Shown here: one piece after another, positions 1 to 47,245 of the stretch
Layout: each line of letters begins with the position of its first letter
How positions within the stretch are numbered: position 1 is the first letter of the stretch
NCBI GenBank assembly: GCA_030428835.1
Contig: JAUIEP010000017.1
Coordinates: 1 to 47,245, forward strand
Direction of reading: 5' to 3'
Source of the DNA: Gammaproteobacteria bacterium
GTDB lineage: Bacteria > Pseudomonadota > Gammaproteobacteria > Pseudomonadales > Halieaceae
DNA: 47,245 nt
Translations under genes and position numbers: made by a program
Notes under the pieces: model-generated
Database searches by the model: none
The model's input: the letters and a program-made list of their open reading frames with translations, nothing else
Told to the model about the DNA's origin: nothing

Positions 1-567
1 GCTGAACGGGAAGTCGAAGCCCGCCTGTGCAGCGAGACCCCACGAGTCGTCGACGTCGAGATCCGCGTCGTTAACGGCGCCGCCGGTGAGGTCGCCGAGC
101 AGGCCGATCAGTTCGCCGTCGACTTTCTCGTCGAAGAAATAGGTGTAGTTGAGGCCGATGCCGATATAGGGCTGCCAGCCTTCCATGCCGCCTCGGGGAT
201 GCCATTGCAGGCTCACGGTCGGCGGGAGGTGCTTGGTGGACGCCGCGTCGAGACGCACGCCCGCGACGGCTCCCTGGCCATGGGCGCGCATGTCGTGGTC
301 GAACGGCGTCGCGGCCAACACTTCAATCGCGAAGTTATCGGTCACCATGTAGAACGGGATAATGCCGAGCTGCGTGTCGTCCTTCGCGCGCACTACCGCC
401 TCCACGCCGGGCTGCAGGAAGTTCAGGTCGACGGTATCACTGTCGGTATCGGGATCGACCGTCGCGGCGCCTAGGCGCAGGCCCCAGTCACCCTGTTGGT
501 AGGCCATTGCGGGCACGGTGTTGCCGGCGAGGGCGACGAGCAGCGCCATCGTCAGTGTCTTTTTCAT
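1..567 (-). CDS. ompW: OmpW-family outer membrane protein (C-terminus cut by window edge)
   Basis: This encodes the first 189 residues of a small eight-stranded beta-barrel of the outer membrane; OmpW proteins pass small hydrophobic or cationic compounds. The N-terminus is a signal peptide ending about AMA (residue 22). The mature part shows family hallmarks: ATVDPD near the start, MVTDNFAIEVLAATPFDHD, the TKHLPPTVSLQWHP stretch, and YIGIGLNYTYFFDE. The ATG at 567 is preceded by AAGGAGTG, a near-perfect ribosome site. The frame stays open to base 1, so the end of the barrel lies outside the window. A promoter with an FNR-like palindrome sits just upstream. The call is firm; the transported substrate is not deducible. 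Confidence 0.95.
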   Translation of the reverse strand, partial: MKKTLTMALLVALAGNTVPAMAYQQGDWGLRLGAATVDPDTDSDTVDLNFLQPGVEAVVRAKDDTQLGIIPFYMVTDNFAIEVLAATPFDHDMRAHGQGAVAGVRLDAASTKHLPPTVSLQWHPRGGMEGWQPYIGIGLNYTYFFDEKVDGELIGLLGDLTGGAVNDADLDVDDSWGLAAQAGFDFPFS

Positions 568-623
568 TGCTTCACTCCTTGGCTAGGGCGCGACGCCGTG
601 GTTTCTTTGCATCGCTGGAAGGG

Positions 624-665
624 ATAGTAAGGAGCGGGGAGGTCTCGGGCATTGACCTCAGTCAA
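624..665 (-). promoter_or_regulatory. ompW promoter with FNR/ANR-type palindrome at class II spacing
   Basis: TTGAC-N4-GTCAA is a perfect palindrome at 652-665 and is close to the FNR/ANR consensus TTGAT-N4-ATCAA. On the minus strand a TACTAT hexamer (629-624) can serve as -10. This puts the start of transcription near 617 and the palindrome centre at -41.5, the classical class II activator position. No -35 is recognisable, as expected for an activator-dependent promoter. The leader to the ATG would be about 50 nt. The rest of the 568-809 gap shows nothing else. Confidence 0.6.
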
Positions 666-809
666 CGCAGGGTTAAAGAGGTGTGCACGTCGGATTCAGC
701 ACGATAAATCAGCTAGTTACGATAACAACCTGAGCCTTGATCCAGGCCGGTTCGACAGCGGCCGCGATGCAGCCAAATGCGGTTTGACCGAGTCTCCCGG
801 CCGCCGCGT

Positions 810-1532
810 TCAGCTCGCCGCCAGGACGGCAAGCACGATCATGCGCAGGGCCAGCAGCGTCACCAGCAAGCGGAACAGGCGCGCGAAATTCACCTGCGGC
901 ACGAACGTGCGCAGGCGCGTGCCGACCCACGAGCCCGCGATGCCGGCGAGCACCATGCCGGCGAGTAGTTGCCACCAGGGCGCGAAACTGAAGCCGATCA
1001 GCACGAAGGCGCCGACGCGAATGGCGTGGTTGAGACACATATACAACGCGGTGTTGACCACCAGCCAGTCGCGTTCCTCGTTGCGCCGCAACAGCACCGC
1101 CGCGCCCACCGGCCCCGTGGCACCGGCGAGCATGCCGAGTCCTGTCTGGTAGAAACCCAGGAGCACCAGCGGGGCCTGTCCGCTGCCGCCGACCGCGGGC
1201 AGCGGCAACCAGGTGATGGCCAGCACGAGGACACCGATAACGGCGGGCAACCACTGCACGTCGAGTACCTGGTAGATCTCGCCCCCGAGCCAGGCGCCGG
1301 CGAGCGCGCCGGCCACGAAGGCCGGCACGATGCCCCAGTCGATATGGCGTGCACCGAAGGCGGCGCGCGAGATGTTGCTGGCGAGTTGCGTGGCGGCGTG
1401 CAGCGGAATGATCGCGGACGCCGGCACCAGCCCGGTCATGAGCGTGATCAGCAGGATGCCCCCGCCCATACCCATAACGCCCGCCAGGCAGGACGTGAAA
1501 AACGCTATGGGGACAAGCGCAAACTCGCTCAC
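810..1532 (-). CDS. TSUP (TauE/SafE) family membrane permease
   Basis: A 240-residue polytopic inner-membrane protein of the TSUP family, whose members export sulfite, sulfoacetate or related small anions. It starts with the typical first helix followed by GVMGMGGGILL, the glycine-rich family motif. A second family-like half begins around residue 130 with FYQTGLGMLAGATGP. Nearly the whole length is hydrophobic, with about seven or eight segments. The start is GTG at 1532, behind GGAGCATCCG. It is transcribed away from the P450 gene, with 88 bp between them. Substrate cannot be told from sequence; nothing nearby points to sulfonate metabolism. Confidence 0.85.
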   Translation of the reverse strand: MSEFALVPIAFFTSCLAGVMGMGGGILLITLMTGLVPASAIIPLHAATQLASNISRAAFGARHIDWGIVPAFVAGALAGAWLGGEIYQVLDVQWLPAVIGVLVLAITWLPLPAVGGSGQAPLVLLGFYQTGLGMLAGATGPVGAAVLLRRNEERDWLVVNTALYMCLNHAIRVGAFVLIGFSFAPWWQLLAGMVLAGIAGSWVGTRLRTFVPQVNFARLFRLLVTLLALRMIVLAVLAAS

Positions 1533-1561
1533 CGGATGCTCCTCACCGGGCAGGCACCACG

Positions 1562-1590
1562 TTTACCCGGGTTTGCCGCGAGTCTACACT
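1562..1590 (+). promoter_or_regulatory. sigma70-type promoter for the P450 gene
   Basis: TTTACC (1562-1567) and TACACT (1585-1590) are separated by 17 bp, each matching four of six consensus bases. The predicted transcript begins about 24 nt before the ATG at 1621. Confidence 0.5.
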
Positions 1591-1620
1591 AGCCTTGCAG
1601 AAGACCGGGGAATGTTCGCC

Positions 1621-2847
1621 ATGCAGGAAGCCAATAACGCCACCTCCGCCACGCCCGTCCCCGGGTGGTACGGGGCCGACCCGTTCGCGACCGACCTGAA
1701 GCCCAATCCCCACGGCTACTACCGCGAGTTGCGCGAGCGCCAGCCTGTGAACCTGACGCCCATGGGCGAATGGCGCCTGAGCCGCTATGCCGACATCCAG
1801 CGACTGTTGAAGCACTCCGACGTCGGCGTGCGCGACACCAGCGGCATCATCCCCGGCGAGACGGCCGAGGACAGCGCGGGCTCGAAGTTCATCCTGCGCC
1901 TGGACCCGCCGGACCACGACCGCATCCGCAACCTGGTGAACAAGGCCTTCACGCCGCGCGCGCTGGACGCCATCCGCCCCGCCATCGAACCGCTGGTGCG
2001 GGGCGAGATGGAACGCATCGCCGGGCAGGGTGAGATGGATGTCGTTGCGGACCTCGCGCTCGTCGTGCCCGCCGCGTCCATGTGCGCGATGCTCGGCGTG
2101 CCCTTCGAGGACCGCCACTACCTGAGCGAACTCGTATCGCTGGTGACCTACCGCCTCGCCATCAGCGCGTACCCGCATCTCAGGGAAAAGTCAGAGGCCG
2201 CGATCATGGAACTCGCCGGCTACCTGGTGACACTGCTGGAGGAGCGGCGCCGCAATCCCGGTGACGACATTCTCAGCCAGCTCGTCACGGCGGAGGAGCA
2301 TGGCGACAAGCTCGACAACGATGAACTGCTGCAGCAGAGCATCGGCCTGCTGGTGGCGGGACTGGAAACCACCATCGGCCTCATCGCCAACGGCATGGTG
2401 TGCTTCTCGCGCTACCCGGAGCAGTTCGAGCGCCTGGCCGCGAACCCGGCACTCGCGGCCACAGCCGTGGAGGAATGCCTGCGCTTCGAGCCCTCGGTAC
2501 CGGTGACCCGGCGCATCCTATGGCGCGATACGCCGTTCGGCGACTACACCATCCCGGCGAACGCGGTGGTCTACGCCATACTCATCGGCGCGAACCGCGA
2601 CCCGGACATGTTCACGAACCCGGACACGTTCGACATCGCGCGCAACGAAGCGAAGCACTGCTCCTTCGGCGGCGGCATTCACTTCTGCCTGGGCTCGCAC
2701 CTCGCGCGCATGAACGCGCAGATCGCGTTCACGGAAATGGCGAGCCGGTTCACGGATTTCGTGGCGGATGAGTCACGCCGCGAGTGGGCGCCCTCGTTGT
2801 TTCGCATACCCGGTAGTATCCCGGCGACGTTCCGCCTGCGCCACTGA
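1621..2847 (+). CDS. Cytochrome P450
   Basis: A soluble bacterial class I P450 of 408 residues that would insert oxygen into an unactivated C-H bond using a ferredoxin and reductase encoded elsewhere. The heme-binding loop FGGGIHFCLG is complete, with the cysteine ligand at residue 356. The I-helix carries AGLETT for oxygen activation. The ExxR pair of the K-helix is ECLR. The ATG at 1621 is preferred because GGGGAATG lies about seven bases upstream; the ATG at 1612 adds three residues and has no spacing for a ribosome site. The frame is open far upstream, but that part lacks P450 features. The substrate is unknown; proximity to a steroid-type cluster makes a terpenoid or steroid plausible, but this is only inference. 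Confidence 0.93.
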   Translation: MQEANNATSATPVPGWYGADPFATDLKPNPHGYYRELRERQPVNLTPMGEWRLSRYADIQRLLKHSDVGVRDTSGIIPGETAEDSAGSKFILRLDPPDHDRIRNLVNKAFTPRALDAIRPAIEPLVRGEMERIAGQGEMDVVADLALVVPAASMCAMLGVPFEDRHYLSELVSLVTYRLAISAYPHLREKSEAAIMELAGYLVTLLEERRRNPGDDILSQLVTAEEHGDKLDNDELLQQSIGLLVAGLETTIGLIANGMVCFSRYPEQFERLAANPALAATAVEECLRFEPSVPVTRRILWRDTPFGDYTIPANAVVYAILIGANRDPDMFTNPDTFDIARNEAKHCSFGGGIHFCLGSHLARMNAQIAFTEMASRFTDFVADESRREWAPSLFRIPGSIPATFRLRH

Positions 2848-2961
2848 GTGAACAACCCTCCGGGTACTTGATCTCCTGGAAGGCCTGCGGCGGGCAGCAG
2901 CGCGCACCCCTTCAACACCGTCCGCTACGGACATGCCCCTCACCTGCCCTGTCGCCAAAAT

Positions 2962-2984
2962 TTTTATAGCCGTGCGCTATAAAA
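2962..2984. repeat. Perfect 9-bp inverted repeat, 5-bp spacer
   Basis: TTTTATAGC and GCTATAAAA flank CGTGC. It lies 115 bp after the P450 stop and about 105 bp before the next start, at the beginning of an AT-rich stretch that contrasts with the surrounding GC-rich DNA. It could be an operator for the downstream secreted protein or a weak transcript-end hairpin. The stem is AT-rich and no U-run follows, so an intrinsic terminator is unlikely. Confidence 0.5.
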
Positions 2985-3089
2985 CCAAAACAAGACAAGC
3001 GAATATCGGTCTAAAAAAGGCTTCCAATCACTAAACGCGGCTTTTAACTTAAAAATAGCGAACTTTTGCAGCAACTACAGGGAAGTCGC

Positions 3090-6020
3090 ATGGACGCGCC
3101 CGTCAGCCACAAACTCCTGCTTAATCTCCCGGTACGCATCATGATTCATCTACCCAAGCACTGCCTTTGGGCCGTTTTTCTCTTGTTGTTACATTCACTC
3201 AATGCTCAGGCACAGGTGTTTGACGCCGATAACGACGGCGTCCCCGATACCGTCGACCGCTGCCCGCTTTCCACCGACCTGGCCGGTCCCGTGCCCACGG
3301 AAACACTGTGCGAGGGTTGTCTCGGTGATGCCCAGACAGTGGAGGGGTGCAACGCCAGCGACATCATCAGCTGCCGCCCGGGACCCAACTCACAGGACGT
3401 CAAGTACGGCGTAAAGCCGGCGAATGTCGAAAAATACCTGGCGCGGCGCGCATGGGCTGGAAAATGCCCGATCATTGAGCCTCCTCCGCCGCCCGAGGAG
3501 GTGTTGGGCGCGGCGTCAGACACTGATCCGCTGACGCTGGAACTCGCCGGCGGACGTTTGGACGTGCCGGCAGCGGCATTACCTGAAGGTACGGAGATAC
3601 GCCTCGGCGTGAGCCCTGCTGACGCACTCGAGCCAGGGGTGATCGCGGACAACGAAGTGGCGGTCAGTCCGGTTTACCACCTCACATTTCCCGACGCGCT
3701 TGTTCCATTCTCCAACCTCGCCTTACGCGTTAACGTGCCGACCGACCTGCCTCCCGGAATTTACGTCAGGATGCGCGTCGAGGGAGGCGCACTCAGCGAG
3801 GGCATTGACGATAGCGGCTGGATGCCGGTGATCGGTACCTATGACCCGACAGCGGGAACGTATACCCTGCCGCTGGCAGCGGCAGCGCCCGCGATATCGC
3901 TGGTGGTCCTGCAACAGCCGGATTTCGTGCCACAGCCCGAAGGGTCCGCGTTCGGCAATAACGCCCTTGCGAGGCGCGAGACACCAATGCAAGGGCTGTT
4001 GAGCGCCGGCACGTGGTCTGACTTCTTTAGCGCACTGCTCGGCATCAATCGCGCCGAGGCAATTGCCGCACCGCCGCGCACGAATCTGGGCGACCATGGC
4101 TGGGCGATTATCTGTAAGCCCGATGACTTCGATCCCGCAGCCCCCAACCCCTGCGACCCGGCACAACTGGAGCTCACAATCGGTTTTCTGCAGGTCAGCG
4201 GCATTGCGATGCACGAGGCCGCGAGCACGCTGAGAACCAATGGCTTTAATGAGGCGGCGCTGGCCACCGTGACCCTTGCGGAACTGCGCCAGGCCCCCGT
4301 GGTGTACGCGTTTTGGGACCCAGACGGCGCCAGTGCGGCAAACAACACCTATTTTCTCGTAAGTGTAACCGATCTACTGAAGGACTACCCGGGGATAGCG
4401 GGTTGGTACGAGTTCGCAACGCAGGTCATGCTGCTGGACTATCGGGGAAACAGCCCGAACGTGCCGATACACGAATTGTTTCATGGCGTGCAGAAGGCTT
4501 CCCGCCCGGACTGGATGAAAATACCCTGGCTCAGCGAGAGCACGGCGTCCGCAGTCCAGACCCTCTCTGCCACAGAACCTGTGAAGGGGAAGGACTTTCG
4601 CCACGAGGGAGTCTGGCGTAACTGGGAGCTGCCGCTGAACGATAACGGCACTCCCACGGCCACCGCGGACTGGCAGCGGATTGCGCCGTATACCGTGGCC
4701 GAGTTCTGGCTCAGTGCCGATCCCGATCTATCGCAGCTCGATGAATTGATCACCGGTGTGGTACCCGACAACGGCACGGACTACGCCGCCGTCTCCGCGC
4801 AAATGCAGTCTGCGGGCATGCCCGCTATGGACGAGGCGTTCTCCACTGTCATCAGGGAGCGCGCCCAGGCTGGCGGTTACCCACACTGCGGACAGTTAAT
4901 CGACGCGGGCAACCCTTCCGGTCCCCGCACCCTTGTCGATCCCGTGGAGTGCACGGAGACACGCTGCAGCCTGGGAGACTACCTGCCCCTGGACCTGCAG
5001 CCACTGGCCGCCCTGTGCTACCGGCCACTGGTAAGTTTCGCGGACCCGTTGACCTGCGAGGCCGGCGAGACATACTCCTTGTCCTTTGAGGGCGAGACCG
5101 GCCGTCACGAATACTACGTCGACGCCACCCCGCGACTGCCCGGGGAGGAAGTGGCCTCGGCGCCGCTGGCGTTCGAGCTGTGGGCGCTGAACAGGGGCAT
5201 AACCGATAATGACCCCGCGGAGGACCCACCCGCCGTGGTGATCGAGAAAAAATGCAACACGATCGAAGAACCTACTGTGATCTTCGTCCGGCAAGACCTT
5301 ACAACCACATCCGACGCTGCAGTGACCGGCTTCTCTACGCCCACCATTCTGGATTCTCCAATAAACGAGCGACGGGGCAAGCGCTACACGTCTTTCGAGG
5401 ACGAAAGCCAACTGAGCTTTATCCAGACAACCTACAGACGTAACGCGGTGTTCGAGCAGGACGCGACCGTATTCGTCCCCCCGCTCGGCTCCAATACATG
5501 GTCCGAGAGCACTAACGCGAGGGCAGAATGGCAGGGCACTGAAACGGGCCCCTTCTATTTTACCGACGCCTCCTCGTCAATCTCCAGTCAGGCCAGCATA
5601 TCGCCAAGTATCACGACAGTTTCAGGGACGATGGAGACAATGGCAGAAGCCTGGAACGAGCGGTCACTATCGGACGGTGCGCAGGGCTCCGCCAATGCGA
5701 TTTACCGTTATCGCACGAAAGATGAACCGGCGCGGCTTGATGTCACCTGGGATTGCGGGCTGGCACTCGTCAGTGTCGTTGTTACCAGCATCGACAATAG
5801 CACGAGCCCGATAAATGAGACCTTTGATAAACAGTATCCTGAGTTCTACCCCTGGGAGTGCGGCGAGCACAACTGGAATGTGCCAGCCGATCACGATGTC
5901 ACGGTCAGGCTCCGGTCCTATTGGAATGCGGGCCGTTATAAAAACGGTACCACCTGGGACGGCAATGTGCAGGCGGAAGGCGGTAGCTACAGCATCGAGC
6001 TCCAGACGGTGGCCCCCTGA
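3090..6020 (+). CDS. Large secreted HExxH protein with thrombospondin type-3 calcium motif
   Basis: I do not recognise the family. A signal sequence with a hydrophobic core (CLWAVFLLLL) ends near residue 41 (AQA). It is followed by DADNDGVPD (45-53), a thrombospondin type-3/calcium-binding repeat, then a cysteine-containing segment. HELFH at 461-465 matches the zinc-metallopeptidase motif. WLSE with Glu483 gives HExxH-x17-E, the layout of gluzincin peptidases. The C-terminal 300 residues look beta-rich and have scattered cysteines that could form disulfides. The ATG at 3090 has AGGGAAG upstream; an ATG at 3141 would give a more usual signal-peptide length but lacks a ribosome site. Total length is 976 residues. 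An extracellular or periplasmic metalloprotease is the best guess; catalysis is not shown. Codon use looks somewhat less GC-rich than its neighbours. Confidence 0.7.
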   Translation: MDAPVSHKLLLNLPVRIMIHLPKHCLWAVFLLLLHSLNAQAQVFDADNDGVPDTVDRCPLSTDLAGPVPTETLCEGCLGDAQTVEGCNASDIISCRPGPNSQDVKYGVKPANVEKYLARRAWAGKCPIIEPPPPPEEVLGAASDTDPLTLELAGGRLDVPAAALPEGTEIRLGVSPADALEPGVIADNEVAVSPVYHLTFPDALVPFSNLALRVNVPTDLPPGIYVRMRVEGGALSEGIDDSGWMPVIGTYDPTAGTYTLPLAAAAPAISLVVLQQPDFVPQPEGSAFGNNALARRETPMQGLLSAGTWSDFFSALLGINRAEAIAAPPRTNLGDHGWAIICKPDDFDPAAPNPCDPAQLELTIGFLQVSGIAMHEAASTLRTNGFNEAALATVTLAELRQAPVVYAFWDPDGASAANNTYFLVSVTDLLKDYPGIAGWYEFATQVMLLDYRGNSPNVPIHELFHGVQKASRPDWMKIPWLSESTASAVQTLSATEPVKGKDFRHEGVWRNWELPLNDNGTPTATADWQRIAPYTVAEFWLSADPDLSQLDELITGVVPDNGTDYAAVSAQMQSAGMPAMDEAFSTVIRERAQAGGYPHCGQLIDAGNPSGPRTLVDPVECTETRCSLGDYLPLDLQPLAALCYRPLVSFADPLTCEAGETYSLSFEGETGRHEYYVDATPRLPGEEVASAPLAFELWALNRGITDNDPAEDPPAVVIEKKCNTIEEPTVIFVRQDLTTTSDAAVTGFSTPTILDSPINERRGKRYTSFEDESQLSFIQTTYRRNAVFEQDATVFVPPLGSNTWSESTNARAEWQGTETGPFYFTDASSSISSQASISPSITTVSGTMETMAEAWNERSLSDGAQGSANAIYRYRTKDEPARLDVTWDCGLALVSVVVTSIDNSTSPINETFDKQYPEFYPWECGEHNWNVPADHDVTVRLRSYWNAGRYKNGTTWDGNVQAEGGSYSIELQTVAP

Positions 6021-6052
6021 GTGGGTGCGCCGTTTCATGCTGCCAGCCGGGG

Positions 6053-7069
6053 CTAGCCCATCGGGTACTTGATCTCCCGGGTGACCGCGTTGATGCGGCC
6101 CAGCGTCTCGGCGTCCAGCGTCACATCGGCCGCGGCAAGCAGGTCCGGCACCTGTTCCACGCTGGTGGCGCCCACTATCGTCGAGGCGACGAAGTCGTGC
6201 TGCTTGCTCCACGCCACCGCCAGCGTGACCACGGACATGCCGAGGTCCGCGGCAATTTCCTGGAAGCGTTCGGTGGAGGCCAGTGTGGCCTCGTTGACGA
6301 AGCGGTGCATCATCGCCTGCTGACGCTTTGGCGCGTCCCTGTAGTGGGTGAAACGTGCGCCCGCGGGGAAGTTGCCGCCGTTGTACTTGCCGCTGAGTAC
6401 GCCCCCGGCAATCGGTGAGTACGGGATCAGGCTGACCTGCTCGGCGCGGCACACCTGCGCGAGCTCATCCTCGAAGCGGCGATTGTTCAGGCTGAAGTTG
6501 TTCTGGATCGTCTCGTAACGCGACACACCGAGTACATCCGACGCCCACAGGCTTTTTGTCAGGCCGTAGCTGGTCTCGTTGCTGCAGCCGAGGATGCGCA
6601 CCTTGCCGGCACTGACCAGCTCCTCCAGCGCCAGCAGCGTCTCCTCGTAGCCGAACTCCCAGTCCGGCCAGTGCGTCTGGTACAGGTCGATGTAGTCGGT
6701 GTCGAGGCGCGCCAGGCTGGTCTCGACGGCGCGCACGATATGGTGGCGATCAAGGCCCGTCTTGCCGCCGCGCAGGGGCGCCTTGATCCACACGTGGCTG
6801 GGGCCGGCCACCTTGGAGGCGATGATCAGTTCGTCGCGGTTCTTGGTCTTTAACCAGCGGCCGAGGATTTCCTCCGTGGCGCCCTGGTACTTCTCGTCCG
6901 GAGGTACGGGATACATCTCGGCAGTGTCGTAGAAGTCGACGCCGGCCTCGTAGGCCATGTCGAGGATGCGGAAGGCCGTTTTTTCGTCCGCCTGGTTACC
7001 GAAGGTCATGGTACCCATGCAGATGTCGGACACGACGATGCCGCTCCGGCCAAGACGGTTCCTGTTCAA
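6053..7069 (-). CDS. Aldo-keto reductase
   Basis: An NADPH-dependent (beta/alpha)8 oxidoreductase of 338 residues, nearest to the Tas/general-stress branch of the family. The catalytic tetrad is visible: Asp48, Tyr53 (DTAEMY), Lys86 (IIASKV) and His133 (THWPD). The coenzyme-binding region near the C-terminus (STIVGATSVEQV) is intact. The start is a TTG at 7069 because AAGGAG lies eight bases upstream; the longer open frame begins with a low-complexity Pro/Arg stretch unlike the family. It is the last gene of the minus-strand run that contains the ring-cleavage genes, 47 bp after the aldolase. A role in reducing a ketone intermediate of the same pathway is inference. Confidence 0.9.
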   Translation of the reverse strand: MNRNRLGRSGIVVSDICMGTMTFGNQADEKTAFRILDMAYEAGVDFYDTAEMYPVPPDEKYQGATEEILGRWLKTKNRDELIIASKVAGPSHVWIKAPLRGGKTGLDRHHIVRAVETSLARLDTDYIDLYQTHWPDWEFGYEETLLALEELVSAGKVRILGCSNETSYGLTKSLWASDVLGVSRYETIQNNFSLNNRRFEDELAQVCRAEQVSLIPYSPIAGGVLSGKYNGGNFPAGARFTHYRDAPKRQQAMMHRFVNEATLASTERFQEIAADLGMSVVTLAVAWSKQHDFVASTIVGATSVEQVPDLLAAADVTLDAETLGRINAVTREIKYPMG

Positions 7070-7116
7070 GCCTGCAACTCCTTGGGCCGCGCGCGGCCGA
7101 GGCAAAGACGCCTAGC

Positions 7117-8157
7117 TTAGAGGACGCCCCGCTCCTTGGCCATATCGAGGGCGAGATCCTCGATCATGTCCTCCTGGCCGCCCACGGTCTTGCGCCGGCC
7201 GAGCTCCACGAGGATGTCGCGACTGGACAGGCCGTACTTGGCGGCGCTGCGCTTGGCGAACAACAGGAAGGAGGAATAGACACCGGCCCAGCCCAGCGTG
7301 AGCGAGTCGCGGTCGACGCGCACCATGTGGTCCATGAGCGGCACGATGAGATCCTCGGCCACGTCCATGGCCTTGAACAGGTCGACGCCGGTCTGAACGC
7401 CCATGCGGTCGCACACGGCGAGGAACACCTCGAGCGGCGTGTTGCCGGCGCCGGCGCCCAGACCGGCCAGCGAGCCGTCGATGCGATTGGCGCCCGCCTC
7501 CACCGCCGCCAGGGAATTGGCGATGCCCATGGCGAGGTTGTGGTGGCCGTGGAAACCCAGTTCGGTCTCCGGCTTCAGTTCCCTGCGCGCCAGCGCGACG
7601 CGGGCGGTGACGTCATCGGGCAGCATGTAGCCCGCGGAATCGGTGATGTACACGCAGTTGGCGCCGTAGGACTCCATCAGCTTGAGCTGTTCCAGCAGGG
7701 GTTCCGGCTCGATCATGTGCGCCATCATCAGGAAGCCAACGGTGTCGAGGCCGTCGATCTGGCTGGCCATGCCGATGTGCTGCTCGGAGACGTCCGCCTC
7801 GGTGCAGTGCGTGGCCACGCGAATCGTGCCGATGCCGCAATCGACGGCCATCTGCAGGTGATCGACGGTGCCGATACCCGGCAACAGCAGTGCGGACACC
7901 TTCGTGTTCTTCACCGCCTTGCATACGGCGCTCAGGTACTCCTGGTCGCTTGCCGCGGGAAAACCGTAGTTCACGCTCTTGCCGCCCAGCCCGTCGCCGT
8001 GCGTGACCTCGATCATCGGGATGCCCGCTGCGTCCATCGCGGTGGCGATGGTCACCATCTGCTCCACCGTGATCTGGTGCTGCTTGGGGTGCATGCCGTC
8101 GCGCAGGCACATGTCGTGTACGGTGATTTTTTTGCCTTCAAGATTCATCTGATTCAT
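7117..8157 (-). CDS. hsaF: 4-hydroxy-2-oxovalerate aldolase (HsaF/TesG/MhpE type)
   Basis: A class II, divalent-metal pyruvate aldolase that splits 4-hydroxy-2-oxo acids into pyruvate and an aldehyde, which its partner dehydrogenase takes up through a channel. The HMGL-like TIM barrel begins with the signature [15 protein letters not shown] (residues 14-28, with Arg19 and Asp20). The metal site [11 protein letters not shown] is present, and a C-terminal communication domain of normal size makes up the 346 residues. In steroid degraders the substrate is 4-hydroxy-2-oxohexanoate, giving propanal. The ATG at 8157 is used; a second ATG at 8148 is equally possible. The gene is separated from its dehydrogenase partner by a REP-like element, unlike the usual tight coupling. 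Confidence 0.93.
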
Positions 8158-8174
8158 CTCTATATTGCGCGTTC

Positions 8175-8252
8175 GTCATCCCCGTGAAGGCGGGGATCCA
8201 GCGACTGGGAGAGCCTTGGCACTCACTGGATTCCCGCCTGCGCGGGAATGAC
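8175..8252. repeat. REP-like inverted pair of palindromic units
   Basis: Two related 27-bp units face each other: 8175-8201 (GTCATCCCCG...GGATCCAG) and 8226-8252 (CTGGATTCCC...GGGAATGAC). Each can fold on itself through its CCCCG/CGGGG or CCCG/CGGG arms, and the two can also pair with each other. The form matches the dispersed GTCATTCCCGC-type extragenic palindromes common in proteobacterial genomes. It fills most of the 107-bp space between the dehydrogenase and aldolase genes, so a transcript of the operon would carry a strong stem here. Confidence 0.8.
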
Positions 8253-8264
8253 TCCCTTCGGCTC

Positions 8265-9173
8265 TCAAGCAGCAACCGGCGTAAAGTTCCCCGCCAGGAT
8301 TTCCTCGGCGTACATCTCCGCCGTCCTCAAGCCCGCCGCCGTCATGATGTCGAGGTTACCGGCGTACTTCGGCAGGAAGTCGCCGAGGCCCTCCACCTCC
8401 ATGTAAATGGACACGCGCTTGCCGTCGAAGACCGGGCCGTTCTTCAGCGTGTAGCCGGGCACATACTTCTGCACCTCGGCGATCATGTCGTGGATGGACT
8501 GCGTGATGGCCGCCTGGTCCGGCTCGTCCACGGTCAGGCAGTGGATGGTATCGCGCATGATCAGCGGCGGCTCGGCGGGGTTGATGATAATGATCGCCTT
8601 GCCCTCCTGCGCGCCGCCGCAGACCTCGATGCCCTTGGCCGTGGTGCGGGTGAACTCGTCGATATTCTTGCGCGTGCCGGGCCCCGCGGACTTGCTGCTG
8701 ACCGTGGCGACGATCTCGCCATAGGCCACTGGCTGCACGCGGCTCACCGCGGCCACCAGCGGGATCGTGGCCTGGCCGCCGCAGGTCACCATGTTCACGT
8801 TCATGGCGTGGGCCGCCACCGCGTCGGCGAGGTTGACCGGCGGCACGCAGAAGGGGCCGATGGCGGCCGGCGTCAGGTCGATCATGACCGCGCCCTGCTC
8901 GTTCACCTTGCGGCTGTTCTCCGCGTGCACGTAAGCGGAGGTGGCGTCGAAACAGATCTGTACGCCGTCGGCCTTCATGGTCGGCAGCATACCGTCCACC
9001 CCGTCGGCGGTCGTCTTCAGGCCCATCTCGGCGGCGCGCGCGAGCCCGGGGGAATCGGGAATGACACCGACCATCCACACGGGCTCTATCACCTCGCTGC
9101 GCATGGCCTTCATCAGCAGGTCCGTGCCGATATTGCCGGGACCGATGATGGCTGCTTTGATTTTTTCACTCAT
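8265..9173 (-). CDS. hsaG: Acetaldehyde/propanal dehydrogenase, CoA-acylating (HsaG/TesF/MhpF type)
   Basis: A 302-residue enzyme that oxidises the aldehyde released by the aldolase to acyl-CoA with NAD+ and CoA. The N-terminal Rossmann loop GPGNIG spans residues 11-16. The catalytic cysteine is Cys131 in VTCGGQAT, at the position known for BphJ-type enzymes. Length and both domains are normal, and it ends with the family's [10 protein letters not shown]-like tail. The start is ATG at 9173 with a weak AGAGAA upstream. It lies 34 bp after the hydratase and 107 bp before the aldolase. In a steroid pathway its product would be propionyl-CoA; with other meta-cleavage pathways it would be acetyl-CoA. 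Confidence 0.94.
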
Positions 9174-9207
9174 GTCAGTTCTCTATCAGGGTTGAGCGTT
9201 ATGTGTA

Positions 9208-9996
9208 TCAGGCGAAGCGGCAGCTACAGCCGCCGACGCCCTCGATCTCCAGCGACATTTCATCGCCCGCTACCACCGGGATCAGCGGCGCGAGCGAGCC
9301 GGAAAGAATCACCTCGCCCGCCTTGAACGGTATGCCGAATTCCCCCAGCGTGTTGGCCAGCCAGGCGACCGCCGTGAGGGGGTTGCCCTGTACGGCGCTG
9401 CCGAGACCCTCGGAGTGGAACTCGCCGTTCTTGTAGATCCTCATCTTCAGGTTCGGCAGGTCGAAGTCACGCGGGTCGACCTCGTGTCGCCCGAGCACAT
9501 AGACGCCGCAGGAGGCGTTGTCCGCCACGGTGTCCTGGATCTTGATTTTCCAGTCGTGGATGCGCGAGTCCACGATCTCGAAGCACGGCACGATGGTTGC
9601 GGTGGCGTCCAGCACGTCCTGCTCGGTGACACCCGGGCCCGCGAGGTCGCCCCTTAAGCGGAAGGCGATCTCGCCCTCTGCGCGGGGCTGGATCAGGTTG
9701 CCCGCGACGGGTATGTCCGCGCCATCCGGGTACTCCATCGCGTCGGTGAGGAAGCCGAAATCCGGCTGGAACACGCCCAGCATCTCCTGCACCGGCTTGC
9801 TGGTGACGCCGATTTTCTTGCCGACGATGCGCTCGCCGTCGCGCTCGACCCGTGCGTTCACCATGCGCAGGGAGATGTGGTAGGCGTCCTCGATCGTGAT
9901 GCCCGGCTCGCGCTCGGTCAGCGGCGCCAGCGTCGTCTGGGCGCGCAATGCGTTGTAGAGTTCATCGCCCAGGCGGGCAATCGTGTCCTGGTCCAT
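9208..9996 (-). CDS. hsaE: 2-oxopent-4-enoate hydratase (HsaE/TesE/MhpD type)
   Basis: Adds water to 2-hydroxydienoates to give 4-hydroxy-2-oxo acids, the substrates of the downstream aldolase. The fumarylacetoacetase-like fold is recognisable from GKKIGVTS, QPRAEGEIAF (metal-ligand glutamates) and VPCFEIVDSRI. The C-terminal VILSGSLAPLIPV block is also typical. The ATG at 9996 gives 262 residues, the normal length. A TTG at 10020 would add eight residues but has no ribosome site either, so the start is uncertain. The 145 bp between this gene and the upstream hydrolase is the longest gap in the run and holds a palindrome that could allow separate control. Confidence 0.92.
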   Translation of the reverse strand: MDQDTIARLGDELYNALRAQTTLAPLTEREPGITIEDAYHISLRMVNARVERDGERIVGKKIGVTSKPVQEMLGVFQPDFGFLTDAMEYPDGADIPVAGNLIQPRAEGEIAFRLRGDLAGPGVTEQDVLDATATIVPCFEIVDSRIHDWKIKIQDTVADNASCGVYVLGRHEVDPRDFDLPNLKMRIYKNGEFHSEGLGSAVQGNPLTAVAWLANTLGEFGIPFKAGEVILSGSLAPLIPVVAGDEMSLEIEGVGGCSCRFA

Positions 9997-10021
9997 GGGG
10001 ATTTTTACCGGTTTCGCCAAG

Positions 10022-10039
10022 CCCGTGATTTTACACGGG
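10022..10039. promoter_or_regulatory. 18-bp palindrome in the hsaD-hsaE gap
   Basis: CCCGTG and CACGGG flank ATTTTA; on the minus strand the centre reads TAAAAT, which resembles a -10 element. It is 26 bp upstream of the hydratase ATG. No clear -35 is found at 16-18 bp, so promoter identity is weak. An operator or small hairpin is equally possible. Confidence 0.35.
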
Positions 10040-10141
10040 ATTCACGTCGGGAAAGTACAATAAATTGGGCGCCCCGGGGCAACTTACCGTGCGCGGGGAA
10101 CGCCCAGTGGCGCCGGGCGCCCGCCGGGGAAGCGCAGCGCC

Positions 10142-10975
10142 TCAGCCGTGCTGCAGGAAATCCAGGCAGGCGCGGTTGAACATGCCCTCGTGCTCCACCA
10201 TCACCCAGTGGCCGCACTCGGTGACCAGGATGAGGCGCAGGTGCTTGACGTTCTTCGCCAGCGCCATGATGCCGCCCTCCGGCATCATCTGCTCGTCCAT
10301 GCCCCAGAAGCCGAGCACGGGGCACTGCAGCTCGGGGAGCCGGTCGACGAGCACCGGCACCTGCATCGTCGCCATCACGTGCCCGTTCATGATCGCCATG
10401 ATCTGGGTCCGTTCCTCGACGAGCTCGTCGGTGGCGAACGCGGGATTGTGCATGAGGCCGGTGGCAAACAGGTCCTTCATCACCTCGTGCGTGACGGGTT
10501 CGCCGGAGCCGAACACCGCGAACACCTTCTGCATGCCCGGCATCTGCTGGTACTCGGGCAACTCGCTCAGACCGCCGGGGGCCATGAGGATCAGCTTCTC
10601 GACGAGGTCGGGATACTCGAGCGCGAGCCCGAGCGCGATCGCGCCGCCGAGCGAATTCCCCACCACCGTGCACTTCGTGACACCTGCCACGTCGAGCGTC
10701 TGCTTCGTGCACTCGACGAAGAACGACAGCGGGTGGTCGCGGTCGTCCGGCTTGTCGGAGAAACCGTAGCCGATATGGTCGGTCACGATGCAGCGGTACC
10801 CGGCCTCCACGAGGAACGGGTAGTTGCCCTTGAAGTTGCTGTGGCCGCTGGCGCCGGGGCCGGAGCCGTGCAGGAAGACGACGACCTCCCCTTCCCCCTG
10901 GTCGATGTAATGGATGCGGTAGCCGTTGGCGCAATCCGCGTACTTGTCCTCGGGCAGGCGGCCGATCATTTTCAT
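10142..10975 (-). CDS. hsaD: Meta-cleavage product hydrolase (HsaD/TesD-like alpha/beta hydrolase)
   Basis: A C-C bond hydrolase that would split the ring-opened A/B-ring product of extradiol cleavage into a hydroxyalkadienoate and a bicyclic propionate. The catalytic triad is Ser108 (VGNSLGG), Asp227 (WGMDEQM) and His256 (ECGHWV). The oxyanion region HGSGPGASG (36-44) is the signature of meta-cleavage hydrolases rather than general esterases. The lid domain lies between about 135 and 210. Length is 277 residues. The ATG at 10975 has GGAGAG upstream. It follows the monooxygenase gene by 19 bp. The substrate (steroid versus biphenyl-like) is inferred from the adjacent HsaA-type monooxygenase. 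Confidence 0.9.
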   Translation of the reverse strand: MKMIGRLPEDKYADCANGYRIHYIDQGEGEVVVFLHGSGPGASGHSNFKGNYPFLVEAGYRCIVTDHIGYGFSDKPDDRDHPLSFFVECTKQTLDVAGVTKCTVVGNSLGGAIALGLALEYPDLVEKLILMAPGGLSELPEYQQMPGMQKVFAVFGSGEPVTHEVMKDLFATGLMHNPAFATDELVEERTQIMAIMNGHVMATMQVPVLVDRLPELQCPVLGFWGMDEQMMPEGGIMALAKNVKHLRLILVTECGHWVMVEHEGMFNRACLDFLQHG

Positions 10976-10994
10976 GGGACTCTCCGGAACGCCG

Positions 10995-12245
10995 CTACAG
11001 GGCGTAGTCCATGTTCTGGTTGCCGAACATCACGCTGCCCATATTCATGGCAAACGGGGTGGAGTGGTTCGCGACATGGGCCTGGCTGGCGAGAATGTCG
11101 AGATGGTAGCCGAGCAGTTCGCTATCGCCGCGGATGCCACCGGAACCGGCCGCCTTCAACATCTTGCTCGACAGGGCCAGGCAGCGGTCCGCGACCACGG
11201 CCGAGTCGTAGCGGTAGCGGATGCGGTCGTCGATGGGAATGGGCTCGCCGCTGCGACAACACGCCATCATCGCGTCGAAATTGCGGATCATGGTCAGCTT
11301 CATTTCCTCGAACTCCGCCTTCACCTCTGCGGCGAGTACACGCGCGAACGGGTCGTCCGACATTTTGTTGGGGCCGACCTGGCGAGTCTTCGCCACCTCG
11401 ATGAACGCCTGCAGCGCGCCGTCCAGCGCACCCAGGGTCGCGGTGCACACGGCGCGCACGAAGACCTGCATGAAGGGCATGCGGTAGAGCGGCGCGTCAT
11501 TCACGGCATTGCCCGGGTTGTCACACAGGAAGCCGTCCATGGACTTGTGCGTGCGGTGCTCGGGTACGAAAGCGCCGTCCACCACGATGTCGTGACTGCC
11601 GGTGCCCTGCAGGCCGACGACGTCCCAGTTGTGCACGATCTCGTAGTCGCTGATCGGCACGAGGAACGTGCGGTAGTTGGCCATATCGAAGGGCGCTTCC
11701 GGAGTCGGCACGACCGCGCCGAGGAAGACCCACTGGCAGTGCTCACAGCCGCTGGAGAAGCTCCAGCGGCCGCTCAACTCAAAACCGCCGTCCACGACCT
11801 TCACCTTGCCCACCGGCGCGTACGACGAGGAGATCAGGACCGACGGGTCATCGGCCCACACATCCTGCGCGGCCTGGTCGTCAAAGACGGCGAGCTGCCA
11901 GTTGTGCACAGCGATCACGCCGAGTATCCAGGCGGTCGACGGGCAATGCTTCGCCACTTCCAGGCCCACCGCGTAGAACACCTGCGGGTCCATCGCGTAA
12001 CCGCCCCACTGCTCGGGTTGCAGGATCTTGAAGAACCCGGCGTCGCGCATCTCCCTGACCGTCTCATCCGGCACGCGCGCGTCGGCCTTCGCCTTGTCGC
12101 GGCGCATGCGCAGCGCGGGCCCCATGTCGCGCGCGGCCTGCAGCAACTGTTGCGCCCGCGGGCTCTGCAGTCCGTACTGGTTCCCGCTACCGCCTGCGTG
12201 TTCCAGCACAGTGTCGTTCTGCAACGTATTGTTCTGAACCGTCAT
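10995..12245 (-). CDS. hsaA: Flavin-dependent phenol monooxygenase, acyl-CoA-dehydrogenase fold (HsaA/TesA2-like)
   Basis: The oxygenase of a two-component system that hydroxylates the phenolic A-ring of the 9,10-secosteroid (3-HSA) to a catechol using reduced flavin from a separate reductase. The 416-residue protein has the all-alpha N-terminal domain (DKAKADARVPDETVREMRDAGFF region), the beta domain (GRWSFSSGCEHCQW, typical of group D monooxygenases, then VVGLQGTGSHDIVV) and the C-terminal helical bundle ending NHSTPFAMNMGSVMFG. No catalytic Glu of true acyl-CoA dehydrogenases is evident. The ATG at 12245 follows CGGAGGGCACC. The reductase (hsaB) is not in the window. HpaH/HsaA-like enzymes share this fold; the downstream gene set supports the steroid assignment. 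Confidence 0.85.
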   Translation of the reverse strand: MTVQNNTLQNDTVLEHAGGSGNQYGLQSPRAQQLLQAARDMGPALRMRRDKAKADARVPDETVREMRDAGFFKILQPEQWGGYAMDPQVFYAVGLEVAKHCPSTAWILGVIAVHNWQLAVFDDQAAQDVWADDPSVLISSSYAPVGKVKVVDGGFELSGRWSFSSGCEHCQWVFLGAVVPTPEAPFDMANYRTFLVPISDYEIVHNWDVVGLQGTGSHDIVVDGAFVPEHRTHKSMDGFLCDNPGNAVNDAPLYRMPFMQVFVRAVCTATLGALDGALQAFIEVAKTRQVGPNKMSDDPFARVLAAEVKAEFEEMKLTMIRNFDAMMACCRSGEPIPIDDRIRYRYDSAVVADRCLALSSKMLKAAGSGGIRGDSELLGYHLDILASQAHVANHSTPFAMNMGSVMFGNQNMDYAL

Positions 12246-12262
12246 GGTGCCCTCCGGGAGCT

Positions 12263-12280
12263 CTGGTCATCAGCTGGTCA
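12263..12280. promoter_or_regulatory. Direct repeat CTGGTCA in the hsaA leader
   Basis: CTGGTCA occurs twice (12263-12269 and 12274-12280) with an 11-bp period, one helical turn, just upstream of the hsaA ribosome site. On the minus strand a TAGATT hexamer (12285-12280) abuts it. Such phased direct repeats are typical of sites for dimeric activators or repressors. No regulator is assigned, and a -35 is not visible. Confidence 0.3.
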
Positions 12281-12340
12281 ATCTAGTGCATCGCGCGCGG
12301 CACCTGCATCCCGCATTTAAGGTATTCCCGCGCGGCCCGC

Positions 12341-13204
12341 TCACTCCACCACCGCATCGCCGTAGGTGGTCGGTGGACCGAAAAATGCGCGGTGTGACGG
12401 CGGCGTCCTGCCATTGGTATCGGTCACCCCGTATTCCGCGCCGAGTTCGGCGCCGATCAGGACCTGCCCGCTTTTCTCCATCACCCGGGGGTCGGACGCC
12501 AGGGCGTCGATCACGCGACCGCTGAACTCGGGTGTCTCGACGGTATCCATCAGCGCCGCGTATTTGTCCGGCTCCGCCTCGAATACGCGCTGGCTGCGTT
12601 CGGTCAACAGCAACCCCATCCACAGCGAGACGACAGCGACGTTGTACGGTTTGAAGTCGTAGGCCATGTCGTGGGACATCTTGTCCACCGCTGCCTTGCC
12701 GGCGCCGTAGGCGGGGCCGTGCATGTAAATACGGCCGCCGAACGACGAGGTGTTGACCACGAGTCCCCCACCGGCCGCCAGCAGGAGCGGTGCGGCGTGC
12801 CAGCTCGCGACGTAGTGCGAGCGCATGCCGACTTGCCAGATGTCCGTCAGCGCCAGGGGCTTCTCCCAGAAGGGCCCCACATCCGTCAGCGCATCGTGCA
12901 GTGTTGTCGCGTTGTTGACCAGGATGTCGAGGCGTCCCTGCTCATCGCGTACCTGTTCGAACAGCCCCGCAATCTCGGTATCGTCCCCGTGGTCGCAGTA
13001 CACCGCGACGCCGCGGCCGCCCGCGTCGCTGACCGCGTCCGCGGTTGCCTGCACGGTGCCCGGCAGCGGCGCATCGCCCTCCTGGCGCGTGCGCCCGGTG
13101 ACGTACACGGTGGCGCCCGTGGCGCCGAGCGCGGTCGCGATACCGCGTCCCGCGCCGCGGCTTGCGCCCGTTACCACCACTACCCTGTCGCTGGTCAATG
13201 CCAT
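12341..13204 (-). CDS. Short-chain dehydrogenase/reductase (DHRS1-like)
   Basis: A 287-residue NAD(P)-dependent oxidoreductase. The cofactor loop is TGASRGAGRG (13-22), followed by NNAT for the Rossmann core. The active site YGAGK provides Tyr and Lys, with Ser supplied by NTSSFGG. The C-terminal extension (residues 230-287) and overall pattern resemble the animal DHRS1 group, whose members reduce steroids and retinoids among other carbonyls. The ATG at 13204 is preceded by GGGGGAAG. It is the first gene of the minus-strand run that continues with hsaA after 95 bp, which suggests but does not prove a role in the same catabolic pathway. Confidence 0.85.
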   Translation of the reverse strand: MALTSDRVVVVTGASRGAGRGIATALGATGATVYVTGRTRQEGDAPLPGTVQATADAVSDAGGRGVAVYCDHGDDTEIAGLFEQVRDEQGRLDILVNNATTLHDALTDVGPFWEKPLALTDIWQVGMRSHYVASWHAAPLLLAAGGGLVVNTSSFGGRIYMHGPAYGAGKAAVDKMSHDMAYDFKPYNVAVVSLWMGLLLTERSQRVFEAEPDKYAALMDTVETPEFSGRVIDALASDPRVMEKSGQVLIGAELGAEYGVTDTNGRTPPSHRAFFGPPTTYGDAVVE

Positions 13205-13261
13205 GCCGCTTCCCCCGTATGTCGACGTCCCATCGTAAATGCGTTAGCGTGGCGGGCCAAG

Positions 13262-14005
13262 ATGAAGTTCCCCCGCCGCGTACACTTATTGCGACCGACA
13301 CTGCTCGTCGCGTTGTTACTGGCCGGCGCTGCACACGCGGACGACCGCGTGGTGCGCAGCGCCGACGGCCCGGCCTGGTTGTACGCCGTCGCCCGGCTGG
13401 AGATCCCGGGCAGTCGCTACGTCGACGGCCGCCACCGCCACCATCTCGAGACCTGCAGCGCGACGCTGCTGGCGGACCCGTCGAGCGACGGCAGGCCGCT
13501 GCTGCTCACCGCCTGGCACTGCCTCGAATACTACAACGATCTCAGCCGCCCGCTGCGGGTCTCACTGGAGACCGTCGCGGGAGAGATGCTCGTTCGCGAC
13601 GCGTTCCGGCTCGCGGACGGCGGCGGCATGCACGCCGACTGGGCGCTACTGGGCCTGCGCGGGAGGCTGCCGGAACGGTCGCTGCCGCGACTGCCGCTGG
13701 CGACGCAGCGCGAGAACCGCGAACGGCCGGTCAGCATGGCGGGGTACTCGCGGGACCCGGGGCTCGGCCGCAACGGCACGACGCTCACCTGGGACCCGGA
13801 CTGCCGCATCACCGCCCAGTCGCGGCACAGCACGGCCACCGACTGCCACGCACACAAGGGCGCCTCCGGCGGCGCCGTGGTGCAGGTCGACGACGCGGGC
13901 CGCTCCTACCTCGCCGGGGTGATTTCGCAGGGGGATGGCGCGGGCTACTCCGGGTTTGTGCCGGTGACGCGCCTGCGCGGGGCCGTCGCGGCCTTCCTGC
14001 GCTAG
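13262..14005 (+). CDS. Secreted trypsin-like serine protease
   Basis: A 247-residue exported peptidase with a chymotrypsin-type fold and nothing else. The signal peptide ends near AHA (residue 26). The catalytic triad is His86 (TAWHC), Asp126 (HADWALL) and Ser202 (KGASGGAV). Paired cysteines flank His86 and lie before Ser202 and probably form disulfides. The frame is open several hundred bases upstream, but the start at ATG 13262 is set by the signal peptide; only 57 bp separate it from the divergent SDR. It resembles small stand-alone S1 peptidases of marine gammaproteobacteria rather than DegP, having no PDZ domain. Targets are unknown. Its stop is 3 bp from the stop of trhO. Confidence 0.85.
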   Translation: MKFPRRVHLLRPTLLVALLLAGAAHADDRVVRSADGPAWLYAVARLEIPGSRYVDGRHRHHLETCSATLLADPSSDGRPLLLTAWHCLEYYNDLSRPLRVSLETVAGEMLVRDAFRLADGGGMHADWALLGLRGRLPERSLPRLPLATQRENRERPVSMAGYSRDPGLGRNGTTLTWDPDCRITAQSRHSTATDCHAHKGASGGAVVQVDDAGRSYLAGVISQGDGAGYSGFVPVTRLRGAVAAFLR

Positions 14006-14008
14006 AGT

Positions 14009-14941
14009 TCAGGCCCGGCGCGCGGGCGGCGGCGAACCGACGTGCACCTCGCCCCGCGCACGCGCCAGTTCCACCTGTTTCTGCCGCTCCCGGAAGCGCG
14101 CCTTCTGCTCATCGGTCAGCGTATCGAAGCAGTGTGGACAACAGACGCCCTTTTCATACTGGCCGCTCGCCTTGTCCGCCTCAGTGATCGGGTGGCGGCA
14201 GCCGTAGCACTGGTCGTAGCGGCCTTTTTTCAGGTCGTGGTCCACCGAGACACGGCTGTCGAAGACAAAACACTCGCCCTCCCAGGCGCTGTCCTGTACC
14301 GGCACTTCCTCCAGGTATTTCAGGATACCGCCGCGCAGGTGGTAGACCTCCTCGAAGCCCTCCCTGAGCATGAACGCCGAGGCCTTCTCGCAGCGGATGC
14401 CGCCGGTGCAGAACATCGCCACCTTGCGCTGGCGACGCGGGTCCAGGTTGGCGCGAACGTAGGCAGGAAACTCGCGGAAGTTGGTGGTGCGCGGGTCGAT
14501 GGCGCCGCGGAAGGTGCCGATGTCGCATTCGTAGTCGTTGCGCGTGTCGATGAGCACGACTTCGGGATCGTCGAGCAGCGCATTCCAGTCCGCGGGGTCG
14601 ACATACGTGCCCACGACATCGTTCGGGTCGATGCCCGGCACGCCCATGGTGACGATCTCTCTCTTCAGCTTGACCTTCATGCGATGAAAAGGCATGAGGT
14701 CGTCGGAGGATTCCTTGTGCTCCAGGTCGGCCAGGCGCGGGTCGGCGCGCAGGTAGTCGAGTACGCGGTCGAGCGCCTCGCGGCTGCCGGCTATCGTACC
14801 GTTGATCCCCTCGTTCGCGAGCAGCAGGGTGCCGCGCACCCCCGCGTCACGGCAGACATCCAGCAGCGGCTCGCGCAGCGCCGCGTAATCCTCGAGCCGC
14901 ACAAACTTGTACAGCGCGGCGACGACCACGGCGTTCGTCAC
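14009..14941 (-). CDS. trhO: tRNA uridine(34) hydroxylase / rhodanese-like protein TrhO
   Basis: Hydroxylates uridine 34 of certain tRNAs to ho5U with molecular oxygen (YceA/TrhO family). The N-terminal acylphosphatase-like domain contains [14 protein letters not shown]. The rhodanese domain carries the active loop [11 protein letters not shown] with Cys178 and Cys184. The C-terminal zinc-like part has CYGCRHPI and CCPHC. Length from the GTG at 14941 is 310 residues. The GTG overlaps the bolA stop in GTGA, so translation is probably coupled. An alternative upstream start would lie inside bolA and adds a low-complexity tail. The enzyme acts in the cytoplasm on tRNAs for several amino acids. 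Confidence 0.93.
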
Positions 14942-15270
14942 GGGTTGCCCGCCTGCTCCGCCTTGCTGCCGCCGCGGCACTCCGGGGACTCCGGCGCACC
15001 GGCGCCGCGTTCACGCCACTCGTCGGGGGTGTAGGTATGCAGCGCCAGCGCGTGCACGGGCCCCTCGAGCTGCGGGCCCAGGACACCGTACACGAGCTGG
15101 TGGCGCGCCACCTGCCGCTTGCCGTCGAACCGCGCACTGACCAGCACGACGCGAAAATGGGTCTCGGAATTCGCCGGCACACTGTGCATATGACTCTCGT
15201 TGGCGACCTCGAGGTGCGCCGGGGCGAAGGCGTCCGCCAGTGCCGTCTCAATCTCTGCCTGCACACTCAT
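14938..15270 (-). CDS. bolA: BolA-family protein
   Basis: A 110-residue class II KH-like protein that works with monothiol glutaredoxins in iron-sulfur trafficking and in E. coli also affects cell shape and biofilm. The core is fully recognisable: [28 protein letters not shown] and the strongly conserved [16 protein letters not shown]. The histidines that bind the shared 2Fe-2S cluster are in these blocks. Two ATGs, 15276 and 15270, share a GAGG ribosome site; 15270 has the better spacing. It overlaps trhO by four bases, an arrangement that ties a tRNA oxygenase to an Fe-S partner protein. The C-terminal tail after residue 90 is short and variable. Confidence 0.93.
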
Positions 15271-15323
15271 AGTCATGGACCTCGCGATGGGAGCGCGATT
15301 ATAGCGAAGCCGCCGCCGCGCTG

Positions 15324-16364
15324 TCAGTCGCGCCGGACCCGCCGGCTGGCGCGAAACTGGCCCGGCGTCTGGCTGGTCCACTTCTTGAAGGAGCGGTGAA
15401 AGGCGCTGGGGTCGGTGAAGCCCATCTGCAGGGCGACCTCGTTGATCGAGAGCTCCGGGCGGTCCAGGCACAGCATGGCGGCCTCGCAGCGCGCCTCGTC
15501 CTTCAACTGCTGGAAGGTGGTGCCCTCGCGCTTCAGTCGCCGCCTGAGGGTGGGGGCGGACATGTTGAGCGCGCTGCTGATCGTCTCGAAACCCGGGAAT
15601 CCCTCGCTGAAGTCGTGGCCGATCATCGCCTTGACCTGGGCGGACAGGTTGTTGCCGTCCCGGTCGTTCTCCATCAGGAGCAACTGGTAGGGCGCGGTGC
15701 GCAGGAATTCGCGCAGGGAGTGCTCGGTGTGCACGATCGGCCAGGCCAGGCAGGCGCTGTCGAAGTACAGCAGGTCGTTGCGCTGGTTGAAGTACAGCGG
15801 ACAACCGAACAGCTCCTCGTACTTCTGCAGCCGCTCGGGCGCGTCGCCGGTGAAATCCACGCGCTTCAACTCGATGGAGCGACCGCACAGCCAGCCGAAA
15901 AAGCGGTGCCACAGCGACAACCCGTAGGCGTCCGCCGCCTCCACCCGCGGCCGGCCCTCGCGCACCATGGTGCGGTAGCCGACGCGCGCAAACTGGTCGC
16001 TGAAGTTGGCGTAGAGCTGGCTGCGCTCGTCAAAAAAGGTACGGTAGAACTCGGAGGCGCGCTGGATGGCCTGGCCCAGGTTGGCGCAGGAGATGATGCA
16101 GTAGCACATCATGCGGAACGCCCCGGGAGCGACCAGTTCACTGCCCGTGATGCCGAACGTCTCGTCCTGCAGCAGGCTGAGCACGCTCTGGTACACCCGC
16201 GAGTACTGCATGGCGCTGATCTCGGGGCGATAGCCGGGGTCAGTCTCATCCAGCGGGTCGAAATCGAGTCCGGCATCGTTCATGACGATGGAGAAGTCAT
16301 ACCCTTTCTCGCCCACCATGCGCAGCAGCGTGCGGACGAATCGCGTCGGTACCTGGTCGCTCAT
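15324..16364 (-). CDS. AraC-family transcriptional regulator
   Basis: A 346-residue regulator with an N-terminal arabinose-binding-like sensing domain (about 10-210) and a C-terminal double helix-turn-helix (about 245-340). The first HTH is around ISSALNMSAPTLRRRLKREG and the second around INEVALQMGFTDPSAFHRSF, both with normal AraC spacing. This architecture is that of OruR/ArgR-like activators that often control catabolic or lipid-related operons next door. Start choice is unclear: ATG 16364 gives the usual length, while ATG 16415 adds 17 residues; neither has a good ribosome site. The target is unknown. The phased direct repeats upstream of hsaA are the kind of site such proteins bind, but no link is shown. 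Confidence 0.88.
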   Translation of the reverse strand: MSDQVPTRFVRTLLRMVGEKGYDFSIVMNDAGLDFDPLDETDPGYRPEISAMQYSRVYQSVLSLLQDETFGITGSELVAPGAFRMMCYCIISCANLGQAIQRASEFYRTFFDERSQLYANFSDQFARVGYRTMVREGRPRVEAADAYGLSLWHRFFGWLCGRSIELKRVDFTGDAPERLQKYEELFGCPLYFNQRNDLLYFDSACLAWPIVHTEHSLREFLRTAPYQLLLMENDRDGNNLSAQVKAMIGHDFSEGFPGFETISSALNMSAPTLRRRLKREGTTFQQLKDEARCEAAMLCLDRPELSINEVALQMGFTDPSAFHRSFKKWTSQTPGQFRASRRVRRD

Positions 16365-16533
16365 TGCCTGGAGGAAATCCGCCTGCCGGGAGTCCGGCTG
16401 TAAAAAAACCGGCATGGTAACAGACTGGGGATGCCGGCAGGGACCGCCGCGCCGACGGCTGAGCCAGAGACCTCGGCGTCCGGAAGGCGTATACTGGCGC
16501 AAAACCGGGGTTTTTATCCCGGGAGGGGCACGC

Positions 16534-17307
16534 ATGGCGAATACCTATAATGTCCATTATGCCGGCGAAGTGATCACTGGGCATGAACCCGCCCAGGTGC
16601 GGGCGAGACTCGGCAAGCTGTTCGGCGCAGACGACGCCACGCTGGACAAACTGTTCAGCGGCCGCACCCGCCTCATCAAGAAAGGCTGCGACCGCGCCAC
16701 CGCGGAGAAATATCGGGCCGCGATGCAGCGCGCCGGCGCCGTCGCCATCCTGGAACCCCCGCTGGAGGCGCAAACAGCGAGCGCGGACCAGACGGCTGCG
16801 CCCGCGCCGGCGCCCGCTGGCGGGCGCCAACAGGACGAGCACCCCGCAACACAGGCGGCGGCAACCGCCGCCGGCGGCGATGCCGCGCTGCAGCTCCGGC
16901 CACCGCAATCCGCCGTACTGGAAGAGCACGAACGCACCCGCCACGTCCCGCGCGAGGTGGACACCTCGGCACTGGCGGTCGGCGAACAGGGCGAGCGCCT
17001 CTCGCCGGAGGCGCCCCCCGCGCCGCCCGCACCAGACACGTCCCACCTCGGGATCGCCGAAGCCGGCGCGGACATTCCCGGCATGTCGTCGGACGCCCCC
17101 CCGCCCGCGCCCAACACAGACGCCATCGGCCTGGCGCCCGAGGGCACCGATTTCAGTGACTGCGCGGCCGCCACCGCGCCGCCACCGCAACTGGACCTGT
17201 CGGGCATACAGATTGCGGCCGAGGGCGAGGACCTGCTCGAGGAGCGCTACCGCGACACAACGGCGCCGCCGGCGCCGGACACCGACCACCTGTCGTTGAA
17301 GGACTGA
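16534..17307 (+). CDS. Protein of unknown function with disordered, tandem-repeat tail
   Basis: The first 73 residues form a compact alpha/beta domain (YNVHYAGEVITGHEPAQV, then LFSGRTRLIKKG). I recall similar N-terminal modules fused to membrane domains in other gammaproteobacteria, but I cannot name the family. Residues 75-140 are Ala/Pro/Gln-rich and probably disordered. From 142 onward there are four and a half degenerate repeats of 26-28 residues starting at 142, 167, 194, 220 and 248, each of the form DTSHLGIAEAGADI followed by an acidic stretch and APPAP. No signal peptide or membrane segment is present. The ATG at 16534 has GGGAGGGG upstream. Its TGA is directly adjacent to the convergent kinase gene stop, forming TGATCA. 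Function is not deducible; a docking or scaffold protein is possible. Confidence 0.75.
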   Translation: MANTYNVHYAGEVITGHEPAQVRARLGKLFGADDATLDKLFSGRTRLIKKGCDRATAEKYRAAMQRAGAVAILEPPLEAQTASADQTAAPAPAPAGGRQQDEHPATQAAATAAGGDAALQLRPPQSAVLEEHERTRHVPREVDTSALAVGEQGERLSPEAPPAPPAPDTSHLGIAEAGADIPGMSSDAPPPAPNTDAIGLAPEGTDFSDCAAATAPPPQLDLSGIQIAAEGEDLLEERYRDTTAPPAPDTDHLSLKD

Positions 17308-18690
17308 TCAGGGCAGGCGAATGCGCACCTGCAGGCCGGGGTTGTTGCTGCCGAGTTCGATGGTGCCGTGGTGATAGTGGACGATCGCCTGCACCAGGCT
17401 GAGGCCCAGCCCGTTGCCCGGCTGCTCGGTGCGACTGCTCTCCACGCGGTAGAAGCGCCGAAAGACGTTTTTGCGCTCCTTCGCCGGAATACCCACCCCG
17501 GAATCCGCCACAACAATGGAGTGCCCCTCCTCCTCTCCGTCGGCGCCGGGTGAGGGTCGCAGGCGCACCGTCACCTCACCGCCGTCCGGCGTGTACTTCA
17601 GGGCGTTGTCCAGGAGGTTGGCAAAAACCTGGAATAAAAGGTCCGCCTCGCCGGTGCAGACGTGCTGCCCGGGAGCATCCAGCTCGAAATCGATATTGCG
17701 CTCCAGCGCGAGGGGCTCGTACAGCTCGAAGACGTCGTTGAGCAGCGCATTCAGGTCGACCCGGGTGCCGCCGGCCAACCGGCTTCCGGCCTCCAGTGCG
17801 GAAATGCGCAGCAGCGCATTGAACGAGGACAGCAGTTCGTCGCACTCCTCGATGATGCCGTCGAGCTGGCCTCGCTCGGGTTCCGCGACGCGCGCGCGCA
17901 GCTGGCTCAGATCGTTGCGCATTCGCGTCAGCGGGGTGCGCAGGTCGTGGGCGATGTTATCGGAGACGCGCCGCACTCCCTGCATCAGCGACTCCATCTG
18001 CTCCAGGATCTGGTTGACGGCAATCGCCAGCGTGCGGATAAACCCCTCGTCCGGGTCCAGGCTGAGCCGCCGGCTCGGGTCGCTGCGAATGATCAGCGAT
18101 ATATCGCGGTTGAGACGCTCCACCTGGTTGAGCGCGCGCCAGGCCACGAAGAAGCCGGCGACCATCCCGAGGATGACCGTGATGGCCATCATGCGTACCA
18201 GCGCCTGGAACACCAGCTCGATACTGCCCGCGAGTTCCGCGTAGTCGGTGGCCACGATCGCGCTGTTGCCGTTGCCCAGCTCGACGGGGCGCGCGAGAAA
18301 GTCCACGTCCACCGGCTTGCCGAGCGAGGGCAGCGCCAGTTCGAGACCGAAGGAGCCCTCGTCAAACTCGCGGTAGTTCGGTCGCTCGGTGAGATTGCCC
18401 GCGATCTTCTCGCCGTCGGCGTCGGTTACGAGGTAAAAGAAGCGGTGCGAGGCCGGTCTCGCCGCCTGGTCGTCGATGTACTGCACGACGCCGGCCATGT
18501 CCTGCCCGCGGTAAATGATCTGCAGGGTCTCGCCCTCCTCCAGCACCGAGGCGCCGAGCTCGCTGACGGCGTTGTAGCTGAGGTACAGGTAGAAGGCGCC
18601 GACGAGCGCGAACACGGCCGCACCGAGCGCGAGCACATACTGCGCGATATAGCGGAAGGTAAGGCTGGAGAGAACATCGCGCGCCTGCAC
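17308..18690 (-). CDS. Two-component sensor histidine kinase (HAMP-type)
   Basis: A 460-residue inner-membrane kinase. Membrane segment 1 is about residues 15-38 and segment 2 about 163-185, enclosing a periplasmic sensor of roughly 125 residues with no named fold. HAMP lies at 186-238. The H-box IAHDLRTPL has His248. The ATPase domain shows NLLDNALKYTP, VADSGVGIP, FRRFYR and GNGLGLSLV, all intact. The start is a GTG at 18690, 7 bp after the regulator's stop, so the pair is one transcript. The signal is unknown. Overall form is that of the QseC/PmrB/heavy-metal group of EnvZ-like kinases. Confidence 0.93.
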   Translation of the reverse strand: MQARDVLSSLTFRYIAQYVLALGAAVFALVGAFYLYLSYNAVSELGASVLEEGETLQIIYRGQDMAGVVQYIDDQAARPASHRFFYLVTDADGEKIAGNLTERPNYREFDEGSFGLELALPSLGKPVDVDFLARPVELGNGNSAIVATDYAELAGSIELVFQALVRMMAITVILGMVAGFFVAWRALNQVERLNRDISLIIRSDPSRRLSLDPDEGFIRTLAIAVNQILEQMESLMQGVRRVSDNIAHDLRTPLTRMRNDLSQLRARVAEPERGQLDGIIEECDELLSSFNALLRISALEAGSRLAGGTRVDLNALLNDVFELYEPLALERNIDFELDAPGQHVCTGEADLLFQVFANLLDNALKYTPDGGEVTVRLRPSPGADGEEEGHSIVVADSGVGIPAKERKNVFRRFYRVESSRTEQPGNGLGLSLVQAIVHYHHGTIELGSNNPGLQVRIRLP

Positions 18691-18697
18691 GAGGCGT

Positions 18698-19384
18698 TCA
18701 GTCCTCTACGACGGGGCCGAGGCGATAGCCGGCTCCGCGCACCGTGGCCAGCAGGGGTTCGTCGAAATCCCGGTCGATCTTCTGGCGCAGGCGCGATACG
18801 TGCACGTCGATGACATTGGTCTGCGGGTCAAAGTGGTAGCCCCAGACGTGCTCGAGCAACATGGTGCGCGTGACCACCTGGCCGGCGTGGCGCATCAGGT
18901 ACTCCAGCAGCTTGTACTCCCGCGGCTGCAGCGTGATGTCGGTGCCACCGCGACGCACTTCCTGGTGCAACAGGTCCATGGACAGGTCCGCGACCGAGAG
19001 TGTCGTGCGTGTGTCCGAGCTGGCGCCGGCGCGCCGGTGCAGCACCTCGAGGCGGGCGAGCAACTCCGCCATGGAGAACGGCTTGACCAGGTAATCATCG
19101 GCGCCGCGATGCAGGCCCTGCACGCGATCGTCGACATCGCCCAGTGCGGACAGGACCAGTACCGGGGTGCGATCACCGGACTCGCGCAGCGCGTTGAGAA
19201 GTGTGATGCCGTCCATGCGCGGCATCATGCGATCGATCACCATGACATCGAACGCCTCGTCGGTGGCGCGCTCCAGCCCAGCCGCGCCATCCATCTCATG
19301 CACGCAGTCGTGGCCAGCGGCCTTGAGTTCGCTGACGATGAACTCACCGACCTGTCTGTCGTCTTCAACGAGGAGAATGTTCAT
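18698..19384 (-). CDS. OmpR/PhoB-family response regulator
   Basis: A 228-residue regulator phosphorylated by the kinase encoded immediately downstream. The receiver domain has the acidic pair Asp8-Asp9, phospho-acceptor Asp51 (VIDRMMPRMDG), the conserved Ser in VLVLSALG and Lys in VKPF. The winged-helix DNA-binding domain covers about 130-223 and ends in the family signature TVRGAGYRLG. The ATG at 19384 has GAGGTGACCCC upstream. A promoter candidate lies directly before it. Targets cannot be read from the sequence. Confidence 0.95.
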   Translation of the reverse strand: MNILLVEDDRQVGEFIVSELKAAGHDCVHEMDGAAGLERATDEAFDVMVIDRMMPRMDGITLLNALRESGDRTPVLVLSALGDVDDRVQGLHRGADDYLVKPFSMAELLARLEVLHRRAGASSDTRTTLSVADLSMDLLHQEVRRGGTDITLQPREYKLLEYLMRHAGQVVTRTMLLEHVWGYHFDPQTNVIDVHVSRLRQKIDRDFDEPLLATVRGAGYRLGPVVED

Positions 19385-19400
19385 GGGGTCACCTCGCGGC

Positions 19401-19428
19401 AATGTAGCACGCCCGCACGAGGCCTCAA
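19401..19428 (-). promoter_or_regulatory. Promoter candidate for the two-component pair
   Basis: On the minus strand TTGAGG (19428-19423) and TACATT (19406-19401) are 16 bp apart, matching four of six and four of six consensus bases. The leader to the response-regulator ATG would be short, about 10 nt, yet it holds the ribosome site. Confidence 0.4.
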
Positions 19429-19474
19429 ATAATATTTCGCTCGTTGCCGCCGGCGTGAATGCTAAACTCGCGGC

Positions 19475-19918
19475 ATGGAAGACACGCAGTCCCTGCCTCC
19501 CCCCTCGCCCGCACGTCACCTGGTGGCGATGGTGTACGACCTGTTCCTGGTCGTGGCCGTGGTGGCGGTTGTGAACGCACTGGCCCTGGGCGTGCAGGCA
19601 CAGTTCGGTGGCGAACACCTGCTGTCGCCCGTGGCGGTGCAGGTCCTGACGGTGCTCAGCGTGTGGGGGTTTTTCTGCCTGTTCTGGCACCGCAATGGCC
19701 AGACCCTGGGCATGCAGGCCTGGCGTATACAACTGGTGGCCGATGACGGCGGTGCGCCCGGCTGGACGGCGTCGCTCAAACGCTGCGCGGCGGCGACCCT
19801 GTCACTGGCGTGCCTCGGCGTCGGCTACCTGTGGCGCTTTTTCGACGCGCGCAAGCGCTACTGGCACGACCACCTGTCGGGAACGCACCTCGTGCAACTG
19901 CCGCGCCGCGGCGAGTGA
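19475..19918 (+). CDS. RDD-family membrane protein
   Basis: A 147-residue inner-membrane protein with the RDD pattern: an Arg in the first helix (ARHLVAMVYDLFLVV), a second helix after residue 55 with WGFFCLFWHRNGQTLGMQAWRI, and a third hydrophobic stretch near 110-120. Some members act as sodium/proton antiporters, but for most the role is unknown. There is no ribosome site; TAAACT at 19463-19468 ends six bases before the ATG, which would make a leaderless message. RDD genes next to pepA or lptFG are frequent in gammaproteobacteria. Here lptFG, which usually diverge from pepA, are absent. Confidence 0.9.
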   Translation: MEDTQSLPPPSPARHLVAMVYDLFLVVAVVAVVNALALGVQAQFGGEHLLSPVAVQVLTVLSVWGFFCLFWHRNGQTLGMQAWRIQLVADDGGAPGWTASLKRCAAATLSLACLGVGYLWRFFDARKRYWHDHLSGTHLVQLPRRGE

Positions 19919-19936
19919 GACTGAGCGCAGGCGCGC

Positions 19937-19965
19937 TTCAGTTTGTGCGCCGCGGCGCATACACT
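19937..19965 (+). promoter_or_regulatory. Promoter candidate for pepA
   Basis: TTCAGT (19937-19942) and TACACT (19960-19965) with a 17-bp spacer lie 33 bp before the pepA ATG. Matches are three and four of six, so it is only a candidate. Confidence 0.35.
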
Positions 19966-19997
19966 AGCACCACTCATTCCCCGGACAAGGATCTTAC

Positions 19998-21497
19998 ATG
20001 AGCCGCATTCGCTTCAGCGCCCGCAGCATCGACAACGCCGGTACCGCCACCACCGCCTGCGCCGTACTACCCCTGCACGCCGGCGCCGGGCTCAGCGGCA
20101 GCGCCCGCGAACTCGACGAGGCCTGTGGCGGTGGTATCAGCGATGCACTCAAGCTGGGCGACTTCAGCGCCAAAGCGGGCGAGAGCCTGCTGCTGCCCGG
20201 TGGCGGCGGCGCCAGGCGCATCCTGCTGCTGGGTTGTGGCGAAGCCGACAAGTTCGACCGCGCCGCGGCGCGCAAACTGTGCGACAAGGCCATCCAGAAG
20301 GTGCGCGCCACGCAGGCGGCGGACGCCCTCGTCTATATCAACCAGGTGAAGCTGAAGTCGCAGGACCTGCCCGTCACCCTCGCCTACCTGGCGCGTGAAT
20401 TCACCGCCGCGAGTTACCGCTATACCGCGACCGTGTCAAAGCCGCGCCCCGCCGGCAAGCTGCGCCGGGTGGTGGTCGCCGTACCCGGCAGCCTCCCGTT
20501 ACGCCTCGCGGGCCGGGCCCTCGCCCAGGGCAGCGCCGCCGGTCACGGCGTCAATGTCGCCAAGGACCTCGCCAACCTGCCCGGCAACGTCTGCACCCCC
20601 AACTACCTGGCCAGGGAGGCGCGCAAGTTCGGTCGCGGCAATGACAAGGTCAGCGTGCAGGTACTGGAGGAGAAAAAGATGCGCGAGCTCGGCATGGGCT
20701 CCCTGCTGTCGGTTTCCGCGGGCAGCCGCGAGCCCGCCAAGCTGATCGTCATGCAGTACTCCGGCGGCAAGCGCGGCGAGCAACCGCACGTGCTGGTGGG
20801 CAAGGGCATCACGTTCGACAGCGGCGGTATATCACTGAAGCCCGGCGCCAAGATGGACGAGATGAAGTTCGACATGGGCGGCGCGGCGAGCGTGTTCGGC
20901 GCCCTGGCCGCGGCTGTGGAGCTGAAGCTGCCGATCAACATCGTGGGCATCGTCGCCGCCGCGGAAAACATGCCCAGCGGCACGGCGACCAAGCCCGGCG
21001 ACGTGGTGACCAGCATGTCGGGCAAGACCATCGAGATTCTCAATACTGACGCCGAGGGCCGGCTCGTGCTGTGCGACGCCCTGACGTACGCGGCGCGCTA
21101 CAAACCCGCGAGCATCATCGACATCGCCACCCTGACGGGCGCCTGTATCGTCGCCCTGGGTTCCCACGCCTCCGGGCTGTTCGCCAACAAGGACGAACTC
21201 GCGGAGCAACTGCTGGCGGCGGGGGAGGAAGCCCACGACCGCGCCTGGCGGCTGCCGCTGTGGGACGATTACCAGAGCTCACTCAAGTCCAACTTCGCGG
21301 ACATGGCCAATATCGGCGGTCCCGGCGCGGGCACCATCACCGCGGCATGTTTTCTCTCGCGCTTCTGCGAGGACTACAACTGGGCGCATCTCGATATCGC
21401 GGGCTCCGCCTGGGACGGCGCACCGAAAGGCGCGACTGGGCGACCCGTCGGCCTGCTCACCCAGTACCTGGTCGACCGGGCCGGCAAGACGCTGTGA
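19998..21497 (+). CDS. pepA: Leucyl aminopeptidase (M17)
   Basis: A 499-residue cytosolic two-zinc aminopeptidase; in E. coli PepA also binds DNA in Xer recombination and carAB control. The catalytic C-terminal domain is complete: GKGITFDSGGISLKP, KFDMGGAASV and the M17 signature NTDAEGRL with Asn349 and Arg355. The N-terminal domain (about 1-165) is the variable one used for hexamer and DNA contacts. The ATG at 19998 is reasonable although the ribosome site is weak. The stop overlaps the holC start in GTGA. Gene order pepA-holC-valS is the classical gammaproteobacterial arrangement. Confidence 0.98.
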   Translation: MSRIRFSARSIDNAGTATTACAVLPLHAGAGLSGSARELDEACGGGISDALKLGDFSAKAGESLLLPGGGGARRILLLGCGEADKFDRAAARKLCDKAIQKVRATQAADALVYINQVKLKSQDLPVTLAYLAREFTAASYRYTATVSKPRPAGKLRRVVVAVPGSLPLRLAGRALAQGSAAGHGVNVAKDLANLPGNVCTPNYLAREARKFGRGNDKVSVQVLEEKKMRELGMGSLLSVSAGSREPAKLIVMQYSGGKRGEQPHVLVGKGITFDSGGISLKPGAKMDEMKFDMGGAASVFGALAAAVELKLPINIVGIVAAAENMPSGTATKPGDVVTSMSGKTIEILNTDAEGRLVLCDALTYAARYKPASIIDIATLTGACIVALGSHASGLFANKDELAEQLLAAGEEAHDRAWRLPLWDDYQSSLKSNFADMANIGGPGAGTITAACFLSRFCEDYNWAHLDIAGSAWDGAPKGATGRPVGLLTQYLVDRAGKTL

Positions 21498-21913
21498 CGA
21501 AGGTCGGCTTCTACGTCGTCAAGGACGCACAGCCGGCCCAGAGACTGCAGGTCGCGGTGCGCCTCGCCGACAAGGCCTTCCAGCAGGGGCACCGCATTTT
21601 CATCAACGCGGTGGACGAGCAGCAGGCCCGGGAACTGGACCAACTGCTGTGGAGCTACCGCCCTTCGAGCTTCCTGCCGCACGGCCTGCACGGCGCCGAG
21701 CACTCCGATACCGTGGCCATCGGCTGGGGCCAGGAGCCCGGCGCACACAATGACCTGCTCATCAACCTGCAGCTCGAGATCCCGTCCTTTTTCAGCCGCT
21801 TCGCCCGCGTGGCGGAAGTCGTCACGCAGGACGAGGACAGCCTGGCGGCCCTGCGCGCGTCCTGGACGTTCTACAAGGAACGCGGTTACGAACTCACCAA
21901 GCACGACCTCTGA
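21494..21913 (+). CDS. holC: DNA polymerase III chi subunit
   Basis: The 139-residue chi subunit of the clamp loader, which bridges the complex to single-strand-binding protein. The family pattern is clear: KVGFYVV at the start, LADKAFQQGHRIFI, LDQLLWSYRPSSFLPHG and the final WTFYKERGYELTKHDL. It begins with GTG at 21494, overlapping the pepA stop, which implies translational coupling. The Leu/Trp-rich site that holds psi and SSB is in the conserved blocks. No anomaly seen. Confidence 0.96.
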   Translation: MTKVGFYVVKDAQPAQRLQVAVRLADKAFQQGHRIFINAVDEQQARELDQLLWSYRPSSFLPHGLHGAEHSDTVAIGWGQEPGAHNDLLINLQLEIPSFFSRFARVAEVVTQDEDSLAALRASWTFYKERGYELTKHDL

Positions 21914-21919
21914 GGGCCA

Positions 21920-21948
21920 TTGGGCCGCCTGCGGGTCTGGCGTATAAT
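21920..21948 (+). promoter_or_regulatory. valS promoter
   Basis: A perfect TATAAT (21943-21948) lies 17 bp after TTGGGC (21920-21925). The start of transcription would be near 21955, giving valS its own promoter and a 45-nt leader behind holC. Confidence 0.6.
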
Positions 21949-22000
21949 CTTGCGCCCCCGGCCCCGCCGGCGCTGACAAAACCGGACCGCAAACCCCCTT

Positions 22001-24766
22001 ATGGACAAGACATTCCAACCCGCCGACATTGAATCCCGCTGGTACGAGGAGTGGGAGGCGAAGAACTATTTCGCTCCCCGGGGGGGCGAGCCCGCCTACA
22101 GCATCATGATCCCGCCGCCGAACGTCACCGGCAGCCTGCACATGGGCCACGGCTTCCAGGAAGCCATCATGGACACGCTGATCCGCTATCACCGCATGCG
22201 CGGCCACAATACCCTGTGGCAGGTCGGCACCGACCACGCGGGAATCGCCACGCAGATGGTCGTGGAGCGGCAACTGGAAGCCGCCGGCAGCAGCCGCGTT
22301 GAACTCGGCCGCGAGGCGTTCGTGGACAAGGTCTGGCAGTGGAAAGAGGAGTCCGGCGGCACGATCACGCGACAACTGCGGCGCCTGGGTTCGTCGTTGG
22401 ACTGGTCGCGCGAGCGCTTCACCATGGACCCCGGCATGAGCGCCGCGGTCCAGGAAGTGTTCATCCGCCTCTACCGCGAGGGCCTGATCTACCGCGGCCA
22501 GCGCCTCGTCAACTGGGACCCCGCCCTGCACACCGCCATTTCCGACCTCGAGGTGATCTCCGAGGAGGAACAGGGTCACCTCTGGCACTTCCGCTACCCG
22601 CTGGTGGGCGGCGAGGGTCACCTCACCGTCGCGACCACCCGCCCCGAGACCATGCTCGGCGACAGCGCCGTCGCCGTGCACCCCGACGACGAGCGCTATC
22701 GGCATCTGATCGGGCGCAGCGTGCACCTGCCGCTGACCGGGCGGGAGATTCCCGTCATCGCCGACGACTACGTGGACCGCGAGTTCGGCACAGGCTGCCT
22801 CAAGATCACCCCGGCACACGACTTCAACGACTACGACGTCGGCAAGCGCCACGGCCTGCCGCTGGTCAACATCTTCACCGACAGCGCCGAGATTTCCGCC
22901 GCCGCACCGGAGGCCTACCGCGGCCTCGACCGGGACAGCGCGCGCAAGCGCATCGTCGCGGATATGGAATCCGCGGGCTTGCTGGACAAGGTTGAAGACC
23001 ACACACTCAAGGTACCCAGGGGAGACCGCTCCGGCGTGATCATCGAGCCGTACCTCACCGACCAGTGGTACGTGGACGCGAGGGCGCTCGCCGGTCCCGC
23101 GATCAAGGCGGTAGAGAACGGCGACATCCGGTTCGTGCCCAGGCAGTGGGAAAACACCTACTTCGCCTGGATGCGCGACATCCAGGACTGGTGCATCAGC
23201 CGCCAGCTCTGGTGGGGCCACCGCATTCCCGCGTGGTACGACGACGCCGGCAACGTCTATGTCGGCGACAGCGAGCAGGCCGTGCGCGAGGCGCACGAGC
23301 TGGCCGCGGATGTGGCGCTGCAGCAGGACCAGGACGTGCTCGATACGTGGTTCTCTTCCGCGCTGTGGACCTTCGCGACCCTCGGCTGGCCCGAGGAGAC
23401 TGACGACCTCGCCACGTTCCATCCCAGTTCCGTGCTCGTGACCGGCTTCGACATCATCTTCTTCTGGGTCGCGCGCATGATCATGATGACCCTGCATCTT
23501 CGCGACGAAGTGCCGTTCCACACGGTCTACGTCCACGGCCTCGTGCGCGACGCCGAGGGCCAGAAGATGTCGAAGTCCAAGGGCAACGTCCTGGACCCGA
23601 TCGACCTCATCGACGGCATCGACCTGGAGAGCCTCGTCGCCAAGCGCACCGCCGGCATGATGCAGCCGCAACTCGCCGCGCGCATCGAGAAGGCCACGCG
23701 CAAGCAGTTCCCGGACGGCATCGCCGCCTACGGCACGGACGCGCTGCGCTTCACCTACTACTCGCTCGCTTCCACCGGTCGCGACATCAAGTTCGATCTC
23801 GGGCGCATCGAGGGCTACCGCAATTTCTGCAACAAGATCTGGAACGCGGCGCGCTACGTGTTAATGAACGCCGAGGGCGAGGATGCCGGCGCGGGAAGCG
23901 GCGAGGTGGAGTTGAGCCTGGCGGACCGCTGGATCACGGACCTGCTCGACGCGACCACGCGCACCGTGACCGAGGCGCTCGCGAGCTACCGCCTGGACCT
24001 CGCCTCCCAGGCGCTCTACGAATTTATCTGGAACGAGTACTGCGACTGGTACCTGGAATTGTCCAAGCCGGTACTGTGGGACGAGGCCGCCAGCGCCGCG
24101 CAGAAGCGCGGCACCCGGCGGACGCTCGTCGGGGTGCTCGAGGCCACGCTGCGCCTGCTACACCCGTTCATGCCTTTCATCACGGAGGAGATCTGGCAGG
24201 CCGTCGCGCCGCTGGCGGGCAAGGGCGGCGCGACCATCATGCTCGCGCCCTACCCCGAGGCCGGGTCGACGCCCGCGGACAAGGAGGCCGCCGCGGATAT
24301 CGAGTGGCTCAAGGCCGTCATCGTCGGGGTGCGCAACATCCGCGGCGAAATGAATATTCCGCCCGGCAGGGAGCTGCCGGTGCTGCTTGCGGGCGGTGAC
24401 GAGCGCGACCGCGTGCGACTCAAACAAAATTCGCAATACCTCAAAAAGCTGGCTAAACTTCGTGGAATCGACTGGCTCCAGGCCGGTGAGGAAGCCCCCG
24501 CGGCCGCAACCGCGCTGGCTGGCGACCTTGAGATACTGGTCCCGATGGCCGGACTCATCGACAAGGACGCCGAGGTATCCCGCCTCACCAGGGAAATCGG
24601 CAAGCTGGAGCAGGACCTGTCGCGCATCGGCAAGAAGCTCGACAACAAGTCCTTCGTCGACAAGGCACCGACCGACGTGGTCGCCCGTGAACAAGAAAAA
24701 TACAGGGCGCAACAGCAGGCGGTGACGACTCTGAAGGAGCAACTCGTACGTATCCGACAGATGTAA
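22001..24766 (+). CDS. valS: Valyl-tRNA synthetase
   Basis: Class I synthetase of 921 residues that charges tRNA-Val and edits mis-activated threonine. The HIGH-type motif is HMGH (47-50) in [13 protein letters not shown] and KMSKS is at 522-526. The editing domain (about 190-340) has [15 protein letters not shown] and [12 protein letters not shown]. The anticodon-binding helical region and the C-terminal coiled coil (about 850-921, [16 protein letters not shown]) are complete. The ATG at 22001 is chosen from family start and lacks an obvious ribosome site. It follows holC by 87 bp with its own promoter. Confidence 0.99.
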
Positions 24767-24790
24767 CAACCTCGAAACGATAGCAGCAGG

Positions 24791-24818
24791 TTTTCCCGCC
24801 ATTGGTCCGGCGGGAAAA
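24791..24818. other. 10-bp perfect stem-loop upstream of cspA
   Basis: TTTTCCCGCC and GGCGGGAAAA flank an 8-nt loop. It lies 24 bp after the valS stop and 37 bp before the cold-shock ATG. Because T-runs precede and A-runs follow the stem on both strands, it is not an intrinsic terminator. It may protect the 3' end of the valS message or be part of a structured cold-shock leader. Confidence 0.6.
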
Positions 24819-24855
24819 ATAATAAGAGCAAGCGGTAAAACCGAGGAAGCGTGGT

Positions 24856-25068
24856 ATGACAGATCGTGTAAGCGGCACGGTAAAGTGGTTTAACAATGCC
24901 AAGGGATTTGGCTTTATCACACGACCGGAAGGCGACGACGATGTTTTCGTGCACTTCCGCTCAATTCAGGGCGATGGTTATCGCACCCTGAATGAAGGTC
25001 AGGCAGTAGAGTTTACGCTGATCGAAGGCCCGAAAGGCCTGCAGGCGGAAGACGTACTGAAACTCTGA
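24856..25068 (+). CDS. Cold-shock protein, CspA family
   Basis: A 70-residue single cold-shock domain that binds single-stranded RNA and DNA and loosens RNA structure. RNP1 is KGFGFI and RNP2 is VFVHF; the opening [15 protein letters not shown] is canonical. The ATG at 24856 has GAGGAA seven bases upstream. It follows valS with only 89 bp, which contain a stem-loop. No promoter could be placed with confidence, so read-through from valS is possible. It could equally be a CspD- or CspE-type gene. Confidence 0.96.
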
Positions 25069-25112
25069 GTCCACACTGACCCCAATCGGGCCGCTCCGTC
25101 GCGCCCGTCCCG

Positions 25113-25167
25113 CCACTGCTCCAGGTAGTGGTAGGCCCAAGAATTGGCACGTCTCCGGGCTCCTACC
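25113..25167 (+). other. Two overlapping hairpins between the cold-shock genes
   Basis: CCACT (25113-25117) can pair with AGTGG (25127-25131). Alternatively GGTAGGCCC (25130-25138) pairs with GGGCTCCTACC (25157-25167) with a two-base bulge. The two stems share bases 25130-25131, so one disturbs the other. A T-rich stretch follows later (25177-25182), too far for a standard terminator. The rest of the 195-bp gap includes TAGAAT (25191-25196), a possible -10 without a -35. Confidence 0.35.
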
Positions 25168-25263
25168 CTCCAAGACTTTTATATAGATGGTAGAATGCGC
25201 GCCGTTTGCGGGACTACACCCCCGCCTGCTGCCACACACACCAAAAAAGGAAACCAGAAGAGC

Positions 25264-25740
25264 ATGAACGCCAGCGTGCAAATAATACTCAGCCTGTTGC
25301 TCGGGGTCGTCGCCGCCACAATCCTGACCACCATGAAAGACGGATCACCTTTCGATGCCATCACACTGGTGATCGTCTGCAGTGCCACGCTCGCCGCCAC
25401 CCTGGTCGGCCGCACCGCGCGGCACGCAGCCGCGGACTATGACGACTACGTGGACGAAGCCGTCGAGTATGAGGAGGAGACGCCGAGCGCACCGCAAAAA
25501 AAGCGCCGGCAGCCGCGCGCGGACACGACATCGGGCGCGCGCGAGGGTGGCAAGGTGAAGTGGTTCAATGCTTCCAAGGGCTTCGGCTTTATCGTCAAGG
25601 ATGACGGCGACGAGATCTTCGTGCACTTCCGCTCAATTCGCGGCGCGGATCGACGCGGTTTGAAAGACGGCCAACGCGTGAACTTCGTGGTCGCGGACAG
25701 CGACAAGGGGCCGCAGGCGGAGGATGTTATCCCGGAGTAG
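25264..25740 (+). CDS. Membrane-anchored cold-shock-domain protein
   Basis: A 158-residue protein with two N-terminal membrane helices (about 5-22 and 32-50), a charged linker (51-95, acidic then basic KKRRQPR) and a C-terminal cold-shock domain (96-158). RNP1 KGFGFI is at 105-110 and RNP2 IFVHF at 118-122. Arginines after the second helix and the short loop predict both ends in the cytoplasm, placing RNA binding at the inner face of the membrane. The ATG at 25264 is taken for the hydrophobic start; AAGGAAACCAGAAGAGC lies upstream. Its domain is a diverged copy of the neighbouring soluble one (both end strand 3 with HFRSI). Its last 14 bp overlap the convergent TetR gene. Confidence 0.88.
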   Translation: MNASVQIILSLLLGVVAATILTTMKDGSPFDAITLVIVCSATLAATLVGRTARHAAADYDDYVDEAVEYEEETPSAPQKKRRQPRADTTSGAREGGKVKWFNASKGFGFIVKDDGDEIFVHFRSIRGADRRGLKDGQRVNFVVADSDKGPQAEDVIPE

Positions 25741-26398
25741 GCCCGTCACCCAAAGCCGCGGCCAGCAGCCCTTCCCAATAGTAGCGCACCAGCTCGGCGC
25801 CCTCGTTCAGCAGGTGCTCCGCGGACAGCGTCTCGTCCTCGATGCACATTTCCACCACTGCGTAACCCACTTCGATCGTCAGTCGCGCCTGCGTGACGAT
25901 CACCTCGTCCACCGGTCGATCCAGCAGCGCGGACGCCGTGCTGGCGAATTGCTCCGCGACCCGGCGATGGGATTCCAGGCGCACTTCCCGCAGCGGCGCG
26001 ACGGCGCGCAACGCCTGCACGATCTCTATGCCCCCTGTCTGCTTGCGGGTGAGTTCCAGGGTTTCGGCCAGCAACTCACGAACATTGAGCATGAGGCCGC
26101 TGGGATCACCGTCTTTCATGTTCCTCTCGAACCAGGCCTGGAACACGCGATTCTGGGCGTCCATGAGACCTGCGCCGAGCGCATGCAGCACCGCGTACTT
26201 GTTGGGAAAATAACGGTAAAGCGCGGGCACCGTGATGCCGGCGCGCTCCGCGACAAGGTTGGTCGAGATGCGCTCCACGCCCACCTCCACCAGCAGCTCA
26301 GCGGCGGCACTCAATATGGACTCGTAGGTGCGCTTGGCTCGCTCCTGGCGGGGCTTGTTCTTCTCCAGCAGTTCGACTTCCCGCTTCACCGGCACCAT
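25727..26398 (-). CDS. TetR-family transcriptional regulator
   Basis: A 223-residue repressor. The N-terminal helix-turn-helix covers about 20-66, with TNLVAERAGITVPALYRYFPNKYAVLHAL as the recognition region. The ligand-binding half is helical and includes the pattern of fatty-acid or xenobiotic-responsive members, without a nameable ligand. The ATG at 26398 follows AAGGAACCAGG. It diverges from the DUF3604 gene over 180 bp, making that gene or itself the likely target. The stop lies inside the 3' end of the cold-shock gene. Confidence 0.93.
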   Translation of the reverse strand: MVPVKREVELLEKNKPRQERAKRTYESILSAAAELLVEVGVERISTNLVAERAGITVPALYRYFPNKYAVLHALGAGLMDAQNRVFQAWFERNMKDGDPSGLMLNVRELLAETLELTRKQTGGIEIVQALRAVAPLREVRLESHRRVAEQFASTASALLDRPVDEVIVTQARLTIEVGYAVVEMCIEDETLSAEHLLNEGAELVRYYWEGLLAAALGDGPTPG

Positions 26399-26535
26399 CC
26401 TGGTTCCTTGTTATTGCTGTTTTTTTGTCCACTTCTGGGCGAACTTCACTGAATCCTAGCCTAGGGAGGTAGCGCGCGCCAGTACAGCGAAGCGGCGAAA
26501 TAGGTCAGCCACGCGCTGGCGCGGCGGACATCACG

Positions 26536-26563
26536 ATGACAAAATAGCGGGCTTGCTGATAAT
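26536..26563 (+). promoter_or_regulatory. Strong promoter for the DUF3604 gene
   Basis: ATGACA (26536-26541) and GATAAT (26558-26563), each five of six to consensus, are spaced 16 bp. Transcription would begin about 26570. This leaves only about nine bases before the ATG at 26579 and about 48 before the in-frame ATG at 26618. Confidence 0.55.
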
Positions 26564-26578
26564 TCCGCGGATCCCAGA

Positions 26579-28624
26579 ATGCAAAGAATCGCCCCGAAGC
26601 CGGTTGCCGGTACGCGCATGCTCGGCTGTATCGCAACGCTGCTGCTCATTGTGGCTGCACCGGTGCTGGCCGCGGACCTCCCCTTCGAGCGCACCGAAGA
26701 GCGCGAACCCTGCCGCGAATACAGCGCCACCAAGCGGCCGATGTTCGGCGATCTCCACGTACACACGAGTTATTCCTTCGACAGCTACGTTTCCAGCCAG
26801 CGCAACGATCCGGACGCCGCCTATCGCTACGCCAAGGGCGAGGCGATCACGCTGTCCGATGCCGATGCCAACCAGGCGGTCAGGGCGCAGATCCAGCGCC
26901 CGCTCGATTTTACGGCGGTGACGGATCACTCGGAGTTCCTCGGGCCGATCAACCTGTGCACGACGGACGCCTCGAAGCTCGCCTACTGGTTCCCCGCCTG
27001 TATCGCCACCCGTAGCGAGAATTTCTACGTGCAGCTGCTCGCGGCGAACTACTGGGTAAGTCTCGGGGTCACCGACACCGCCAATACCAAGAAGGAGTCC
27101 TTCACCTGCAGGCTTGGCGACTGCGACGCCGCGCACAAGGAAACCTGGCAGCGCATCCAGGCCGCGGCGGAGCAGCACTATGACCGGTCCGCCGACTGTC
27201 AATTCACTACCTTCACGGCCTACGAATACACCGACGCGCCGGACTTTGCGAACCTGCACCGCAACGTGATCTTCCGCAACGACCGCGTGACGGATACCGC
27301 GATCTCCACCTATGACACGGGCTCCATGAACTATCCCGAGCTGTGGCGGCGGTTGCGCGGGGAGTGTACCGAAGCCGGCAACGGCTGCGACGTCATCTCC
27401 ATTCCGCACAACCCCAACCTCAGCCGCGGCCTAATGTTTCCCGACCCGCGCAACGAGCGGGAGGCAAGGGACCGCGCCTATTTTGAACCGCTCGTGGAAC
27501 TCGTACAGCACAAGGCCGCCAGCGAGTGCCGTTTCGATCGGCTGCTGGGCCGCGGCGTCGCGACGGAGGACGAGTTGTGCGACTTCGAACAGGTGTTGAC
27601 GGATAACCTCTCCATGCTCGGCACCGTGTTCGGCGAGGTCCAGGCCGAGGAGGCAAGGCCGGTGCCGATCGACGAGTACGGCCGGCGCAACATGGTGCGC
27701 AATGTCCTGAAGGATGGCCTGGCGCTGGAACAGGAGAGCGGCCTCAATCCGTTCCGACTCGGCTTCATCGGCAGTACGGACACCCACAGCGCCACCCCCG
27801 GCGGGGCCGAGGAAGACAACTATGTCGGCCACCTCGGGCGCCGCGACGCGACCTACCGCAACATCCAGGATCACTTCTTCGACAACCCCGGCGGCCTCGC
27901 AGTCGTCTGGGCGGAGGAAAACTCGCGGGACAGCATCTTCAACGGTATGCGCAGGCGCGAGGCCTACGCGACCAGCGGCACCCGCCCCACCGTGCGCTTT
28001 TTCGCGGGCAGCGGGTACGACTCCGCGCTCTGCAATGCGCCGGACATGCTCGAACAGGCGTACGCCGGCGGCGTGCCGATGGGGGGAGAACTGCCCGCCA
28101 CGGACGCCTCGCCCACCTTTCTCGTCAGCGCCAGCAAGGACGCCGGTAGCCCAGGAAAACCGGGCATCGACCTGCAGCGCATCCAGGTCATCAAGGGCTG
28201 GCTGGACGCGCAGGGCGCTACCCACGAGGAGGTCTACGATGTGGCCGGCGAGGCGGACAACGGCGCCGGGGTCAATCCCGAGAGCTGCGCGCCCACCGGC
28301 TCGGGCCACGCGCAGCTCTGCACCGTGTGGCAGGACCCGGATTACGACCCGACCGAGCACGCGTTCTACTATGTGCGAGTACTGGAAAATCCCTCCTGCC
28401 GCTGGAGCACGCTGCAGTGCCAGGCCGCAGGCGTCAATCCGTTCGCGCAGAACTGCGCGGAGCAGGCGGCGCAGCAGAACGCCATCATGACCGACGCGGG
28501 CGCGAAGGGCGAGGTGTATAGCCGTTGTTGCCTGGACCGGGAAGAACAACCGTTTTATTCACCCACGCTGCAGGAACGCGCGTGGACTTCACCCATCTGG
28601 ATCAACCCACAGGAATCAATCTAA
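26579..28624 (+). CDS. Exported DUF3604 protein (PHP-like metal hydrolase)
   Basis: A 681-residue protein with a signal sequence ending about AAPVLA (residue 31). The PHP-type metal ligands are visible: FGDLHVHTSYSFDS (His60, His62), VTDHSEF (Asp116, His117), ISIPHNPN and GSTDTHSA. DUF3604 members are widespread in marine bacteria and are thought to be metal-dependent phosphoesterases or related, but no reaction is established. Cysteines near 140, 170 and 600-660 suggest a periplasmic or outer location. Start is ATG 26579, or 26618, which gives a shorter n-region and better agrees with the promoter. The following methyltransferase begins 9 bp after its stop. Confidence 0.88.
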   Translation: MQRIAPKPVAGTRMLGCIATLLLIVAAPVLAADLPFERTEEREPCREYSATKRPMFGDLHVHTSYSFDSYVSSQRNDPDAAYRYAKGEAITLSDADANQAVRAQIQRPLDFTAVTDHSEFLGPINLCTTDASKLAYWFPACIATRSENFYVQLLAANYWVSLGVTDTANTKKESFTCRLGDCDAAHKETWQRIQAAAEQHYDRSADCQFTTFTAYEYTDAPDFANLHRNVIFRNDRVTDTAISTYDTGSMNYPELWRRLRGECTEAGNGCDVISIPHNPNLSRGLMFPDPRNEREARDRAYFEPLVELVQHKAASECRFDRLLGRGVATEDELCDFEQVLTDNLSMLGTVFGEVQAEEARPVPIDEYGRRNMVRNVLKDGLALEQESGLNPFRLGFIGSTDTHSATPGGAEEDNYVGHLGRRDATYRNIQDHFFDNPGGLAVVWAEENSRDSIFNGMRRREAYATSGTRPTVRFFAGSGYDSALCNAPDMLEQAYAGGVPMGGELPATDASPTFLVSASKDAGSPGKPGIDLQRIQVIKGWLDAQGATHEEVYDVAGEADNGAGVNPESCAPTGSGHAQLCTVWQDPDYDPTEHAFYYVRVLENPSCRWSTLQCQAAGVNPFAQNCAEQAAQQNAIMTDAGAKGEVYSRCCLDREEQPFYSPTLQERAWTSPIWINPQESI

Positions 28625-28633
28625 GGAACTCCG

Positions 28634-29257
28634 TTGAGTCGCAAAAAAGCCGTCAAGTCGCGCCGCTTTCGCGGTGTGACCATGCCCACCAGTGCCCATC
28701 CCGAAATCCGCAAGGTCAAGCGCGCGGGGCACGAGCCCACCATCCACGGCAACAAGCTCTGGAAATCCAGCTGCCTGCTGATCGACTACATGAAAAAGTA
28801 TCCGCCGGAGCACACCCGGCGGGTCATCGACGTCGGCTGCGGCTGGGGGATTTCCGGCATCTGGTGCGCGAAGAAATTCGGCTCGAAGGTCACCTCCGTC
28901 GATGCCGACCCGAAGGTGTTCCCCTACCTGGAGGCGACCGCCGAGATCAACGGCGTGCGGACCCAGCACCAGGTGTCGCGCTTCGAGAAACTGGGCAAGC
29001 GACAGCTCTCCCAGTTTGACATGCTGATCGCCGCGGATATCTGCTTCTGGGACGAACTCGTCGACCCGGTAACCAAGCTCGTCAATCGCGCGGTGAACGC
29101 GGGCGTCAAGCATATCCTGATCGCGGACCCCGGCCGCCCGACCTTCACGGAAATGGCGGAACGCTGCGTCGAGAAGCACTACGCGGAAATCATCGACTAC
29201 GATGTGGACAAGCCGATCAGGGCCGACGGCTACATCATGGTGCTGGAAAACGCCTGA
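28634..29257 (+). CDS. SAM-dependent methyltransferase (METTL21-like)
   Basis: A 207-residue class I methyltransferase. Motif I is VIDVGCGWGISGIW, followed by the acidic SAM ligand in TSVDADP and motif IV DMLIAADICFWDEL. The region ahead, HGNKLWKSSCLLIDYM, recalls the METTL21/FAM86 group of protein lysine methyltransferases, though a small-molecule substrate cannot be excluded. The start is a TTG at 28634 because AAGGAA overlaps the DUF3604 stop at ideal distance; an internal ATG at 28682 would remove a basic 16-residue head. It forms an operon with DUF3604. Only 3 bp separate its stop from the convergent gene. Confidence 0.85.
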   Translation: MSRKKAVKSRRFRGVTMPTSAHPEIRKVKRAGHEPTIHGNKLWKSSCLLIDYMKKYPPEHTRRVIDVGCGWGISGIWCAKKFGSKVTSVDADPKVFPYLEATAEINGVRTQHQVSRFEKLGKRQLSQFDMLIAADICFWDELVDPVTKLVNRAVNAGVKHILIADPGRPTFTEMAERCVEKHYAEIIDYDVDKPIRADGYIMVLENA

Positions 29258-29260
29258 GGC

Positions 29261-30556
29261 TCACTCGAGCCAGACATAGCGGCGTGTGAGACCCGCCACC
29301 GGTTCCGCAAATCCGCCCGCCCAGCGCGGCCGGAAGCGGGTGCCGCGGAAGCGCCGCAACAGGCGCTGCGCATTCCGCGCCAGTGCGGGCTCCACCTCCT
29401 GCACCAGCGCCACGTTGCTTACCCGCCCGCCGGCGCTCACGCTGTAACGCAGCTCGACGGCATTCTCCTCCGGAACCGACTCACCCGGCGCCGGCTGGAA
29501 GAACACCCCGTTGTCGGGCAATTCCACCGGCTCACCCAACCACTGGTCCAACAGGTCGGCGCGCCCCGCCTCGGACAGCGTGCTGACCGTCCTCGCGTAA
29601 TAGCGCTCGGCGCTGCGCCGGTCACCCTGCCACTGGTGCCAGTCACCCAGGGCCAACAGCACGTGGGCGCGCAGTTCCGGCTCGGCATCGGCCGGCAGGC
29701 GCTGCAGCGCGTCCTCGAGCGCGCTCGCACCCAGGCCCTGCGCGCTCCCGCGCCGGCGCAGCAGTTCCTCCGCCAGGGGGTTGCGCTGTGTCCTGCCGAC
29801 TTCCGGGAACTGGCTGACGTGCCGGGTGGTGTACAGGGGCTCCAGTTCCGGCTCGTCTACGAGTTCAAGCAGCAGGTAATAATTCTTGACCTGGCTGAGC
29901 GCCAGCTCGGCATGCCAGTGCGGCGCGAGTGTGTCGTCGCGGGCGACCTGCTCCATCAGGTCATCGTTGTGCCGCAACAGGTTGAGCAGCCGGCGGCCGC
30001 CCTGGCCGTCAACCTGCAACCGCAGCGCCTCGCGCTGCCAGCGCAGGTAGGCCAGGGCGGCCTCGAGTCGCAGCCCGGTATAGGGGGGCTCGCCGGAGCC
30101 GAACATCGCGTAGTAATAGTCGTAGCGTTCGTCGAGCGCCACGTGATCGCCGCTCAGGCGGTGCGTGTCCAGCGTGGCGCGCAGGAGCGGCAACTGGCGC
30201 GGGCTGTAAAGCCCGTCGTTGACGCGCACGATATGCACGGCCCGCGTGAACACCTGCAGCGCCTTGTCCCACTCGCCGCGGGCCAGGTAGTAGCGCCCCA
30301 GGCTGCCGAGCGGCTCATCCAGCCCCTGGGCGTAGGGACCGGATTCCGTTTCCAGCAGCTCCACCTGGCGCAGGAACGCGTCGTCCCCTCCCGCCGGGCC
30401 CGGTTCCTGTGGCAGCGGGTTCACCGACAGCGCCGGCGCGGTATCCGGGCGGGAGTAGCCGTAGCGGATGAAGTCCTCGCCATAGGGCAGGCCCGCGGCC
30501 ATGGCAGCGGAGGGCAGGCAGAGGAGGAACGCCAGCCAGGGTGGGCGTCGCACCAT
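29261..30556 (-). CDS. Exported TPR-type protein with TonB-like C-terminal domain
   Basis: I do not know a named family. Residues 1-20 (MVRRPPWLAFLLCLPSAAMA) are a signal peptide. The middle (80-330) is helical with TPR-like pairs such as GRYYLARGEWDKALQVFTRA and LGDWHQWQGDRRSAERYYARTV. The last 80 residues (ENAVELRYSVSAGGRVSNV to FRPRWAGGFAEPV) match the TonB C-terminal layout, with the variable strand and RGTRFRP. Such proteins sit in the periplasm and may join envelope complexes. The ATG at 30556 is chosen for the signal peptide; a further upstream open frame has no ribosome site. Its upstream region contains the palindrome AGTGATCACT (30589-30598). Confidence 0.75.
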   Translation of the reverse strand: MVRRPPWLAFLLCLPSAAMAAGLPYGEDFIRYGYSRPDTAPALSVNPLPQEPGPAGGDDAFLRQVELLETESGPYAQGLDEPLGSLGRYYLARGEWDKALQVFTRAVHIVRVNDGLYSPRQLPLLRATLDTHRLSGDHVALDERYDYYYAMFGSGEPPYTGLRLEAALAYLRWQREALRLQVDGQGGRRLLNLLRHNDDLMEQVARDDTLAPHWHAELALSQVKNYYLLLELVDEPELEPLYTTRHVSQFPEVGRTQRNPLAEELLRRRGSAQGLGASALEDALQRLPADAEPELRAHVLLALGDWHQWQGDRRSAERYYARTVSTLSEAGRADLLDQWLGEPVELPDNGVFFQPAPGESVPEENAVELRYSVSAGGRVSNVALVQEVEPALARNAQRLLRRFRGTRFRPRWAGGFAEPVAGLTRRYVWLE

Positions 30557-30588
30557 TTTGGACCAAATATTCACTATGCAGGCCAAAA

Positions 30589-30704
30589 AGTGATCACTAA
30601 TGTGGCAGCCGGCGAACAGTAGTGCTATAAAGCCGCCCGACTTTTTCGGTCACAATAACTCAACATGCCATGCAGGAGAATCCACCGCAACCACACGGCG
30701 GTGG
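30589..30704. other. Inverted repeats in the gap before the wax synthase
   Basis: The 283-bp gap 30557-30839 between two divergent genes contains a perfect 10-bp palindrome AGTGATCACT (30589-30598) and a 7-bp stem CCACCGC/GCGGTGG (30682-30688 and 30698-30704) with a 9-nt loop. Either could be a regulator site. I could not place a convincing promoter for either gene, and nothing else is seen in the gap. Confidence 0.4.
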
Positions 30705-30839
30705 CAAGACCGATTTGGCCCGGATATTGCTTTCGGGCAGGAGTCGAAACATTTGGGAGGCCCCCGGGTCATACCAACTTAAAGAATCTGAACTACCTTG
30801 ATTACTAACGGCACGCCCCCCGGATAGGGCCCTGGAACT

Positions 30840-32582
30840 ATGAAACAACTCGGCATTCTCGATGCAGCGTTCGTCAACCTGGAGCAGTCCAACACGCCCC
30901 AGCACATCGGCGGCATGGGCATCTACGACCCCTCCACCGCACCCGGCGGCTTCGTCCGTTTCAAGGACGTCATCGCGAGTTTCGAGCGCAGGCTGGGCAA
31001 CATGCCCCTTTTTCGCACACGCCTGGTGGAAGTCCCGGGAGGCCTCGATCGCCCCTACTGGGTGAAAGACGCCAATTTCGATGTCGAGTTCCACCTGCGC
31101 CATATCGCCCTGCCGGAGCCCGGCGACTGGCGCCAGTTGTGTATCCAGGTGGCACGGCTGCACTCGCGCCCGCTGGATATGTCGCGCCCCCTGTGGGAGG
31201 CCTACATCATAGAGGGCCTGGACAACATCCCGAACCTGCCCAAGGGCTGCTTCGCGGTCTACACCAAAATGCACCACTCCCTGGTGGACGGTGCCGGCGG
31301 CTCGTCGTTCATGGCCGCGCTGCACGACCTCGTCCCCGACCCCTCGGATGATCCCAACGCCTTCTCCGAGCCGCGCCTTGTGGACGCGGAGCCGTCCGTC
31401 AGCGAGTTGCTCACCAAGGCGACGTTCAACGGGATCAGGAACACGGCGCATTTGATATCGGGTTCCGTGCGGACCGGGCGCGAACTGGGCAAGTACGCTC
31501 TCGGCGTGGCCCGCAAGGACATCCCTGTACCGGATATCACCGCACCCAAGACCCTGTTCAACAAGCCCGTCGGCCCGCACCGGGTCTTCGACGCGGCGGA
31601 ATTTCCGCTCGACGGCTTCAAGGACATCAAGAATGCAGTCGGCGTGACCGTCAACGATGTCGCCCTCGGCATCATCGGCGGCGCCATGCAGCACTATCTC
31701 GTGGCCAAGGGCGCCGCGCCGGAAGAGGGATCGCTCGCGGCCGGCATCCCGCTGAACATGCGCACGCGGCGCGGGATGACGGACGAGAACAACCAGGTCG
31801 GCTCGGTATTCTCGTCGCTGCACACGGATGTCGATGACCCCGTGGAGCGCCTGCGCAAGATCAACAAGTCCACGGAAGAAGCGAAGCGCAGTGGTGAGGC
31901 CAGCCCGATGGTCGACGCGCTCAAGCTGGCTGGCGTGTTCTCGCCCGCGCTGTCCAAGGCCGTCGCGGGCTTCTGGTCGCGCAACGACCTCTCGCGCCAC
32001 ATCCCCATGAATATCTCGACCTGCGTATCGAACGTCCCGGGGCCCGACTTCCCGCTGTACTGCGCGGGCGCGAGGATGGTCGACTACTACGGCCTCGGCG
32101 TGCTGACCCCCGGCATGGGCGTCTTCCACCTCGTCTTCAGTTACGCGGGCAAGGTCACACTGTCGGTCCTGGCCGACCGCGACATCATGCCCGACCCCGA
32201 GTTCTACCATGACTGCCTCGTCCGTTCCTACGAGGAGACCTACGCCGCGGCGATCAAGCTCGGCAAGCTGAATGCGGCCAAGGCCGATGTCGCGGCCAAG
32301 GCCAAGATCAAGTCACCGAAGCGCAAGCGCGCGATCGGTGAGAGCCGTCCCAAGAGCGCGCCGCAACCGAAGACTGCGAAGAAGAGCAAGGCGAAGAAGG
32401 CCGGGGCGAAGAAGGCCGGGGCGAAGGCGCCGGCCAGGAAGAAGTCCGCCGCCGGCAGCAAGGCGCAACCGAAGGCCGCACCGGCGAGGCAGGAGGCGGC
32501 CCGCAAGGCGCCCGCCACCAGGTCGACCGTCCGGCCCAAGGCGACCCGGCGCAGCGCCGCCGCCCGCCCGAAACTGAGCTAA
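30840..32582 (+). CDS. Wax ester synthase/acyl-CoA:diacylglycerol acyltransferase with histone-H1-like tail
   Basis: Makes wax esters or triacylglycerol from acyl-CoA and alcohol or diacylglycerol at the membrane and lipid-droplet surface. The catalytic motif HHSLVDG is at 145-151, and the second-domain block TCVSNVPGP is present; residues 1-475 match the usual enzyme. Residues 476-580 are an extra tail with 35 Lys/Arg, 30 Ala and 3 acidic residues, including KKAGAKKAGAKAPARKK. The tail contains a 15-bp tandem repeat at 32391-32420. This composition is that of histone H1-like and AlgP/PhaF-type tails that bind DNA. Fusion to a WS/DGAT is unusual. The ATG at 30840 is the family start. It precedes tatD and rapA on the same strand but with a hairpin between. 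Confidence 0.95.
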   Translation: MKQLGILDAAFVNLEQSNTPQHIGGMGIYDPSTAPGGFVRFKDVIASFERRLGNMPLFRTRLVEVPGGLDRPYWVKDANFDVEFHLRHIALPEPGDWRQLCIQVARLHSRPLDMSRPLWEAYIIEGLDNIPNLPKGCFAVYTKMHHSLVDGAGGSSFMAALHDLVPDPSDDPNAFSEPRLVDAEPSVSELLTKATFNGIRNTAHLISGSVRTGRELGKYALGVARKDIPVPDITAPKTLFNKPVGPHRVFDAAEFPLDGFKDIKNAVGVTVNDVALGIIGGAMQHYLVAKGAAPEEGSLAAGIPLNMRTRRGMTDENNQVGSVFSSLHTDVDDPVERLRKINKSTEEAKRSGEASPMVDALKLAGVFSPALSKAVAGFWSRNDLSRHIPMNISTCVSNVPGPDFPLYCAGARMVDYYGLGVLTPGMGVFHLVFSYAGKVTLSVLADRDIMPDPEFYHDCLVRSYEETYAAAIKLGKLNAAKADVAAKAKIKSPKRKRAIGESRPKSAPQPKTAKKSKAKKAGAKKAGAKAPARKKSAAGSKAQPKAAPARQEAARKAPATRSTVRPKATRRSAAARPKLS

Positions 32583-32590
32583 CGGCATGG

Positions 32591-32618
32591 GGTGCGCCGC
32601 TCAGTGGACCGGCGCACC
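32591..32618 (+). terminator. Possible terminator hairpin after the wax synthase
   Basis: A perfect 9-bp GC-rich stem GGTGCGCCG/CGGCGCACC (32591-32599 and 32610-32618) with a 10-nt loop lies 8 bp after the stop. The T-rich stretch follows only after 17 bases (GATTATTATTCTTTCC), so it is not a textbook intrinsic terminator. Confidence 0.4.
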
Positions 32619-32695
32619 ACCTATAAAGCGGATTATTATTCTTTCCTATCTCATTGATAATAAAATATTTATAGGGCCTCATAACTCTTCGTGCC

Positions 32696-33520
32696 ATGAG
32701 TAAGACGTCGCGCCGCGAGATCCCCCGCTTCCACACCCCCATCATCGAGACCCACTGTCATCTCGACTACCTCGAGGCGGCCGAGCTCACGACCATCCTG
32801 GAGCGCTCCAGCGAGGTCGGCATCGAGCGCATCGTCACCATCGCGGTCTCCCCCGACAACCTCGACACGGTACTGCAGCTGACCCGGCAGGCGGCAAACA
32901 TCTGGGGTACGCAGGGCATTCACCCGCACGAGGCCGAGAGCTACTCGACGGAAGTGGAGGAGCGCATACGCCGCAACGCGGCGGACGCGCGCATTCTCGC
33001 AATCGGCGAGATCGGCCTCGACTACTACTACGACCACGCCGACCGCGACATCCAGCGGCAGGTGTTCGAACGACAACTGGAGCTCGCCGCGGAACTCGAT
33101 TTGCCCGTTGTCATTCACAGCCGCGACGCCGACGACGACACCCGCGCAATCCTGGCCAATCACGGTCGCGCGCTGACGCGCGGCGGCGTCATACACAGTT
33201 TCACCTCGTCGCTCGCGCTGGCGCAGTTCTGCCTGGGCGAAGGCTTCATGCTCGGCTTCAACGGCATCGCCACCTTCAATCGCGCCGACAATGTCCGCGA
33301 GGTCATTGCTATCACCCCGCCCGCGCAAGTCCTGCTCGAGACCGACGCGCCGTACCTCACGCCGGTGCCCTACCGCGGCAAGCCGAACGCGCCCTTCTAC
33401 CTGCCCTTTATCGCCGAGCAGGTGGCCGACACGCAGGGGATGGATGTGGAGTCGTTGCTCGCGCACGCGCGGCGCAACAGCCTGGCGTTGTTCTTCCCCG
33501 CGGAAGCCGCCGCGCGCTGA
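32696..33520 (+). CDS. TatD-family metal-dependent hydrolase
   Basis: A 274-residue TIM-barrel metallohydrolase; TatD members are 3'-5' DNA/RNA exonucleases and D-aminoacyl-tRNA-related hydrolases. Metal ligands are seen in ETHCHLD (His20, His22), GEIGLDYYY (Glu), VVIHSRDA (His) and GGVIHSF, and the final Asp in LETDAPYL. The ATG at 32696 follows an AT-rich segment and has no clear ribosome site. YcfH and YjjV are alternative names for close relatives. It is 99 bp before rapA on the same strand. Confidence 0.92.
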   Translation: MSKTSRREIPRFHTPIIETHCHLDYLEAAELTTILERSSEVGIERIVTIAVSPDNLDTVLQLTRQAANIWGTQGIHPHEAESYSTEVEERIRRNAADARILAIGEIGLDYYYDHADRDIQRQVFERQLELAAELDLPVVIHSRDADDDTRAILANHGRALTRGGVIHSFTSSLALAQFCLGEGFMLGFNGIATFNRADNVREVIAITPPAQVLLETDAPYLTPVPYRGKPNAPFYLPFIAEQVADTQGMDVESLLAHARRNSLALFFPAEAAAR

Positions 33521-33619
33521 GCACTTGCCGTAGAGAAACGGCACGCGTTCGATGCTACACTACGCGCCCGCTACAGGCGGCGCCTGGGCCATTCAATCAG
33601 CGGCGGATTGCAGTTTCTG

Positions 33620-36382
33620 ATGGAGTACATAGTTGGACAGCGCTGGGTCAGTCACGCCGACGCCCAGTTGGGCCTGGGTATCGTCATCGGCCTCGAGGGA
33701 CGCCGCGTCACGCTCGCCTTCCCCGCGGTGGACGAAGAGCGCACCTACGCCGTCGACAACGCGCCACTGACGCGCCTGCGCTTCAAGGCCGGCGACCACA
33801 TTTCCACCGTGGACAACGTGGAGTTGCTCGTGGAAGGTGTCGAGGAACACCAGGGCCTGCTGGTCTATCTCGGCAAGGACCACCACGACCAGTCCGTGAC
33901 TGTCTCGGAACTGGAACTCAACGCATTCGTCCAGCTCACCACGCCACAGCAACGCCTGCTCAACGGGCATTTTGACAAGAACGCGCTGTTCGCACTGCGT
34001 GTCGCCACCTTCATGCACGCGGATCGACTGCAGGCCTCGCCGGTGCGCGGCCTGCTCGGTTCCCGCACCAGCCTGCTGCCGCACCAGGTCTACATCGCGC
34101 ACGAGGTCAGCAGGCGTTTCGCGCCACGCGTGCTGCTGGCGGACGAGGTGGGCCTCGGCAAGACCATCGAGGCCGGCATGATCATCCAGCGGCAGCTGCT
34201 CACCGGCAGCGCCAGCAGGGTGCTGATCATCGTCCCGCCCTCGCTCAAGCACCAGTGGCTGGTGGAGATGTTGCGCCGCTTCAACCTGCACTTCGCGCTG
34301 TTCGATGCCGAGCGGCTCGACGAGGCAGGCGCGGGCAACCCCTTCGAGAGCGAACAGCTCGTGTTGCTCAGTCTCGACCTGCTGCTCGATAACCCTGGGG
34401 CCGCGCAGCAGGCGCTCGCCGCGGGCTGGGACCTCGTCGCTGTCGACGAGGCGCACCACCTGCACTGGGCCGAGGGCGCGGCCGGCCCGGACTACACGCT
34501 GGTCGAGGCCCTGGCGGCGCAGACATCCGGGCTGCTCCTGCTGACGGCCACCCCCGAACAGGTAGGGCTGGAGAGCCACTTCGCGCGCCTGCGCCTGCTG
34601 GACCCGGACCGCTTTCACGATCTCGCGCAGTTCCGGCTGGAGGAACAGACCTATCGCCAGTGGAGCGACATCAGCGATCGCCTGGCGCACGGCGAACCCG
34701 TCGCGGACCTGCCGGCGGGAATCGATACGAGCGGCAACGCCCACGACATCATCGACCAGATCCTGGACCGCCACGGCACCGGGCGCGTGCTTTTTCGCAA
34801 CACGCGGGCGGCCGTCGCCGGGTTTCCGCAGCGGGTGTTGCACCCCTACCCGTTGTCGCTGCCGGACGCGTACGCGCACGCCGACCTCGAACTTACCGAA
34901 CGGCTGTACCCGGAGCTGCCCTACGTCGACGACAGCTGGCTGGCGTTCGACCCCAGGGTCGACTGGCTGGAGCAGAAACTGAAAGCGCTGCGCCCGGGCA
35001 AGGTCCTGGTGATCTGCGCGCATGCCGACACCGCCGTTGCGCTCGAACACTACCTGCACCTGCGCGCCGGTATCCGCTCCGCGGCATTCTACGAGGGGCT
35101 CTCCATCATCGAGCGCGATCGCGCGGCCGCCTACTTCGCCGACGAGACCAGCGGCGCGCAGACCCTGGTCTGTTCCGAGATCGGCAGCGAGGGTCGCAAT
35201 TTCCAGTTCGCCCACCACCTCATCCTGTTCGACCTGCCCCTCAATCCCGACCTTCTGGAGCAGCGCATCGGCCGCCTCGATCGTATCGGACAGCGCGAGG
35301 ACGTGCATATCCACGTGCCCTACCTGGAGGGTTCTGCGCAACAGACCCTGTTCGAGTGGTATGACCGCGGCCTCGGCCTGTTCACCGAGAGCTGCTCGGC
35401 GGGTTACATGATTTTCGGCACGTTCCGCGAGCGCCTGGAGGCCCAACTCCTGGGCCGCGATGCCGAATTCGACACATTGCTTACCGATACCGCCGAGTTC
35501 ACCGCGCGCACCCGCGAAGAACTGCGCGAAGGGCGCGACCGCCTGTTGGAACGCAATTCCTGTCGTCCGGAAATAGCGGCAGCACTGATCGACGAGGTGC
35601 GCTCGATCGAGGCAGGCGACGCGCTGGAAAACTACCTCGAGGCACTGTGCGAAGCCTACGGCGTCGAGGCGGAGTATCACTCGGAGCGCGCGCTGGTCTT
35701 GCGGCCGACCGAGCACATGCTCACAGGCCACTTCCCCTATGTGCGCGACGAGGGCACCACCGTCACCTTCGCCCGCGACAAGGCACTGGCACGCGAGGAC
35801 ATGCTTTTCCTGACCTGGGAGCACCCCATGATCCTCGAGGCCATGGACATGGTGCACTCCACCGAGCTCGGCAACGCCGCCATCGGCACGTTGAAGCTGA
35901 AGGGCGTGGCGCCGGGAACGATGCTCCTCGAACTCCTGTACACCGTGAACTGCGTGGCGCCGCGACAGTTGGGCCTGGAGCGCTTCCTGCCGCTGTCGCC
36001 GCTGCGCCTGCTGGTCGATGCCCGCGGCAAGGACCTGGCGGAGCTGGTGCCGCATGCGCGCCTGAACGACCTCATCGAAAAGGTGCAGAAACCCACCGCG
36101 CTGGCCATCATCAAGCGCGTGCAGGACGAGGTGGAGGCCAAGATGGAGCTGGCATCGCGCGAGGCCGAGGCGAGGCTGGCGGGTTTACTTGCACAGGCGG
36201 AGTCGCGCATGCGCGATGAACTCGGGGCGGAACTGGCGCGGCTCGAAGCGCTGCGGGCCGTCAATCCCTCCATTCGCCAGGTCGAGCTCGATGCGCTCAA
36301 CCACCGCATCGACGAATCCGCGATTCATATCCGTCACGCCAACCTGCAACTGCAGGCCCTGCGCCTGATCATTACCACCTGA
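33620..36382 (+). CDS. rapA: RNA polymerase-associated ATPase RapA (SWI2/SNF2)
   Basis: A 920-residue ATPase that binds core RNA polymerase and recycles it after termination. The N-terminal Tudor-like parts start EYIVGQRWVSHADAQLGLG. Walker A DEVGLGKTIEAG has Lys181 and the DEAH box DEAHHL begins at 276. Motif III LLTATPEQ, motif V CSEIGSEGRN and motif VI QRIGRLDRIGQ follow in order. The C-terminus ends like E. coli RapA (LEALRAVNP...LDALRLI). The ATG at 33620 is preferred over a TTG at 33608. Proteins of this family are 950-970 residues in enterics; this one is slightly shorter in the middle. Confidence 0.97.
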   Translation: MEYIVGQRWVSHADAQLGLGIVIGLEGRRVTLAFPAVDEERTYAVDNAPLTRLRFKAGDHISTVDNVELLVEGVEEHQGLLVYLGKDHHDQSVTVSELELNAFVQLTTPQQRLLNGHFDKNALFALRVATFMHADRLQASPVRGLLGSRTSLLPHQVYIAHEVSRRFAPRVLLADEVGLGKTIEAGMIIQRQLLTGSASRVLIIVPPSLKHQWLVEMLRRFNLHFALFDAERLDEAGAGNPFESEQLVLLSLDLLLDNPGAAQQALAAGWDLVAVDEAHHLHWAEGAAGPDYTLVEALAAQTSGLLLLTATPEQVGLESHFARLRLLDPDRFHDLAQFRLEEQTYRQWSDISDRLAHGEPVADLPAGIDTSGNAHDIIDQILDRHGTGRVLFRNTRAAVAGFPQRVLHPYPLSLPDAYAHADLELTERLYPELPYVDDSWLAFDPRVDWLEQKLKALRPGKVLVICAHADTAVALEHYLHLRAGIRSAAFYEGLSIIERDRAAAYFADETSGAQTLVCSEIGSEGRNFQFAHHLILFDLPLNPDLLEQRIGRLDRIGQREDVHIHVPYLEGSAQQTLFEWYDRGLGLFTESCSAGYMIFGTFRERLEAQLLGRDAEFDTLLTDTAEFTARTREELREGRDRLLERNSCRPEIAAALIDEVRSIEAGDALENYLEALCEAYGVEAEYHSERALVLRPTEHMLTGHFPYVRDEGTTVTFARDKALAREDMLFLTWEHPMILEAMDMVHSTELGNAAIGTLKLKGVAPGTMLLELLYTVNCVAPRQLGLERFLPLSPLRLLVDARGKDLAELVPHARLNDLIEKVQKPTALAIIKRVQDEVEAKMELASREAEARLAGLLAQAESRMRDELGAELARLEALRAVNPSIRQVELDALNHRIDESAIHIRHANLQLQALRLIITT

Positions 36383-36441
36383 CCGCCCGGCGGCCGCCCT
36401 GTGACCGCATTCACAACTCTACCCTCCCCGGGCGCCCCGGA

Positions 36442-36471
36442 TTCGGACGGGACACCCGCAGCGGCTAAACT
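36442..36471 (+). promoter_or_regulatory. Weak promoter candidate for gmd
   Basis: TTCGGA (36442-36447) and TAAACT (36466-36471) are 18 bp apart, matching three and four of six consensus bases. They lie 73 bp before the gmd ATG in a 161-bp gap after rapA. No other signal is seen in that gap. Confidence 0.3.
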
Positions 36472-36543
36472 ATGCCGACACCGGGGCGCGGGTTACCATG
36501 CGCGAAGCGCACGAGCCCGGCGCACGGGAGAATCAAGGCAATA

Positions 36544-37578
36544 ATGAAAACAGCGATCATCACCGGCATCACCGGCCAGGACGGCGCCTACCTCGCGCGT
36601 TACCTGCTCGAACAGGGGTACCGCGTGACCGGCACCTATCGGCGCACGAGTACCGTCAATTTCTGGCGCATCGAGGATCTCGGCATCGAGCAACACCCGT
36701 CGTTGACGCTGGTCGAACACGACGTGACGGACCTGTCGAGCTGCATTCGCCTGGTACAGGGCACCGAGCCCGACGAGATCTACAACCTCGCCGCGCAGAG
36801 TTTCGTCGGGGTATCGTTTGAACAACCGATCACCACGGGGGAGATTACCGGCCTCGGCCCGGTGAACCTGCTGGAGGCCATTCGGATCGTGAATCCCGCG
36901 ATCCGCTTCTACCAGGCCTCCACCTCCGAAATGTTCGGCAAGGCACAGACCGTGCCGCAGAACGAGGCCACGCCGTTCTACCCCCGCAGCCCCTACGGCG
37001 TCGCCAAGCTGTACGCCCACTGGATGAGCGTCAACTACCGCGAGTCCTACGGCATCTTCGCCACCAGCGGCATCCTGTTCAACCACGAGTCACCACTGCG
37101 CGGGCGCGAGTTCGTCACGCGCAAGATCAGCGACGGCGCGGCCAAGATAAAACTCGGCATGCTCGAGCGACTGGAGCTGGGCAACCTGGAGGCGCAGCGC
37201 GACTGGGGCTACGCCGACGACTACGTGAAAGGCATGCACATGATGCTGCAGGCGCCCGGGCCCGAGACCTATGTGCTGGCAACGAACCGCACCCAGTCGA
37301 TCCGCGACTTCGTCAACATGTCCTTCGCCGCGGCCGGCATCACGCTGGAGTGGTCAGGCGCCGGCGTGGACGAGACCGCCGTGGACACCGCGAACGGCAG
37401 GTGCGTGGTCGCGGTCAACCCGCGCTTTTACCGCCCCGCCGAGGTCGACCTGCTGATCGGCGATGCCAGCAAGGCGACGCGCGAGCTGGGCTGGAGTCCA
37501 GCGACGACGCTCGAGGAGTTGTGCGAGATGATGGTCGAGGTTGACATCCGGCGCAACGAACAGGGCCGCTCCTGGTAG
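36544..37578 (+). CDS. gmd: GDP-mannose 4,6-dehydratase
   Basis: Converts GDP-D-mannose to GDP-4-keto-6-deoxy-D-mannose, the branch point to fucose, rhamnose and perosamine. This extended SDR of 344 residues has the cofactor loop [12 protein letters not shown] (7-18), the active-site TSE in ASTSEMFG, and YGVAK for the catalytic Tyr and Lys. [10 protein letters not shown] and [10 protein letters not shown] are specific for GMD. The ATG at 36544 follows CAAGGCAATA. It is 1 bp from the next gene, so the two are certainly co-expressed and together form GDP-D-rhamnose. Confidence 0.95.
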
Positions 37579-37579
37579 C

Positions 37580-38440
37580 ATGACCACCCGCCTGCTGATT
37601 ACCGGCTCCGACGGCTTTACCGGTCGTCACCTGCTCCAGGCGAGCCGGGAGGCGGGTTACGACGCAGTGGAACTCGCCTCGGACCTGACCGACGAGGCCG
37701 GCCTGCGCGCCGAACTGCGCGGCCGGCACTTCGATCGCGTGCTGCACCTGGCGGCGATCAGCGCGGTCACCCACGCGGACGAAATGGAGCTGTACCGGGT
37801 CAACCTGTTCGGCACGCTCGCGCTGCTGCGCGCGCTGCGCGAGGAGCTCGAGAGCGTGCCGCGCGTCGTCGTCGCGTCCAGCGCGAACATCTACGGCAAC
37901 AGCGCCGCGTCGCCAATCGGCGAGGATACGCCGCCCGCGCCCGTCAACCACTACGCCATGAGCAAGCTGGCGATGGAACACATGGTGCGCACGGATGACA
38001 TCGGGTTGCCGGTGGTGATCGCGCGACCGTTCAACTACACCGGCGTCGGCCACGACGGCCGCTTCGTCATACCGAAGATCGTGGCGCACTTCCGCGCGCG
38101 CGAGCCGGTCATCGAGCTGGGCAACCTCGACGTGGAGCGCGAATTCAACGACGTGCGCACCGTCTGCCAGGCGTACCTGAAGCTGCTGGAGCACGGCGTG
38201 CCGGGAGAGACCTACAACATCTGCAGCGGTCGGGCGCACAGCCTCACAGAGGTTATCGACACACTCCGTCGCCTCACCGGCCACGCCATCGAGGTGGCCG
38301 TGAACCCCGCCTTCGTGCGCGGGAACGAGGTACACCGCCTGTGCGGCGACCCCGCGCGCCTGTACGCGGCAGTCGGCGAGTTGGCGCACCCGTCCCTCGA
38401 GCAAACCCTGCAGTGGATGTTGTCCGCCGGCGCGGACTGA
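37580..38440 (+). CDS. rmd: GDP-4-keto-6-deoxy-D-mannose reductase (Rmd-like)
   Basis: A 286-residue extended SDR predicted to reduce the product of gmd to GDP-D-rhamnose. The loop ITGSDGFTGRHL is at 7-18, the active-site pair is in YAMSK, and the nucleotide-sugar region contains NPAFVRGNEVHRLCGDP, close to the NPxxVRPN pattern of Rmd proteins. It is not WcaG/fucose synthase, which has a different C-terminal block. The ATG at 37580 starts one base after the gmd stop. Its stop is 1 bp from that of the convergent glycosyltransferase. GDP-6-deoxy-talose or another epimer cannot be ruled out. Confidence 0.85.
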   Translation: MTTRLLITGSDGFTGRHLLQASREAGYDAVELASDLTDEAGLRAELRGRHFDRVLHLAAISAVTHADEMELYRVNLFGTLALLRALREELESVPRVVVASSANIYGNSAASPIGEDTPPAPVNHYAMSKLAMEHMVRTDDIGLPVVIARPFNYTGVGHDGRFVIPKIVAHFRAREPVIELGNLDVEREFNDVRTVCQAYLKLLEHGVPGETYNICSGRAHSLTEVIDTLRRLTGHAIEVAVNPAFVRGNEVHRLCGDPARLYAAVGELAHPSLEQTLQWMLSAGAD

Positions 38441-38441
38441 G

Positions 38442-39620
38442 TCAGGCCAGCTCCGCGTACACCGCCGCGGTTTCCCGCGCGCACCGCTGCCAGGAAAAGT
38501 CCCGCGCGCGCGCCCTGCCCCGCGCACCCCACTCGGCGCGCAGTTCTGCGCTGTCGAGCAACGAGGTGATATTGTGCGCCAGCTCCTGCGCATCGCCGGT
38601 CTCGCAGAGCAGGCAGGCGCCCGCCGAAAACTCCGCCATGGAGGTCCCGGCGCGGCAGATGACGGGCACGCCACTGCTCATCGCATCGAGTACCGGCAGG
38701 CCGAAGCCCTCGTAGACGGAAGGGTAGGAAAACACCGCCGCACCGGAGAACAGGGGCGGCAGGTGCGCCGCCGGCACATAGCCCAGGTGGCGCACGCTGC
38801 CCTCGTCCATGAACGGCTGCATGCGCTCGCGCAGCGCCACGTTGCGCCAGCCCTTCGAGCCCGTCAGCACCAACGGATACTCGCGGCGAACCTCCTCTGG
38901 CAGCGCCTCCCACGCGTCCAGCAACACGTCGATGCCCTTGCGCGGTTCCAGCGTCGCGACCAGTAACACGTAACCGCCGTGACGCAGTCCGTAGGAGGAC
39001 AGGACAGGCGCGGTCTCGGCCGCGGCGCGGGGTCGGTAGTCCTCCTCCACGCCCTCGTAGATCACGCACACGCGTTCGGCCGGCAGCGAATAATGCGCCA
39101 GCACTTCCTCGCGGACCACCTCCGACACGGTAATCACCCGATCGGCGCGCGCCAGGCTCTGTTCGATGGAGCGCTCCAGCCAGCGCACCACGTGCGCCGG
39201 GTGGAACTCCGGAAAGCGCAGGTGGGACAGGTCGTGTACGGTCGTGACACACGGCCCCTTGAAGGGCTTCAGGATGTAGTTCGTCTCGTGGTAGATCGCG
39301 CCGGGTACCGCGTTAGCATGCTGCGCGAAGCGCCGCTCCATGATGTGGTCATAGGTTGCCTTGGCGCCGGGCACCTTCGCCACCCATTCGCGCAGGCGCG
39401 CCATACCGGTGCCCGAAGAGGTGGCTGCCCGGCCATCCTGCGCCTTCAGGGCGCGGGTGGCGGCCAGCTGCGCCTCCCCGTCCTGCCAACCGGTACCGGT
39501 GAAGCTGTGCACCTCGTCCACCAGGGATTGCGCCATCAGCTCGCGCAGCAGGTGATAGGAATAGTTGCCCACGCCCGTGATGGGCGGCCGCAGGGATTCG
39601 GCGTTGAAGATCAGCTTCAC
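38442..39620 (-). CDS. Glycosyltransferase family 4 (mannosyl/rhamnosyltransferase-like)
   Basis: A 392-residue GT-B enzyme. The N-terminal half has GVGNYSYHLLREL for acceptor entry and HDLSHLRFPEF, typical of GDP-mannose-using GT4 members such as WbpY/WbpZ. The donor-binding half has VATLEPRKGI and EGFGLPVLDAMSSGVP, where the usual E-x7-E ends in Asp rather than Glu, a known variant. It starts with GTG at 39620 with no ribosome site, 30 bp after the double glycosyltransferase. A role in adding D-rhamnose or mannose to a surface glycan is inferred from gmd-rmd on the other strand. Confidence 0.88.
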   Translation of the reverse strand: MKLIFNAESLRPPITGVGNYSYHLLRELMAQSLVDEVHSFTGTGWQDGEAQLAATRALKAQDGRAATSSGTGMARLREWVAKVPGAKATYDHIMERRFAQHANAVPGAIYHETNYILKPFKGPCVTTVHDLSHLRFPEFHPAHVVRWLERSIEQSLARADRVITVSEVVREEVLAHYSLPAERVCVIYEGVEEDYRPRAAAETAPVLSSYGLRHGGYVLLVATLEPRKGIDVLLDAWEALPEEVRREYPLVLTGSKGWRNVALRERMQPFMDEGSVRHLGYVPAAHLPPLFSGAAVFSYPSVYEGFGLPVLDAMSSGVPVICRAGTSMAEFSAGACLLCETGDAQELAHNITSLLDSAELRAEWGARGRARARDFSWQRCARETAAVYAELA

Positions 39621-39650
39621 GCGCGCAACCGCGCGCTGTCGGGCGACGAC

Positions 39651-41771
39651 TCAGTCACCGGACCGGGCCATGGGCAGCACCTCCCCGCCCAGCAGTTTCG
39701 CCTCCGCGTCGTCCAGCAGGCTCTCCAGCTTGCCGCGGAAGACCTCGAGACTGAACAGGTGACTGCGCTCCAGTGCGTTGCGCGCCAGGTCCAGGCGCCT
39801 GTCCGGATCGGAGATGACGGCAATGCTGTGGACCTTCAGTTCCTCCAGGTCACCGAAGCGGAAGCCGGAGTCGCCGTGTTCCACGATCTCGCGCTGGCCG
39901 CCGCCGTCGATCACGATCGGCACGCAGGCGTTCTGCATGGACTCCACGGTAGTCATGCCGAAGTGCTCGACACGCTCGGGGCGCTCCTCGTCGAGGCCGC
40001 AGGCGTGCCAGAAGATGGCGGCGCGGCGATAGTAGTCGCGAATCTGCGAGACTTCGGCGTTGGGCAGCAGTTCAATGTCGCAGTCGAACTTCTCCGCGGC
40101 CTTGCGCACCTCGTCGAGGTAGGTGTTTTCGGGCGTGCTGCCGCCGATGCACACCATGCGCCAGCCCGCGGTCAACTCCGGGTTGTCGCGGCACATCTCG
40201 CCGAAGGTGCGAACCAGTTCGACCTGCTTCTTGCTGCCGCTGATCTCGAAGCGCGCGACCGACAGGATGATGTGCTCCTTCGCCTCGGGCGAGCTGTCGG
40301 GGTTGTACATATTCACGGGCGGGTACAGCTTGTGTGTCGGCGCAAGATCCCAGCGCTTCTTCATCCAGCCACCGGTGTAGTCGCCGTTGCTGATGAGATA
40401 GTCGTACTTGTCCACCTGGAAAAAACGCCCCTTCTCCTGGTCGGGAAAATGGCAGACGAACATGGAAATGAGCGACAGCGGGTTGACCTTGCCGAGCATG
40501 TTGGCGTTAACGAAAATGTCGTACTCCAGCGTCTCGCGCGCGATGATATCGAAGGGGTTGCTGAGTTCGCCCAGCACCATGCCCTCGTCGGGCGTGTAGC
40601 GCTGTTTCTTTTCGAAGAAAGGGATGCGGATGATCTTCATATCACATCCCGTGATATCGATATCAAACCACTCCTTGTAATCCTTGAGCTCGACATCGTT
40701 ATTGAAGATATAGGTGATGTCGTAGCGTTCCTGCATGATCGCGGCCATTTCCGCGACGTAGCGCTGCCCCCCACCGGCGAAGTGGCCGGCGTGGTCGTAG
40801 ATCCCCACACGCAGCCTGCGCTGGCCCAGCAGCAATTCCAGGTGCGAGAAAAAGTTGTAGCTGGCAATATCGCCGATGTACCGGGGCAACGCCGTGCGCA
40901 GGCGCGCCAGCGTCGCCTGGACCGTGGCGGTATCGCGGTGCACGCACATCTTGCGCACCGCGTGCAGCAGCGACAGGTAGAGGTTGTCGAACTCGCCTTT
41001 CTTGTAGAAATGTGAGCTGGGGATACATTCCACCAGTTCGGCGGGGAAATGCTTGGCGACGAAAAAGAAACGATTGCGGGTGCAGAAGTACTCACACAAG
41101 TCCTCCGAGGAACTGCCGTGGTACTGGTGGTGCAACACACTGTCCGGGGCGAACCAGAGCTCCCAGCCGGCGGCGCGGCAGCGTGCACTGTAGTCGACGT
41201 CCTCCATGAACATGATGAACTCTTCGTCCCAGGGGCCGACCTGCTCAAGGCATGCGCGGCGCAGCATGAGAGAGCCACCCGTCACGTAGTCGCGCCGCGC
41301 CGGCTTCGCGTAGCGGACGGAGTCCTCCTCTTCGAAGGCGATATCCCTGAAGTAGTAGTGCTCAATCTCCTCCACGCCAACGCTATTCAGCCGGTCCTGC
41401 CCGGAAAAAAATATCTTGCTCTGCGCCGCGCCCGCCTTCGGGTTGTCGGCGAACACCGGCAAAAAGCCCTGCAGCCAGCCGGCGTCGACGGTCGCGTCGT
41501 TATTCACGATCACCACGAATTCGCTGTCGGACGCCGCGATCCCGAGGTTCAGCGCCCGCGCGTAGTTGTTTTCATCGTTCTCGATGACGGTGATCTCGAA
41601 GGGGTGCGCACGGAGCTTGTCGGGTGTGCCGTCCGAAGAGCCGTTGTCGACGGCGATCAGGTTGAAGACAAGGCCCGTCGTGTCGAGCTGGGCGATCGAC
41701 GCGAGAAAGGGCTCGATGAACTCGCCCGCGTTGTAGGTGACCGTGATCGCGGTGACGCTGGTTACACTCAT
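39651..41771 (-). CDS. GT2-GT4 bifunctional glycosyltransferase
   Basis: A 706-residue protein that joins two catalytic folds. The GT-A part (1-260) has VTYN (11-14), DNGSSDGT (42-49), NND (90-92, the metal-binding triplet), GGSLMLRR and MEDVDYSARCR. After a linker (260-335) a GT-B part covers about 336-700: GHFAGGGQRYV, an SVARFEISGSKKQ donor loop and EHFGMTTVESMQ. The second half resembles ALG11/WbdB-like mannosyltransferases. Such fusions add two sugars in succession to one growing chain. It starts with ATG at 41771, overlapping the small gene upstream in ATGA. Confidence 0.88.
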   Translation of the reverse strand: MSVTSVTAITVTYNAGEFIEPFLASIAQLDTTGLVFNLIAVDNGSSDGTPDKLRAHPFEITVIENDENNYARALNLGIAASDSEFVVIVNNDATVDAGWLQGFLPVFADNPKAGAAQSKIFFSGQDRLNSVGVEEIEHYYFRDIAFEEEDSVRYAKPARRDYVTGGSLMLRRACLEQVGPWDEEFIMFMEDVDYSARCRAAGWELWFAPDSVLHHQYHGSSSEDLCEYFCTRNRFFFVAKHFPAELVECIPSSHFYKKGEFDNLYLSLLHAVRKMCVHRDTATVQATLARLRTALPRYIGDIASYNFFSHLELLLGQRRLRVGIYDHAGHFAGGGQRYVAEMAAIMQERYDITYIFNNDVELKDYKEWFDIDITGCDMKIIRIPFFEKKQRYTPDEGMVLGELSNPFDIIARETLEYDIFVNANMLGKVNPLSLISMFVCHFPDQEKGRFFQVDKYDYLISNGDYTGGWMKKRWDLAPTHKLYPPVNMYNPDSSPEAKEHIILSVARFEISGSKKQVELVRTFGEMCRDNPELTAGWRMVCIGGSTPENTYLDEVRKAAEKFDCDIELLPNAEVSQIRDYYRRAAIFWHACGLDEERPERVEHFGMTTVESMQNACVPIVIDGGGQREIVEHGDSGFRFGDLEELKVHSIAVISDPDRRLDLARNALERSHLFSLEVFRGKLESLLDDAEAKLLGGEVLPMARSGD

Positions 41772-42106
41772 TCATCCACCCCGGTGGGCAGGCGGAACGT
41801 GGTCAACAGCCGGCGCAACTCCGCGGTGACCTCAGCGCGGTCAGCGCACAGCGGCTGTTCGGGCAGGCGCCGTGCAACAGTAGGTCGGTAACTGGCCGGG
41901 ATCACCTTGCGCCTGTTGACGAAACGCGACCAGGGCACCTTGCTCTCGGGTATTTCCTTGCGCGTGCGGCGCCACGTATTGAACGCCTCGACACGGTGCC
42001 GGAGCTCGACCAGTATCGCGTCGACGACCTGGTGAAACCTGCCCTCCCGCAGCATCCAGTAAGCGTTGACGACGCGGTCACGCAGATAGGCGAGCTTCTT
42101 GTTCAT
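41768..42106 (-). CDS. Small basic protein of unknown function in the glycan operon
   Basis: A 112-residue protein that I cannot assign. It is strongly basic in residues 1-75, with a predicted helix over RDRVVNAYWMLREGRFHQVV and an Arg/Lys cluster (FNTWRRTRKE, RFVNRRKV); the last third is acidic-to-neutral and ends LLTTFRLPTGVDE. No signal peptide or membrane segment is seen. The ATG at 42106 has GAGAGGCGA upstream. It sits 14 bp after the sulfotransferase and overlaps the GT2-GT4 start by four bases, so it is part of the same unit and may be an accessory of the glycosyltransferase. Confidence 0.7.
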   Translation of the reverse strand: MNKKLAYLRDRVVNAYWMLREGRFHQVVDAILVELRHRVEAFNTWRRTRKEIPESKVPWSRFVNRRKVIPASYRPTVARRLPEQPLCADRAEVTAELRRLLTTFRLPTGVDE

Positions 42107-42120
42107 CCGGGGGTCGCCTC

Positions 42121-43761
42121 TCACTCCACCGCGGACTGCATACCGGGCGTCAGCAGGGACAGGCAGGACACCTCGACCGAACCCCCTACCTGCAACAACG
42201 GGCAGCGCGCGGCGATTTCCTCCGCCTCTTCACGGGAATCCGCTTCTATGATGGTGAATCCGTCCTGGCCGATATCGAATCCGTTGACCTGCGCTATCGG
42301 TCCGTGGCGCTGCGTGTCGTCGAGACGGTTGATCATGGCGCCGACGATCTGTTCCCGGAAGCTGGAATACCACGCGTACAGCGACTCCACGGTGAGATCG
42401 TCCGGGTTCCAATCGGGCGAGTTGAAATCGACGAAACTGCGGATGAAATACTGGGCCTTGGTCGGCCGCTGTCGCTCGCGCTCGTACTGTTCCAGCTTGT
42501 GGTGAATACCGGGTATGGTGCCGTCGGCTTTCTCGGAGAGGCGCAGGAGCAGGTACGCCATCTCGGGGTTGCGCTTCTCATACCCCTGCGCGGCGCGCTT
42601 GAGGATGCGCGCGTCCTGGCGCGTCAGGGCGACCTCCCTGGCGCCATCCTGGCCGGACTCGTCCGGGTTCACGATCTCGTCGATGCTGCGACCCAGGGCG
42701 CTCAGGAACTGGGCGATCTCCTCGGTGGTGACGATGCCGCGCCCGTCCTTGCGCAGGACGTTGAGGACTGCCATCTGCACATCGACGAAATCTTCCGGCA
42801 GCCGGGTATCCACGCTGCTCGCCTCGGTCGGCTCCTCGAATATCGTCTCCACGTCCGGGAAAAACTTCCTGCGCAGTTCCTCGTTGCTCTCGCGGAAGCT
42901 GTCGAATATCTGCAGGTGGTTGGTCAGCGGCAGGCGCTGGCCGGAGCCGCGCAGTTTGTCGTAGATCAGCTTGCGGCACTTCTCGCGTATCGGCGCGACT
43001 TCCGCCCGCGCGGTACGCCCGGGGTACACCATATTGACCGCGCGCATGATCGCCTGGCCCGCCGGCGACAGCGACTCGTTTTCCACCTGGATGGCCGTAT
43101 TGAGATTGCCCACCAAGGCCGGGTTGATCTTCTTCGCGAAATCTTCCAACAGGTCGCCGCGCTCGAAATGCTGCCTGCCGAACAGCGACACGTCGAGCGC
43201 ATCGAAGCCGAAGCAGCGCTCCCAGTTGGCCAGCATGTCGAGATAGTTGAAGTAATAGTTCGAGGGCGTGCAGCGCAGCATGAAGTCCCCGAATGACGAG
43301 GGGCCGCCGGATTTGAGGCTGGTCGAATAGTACGAGGAGCAGGTGACGCCCTGCTCGCGCAGGTAGCACACGATCTTGATGTCGTCGAAGTAGCGCGACA
43401 GGAAGGCGTGGACATTGTCCATCTCGCCCTCGGTGCGGATGCGCGAGTGAAAGTGCTCGCTTGAGATCAACACGGTGTGGACCGCATCGGGCAGCCCGGC
43501 CAGCTCCGCCTCGAACTCGGCGGTGAAATGCCGCCGGTAGGCGTCGCGTTGCTCGATGGTCTCGATTCCCAGGTTGCGGAAGAAATCGTCCATCTTCTCG
43601 TCGCGGATACAGATCGCCGGCAGCGCCTGGTTGTTCATCTTGCCCGGGCTCTGCACGAAGTGGTAACCATGGGAACGCAGCTTGCGCCGGTTCTGGTACA
43701 AAAACTTCTGTATGGACGTCGTACCGGTCTTCTCGGTACCGATGTGCACTATGGCTTTCAA
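42121..43761 (-). CDS. Sulfotransferase-like protein fused to a YCII-type domain
   Basis: A 546-residue protein. The N-terminus HIGTEKTGTTSIQKFL (6-21, Lys11) is the 5'-phosphosulfate loop of PAPS-dependent sulfotransferases, and ISSEHFHS plus KIVCYLREQG follow the 3'-phosphate-binding pattern. The sulfotransferase fold extends to about 240. A helical middle section (280-460) is unassigned. The last 55 residues (GFTIIEADSREEAEEIAARC from about 501, then GGSVEV) match the end of YCII/DGPF domains. The ATG at 43761 has AGGGGCA upstream. It is first in the glycan operon, so the substrate is probably a sugar of that glycan. Confidence 0.75.
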   Translation of the reverse strand: MKAIVHIGTEKTGTTSIQKFLYQNRRKLRSHGYHFVQSPGKMNNQALPAICIRDEKMDDFFRNLGIETIEQRDAYRRHFTAEFEAELAGLPDAVHTVLISSEHFHSRIRTEGEMDNVHAFLSRYFDDIKIVCYLREQGVTCSSYYSTSLKSGGPSSFGDFMLRCTPSNYYFNYLDMLANWERCFGFDALDVSLFGRQHFERGDLLEDFAKKINPALVGNLNTAIQVENESLSPAGQAIMRAVNMVYPGRTARAEVAPIREKCRKLIYDKLRGSGQRLPLTNHLQIFDSFRESNEELRRKFFPDVETIFEEPTEASSVDTRLPEDFVDVQMAVLNVLRKDGRGIVTTEEIAQFLSALGRSIDEIVNPDESGQDGAREVALTRQDARILKRAAQGYEKRNPEMAYLLLRLSEKADGTIPGIHHKLEQYERERQRPTKAQYFIRSFVDFNSPDWNPDDLTVESLYAWYSSFREQIVGAMINRLDDTQRHGPIAQVNGFDIGQDGFTIIEADSREEAEEIAARCPLLQVGGSVEVSCLSLLTPGMQSAVE

Positions 43762-43960
43762 GTCAAACTGCCCCTAACGAGCCAGGCGGTAGATTCGCAC
43801 GTGTTATTGGAAGACCCCGGTCGCGCAGTGGGACCGCTTCTACCCTGTCATCGCGCACCCGGACCCTGCGCGCCGCCCAGCGAGAAGCAGTTTACCAAAC
43901 CGCATAATGGCGGGCTGTGACGGGCTTTACACTTCTGACAGATTCCAGTCCGCCGGGGGC

Positions 43961-43988
43961 ATCATAGCCGCCGGGAATGGCATGTCAA
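43961..43988 (-). promoter_or_regulatory. Near-consensus promoter for the glycan operon
   Basis: On the minus strand a perfect TTGACA (43988-43983) and TATGAT (43966-43961, five of six) are 16 bp apart. Transcription would start near 43954, leaving a leader of about 190 nt before the sulfotransferase ATG. A perfect palindrome GGGTATACCC (43992-44001) sits 3 bp upstream of the -35 and could bind a regulator. The 245-bp gap holds no gene. Confidence 0.65.
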
Positions 43989-44006
43989 TCGGGGTATACC
44001 CTATGC

Positions 44007-46061
44007 TCAGTCGATGGCGGCGACGGCCTCCGCGGCCTCCCGGGTCGCCCCCGCGATGAGGCCGAGTCCGTTGCAGTCCCCGATAGTGCGCACGGGCAGT
44101 GCGGCCGCCGTGAGCGCGTCAGCCAGCGAGCGCTCCGCGCCCGGCTCACCGGCCACGATCACGCTGTCGGCCCGCACCAGGCGCTCCCCCGCCGCGCTGC
44201 GGATGCGTACGCCCGCCGGTTCGATCGCCGCGATCTCGACCGCGGTGTTCACCGTGACCCGCAAGAGGTCCAGCCGGTCCATGTGCTCATGGCGCCGCTT
44301 CTTGCCCACCTCGGGCGCGATGCGGTTGCCGTCGCTCAACAGGTGCACCCGGCGGCCGCGCCGGGCGAGGAATTCCGCCAACTCGACCGCGGCCAGGTCG
44401 GCGCCGACGATCGCCACCTCGCGGCCCAGGGGCAGCCACAAGCGGCTGGCGCGGCGCAGCAGCGCCGGCGAGAGGAACGCCTGCAGGCGCGGCACCAGCG
44501 CCGTGACGAGCCTGCGCTGCCAGGCCGGCAGGCGCCACGCCTCGTCCGGCGCCAGGCGTCCCGCGGCCAGTTGCCGCAGCAGGCGCCCGGTCAGCACGTG
44601 GGCGCTGTCGACGCCGGGGATGTCGGGCGTGACCACTGTTGCCCCGGTGGCGACCAGCACCAGGTCGGGCGCGCAGGCGGCAACGGCGGCGACATCGGCC
44701 GGGACACCGAGCCGGACATCGATGCCCAGGGCGTCGACCCGCGCCAGCAGCCAGTCGAGGAAACGCTGGTTGTCACTGTGCACGGTCGAGGCGAGCACCA
44801 GCGAGCCGCCCAGGCGCCGCTGCTGCTCGAAGAGGGTCACGCGGTGCCCGGCCTCGGCCGCCAGGCGCGCCGCCTCCAGCCCCGCGGCGCCGCCGCCGAC
44901 GATCACCACGCGGCGCGCACCGCGCGGCACGCCCAGCTCGAATTCACGACCCGAGAAGGGATTCACCGCGCAGCGCAGGTCGTCATAGCTGGACATGCTG
45001 TCGATGCAGCTCTCGCAGGAGATGCAGCGGCGAATGCTGCGTGGCTGGCCGCGCATGACCTTGCGCGGCAGTTCCGGGTCGGCCAGAAGGGGCCGCGCCA
45101 TGGCGATGAGGTCCGCCTTGCCCTGCGCGAGGATACGCTCCCCCACCTCCGGGTCGTGAATGCGCCCCACCAGCATGACGGGCACGTCGACCACGTTCTT
45201 GATCGCCTCGGCCTGGGCCACGTTGTGGGCGTCGCCGTACTCCGAACGGCCCACCATCATGGTCACCAGGGAATCCGAAATGCCGCCGCTGACCCGGAAA
45301 CAGCTGATGCCGGCGGCCACGAGTTCGGGCGCGATGCGCTGCGTGTCGTCCAGGGAGCGACCGCCCGGCGTGCGCTCATAGCCCGAGATGCTCAGCGTCA
45401 CGGGAAAGTCGGCCCCCGCCCGCGCGTGGATCTCGGCCATGACCTCGGTGATGAAGCGCGTTCGCGTCTCGGCCTTGAAGGCCGAGTAATCGTCGGTGCG
45501 CTTGTTGCGCAGCGGCGACAGGAACGACCCCAGCAGGTTGTAGCAGTGCGCCGCGTGCAGCTCGATGCCGTCGTAGCCGGCCTCCCGGGCGCGGCGCGCG
45601 CCCTCGCCGTACTGGCGCGCGATGTCCGGCAGCTCGCTGACTTCCAGCGGACGGCTGTGCCAGCCCCACACCGGCGCCACGCTGACCGAGGGTCCCACCG
45701 GCTGCGGGCCGCCGAACATCGGGGCGACACTCTCCGGGCCCGTGTGGCTGAGCTGTGGCTGCACCTTCGCCCCGTGGGCGTGGATACGGTCGGTGATACG
45801 GCGGTGCGCATCGATGAAGCGGTCGTCGCCCAGCGTCATCGAGCGGTGCATGTAGCGGTGGGTTTCGTCCACCGTGATGAGCTCCATGGTGATGAGCCCC
45901 ACGCCGCCTTTCGCGCGCTCCTCGAAGTAGCGGATGAGGCGCTCGTTCGGTGTCTGGTCGTCGTTGCAGTAGGCCGTCGTCATCGGCGACATGACCATGC
46001 GGTTGCGCAGCGCCATGCTGCCGATGCGCCCGGGTGAGCAGAGCAGCGGGAACGCGCTCAT
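44007..46061 (-). CDS. Old-yellow-enzyme/4Fe-4S reductase (2,4-dienoyl-CoA reductase-like)
   Basis: A 684-residue flavoenzyme with FMN, a 4Fe-4S cluster and FAD/NAD domains, reducing enoyl-type double bonds. The TIM barrel (1-340) has NRMVMSPMTT and AAHCYNLLGSFLSPLRNKR, where active-site HxxN is AHCYN. The cluster motif is C346-x2-C349-x2-C352-x11-C364, spaced as in trimethylamine dehydrogenase rather than FadH (x3). The second half holds GGGAAGLEAARLAAEAG and a further VGADLAAVELAEF nucleotide site. The ATG at 46061 overlaps the MaoC stop in ATGA. Substrate could be an enoyl-CoA, a steroid enone or an unsaturated fatty acid. Confidence 0.9.
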   Translation of the reverse strand: MSAFPLLCSPGRIGSMALRNRMVMSPMTTAYCNDDQTPNERLIRYFEERAKGGVGLITMELITVDETHRYMHRSMTLGDDRFIDAHRRITDRIHAHGAKVQPQLSHTGPESVAPMFGGPQPVGPSVSVAPVWGWHSRPLEVSELPDIARQYGEGARRAREAGYDGIELHAAHCYNLLGSFLSPLRNKRTDDYSAFKAETRTRFITEVMAEIHARAGADFPVTLSISGYERTPGGRSLDDTQRIAPELVAAGISCFRVSGGISDSLVTMMVGRSEYGDAHNVAQAEAIKNVVDVPVMLVGRIHDPEVGERILAQGKADLIAMARPLLADPELPRKVMRGQPRSIRRCISCESCIDSMSSYDDLRCAVNPFSGREFELGVPRGARRVVIVGGGAAGLEAARLAAEAGHRVTLFEQQRRLGGSLVLASTVHSDNQRFLDWLLARVDALGIDVRLGVPADVAAVAACAPDLVLVATGATVVTPDIPGVDSAHVLTGRLLRQLAAGRLAPDEAWRLPAWQRRLVTALVPRLQAFLSPALLRRASRLWLPLGREVAIVGADLAAVELAEFLARRGRRVHLLSDGNRIAPEVGKKRRHEHMDRLDLLRVTVNTAVEIAAIEPAGVRIRSAAGERLVRADSVIVAGEPGAERSLADALTAAALPVRTIGDCNGLGLIAGATREAAEAVAAID

Positions 46062-46522
46062 TGCCGCCGCGCCATCATGGACGTCGCGAGGATGCTGAAC
46101 ACGGCCTCTCCACGCTGGTTCCGCAGTTCGGAGCGGTAGGTCACGATGCCGCAGTCCGGGCGGCTGCCGGACTCGCGCAGCGCATGGACGATGGTGAAGC
46201 AGGACAGCGTATCGCCCGCGTACACCGGCCGCAGCATGCGCATCTCGTCGAACCCGAGGCCGGCGACGGCCATCTGCACCACGCCGCTCTCCCAGCGCTG
46301 CGACGTGATGCAGAAAATCGAGAAGATGTGCGCGGAACAGGCGGTCAGCCCGCCGAAAAAGGAAGCCTGCGCCGCCGCCTCGTCGATATGGAAGGGCTGC
46401 GGGTCCCACTCGCTGGCGAAATCGATGATCGCCTCGCGGGTGACCGTGTACGTGCCGGCGACGTGCTCGTCGCCCAGCACCAGGTCGTCGTAATACAGCG
46501 GTACGGGTTCTTCAGTGGACAT
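46058..46522 (-). CDS. MaoC-like hot-dog dehydratase
   Basis: A 154-residue single hot-dog domain that would hydrate enoyl-CoA or dehydrate 3-hydroxyacyl-CoA. The catalytic Asp/His pair is in DFASEWDPQPFHID, as in (R)-specific enoyl-CoA hydratases. The central helix FFGGLTACSAHIF and the RPVYAGDTL strand are typical of the family. The ATG at 46522 follows GGCGGAGC. It is 31 bp after the SDR and overlaps the OYE gene by four bases, so the three are one operon. Homologues are common in steroid and lipid catabolic clusters. Confidence 0.9.
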   Translation of the reverse strand: MSTEEPVPLYYDDLVLGDEHVAGTYTVTREAIIDFASEWDPQPFHIDEAAAQASFFGGLTACSAHIFSIFCITSQRWESGVVQMAVAGLGFDEMRMLRPVYAGDTLSCFTIVHALRESGSRPDCGIVTYRSELRNQRGEAVFSILATSMMARRQ

Positions 46523-46553
46523 GGCGGCTCCGCCGGTTGCAGGCGCACTGATT

Positions 46554-47245
46554 CTAACGGACTTTCGGGCAGGTCTCAGCTTCGAGGTGCCCCGCCGCCA
46601 CCATCCACCCGATGGCGTCGCGAAACGTCTCGCGCGGGTCGCGCAGCGCGATGCCGCGCTCCGCGAGGACGGGGGTGTTTTCGATCCGTGGCCACTGCGT
46701 GGCGTACATCATGGTCTCGGCGGAAATCGGCGTGTCCACGGTGCGGAACCTGCGCACCACGTCCAGCACGCGGCCGACGAGGCGCAGCTTCCAGCCCTGG
46801 GCGGGAATGCGCTGCAACGTGCAGCCGGAAACCTCCTCGACAATGTCCGCGAACTCGGTCCACGTCATGTACACCCCCGGCAGCAGGAAACGCCCGGCGC
46901 CGCCGTCGACGACCAGCGAACACACCAGGGCCGCGAGGTCGCGGGCATCGAGTTGCTGCGTGCCGCCGTCGCCGAATAGTCGGAAACCGTGCCGGATGCG
47001 GTGCTGCAACGCGCGACAGGTGTCGGAAAACCCGGGGTCGTCGGGGCCGATCACGCCACCCGGGTACACGATGGCAATGGGCGCGCCCCGCGCCTGCAGC
47101 TCGCGCAGGTAGTACTCCGCCTCCACCTTGCTCTGGCCGTAGGGCATCTTCGAGGGTCGTGGCGGCGCGTCGGCGGTCACCTTGCTGCCGTCGGTATCGA
47201 AGATCGCCGTGATGCTGGAGATGCAGACAATACGCTCGATGCCGG
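46554..47245 (-). CDS. NAD-dependent epimerase/3-beta-HSD-like extended SDR (N-terminus cut by window edge)
   Basis: The last 230 residues of an extended SDR. The active site YGQSK and its Ser (ISSITAIFD) are present, followed by VYPGGVIGPDDPG, a pattern of the 3-beta-hydroxysteroid dehydrogenase/dihydroflavonol reductase group. The nucleotide-binding N-terminus lies beyond the window. In its C-terminal half ARDLAALV and WTEFADIVEEVSG are conserved. It heads the minus-strand operon with MaoC and the OYE protein. A hydroxysteroid or hydroxyacyl substrate is plausible but not shown. Confidence 0.85.
   Translation of the reverse strand, partial: GIERIVCISSITAIFDTDGSKVTADAPPRPSKMPYGQSKVEAEYYLRELQARGAPIAIVYPGGVIGPDDPGFSDTCRALQHRIRHGFRLFGDGGTQQLDARDLAALVCSLVVDGGAGRFLLPGVYMTWTEFADIVEEVSGCTLQRIPAQGWKLRLVGRVLDVVRRFRTVDTPISAETMMYATQWPRIENTPVLAERGIALRDPRETFRDAIGWMVAAGHLEAETCPKVR

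Follow-up and report, generated by a model that had tools for sequence, protein, structure and literature searches.

A wax synthase/DGAT (WS/DGAT) from a member of the Halieaceae ends in a long basic tail that is real, keeps its make-up across the lineage and is under selection in close orthologues. Its gene lies in a 47,245-nucleotide stretch of DNA that was analysed as a whole and is called the window here. Long tails of this type are rare in the proteome and, in the sample that we surveyed, they fall on proteins of neutral-lipid storage. Such tailed storage proteins suggest that the chromosome may serve as an attachment site for oil droplets. By analogy with known granule tethers, we consider a droplet-to-nucleoid tether to be the best reading of the WS/DGAT tail, with a probability of about one half.

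The open reading frame at 30840-32582 on the + strand encodes a wax synthase/DGAT of 580 amino acids, as seen from its translation and profile matches, and closes with a stop codon at 32580..32582 (+). The enzyme core comprises residues 1-475 (30840..32264, +). In profile searches with the window protein, PF03007 covers residues 6-275 (226.3 bits against a cut-off of 23.6), PF06974 covers residues 318-466 (116.8 bits against a cut-off of 20.7) and TIGR02946 gives a full-length match of 419.6 bits (curated cut-off 309.95). Motif matching and alignment place HHSLVDG at residues 145-151 (31272..31292, +). It is of the type HHxxxDG, which we take to be the active-site motif of the WS/DGAT family, and H145, H146, D150, and G151 are invariant in an alignment of 25 rows. 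The PDB entries 7nxg and 6chj, presumably the WS/DGATs of Acinetobacter and Marinobacter, belong by sequence to this enzyme family, with E values of 5.8e-52 and 7.2e-50. The chain of 7nxg has 463 residues and is matched up to 434, that of 6chj has 455 and is matched up to 443; neither has room for a tail of 105 residues, although the deposited constructs are possibly truncated. Judged from these matches, the core is that of an ordinary bacterial wax synthase/DGAT, and synthesis of wax ester or TAG is predicted. The PF05597 phasin domain is absent from the window protein in a profile search at E up to 1. An open frame of 516 amino acids runs opposite the WS/DGAT gene at 30660-32210 on the - strand and is most likely a spurious frame that mirrors the G+C-rich coding strand.

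The tail occupies residues 476-580 (32265..32579, +). Its 105 residues include 24 K, 11 R, 30 A, 10 P, 9 S, 2 E, and 1 D, and none is aromatic. The first-pass annotation had reported 35 Lys/Arg and 3 acidic residues in the last 105, and a recount of the composition found both its counts and its coordinates right. AAG is the codon of 23 of the 24 lysines, in a window with a G+C content of 65%. Since none of the 105 residues is aromatic and six are hydrophobic, the tail is without an obvious lipid-inserting part. In a structure prediction built on an alignment of close relatives only, nearly all positions from about residue 490 onwards have a pLDDT below 50 and show no secondary structure; the whole model is poor (mean pLDDT 51.7), so the call of disorder rests mainly on composition. 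The tail is probably a polycationic, histone-H1-like, disordered module added to the enzyme. A profile search of the tail alone with HC2 (PF07382) gave 10.6 bits against a cut-off of 40 (E 0.6), and the likeness to HC2 is compositional only. As candidates for a known domain in the tail, HC2, MXAN_5187, SRP-alpha, and PRK14900 (the valyl-tRNA ligase tail) were rejected as weak compositional matches, none of them over its cut-off.

The tether proposed in the first-pass annotation was to count as refuted if the tail were lacking in all relatives, and a survey of WS/DGAT homologues clearly finds the opposite. A basic tail is present in all 33 distinct sequences at ≥70% identity (the window's own counted), in 13 of the 15 at 60-69% and in one of the two at 50-59%. 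Two blocks within it are conserved. The block AAKAKIKSPKR near the tail start (residues 485-495; 32292..32324, +) recurs as the pattern AAKAKI.SP[KR]R in 18 of 49 sequences at ≥58% identity, the window's counted. The block RPKATRRSAAARPKLS closes the tail (residues 565-580; 32532..32579, +); PKL stands within the last 14 residues of 25 of the 49 sequences at ≥58% identity, against 0.32 expected from shuffled tails, and the end block is found in none of 83 paralogues. The middle of the tail is variable in length and order among orthologues. Uncorrected pN/pS was calculated for seven close orthologue pairs, six of which are drawn from five sequences and hence are not independent, and amounts to 0.22-0.46 in the tail and 0.06-0.11 in the core. 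For six of the seven pairs pS is at least 0.5 in both parts, and the test is conservative for these six because the missing correction at high pS overstates the ratio. The sole pair of low divergence, L046/L048, gives 0.46 for the tail and 0.11 for the core. The tail ratios in the close pairs indicate that the frame is translated and constrained, and a chance or artefactual frame is ruled out by them together with the conservation of the tail in relatives. Three wider pairs give 0.69-0.73 for the tail and 0.14-0.18 for the core, with synonymous sites near saturation.

Basic ends are widespread among the WS/DGATs of this lineage. Frames open at an end and alignments stopping before core residue 430 were dropped, which left 174 WS/DGAT rows, 153 of them distinct (135 order-level loci and 18 class-wide). 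Under a lax criterion for a basic end (net charge of at least +6 and at least 20% K/R), 112 of the 135 distinct WS/DGATs from Halieaceae and some neighbouring families carry one, compared to 2 of the 18 class-wide. A strict criterion applied to the last 60 residues selects 53 of the 135 and none of the 18. The tail is lineage-wide and not peculiar to this enzyme. The 112 basic ends are 15-169 residues long (median 56.5) and, pooled, contain 0.1% aromatic and 2% acidic residues. Many WS/DGAT paralogues have polybasic ends of just 15-25 residues with clustered K/R, and ends of this length, which is short for DNA binding of the H1 type, are as compatible with a general electrostatic role as with one like that of histones. 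We also read 29 more order-level loci and 5 plasmid records; 32 of these were evaluable (L386, open, and L387, with a broken alignment, were left out), and 10 of the 32 have a basic end. At ≥60% identity all six sequences are basic, one of them from Halieaceae, and below 60% identity 4 of 26 are, each with an end of at most 36 residues. On a FastTree tree of 150 core rows the presence of the tail changes at least 17 times, a count with the direction of change not assigned and no shuffled control.

In the 112 tails, PAKKA/AKKA-type DNA-binding repeats were looked for and rejected as a feature, because they are no more frequent than in shuffled tails (PAKKA 2 observed and 1.8 shuffled, AKKA 23 observed and 23.3 shuffled). 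[ST]P[KR][KR] occurs 34 times against 8.2 in shuffles, in rows that are related to one another. The SPKR within AAKAKIKSPKR resembles, as a sequence, the S/TPKK type of H1 motif. KPAA is modestly represented, 17 times against 7.6 in shuffled tails, and is missing from the window tail.

Long tails are uncommon on other proteins. Among 357 ORFs from the window and 400 kb of a congener, three have a tail by the strict criterion, and two of these are the window protein and its orthologue, whose stretch was chosen on purpose. The sister genome G004 was sampled more widely, with 1,555 ORFs in 80 stretches and 384 in 20 (1,939 together, about half of the genome). These ORFs come from a simple script, which loses genes cut at the edge of a stretch and possibly misses very small ones. 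Stretches were placed on purpose at 1050001-1070000 (the WS/DGAT orthologue), 3180001-3200000 (a paralogue), and 2420001-2440000 (a phasin), and the lipase stretch at 400001-420000 was not. The strict criterion selects 2 of the 1,555 ORFs, the WS/DGAT orthologue and a DUF3336-patatin protein, and 1 of the 384 further ORFs, a PF05597 phasin. The DUF3336-patatin protein is the sole strict match in G004 that came up undesigned. When the criterion is relaxed and confined to the last 30 or the last 20 residues, 3 and 6 of the 1,555 ORFs are selected, with a DEAD-box helicase and a pseudouridine synthase among these shorter matches. Of the WS/DGATs in G004, L163 has no tail, and the third, at 1587579-1588397, lies outside the surveyed stretches. 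G004 also encodes a sigma-70 family factor (L237:3391-4512) that is extended at its N-terminus by about 90 residues rich in Lys, Ala, and Ser.

The DUF3336-patatin protein of G004 (PF11815 and PF01734; L144:1478-3115) has a Lys/Arg-rich tail with the segment RPR.SRRRP, which is recurrent in the tails of this family. Its architecture is, we assume, that of the yeast Tgl3/4/5 and plant SDP1 triacylglycerol lipases. The tail is basic in 24 of 25 readable Halieaceae loci (L211, an open frame, excluded) compared to none of 4 in other families of the order, and the basic tails contain 5-13 acidic residues. The window's own genome encodes a DUF3336-patatin protein with a basic tail as well (L216). 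At four places in three Halieaceae genomes (G018:C32, G018:C13, G019:C4, and G002:C346), a DUF3336 match is separated from a WS/DGAT match by 0.2-1.4 kb.

The third tailed family is the phasins. Among 120 Halieaceae genomes, PF05597 is found in 69, PhaC_N over its cut-off in 12, and PF03007 in 86. A WS/DGAT is present in 68 of the 69 phasin genomes (Fisher p 2e-15) and PhaC in 10 of the 69 (p 0.07); both p values ignore kinship, and the small-genome genus g12 weighs heavily in the counts. A WS/DGAT without a detected phasin occurs in 18 of the 120 genomes, the window's own included. A profile search found no phasin in the window's own genome, where an assembly gap and a true absence are both possible, and for the TetR regulator that neighbours the phasin in G004 the window's own genome gives only weak partial matches. 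By eye, the phasin C-terminus is Lys/Ala-rich in all 22 readable loci of the 25 from Halieaceae (L299, L300, and L303 were misread and left out). Because phasins at five loci of other families in the order (L292-L296) have Lys-rich ends too, the phasin tail is not special to Halieaceae and is a general PhaF-like trait. In G004, two consecutive phasin-like genes are followed by a TetR regulator (L335:11135-13079). The first has a Lys/Ala N-terminus and scores 26.7 bits with PF05597, below the cut-off of 28.8. The second contains PF05597, has a Lys/Ala C-terminus and directly precedes the TetR regulator. This order presumably recalls the phaI/phaF/phaD genes of Pseudomonas. PHA synthase was not detected in the G004 genome, and its TetR regulator matches no PhaD-named model. 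Given the strict matches in G004, and given that the phasin accompanies WS/DGAT more than PHA synthase, the tail tends to be a mark of neutral-lipid storage proteins in the Halieaceae lineage. On the Caballeronia sp. plasmid NZ_CP084253.1 (L388:314-2475), a WS/DGAT gene whose product has a C-terminal extension of mixed charge has an annotated phasin family gene immediately upstream. This adjacency is a second hint of a link between phasins and neutral lipid.

Granule-nucleoid tethers are known for polyester granules, polyphosphate granules, and the lipid droplets of Rhodococcus. To our knowledge, these tethers sit on non-catalytic proteins. Parts of the published texts allow the window tail to be compared with them. 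PhaM, PhaF, and PhaH are named as tethers (PMC13052382, in part). PhaF of Pseudomonas is similar in that a Lys/Ala-rich disordered C-terminal module is carried by a storage-granule protein (PMC3574117, in part). It is a phasin on polyester granules, whereas the tail described here is on a neutral-lipid synthase without PF05597, and a separate PF05597 phasin with a PhaF-like tail is present in related genomes. MLDS of Rhodococcus jostii RHA1 shares neutral-lipid storage and a Lys-rich C-terminus, by which it is demonstrated to attach lipid droplets to DNA; a change of Lys to Glu abolishes the binding (PMC5504291, in part). MLDS is the major droplet protein and has PAKKA motifs, whereas the carrier here is an enzyme and PAKKA is not enriched. 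AlgP of Pseudomonas aeruginosa has an H1-like Lys/Pro/Ala C-terminus that is required for granule spacing and fragments of which bind DNA (PMC9239181, in part). It serves polyphosphate granules and has KPAA tandem repeats, unlike the window tail. PhaM of Ralstonia eutropha, whose C-terminus is histone-like, associates with the synthase at an early stage of granule formation and attaches granules to the nucleoid (PMC13052382, in part). Unlike the basic tail described here, which is part of the synthase, PhaM is a protein of its own and acts on PhaC by binding and activating it. The feature that the window tail has in common with this class is a basic, probably disordered Lys/Ala/Pro-rich terminal module, and the likeness to the DNA-binding tails of PhaF and AlgP proposed in the first-pass annotation holds at the level of composition.

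In the proposed tether, the WS/DGAT core or the phasin domain would sit on the nascent lipid droplet. The tail would point into the cytoplasm and bind DNA without sequence specificity, in the manner of the C-termini of PhaF, AlgP, and MLDS. Nascent droplets tied to the nucleoid in this way would be spread out, their fusion would be limited and they would be shared between daughter cells. Three families with different cores, a likely shared droplet site and similar tails suggest that the tails share a partner located elsewhere than on the droplet, and we infer that DNA is the best supported one. The retained composition of the tail and the end blocks of many orthologues argue for the tether. 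It is weakened by the short ends of paralogues, by PAKKA not being enriched and by the acidic residues in DUF3336 tails.

Other explanations remain, in the order of lipid anchoring, which is the main one, other polyanions, and near-neutral growth. WS/DGATs work at membranes, and a polybasic tail might keep the enzyme close to its substrates by attaching to anionic phospholipid, either in the inner membrane or in the droplet monolayer, instead of binding DNA. The many paralogue ends of 15-25 residues with clustered K/R would be enough for such an anchor, and the lipase-like protein and the phasin, both expected on droplets, are similarly tailed. We nevertheless think an anchor unlikely: the tails can be as long as 169 residues, aromatic residues make up 0.1% of the 112 pooled tails, and the membrane anchors known to us are amphipathic or contain Phe, unlike these tails. 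In PhaF, granule binding belongs to the N-terminal domain and DNA binding to the basic C-terminal domain (PMC3574117, in part). That the tail binds another polyanion, such as polyphosphate, RNA, or acidic partner proteins, or acts as a multivalent scaffold that concentrates storage enzymes together, appears improbable to us. The similarly tailed AlgP does sit on polyphosphate granules (PMC9239181, in part), short basic ends in G004 are found on RNA-related proteins, and the PKL block, which 25 of 49 orthologue-like sequences and 0 of 83 paralogues possess, may point to a specific partner and not to bulk charge alone, but the sequences examined, in which partners were not directly searched for, indicate none. 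Near-neutral growth of low-complexity Lys/Ala tails by slippage on exposed C-termini, with little function, would suit the 15-169 residue range, the at least 17 changes of tail presence on the 150-row FastTree tree and a tail that is faster than the core (0.69-0.73 in the wider pairs, near synonymous saturation), but it is already disfavoured and very improbable, as tail pN/pS is 0.22-0.46 in seven close, partly overlapping pairs, end blocks are kept by many orthologues, acidic residues stay at 2% pooled, and the rarity of long tails on other proteins of G004 speaks against a general slippage habit.

The droplet-to-nucleoid tether may extend beyond the WS/DGAT. Tentatively, and with some doubt, we propose that in Halieaceae, which are mostly without PHA synthase, the phasin pair and the TetR-type regulator serve lipid droplets; with synthase, lipase, and phasin all tailed, the whole droplet could be chromosome-bound, and synthesis and breakdown would both take place on the nucleoid.

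In the open-access literature, covered by titles and starts of abstracts and by term searches of full texts, with subscription papers outside the scope, no such tail on a WS/DGAT is described. Part of a 2023 sediment survey of WS/DGATs reports a C-terminal domain in Bacteroidota, SCP-2 in two sequences, which is not the basic tail of the Halieaceae type (PMC10351704). In the main text of a 2025 review of organelle positioning, a term search finds 'lipid droplet' absent (PMC13052382). The enzyme and the type of tail are each known, and their union on a synthase, together with a tailed lipase-like protein and phasin, appears to be new. If the tether is true, a tail on the lipid-making enzyme would position droplets from birth, and the Halieaceae would be a natural test bed for bacterial placement and sharing of storage lipid. 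The tail is a sequence mark by which more droplet proteins may be found, and it suggests what phasins may do in bacteria that have no PHA synthase.
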